From NCBI GenBank assembly GCA_016932895.1, contig JAFGCA010000675.1:1-5726 (forward strand): a DNA stretch of 5,726 nucleotides. The letters are read 5' to 3'. Below, one piece after another: positions 1 through 5,726 of the stretch; position 1 is the stretch's first letter; each line of letters starts with the position of its first letter. The position numbers and the translations under genes are program-made. This DNA is from Sedimentisphaerales bacterium. GTDB taxonomy: Bacteria > Planctomycetota > Phycisphaerae > Sedimentisphaerales > SG8-4. The notes under the pieces are model-generated. The model was given only the letters and a program-made list of their open reading frames with translations. It searched no databases and was not told the origin of the DNA.

Positions 1-370
1 AGATGATCACCTCGTTGGCGCGCCGGATGGCGTCCCGCACGATCATCTCCTTGCTTTCTTTTCCGGTAAACCAGCCGGGGTCGTCCTGCTTCGTGCCGAA
101 CCACGTCAGCCCCGCCATCACTTCCGGATTCGACAGGACGTAATTGTCCGGATCGAACGTCCCGAACTCGCCGGTCTTTTCCGAGAACCGCTTCCGCAGG
201 CGGGCCCAGATCTTCTCGTGCTTGGCTTTCCACGTGGCCAGCCGATAGTAGATGTCGCGCAGTTTCTCGTCGGCGAAGAGCTCGGCGGTCTTGACGTAGA
301 ACTTCGCCCCCTTATGCTCAATTTGCTCGGCGATTTGCAGGATTTCGAAGACGTTAAATTTCGTCTCCAT
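1..370 (-). CDS. Ferritin-like / rubrerythrin-family protein, 3' part missing
   Basis: The reverse strand from ATG 370-368 is open to the left edge and gives 123 residues of a protein truncated by the window. Residues 7-60 form two amphipathic helices in the style of the rubrerythrin-like family (COG1633): an E-x-x-G-x-x-F-Y motif (E18, G21, F24, Y25), then LATWKAKHEKIW (44-55) where the family usually has an E-x-x-H pair. A third helix begins near residue 108 with E120. Such proteins are cytoplasmic four-helix bundles binding a di-iron centre, used for peroxide reduction or iron handling. The oddity is that the expected Glu before H51 is K48, so the metal site may be altered. There is no clear Shine-Dalgarno before the ATG; the start is set by the match to the family's N-terminus. 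The promoter at 486-513 would give a leader of about 110 nt. The fold is fairly sure, the activity unknown. Confidence 0.65.
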   Translation of the reverse strand, partial: METKFNVFEILQIAEQIEHKGAKFYVKTAELFADEKLRDIYYRLATWKAKHEKIWARLRKRFSEKTGEFGTFDPDNYVLSNPEVMAGLTWFGTKQDDPGWFTGKESKEMIVRDAIRRANEVII

Positions 371-485
371 GCCGTGCGGTCTCGAATAAAGTCGTTATTG
401 CTTTCCCCGGAAAGACGCTACGCCAAAGCCGGTGTCAACTCAAACCGCGCCCCTGGACGCAGGACATCCGGCAAAGACGCACACC

Positions 486-513
486 ATGATAGTGATTGAG
501 GACAAGAAGTCAA
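486..513 (-). promoter_or_regulatory. Sigma70-type promoter for the ferritin-like gene
   Basis: On the minus strand a -35 box TTGACT (513-508) and a -10 box TATCAT (491-486) are separated by 16 bp. Each box matches 5 of 6 consensus positions. Transcription would start near 479, about 110 nt before the ferritin-like ATG. The promoter lies immediately after a hairpin plus T-run that could end the macro-gene transcript. A second TTGACA at 438-433 has no convincing -10 box. Confidence 0.6.
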
Positions 514-564
514 GGGAAAAGACACCTTCTCCGGGTGACATCCGCCGGCCCCGGGGCCGGGCGG
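512..564 (-). terminator. Candidate terminator after the macro-domain gene
   Basis: Reading the minus strand after the macro stop codon, two structures follow each other. The first is a perfect 16-bp palindrome CCGGCCCCGGGGCCGG (545-560), extendable outwards to about 542-564 with one bulge. The second is a small hairpin (538-521, GTCACC/GGTGTC with one T-T mismatch) running into TTTTCCCTT (520-512). The short hairpin and T-run have the form of a weak intrinsic terminator, and the next promoter begins at once. The T-run is short, so termination efficiency is uncertain. Confidence 0.4.
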
Positions 565-633
565 CTCGTCCGTCTTGCGCCTTGTCTCCAGCTTGCCCAT
601 GTCGCCGATCCTCCCAGGTCGTCGCGGCCTCGG

Positions 634-1164
634 TCAGCACGCGGTCTCCCGCTGCAACTGTTTGGCAAACACGTCGTAACTTTCCTGTCCGAACAGGCAG
701 AAGACGACGCGTTCCAGGCCCGTCTGCTCGTCCACATAGTCGGCGGCCGTCTTGAGCATGATCTCGGCGCAGCGCTGGATCGGGAAGCCGAAGATGCCCG
801 TACTGATGGCCGGAAACGCGATGCTCTTGAGTCCGTTTTCGTCGGCCACCTTCAGGGAATTCAGAGTGGCGTTTCGGAGTTTCTCGTCCTCGTCTCCCTC
901 GCCCATCCGGGGCCCGACCGCGTGGATGACGTGGCGGGCCTTGAGGTTGCCGCCGGTGGTAATGACGGCGCCGCCGACGAAGGTGCCGCCGATCTGGTTG
1001 CACTCGGCCTGGATGGCCGGGCCTCCTTTGCGGCGGATCGCGCCGGCCACGCCGCCGCCCAACTGCAACTGCGCGTTGGCGGCGTTGACAATGGCGTCCG
1101 TCGCCATCTCGGTGATGTCTCCCTCCACCAGTTCGAGAATGCTCTTGCCGATTCTGGCTTCCAT
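634..1164 (-). CDS. Macro-domain protein (ADP-ribose binding/hydrolysing)
   Basis: This 176-residue protein is essentially one stand-alone macro domain, the usual length for the MacroD/YmdB-like class. Visible motifs are VEGDIT (13-18), the NAAN loop (28-31), the glycine-rich GGGVAGAI segment (37-44) that contacts the distal ribose and phosphates, HAVGP near 83-87, and the second phosphate loop AISTGIFGFP near 117-126. Family members bind ADP-ribose and many remove it from proteins, or deacetylate O-acetyl-ADP-ribose; NAAN plus GGGV fits the hydrolytic class. No signal peptide or membrane segment is seen, so it should be cytoplasmic. The start at 1164 is chosen because AAGGAGG lies 8 nt upstream and the domain begins directly after it. 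The frame is open upstream to 1836, but that stretch is repeat array and not protein. No DarT-like or other ADP-ribosyltransferase gene is visible nearby, so the substrate is unknown. Confidence 0.9.
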   Translation of the reverse strand: MEARIGKSILELVEGDITEMATDAIVNAANAQLQLGGGVAGAIRRKGGPAIQAECNQIGGTFVGGAVITTGGNLKARHVIHAVGPRMGEGDEDEKLRNATLNSLKVADENGLKSIAFPAISTGIFGFPIQRCAEIMLKTAADYVDEQTGLERVVFCLFGQESYDVFAKQLQRETAC

Positions 1165-1172
1165 AGCTCCAG

Positions 1173-1179
1173 CCTCCTT
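1173..1179 (-). promoter_or_regulatory. Shine-Dalgarno deciding the macro-gene start
   Basis: AAGGAGG on the minus strand sits 8 nt before ATG 1164. It fixes the start of the macro-domain gene and argues against the 224-residue upstream extension that stays open in the same frame. Confidence 0.8.
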
Positions 1180-1318
1180 ACTCCCTGTCCAAACCGGGAC
1201 CTGCGGCCCGCATCCTGCTGCCGGCCGATACGCCAACGGTCGCAGGCAGCCGCCCGTCAGCGTAACCGCCGTAAGGCCCGAGCACAAGCCCCAGGCGATT
1301 TCCCCACACCCCAGCCCC

Positions 1319-1747
1319 AATTGGGTTCGTTTCGCACAGCCCGCTCCAACAACAGGGTGGCAGCGGGAAGCGTCAGCTTGCCGATGGACAACGCAGGGGG
1401 CACCGTGGTTCCCATGCCGCCAGACCGTGAATTGGCTTCGTTTGACGCGCCGCCCTCGTTTGCGGGCCAAGAACCGGGCCAGATTGGCTTCGTTTGCCAC
1501 GTGCCCCCCGTTTCCGGGCGAAAAGCCCGGCCAATTGGGTTCGTTTCGCACGTTCGCCCTCGAAGATTGGGTTCGTTTGGCGCGACCCGCCCTGACAACC
1601 GGGGAGGCAGCGCCAAGTGGGAACTTGCCGATGGCTGAACTGCTGATGGGCGGAGTCTGCCGACGATTCGCCCGCCAAATTGGCTTCGTTTCTGGCACAA
1701 CACACGTTGCGGGGCCCAAAACGAGGCCAATTGGCTTCGTTTGGCGC
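1319..1747. repeat. Degenerate 51-bp / 112-bp repeat array, 7 cores
   Basis: Seven copies of a core close to AATTGGSTTCGTTTSGCAC (plus-strand sense) begin at 1319, 1430, 1482, 1533, 1565, 1678 and 1729. Spacings are 111, 52, 51, 32, 113 and 51 bp. The 51-52 bp units (1430, 1482, 1678) also share a CGTTTGCGGGC-like middle and an AARAACCSGGCCA-like end just before the next core. The two long units share a tail: GGCAGCG at 1359 and 1606, and CTTGCCGATGG at 1377 and 1624, at nearly equal offsets from their cores. Spacings of 52, 32 and 113 break any frame, and all three minus frames yield peptides of the type RNEPNW, KRTQL and ETKPIW, so the array is noncoding. The spacers are neither uniform nor unique and the cores are imperfect, so this is not CRISPR. 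Its function is unknown. Confidence 0.85.
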
Positions 1748-1888
1748 AATTGCCCGGCCTGACCGGCCTCAATCTTCCGCGAGACGGCCGCCTGACAAAG
1801 GGCGGCATTTGAAATGTTCGGCTCGCGATTTCCCATCTTGCCACTACCCGCTCGCGACTACGATTCCGCGTCCTTTAGTTACATGATT

Positions 1889-1917
1889 ATTGTACCACTT
1901 CCCAGGCCGCCCGTCAA
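1889..1917 (-). promoter_or_regulatory. Sigma70-type promoter pointing through the repeat array
   Basis: The minus strand carries TTGACG (1917-1912), a 17-bp spacer and TACAAT (1894-1889), with 5 of 6 matches in each box. A short run of T lies just upstream of the -35 box. Transcription would start near 1882 and cross the repeat array. The next recognisable gene is the macro-domain gene about 720 nt downstream, and no better promoter is seen between. It may therefore serve the macro gene through a long leader, or make a separate RNA. Confidence 0.55.
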
Positions 1918-2097
1918 GGAAAAATCCTCCGCAATCTCCCCCGTCGGCCAACGATGTCACTCACGAGGGAGCCACCGACCTCCCGAAGTCTCGCCATCTT
2001 CTCCGAGCTTTGTGTCGGTCCAGAGTCCGGTGTACCGGTGGGGGCGTAGAGAAGGCGGGAGATATATGGCCCACCATCTTCCTCAGAATTGGTGCGA

Positions 2098-2131
2098 CGT
2101 CGCCAGATTTCTCAAGTCAAACTGGACGACG
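2098..2131 (-). terminator. Hairpin after the DUF4411 gene
   Basis: Just after the tandem stops TGA-TAG of the PIN-like gene, the minus strand can fold CGTCG-CCAG-TTT against AAA-CTGG-CGACG. This is a 12-bp stem with two single-base bulges (2107 and 2126) and an 8-nt loop. No T-run follows, so it could be a factor-assisted terminator or a 3'-end stabiliser rather than a classical intrinsic terminator. Confidence 0.35.
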
Positions 2132-2143
2132 GTGCACAGGCTA

Positions 2144-2641
2144 TCAAGAGTTCCATCCGGTACTGAAATCCAAGGCGCGTACGAATTGAAAGGTATTGCA
2201 GCATCTTACCCCAAGATCGTTGCATACGTCGGGCAGGTGGCGATTCGCTCGGCGTCGACTGGGCTTGGATACCTCCGTGGTCACCACATGCCTGTTTCCG
2301 CTATCATTAAGAGCGTATGCAATGAGAAATGGGTCACGGCCTATTTTCTCTACCTCATCGTCAGTAAGATCAGCCGCATATCCGTGGTCGATCACATACG
2401 AGACCAGCGAAACATCGACCTCCTCTTGAAGAAGAAGACCGGTCTTAATCGAATCTCGCCTTGCCCAATTCGCGAGAGCGTCACTTCCGTCGGCGATCTC
2501 TTCGTACACTTCAAGCGGGGTTTTCGCATTGCCGTTGCGCCCAGCATTCTCGAGCCATTCCCAAAACTCGGGTACCCGTTCTATCGGGTAGTAGTCCCGA
2601 TTGGCGTCGATGAGAACATTTGCGTCCAGCAAGTAAAGCAA
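2144..2641 (-). CDS. PIN-like domain protein of the DUF4411 family, putative RNase
   Basis: This 165-residue protein fits the DUF4411 branch of the PIN superfamily. The first strand is LYLLDANVLID, with acidic D6 and a conserved N8. An acidic cluster follows at E44/E47/E48 in PLEVYEEIADG, then GRDPFLIAYA with D103, and VVTTEVSKPS (119-128), where the fourth metal-site position usually lies. The tail ends with PDVCNDLGVRCCNTF, which is typical of the family. PIN proteins use these acidic residues to hold Mg or Mn and cut RNA; many are toxins. The start must be TTG at 2641, since the preceding codon is an in-frame TAA and any later start removes the first strand. AGGGA near the upstream stop codon is a weak ribosome site. 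The gene begins 9 nt after the XRE-ImmA gene, so the two are surely co-transcribed. The family call is strong; the toxin role is inferred. Confidence 0.88.
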   Translation of the reverse strand: MLYLLDANVLIDANRDYYPIERVPEFWEWLENAGRNGNAKTPLEVYEEIADGSDALANWARRDSIKTGLLLQEEVDVSLVSYVIDHGYAADLTDDEVEKIGRDPFLIAYALNDSGNRHVVTTEVSKPSRRRANRHLPDVCNDLGVRCCNTFQFVRALDFSTGWNS

Positions 2642-2650
2642 TTAGAGTCC

Positions 2651-3847
2651 CTACAAGGATCGACCCGCGTCAATAAGGGTCTGCACGTTTTTACCCTTGA
2701 CGCCGAGCACCTTTCCCGCTTTGGATGTTGTTATCGCTCCCGCGCGCATCATAGCACCGACAAGCTCAAGCAATGCTTTGCCTATACGATGCCGGCGAAC
2801 CGGATAATAAGTGGGTCCTGTTCTTCTCTGGTCACGTACCCTTCTTCGTTCCTCATTCCGTCGCGCGATCCACATTTGGCGGAAATTCTCACTCAGGTGT
2901 TTCCAGTTCTCAAGGTCGATGGTGCCCGTGCGATATAGCTTGTACGCAACCATGGAAGCGCTGACGTTTCGACTTCTCGCAAATTCAGCAATTCGGTTTT
3001 GAGCCGCTTCAAAACTTGTCGTTTCGTCGACGTCGAGTTGCGCAAGCTCTGACCGTGGCAAGAGGAACTCACTTGCCACATCGTCGCAGAACTTCTCCAG
3101 TGAGATCCCGACTCTCCAGCCGCTAACACCAGTCTGCCCAAGCCAAATATGAACAAGTTCGTGAAGCAACGTGAATGACCACGCTGAACGAGCGTCCTGG
3201 TCGTTGATTATCACAAATGGTGCTATGTCGTCTGCCAGAGCGAATCCGCGAAATGTCTGCAAGTCAATCGTCGTGTGATAGCTTCCAAGATTCCCAATAA
3301 GCAGAACGAATACTCCTGCCGCCTCAACTCGATCGCGCAAGAATGTGAACGCTTCGGAAGAAGAAGTCTTGGCACGAAACTCGGCTCTTTCAAATCGAAT
3401 CGTTTCCTGAATGGACGATAGAAGTGCCGGAACTCCCTGAGTCCTTCTTGCCGAGCCAACAAATAGTAGCGGTTTGGTGTCCTCTTCCTCCTCAAGCATT
3501 GCCCGGACCATGCTCTGCCGTGCCTTCACGTTGCGGATAAGAGCGTCCAACAATGCCTCATCGGTATCAGAGTAGTCCGTTGGAAGCGTTCGGAAGTCCT
3601 GGCCACGGTCACCTTTTCGAGGAGCCGCTGTCATGTAGAACGTCAACAAGGGTCTACGATAGTGCTTTGCCATCCTAACCAGAAGAGAACGGGTTGGCTC
3701 TTTGTCACCAGTCTCCAAGGCAATAAGTCTCTCAATAGCCGAGACGCCTCGTGCCTCACGCAGGGTGAGTTTCCTGGTTGCTTCTTCCAAGCTGAGGCCG
3801 GCTGTCTCTCTAGCCCAACGGATTATTTCAGGGTTTACTTTCGGCAT
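2651..3847 (-). CDS. XRE HTH regulator fused to ImmA/IrrE Zn-peptidase
   Basis: The 398-residue protein has an N-terminal XRE-type helix-turn-helix (about 5-70, with ERLIALETGDKEPTRSLL at its core). A linker (80-160) includes FRTLP and an acidic EEEED patch (119-123). The Peptidase_M78 domain (about 165-310) shows H229-E-L-V-H233 as zinc ligands and catalytic Glu, with E260 in ASEFLLP as the likely third ligand. A conserved C-terminal region ends in a helix-turn-helix-like ITTSKAGKVLGVKGKNVQTLI (372-392). Relatives such as ImmA and IrrE cleave a repressor when the cell is stressed; here both functions sit in one chain (COG2856 with XRE). ATG 3847 is chosen because it gives the standard XRE N-terminus, with GGATGG just upstream; the frame stays open to 3961 but that extension looks non-protein. 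It is first gene of an operon with the PIN-like gene and may repress, restrain or activate it. Confidence 0.92.
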   Translation of the reverse strand: MPKVNPEIIRWARETAGLSLEEATRKLTLREARGVSAIERLIALETGDKEPTRSLLVRMAKHYRRPLLTFYMTAAPRKGDRGQDFRTLPTDYSDTDEALLDALIRNVKARQSMVRAMLEEEEDTKPLLFVGSARRTQGVPALLSSIQETIRFERAEFRAKTSSSEAFTFLRDRVEAAGVFVLLIGNLGSYHTTIDLQTFRGFALADDIAPFVIINDQDARSAWSFTLLHELVHIWLGQTGVSGWRVGISLEKFCDDVASEFLLPRSELAQLDVDETTSFEAAQNRIAEFARSRNVSASMVAYKLYRTGTIDLENWKHLSENFRQMWIARRNEERRRVRDQRRTGPTYYPVRRHRIGKALLELVGAMMRAGAITTSKAGKVLGVKGKNVQTLIDAGRSL

Positions 3848-3984
3848 TTTCCATCCGGGTACATGCTGTCCCTGTTGGCCAGCGTGACCAATCTGATGGC
3901 GGGCGCAATGCCATATTCGGAAGGTCGTACATGGCCTCTCATTTCGCCAGCACCGCTTCACATTTCAGATAGGATCCTCACGAC

Positions 3985-4014
3985 GGATGCGTCAGAGACG
4001 GCACTTGCGCATCC
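3985..4014. promoter_or_regulatory. Inverted repeat in early leader, possible operator
   Basis: Perfect 7-bp arms GGATGCG (3985-3991) and CGCATCC (4008-4014) are separated by 16 bp, with their centres 23 bp apart. They lie just downstream of the expected start of the XRE-ImmA transcript (about 4017), so a dimeric repressor bound here would block the promoter. As RNA they could also form a leader hairpin. Confidence 0.35.
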
Positions 4015-4023
4015 ATCACTTCG

Positions 4024-4052
4024 AGACTATCAAACGGGGGTGTATTTGTCAA
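4024..4052 (-). promoter_or_regulatory. Candidate promoter of the XRE-ImmA / DUF4411 operon
   Basis: On the minus strand a perfect -35 box TTGACA (4052-4047) is followed after 17 bp by TAGTCT (4029-4024), or after 15 bp by GATAGT (4031-4026). Neither -10 box is strong, which suits a promoter that is regulated or weak. The leader to ATG 3847 would be about 170 nt. Inverted repeats lie on both sides of the start point. Confidence 0.45.
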
Positions 4053-4075
4053 CAACGCCGTCAGGTGTGTTGTTG
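4050..4075. promoter_or_regulatory. Inverted repeat overlapping the -35 box, possible operator
   Basis: CAACAAC (4050-4056) and GTTGTTG (4069-4075) are perfect 7-bp arms around a 12-bp spacer, with their centres 19 bp apart. The left arm overlaps the TTGACA box of the XRE-ImmA promoter. This is a fitting place for autoregulation by the XRE domain encoded downstream, but the binding is inferred only. Confidence 0.4.
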
Positions 4076-4575
4076 GCAGGGGCGGCGGCGTGGGCTCGCG
4101 GATTGGCTTTTTGGCTTGCTGGCTTTGGAGGGCTGAGGGTTGACCGGTGGGGTTATCGGAACCGAAGGGCGTGGGCGGTCGTAGTATTAGCAAACGACTG
4201 TGCCGACAGGTGATGCAGGATGTCGCGATGTTTGAACATGATGGGCCCGAAACCATGCTTGAACGGGAATGCGTGGTTGTTTGTGGGGGTCTTCCTACGT
4301 TTGAGCGTGTCGGTCGGCACGTGCTCCGATGTGTGAGAGGAGCGACAGGTGGTTTGTAACAGGGAAACTGTGAAATCCTTCGTTAAGGGTGCGTTAGAGT
4401 CGTGTTAAAGGGCTTTTAGGAAGGGCGGTTACGGTCACCAATCGCGGCCCGGCAGAGGGCCGGGGGATGTTCGCAAAGCAGGGCGACAGCCGTGTGGTGT
4501 AAGGACGTGCGATGAGAAAGGCGCGCGAGGGGCGTGAATCTTGATAAGGCGTGAAACCATGACAGGAGGTCCATC
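4076..4575. other. 500-bp divergent intergenic region, no gene seen
   Basis: No open frame here has both a ribosome site and protein-like composition. The region is G-rich on the plus strand. It holds a hairpin with arms CGGCCC (4445-4450) and GGGCCG (4457-4462), which can also pair in an alternative CCCGG/CCGGG register. The octamer GGCGTGAA is repeated 17 bp apart (4531-4538 and 4548-4555). No convincing plus-strand promoter for the gene at 4576 was found. CGCAAAGC at 4473-4480 recalls part of the GEMM-I c-di-GMP riboswitch, but the rest of that consensus is absent. Confidence 0.5.
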
Positions 4576-4860
4576 GTGACCAAGTCCGCGATTATACGGT
4601 TTGAAGAGCTTCTGGAGCTTTGGCAGGCGGAATTTCGGGACGTGACGCTGGCCCAGTTGTTGGGCCTGACCGCGCCGGGCAAGGCGGCCGGCGACGACCA
4701 TTACACCTATTCGCGCTCCACGCTGCGCCAGCGCTTTGGGGGCACGTGGTGGCAGGTCTCCTGGCCGGACAAGACCGCCGGTCGGACCGTGCAGTGTAAG
4801 TACGTAGGCGATACGCCGTGCGATTTCGTCGATGCCCAACCTCACAATCCCGCCGCGTGA
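4576..4860 (+). CDS. Unrecognised 94-residue protein
   Basis: The gene starts with GTG at 4576, supported by a strong AGGAGGT 5 nt upstream. The ATG at 4559 gives only a six-codon frame that stops over the GTG. The product is soluble-looking, without a signal peptide or membrane helix. Its first 30 residues look helical (FEELLELWQAEFRDVTLAQLL). A basic stretch follows (YSRSTLRQRF), then a Trp-rich segment GGTWWQVSWPDK and a short C-terminal part with two Cys (C74 and C82). I do not recognise a family. It stands alone on the plus strand, divergent from the XRE-ImmA operon and convergent with the membrane gene at 5010-5387. The ribosome site and biased codon positions make a real gene likely; the function is open. 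Confidence 0.7.
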   Translation: MTKSAIIRFEELLELWQAEFRDVTLAQLLGLTAPGKAAGDDHYTYSRSTLRQRFGGTWWQVSWPDKTAGRTVQCKYVGDTPCDFVDAQPHNPAA

Positions 4861-5009
4861 AACAACACCGGCCACTTCCTTTCCCGCCCGTCAACGCTGC
4901 CGGGGCTGGAAATGTCCTCCTGCACGCCTAATACGAAATCCGCCACAAGAGGAAGAAATCGGGGTCGAACCGTCGTGCGCTTGCGTCTATCGGCCCGGTG
5001 AAGGTTTGG

Positions 5010-5387
5010 CTACGACTGGCCGAGGAAGTTCCGGGCAACGGCGTAGACGCTCAGGCCCAGACACAGCAGGCCCACGAGCAGGCAGACCAATCCGATTAGA
5101 CTGATCGCGCCGGCGATGAAGCCCTCTTCGAAGTAGGGGGAGGATTCGGCCCGTCTTCTCAGGATCGAGCCGATCACGCAGAGGGGGCAGGAGATGCCCA
5201 ACACGCCTAATCCGGTCAGGGCGCTTCGCAGCGGCGCCTCGAAGAAGGGCTGCTTTGACGCCGGCAGCAGCGCCAGAACGACAAAGCACACCCCCGCCAC
5301 GGCGACGGGCAGACCCATGACCAGCAGCAGCCTCCTGCGGGAAGACTGAGCCGTTTCGCTTTCCAGCATCTCTGCGGGTTGGCTCAT
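5010..5387 (-). CDS. Small three-helix membrane protein, unknown function
   Basis: The product has 125 residues. A short polar N-terminus (1-19) ends in the basic patch RRR (17-19). Three hydrophobic segments follow at about 20-41, 55-75 and 89-117, with a basic RRR loop at 77-79. The pattern predicts an inner-membrane protein with the N-terminus inside. Cysteines lie in or near the helices (C34, C67, C70, C102, C109); C67 and C70 form a C-P-L-C pair. The start at 5387 is chosen because AAAGGAT precedes it by 5 nt; the frame stays open upstream to 5450 but without a ribosome site. No family is recognised. The gene converges with the 94-residue gene, and no terminator is evident in the 149 nt between their stop codons. 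Confidence 0.75.
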   Translation of the reverse strand: MSQPAEMLESETAQSSRRRLLLVMGLPVAVAGVCFVVLALLPASKQPFFEAPLRSALTGLGVLGISCPLCVIGSILRRRAESSPYFEEGFIAGAISLIGLVCLLVGLLCLGLSVYAVARNFLGQS

Positions 5388-5421
5388 GCAGATCCTTTCA
5401 CCAAAACGGTCGGGACCCCCT

Positions 5422-5450
5422 ACGATGCCAGAGACCCGCCGGAAGGTCAA
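5422..5450 (-). promoter_or_regulatory. Weak candidate promoter of the membrane-protein gene
   Basis: TTGACC (5450-5445) is followed after 17 bp by CATCGT (5427-5422) on the minus strand, with an A-rich stretch just upstream of the -35 box. The -10 box matches only 3 of 6 positions. The position, about 35 nt before the ATG at 5387, is reasonable. Confidence 0.25.
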
Positions 5451-5638
5451 GCTTTTTGCCCAACACAGGATCGACCAGAGAGCATGGTTGGATCGCGTGA
5501 AACGCGCCGGCGTACGCGAAAGCCCGCTGAAACGGATAAAGACAGGCAGGGCTGAAAAACACCTTTGTCTGGCTCCACGAGGCCGCGTTCGCCGCAGCGC
5601 GGCACAGAATCCGGCACAGTGACGCGCCGAATGCGCCG

Positions 5639-5675
5639 CGGGACCCCGGACGGATTTGTCACGTCCGGGGTCCCG
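5639..5675. terminator. 14-bp perfect GC hairpin, likely terminator
   Basis: CGGGACCCCGGACG (5639-5652) pairs perfectly with CGTCCGGGGTCCCG (5662-5675) around a 9-nt loop, gatttgtca. It begins 15 nt after the stop codon of the gene entering from the right, so it probably ends that transcript. No T-run follows on either side, so it may need a factor, or it may be a dispersed palindromic element. The 250 nt between it and the membrane gene hold only a short CGCGT-GAA-ACGCG stem-loop (5494-5506) and no gene that I can support. Confidence 0.55.
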
Positions 5676-5690
5676 AGCCCGTGTCGTGGA

Positions 5691-5726
5691 TTATCGATCG
5701 CCGGCGAGGTAACGCACTTCGGCGGC
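5691..5726 (-). CDS. C-terminal end of a gene entering from the right edge
   Basis: On the minus strand 5726 to 5691 reads AAEVRYLAGDR followed by TAA. The codons are GC-rich in the third position, and a strong hairpin follows 15 nt after the stop. Eleven codons are too few to name a product, and the frame could be chance; the hairpin context is the main support. Confidence 0.35.
   Translation of the reverse strand, partial: AAEVRYLAGDR

What the first reader, a model, noticed from the sequence alone, without database searches (positions are those of the whole stretch)
1319..1747. Higher-order degenerate repeat array, seven cores
Seven copies of a 19-bp core (ATTGGSTTCGTTT in common) recur with spacings of 111, 52, 51, 32, 113 and 51 bp. 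There is a 51-bp unit and a longer 111-113 bp unit with its own shared tail, so the array looks built by duplicating a composite block. Spacings break frame and all three minus frames give similar NEPN/KRTQ/TKPI peptides, so selection or duplication acted on DNA or RNA, not protein. I recall such peptides from planctomycete gene predictions, but I know of no described function. Possible roles are protein-binding arrays, a structured RNA or a mobile repeat family.
Basis: partly seen in the sequence, partly recalled or inferred. Interest (0 to 1): 0.7.

Follow-up and report, generated by a model that had tools for sequence, protein, structure and literature searches.

The report
Scattered promoter-linked, helix-spaced DNA repeats
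The repeat array is one copy of an apparently undescribed non-coding element that lies between genes in tens to hundreds of copies in some planctomycete genomes, often has a promoter of its own beside it, and in most of the genomes tested spaces its 13-base core by whole turns of the DNA helix, which hints at a DNA-binding protein.

Summary
Seven direct copies of ATTGGSTTCGTTT lie at 1320-1742 with the stated spacings, and a composite block is duplicated (73% identity). It belongs to a dispersed family: eight array-bearing genomes hold 13-539 exact cores each (reversed control 0-2); 15 of 248 class genomes hold ten or more. (1) Core spacings, and the 10/11-bp minirepeats of some genomes, keep a register near 10.5 bp, a DNA-level signal: strong in 4 of 6 genomes with enough data, moderate in one, absent in one (FK_Sedi_B). 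(2) A sigma70-like promoter reads into the array: 24 of 29 G001 arrays at 125-274 bp (controls 2, 0, 1); in G502, 17 of 21 copies of a conserved promoter have cores downstream, none upstream. In the other genomes the excess is weak (19 of 79 against 9, 10 and 17), clearer for stricter promoters (15 against 3, 0 and 5). The window has one at 1917-1889 (minus). (3) In G502 the stretch between is a mosaic of shared modules. Examined sites are not conserved between relatives; gene orientation hardly matters. RNA structure is not supported. Best reading: a new variant of interspersed mosaic element ending in a phased protein-binding array. Function, binding protein and means of spread are unproven.

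The parts
1320..1332 (+). core 1 (ATTGGGTTCGTTT)
1431..1443 (+). core 2
1483..1495 (+). core 3
1534..1546 (+). core 4
1566..1578 (+). core 5
1679..1691 (+). core 6
1730..1742 (+). core 7, the first one reached from the promoter
1719..1731 (-). inverted core with one mismatch; forms a near-perfect palindrome with core 7
1320..1482 (+). composite block, copy A (111 + 52 bp)
   Evidence: 73% identical to copy B
1566..1729 (+). composite block, copy B (113 + 51 bp)
1670..1747 (+). 51-bp unit with flanks, matching the 52-bp unit of genome G001 (L145)
   Evidence: 76% identity over 79 alignment positions, E 1e-7
1743..1882 (-). inferred leader between promoter and first core (start site inferred from the promoter, not observed)
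   Evidence: position only
1889..1917 (-). sigma70-like promoter TTGACG-17-TACAAT reading into the array
   Evidence: 2 of 200 shuffles have a match to this pattern, which was chosen after seeing the site; 10 of 12 consensus bases

Best explanation
The array is the downstream end of a short non-coding transcription unit (about 0.3-0.6 kb) copied to many intergenic sites. Order in the transcribed direction (window minus strand): a sigma70-like promoter; a leader of roughly 100-430 nt, which in G502 is built of shuffled modules shared between copies; then one to several units bounded by direct copies of the core (RNA sense AAACRAASCCAAT). SHOWN by sequence analysis: the dispersal; promoter coupling, strong in G001 and G502 and weak elsewhere; the mosaic leader in G502; ends of similarity at the outer cores in G001; the near-10.5-bp register in most genomes tested; no core at the orthologous sites examined. 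INFERRED: that the promoter fires; that a DNA-binding protein occupies the cores side by side on one face of the helix (as ribbon-helix-helix proteins do on 10-11-bp direct repeats, recalled); that this complex stops the unit's own transcript before the neighbouring gene and/or marks the element for copying; and that the element persists mainly as a mobile-like or recombination-driven repeat rather than as a regulator of the gene beside it.
For: Dispersed copies: 13-539 cores in 8 genomes, control 0-2. Neighbouring cores: 376 of 379 in one orientation. Promoter: 41 of 116 arrays (40 G001 stretches, loci and window together) have one on the right reading inwards, against 8, 15 and 3 for the other side/strand combinations. 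G001: 24 of 29 unmasked arrays at 125-274 bp, controls 2, 0, 1; at 10 of 12 bases 15 against 0, 0, 0. Other genomes at 10 of 12: 15 of 79 against 3, 0, 5. G502: 17 of 21 promoter copies have cores downstream at 152-438 bp, 0 of 21 upstream within 500 bp. Leader blocks shared by 85 of 136 pairs, 114 of 151 at shifted positions. Register: 129 distinct genome-spacing pairs, R = 0.43 at 10.5 bp; minirepeats of 10 (102) and 11 (171) bp alternate in 85 of 120 steps and sum mostly to 21, 32, 42-43, 53. Similarity ends: 408 of 900 G001 alignments that overlap arrays end 0-20 nt after the last core.
Against: No transcript or protein data. FK_Sedi_B, with the most cores counted (539), shows no register (58 spacings, R = 0.05); the best overall period was 10.2, little different from 10.5. 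Register could be a relic of tandem duplication of 21-bp pairs without any protein. Outside G001 and G502 promoter coupling is weak: at 9 of 12 bases 19 of 79 arrays at 125-274 bp against 9, 10 and 17 in the controls. The G502 promoter motif is lineage-specific: 0 hits in G531, 2 in G537. No transposase or binding protein was identified; Y1 transposases do not stand out in array-rich genomes.
Confidence: 0.47

Rival explanations
1. A purely selfish or neutral intergenic repeat, like REPINs or BIMEs, whose promoter and phased cores are passengers or relics of tandem duplication, with no host role and no dedicated binding protein.
For: Patchy copy number among relatives (0-133 exact cores in 31 relatives of G001); no core at the orthologous sites examined; mosaic make-up; no register in one genome; weak promoter coupling outside G001 and G502.
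Against: Register and core are kept in several genomes while spacers diverge; a conserved promoter accompanies G502 copies.
Confidence: 0.3
2. A trans-acting RNA: the transcript offers several A/C-rich single-stranded cores that titrate an RNA-binding protein, as multi-site sponge RNAs do.
For: Promoter direction; several like motifs per transcript; in best-hairpin stems of 37 units G-U pairs outnumber C-A mismatches 39 to 17.
Against: A register near 10.5 bp is a property of double-stranded DNA; no folding or covariation signal; tens to hundreds of dispersed copies are unusual for a sponge (recalled); the G/C variable base in the core argues against one antisense target.
Confidence: 0.13
3. 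A 5' leader that regulates the gene beside it (in the window the Macro-domain gene at 634-1164, minus).
For: In the window the promoter, array and Macro gene lie in one direction, and no other promoter-like site is listed between array and gene.
Against: None of the 8 Macro orthologues examined (73-83% identity) has an exact core within 900 bp upstream. Across 164 clusters (rough gene caller) the left gene is co-directional in 98 and convergent in 46 of 144 called, near symmetric with the right side, 60 and 42 of 102. Arrays lie 14-95 bp behind stop codons in L121, L127, L130, L143 and L150.
Confidence: 0.06
4. A coding repeat: the NEPN/KRTQ/TKPI peptides are part of a real protein.
For: Long frames are open in the array; the core holds no stop codon in any of six frames (by reading).
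Against: Three of six spacings break the frame; the three minus frames give similar peptides; a protein search with the 195-aa frame found 1088 word-sharing candidates, none scoring E <= 0.001.
Confidence: 0.02

Closest known systems
REP, REPIN and BIME elements (PMC3733652, passages read; PMC3116915, abstract and outline read)
   Same: Short, intergenic, many copies, clustered and mosaic; REP families are reported in planctomycetes too.
   Different: No GTAG or CGTC tag in the G001 unit consensus, direct instead of inverted pairs, a promoter at one end, helix-phased cores, no visible link to Y1 transposases.
Promoter-carrying intergenic repeats such as Correia/NEMIS and ERIC (recalled; no paper read)
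   Same: About 100 bp and more, intergenic, promoter activity or transcription.
   Different: Those end in inverted repeats; here the ends are direct repeats and the promoter lies at the far 5' end of a longer unit.
ParR-parC and other ribbon-helix-helix direct-repeat operators, plasmid iterons (recalled)
   Same: 10-11-bp direct repeats read on one face of the helix next to a promoter.
   Different: Tens to hundreds of chromosomal copies instead of one centromere or origin. Neighbouring genes were not searched for such a protein; the six window proteins scanned show none.
CRISPR arrays
   Same: Direct repeats with spacers, promoter at one end.
   Different: 13-bp cores, unequal spacers some of which are related to each other; no Cas family among the six window proteins scanned.

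Membership tests
REP/REPIN | GTAG or CGTC tetranucleotide at one end of a palindrome | tested here: not met
   Unit consensus of 30 G001 copies carries neither (by reading); definition from PMC3733652 passages.
REP/REPIN | Doublets in inverted orientation | tested here: not met
   376 of 379 neighbouring cores have the same orientation.
REP/REPIN | Dissemination by a REP-associated Y1 transposase (RAYT) | tested here: inconclusive
   PF01797 is in 219 of 248 class genomes; the 15 array-rich ones hold 1-10 copies, within the range of the rest. Position next to arrays was not examined.
BIME-like interspersed mosaic element | Intergenic units assembled from exchangeable modules | tested here: met
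   G502: shared leader blocks, 114 of 151 at shifted positions; several unit kinds in one array.
MITE / insertion-sequence derivative | Terminal inverted repeats | tested here: not met
   Similarity ends at direct copies of the core.
MITE / insertion-sequence derivative | Target-site duplication | not tested
   No clean empty site found; the interval examined differs by a 3.1-kb stretch.
Structured non-coding RNA family | Covarying helices | tested here: not met
   RNAalifold none; hairpin no better than column shuffles, though better than slid versions; z near 0; no array match in Rfam for the window and 16 loci.
Helix-phased protein-binding array | Spacing in whole turns of B-DNA | tested here: met
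   R = 0.43 at 10.5 bp over 129 genome-spacing pairs; of six genomes with at least 8 spacings four have R 0.92-0.98, one 0.52, one 0.05; minirepeat register.
Helix-phased protein-binding array | A protein that binds the cores | not testable with these tools
   Needs pull-down or ChIP.

The most novel reading that the evidence does not exclude
A new class of bacterial interspersed element: a self-contained non-coding transcription unit with a conserved promoter, a leader reshuffled from a pool of modules, and a terminal array of direct repeats held in register with the DNA helix, bound by an unknown cooperative protein that both ends the transcript and enables copying. It would be a bacterial analogue of a short interspersed element, found in Phycisphaerae and possibly Acidobacteriota and Armatimonadota.
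Probability: 0.25. Interest if true: 0.85.

Novelty: new variant of a known kind. Interest (0 to 1): 0.67.

Why it matters
Dispersed intergenic repeats are an old puzzle, and the best-known families are palindromes tied to RAYT transposases. This family has direct repeats, a promoter at one end, shuffled leaders and a helical register, so it offers a testable link between repeat spread, transcription and a DNA-binding protein. It may also account for many NEPN/KTNPI-type hypothetical proteins in planctomycete annotation (recalled, not counted here).

Tried and rejected
Leader of the Macro gene: disfavoured, 0 of 8 orthologues. Structured RNA: no support. A G-U over C-A excess (39 against 17) was seen but may be base composition. 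Replication-strand orientation in G001: best two-arc split of 52 clusters p = 0.05-0.06, and GC skew from 40 sampled 20-kb stretches is too weak to place origin and terminus; left open. RAYT link: Y1 transposases are nearly everywhere. Phage or plasmid carriage: the two-core pattern has 0 hits in viral contigs; window 1180-1930 matches no plasmid. Protein homologues of the array frame: none scored. Conserved position: upstream of the L145 left gene in 4 relatives, and the L219 interval, spanned in 4 relatives and only partly in a fifth: no core; a second L219 site holding one single core also has none in those five. Papers: six searches on the family and one on Correia repeats. Six core strings matched 8 papers; I saw only the listing, the subjects look unrelated, and passages were not read. 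After the self-check I recounted promoter hits per array and lowered confidence from 0.50 to 0.47 because the excess outside G001 and G502 is weak at the looser threshold.

Full report
OBSERVATION. The window holds seven exact direct copies of ATTGGSTTCGTTT at 1320-1742, spaced 111, 52, 51, 32, 113 and 51 bp, above chance. The composite duplication is real: 1320-1482 and 1566-1729 are 73% identical, and the spacers alone score above all 200 shuffles. An inverted core with one mismatch at 1719-1731 makes a palindrome with the core at 1730.

DISPERSAL. The window's own genome is not held. Of these, 105 carry a planctomycete label, 43 of them Phycisphaerae, Phycisphaerales or Sedimentisphaerales. 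Eight whole genomes picked from them hold 13-539 exact cores against 0-2 for the reversed pattern; 13 more, picked mainly for odd labels, hold 2-120. In wider samples, each including its array-bearing centre, ten or more cores were found in 3 of 294 phylum genomes, 15 of 248 class genomes and 14 of 31 relatives of G001. One of the three phylum genomes, G216, has 12 scattered single copies, some at contig ends, and may be unrelated. Genomes labelled Bryobacterales (11, 19 and 34 cores), Acidobacteria gp13 (37) and Armatimonadetes (37) hold them too, while three labelled Bradyrhizobium, Rhizobiales and Binataceae hold only 2-3. These are MAGs, so mis-binning is possible. No two-core match was found in viral contigs, and no plasmid similar to window 1180-1930.

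ANATOMY. Neighbouring cores share orientation in 376 of 379 cases. Two common units are a 52-bp unit in G001 and a 90-bp unit with a conserved CGTAA-N18-TTAYG stretch in many genomes. The window's 51-bp unit matches the G001 unit (76% over 79 positions, E 1e-7). In several sediment genomes the spacers are runs of 10- and 11-bp minirepeats of the core.

HELICAL REGISTER. Over 129 distinct genome-spacing pairs of 30-75 bp, spacings cluster at multiples of about 10.5 bp (R = 0.43, n R-squared 23; best period 10.2). Six genomes have at least 8 spacings: four reach R of 0.92-0.98, JAPLMX gives 0.52, and FK_Sedi_B gives 0.05 over 58 spacings, a clear exception. The scan that chose the loci required spacings of 35-65 bp, which limits the range but not the phase. 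Spacers without minirepeats still show it (147 spacings, R about 0.40, but G001's 52-bp units weigh heavily there). Minirepeats of 10 bp (102) and 11 bp (171) alternate in 85 of 120 steps, where about 56 are expected from their frequencies; sums of two to five fall mostly on 21, 32, 42-43 and 53, with 0.53-0.61 of the variance of independent draws. Duplication of 21-bp pairs could also produce this.

PROMOTER. To the right of many arrays lies a sigma70-like promoter reading into them. Among 116 arrays with enough flank, 41 have one (10 of 12 bases, 400 bp) against 8 (right, other strand), 15 and 3 (left); it occurs with convergent left genes (16 of 35) as well as co-directional ones (24 of 79). 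In G001, 24 of 29 unmasked arrays have one at 125-274 bp (9 of 12 bases), controls 2, 0 and 1; at 10 of 12, 15 against 0, 0 and 0. In 79 arrays of other genomes the excess is weak at 9 of 12 (19 against 9, 10 and 17) and clearer at 10 of 12 (15 against 3, 0 and 5). The window has TTGACG-17-TACAAT at 1917-1889, a pattern met in 2 of 200 shuffles but chosen after seeing it. In G502 one promoter sequence recurs: 22 copies with at most 3 mismatches, 16 with none. I fetched 20 stretches covering 21 of them (C37 was left out). Cores lie within 500 bp downstream in 17 of 21 and upstream in none, though two have a minirepeat upstream; of the other four, one has a minirepeat downstream, one is cut by a contig end and two have nothing.

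MOSAIC LEADERS. In those 17 units the promoter (selected by the search) is 88% identical on average, the last unit 76%, the leader 53% and the 100 nt before the promoter 59%. The last two are near what global alignment gives for unrelated AT-rich DNA (my judgement, not tested). Yet 85 of 136 leader pairs share blocks, for example 94% over 107 nt, and 114 of 151 blocks sit at shifted positions. So in G502 a fixed 5' promoter and a fixed 3' array enclose a reshuffled middle. This was not examined in other genomes.

POSITION AND TURNOVER. Of 164 clusters, 157 are intergenic by my rough gene caller (which missed one gene in the window); left genes are co-directional in 98 and convergent in 46, right genes 60 and 42 the matching way. 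Some arrays start 14-95 bp behind stop codons of frames that read like known proteins to my eye. None of 8 Macro orthologues carries an exact core within 900 bp upstream. In G502 an array lies between genes that I read as thi4-like and dnaE; the interval has no core in G537, G531, G438 or G426, and is about 175 and 117 bp in the first two against 3.1 kb. Meanwhile units about 70-90% identical lie elsewhere in those genomes, many with the same ends. In G001, 408 of 900 array-overlapping alignments end within 20 nt after the last core, and a few pairs are similar right through the promoter (L123 with L130; L129, L133 and L152).

RNA STRUCTURE. The 52-bp units hold a palindrome above shuffles (13.4 against 11.6, sd 1.1), but it does not covary, RNAalifold predicts no pairs, and mean folding z is -0.26 over 31 52-bp and -0.17 over 17 90-bp units. 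In the window, unit 1679-1742 folds well (z -4.5) because of the palindrome, and 1483-1546 moderately (z -1.9), but equally on the other strand (-4.1 and -2.4). Rfam finds nothing at the arrays of the window and 16 loci; its only match is a group II intron in L011.

INTERPRETATION. The register is a DNA property, promoter coupling makes the array the end of a transcription unit at least in G001 and G502, and turnover makes it behave like a mobile repeat. I therefore read it as an interspersed mosaic element with a phased protein-binding array. That a protein binds, that it stops the transcript, and how the element is copied are inferences. A neutral repeat remains a strong rival.

LITERATURE. 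REP/REPIN papers (PMC3733652 passages; PMC3116915 abstract and outline) give the nearest kind and its definitions. Searches listed no paper whose title or abstract start describes this family; the held library lacks most subscription journals.

Noticed in passing
window 2144-3961 (-): DUF4411 gene beside a Peptidase_M78 (ImmA/IrrE-like) gene, which looks like a toxin-antitoxin-type pair (Pfam matches; the pairing is my reading).
   Followed up: partly
window 634-1164 (-): Macro-domain gene (PF01661) downstream of the array; matches in 116 of 248 class genomes at E <= 0.001.
   Followed up: yes
window 5639-5675: Perfect 14-bp inverted repeat with a 9-bp loop, possibly a terminator hairpin.
   Followed up: no
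L145 2271-2303 (G001): A second dispersed repeat (TCATCCTGAGGCGGAGCCGAAGGATCT type) recurs at about 79-100% identity in related genomes.
   Followed up: no
L219 6650-7040 (G502): Cluster of CCCCGTTAGAAA-type repeats upstream of the dnaE-like gene and within its first codons.
   Followed up: no
L011 5231-5427: Group II intron (RF02005) about 1.2 kb from an array.
   Followed up: no
L075, L006, L029, L109, L113, L118: Core pairs in MAGs labelled Binataceae, Bradyrhizobium, Rhizobiales, Rhodospirillales and Stellaceae; whole-genome counts were taken only for the first three (2-3 each).
   Followed up: partly
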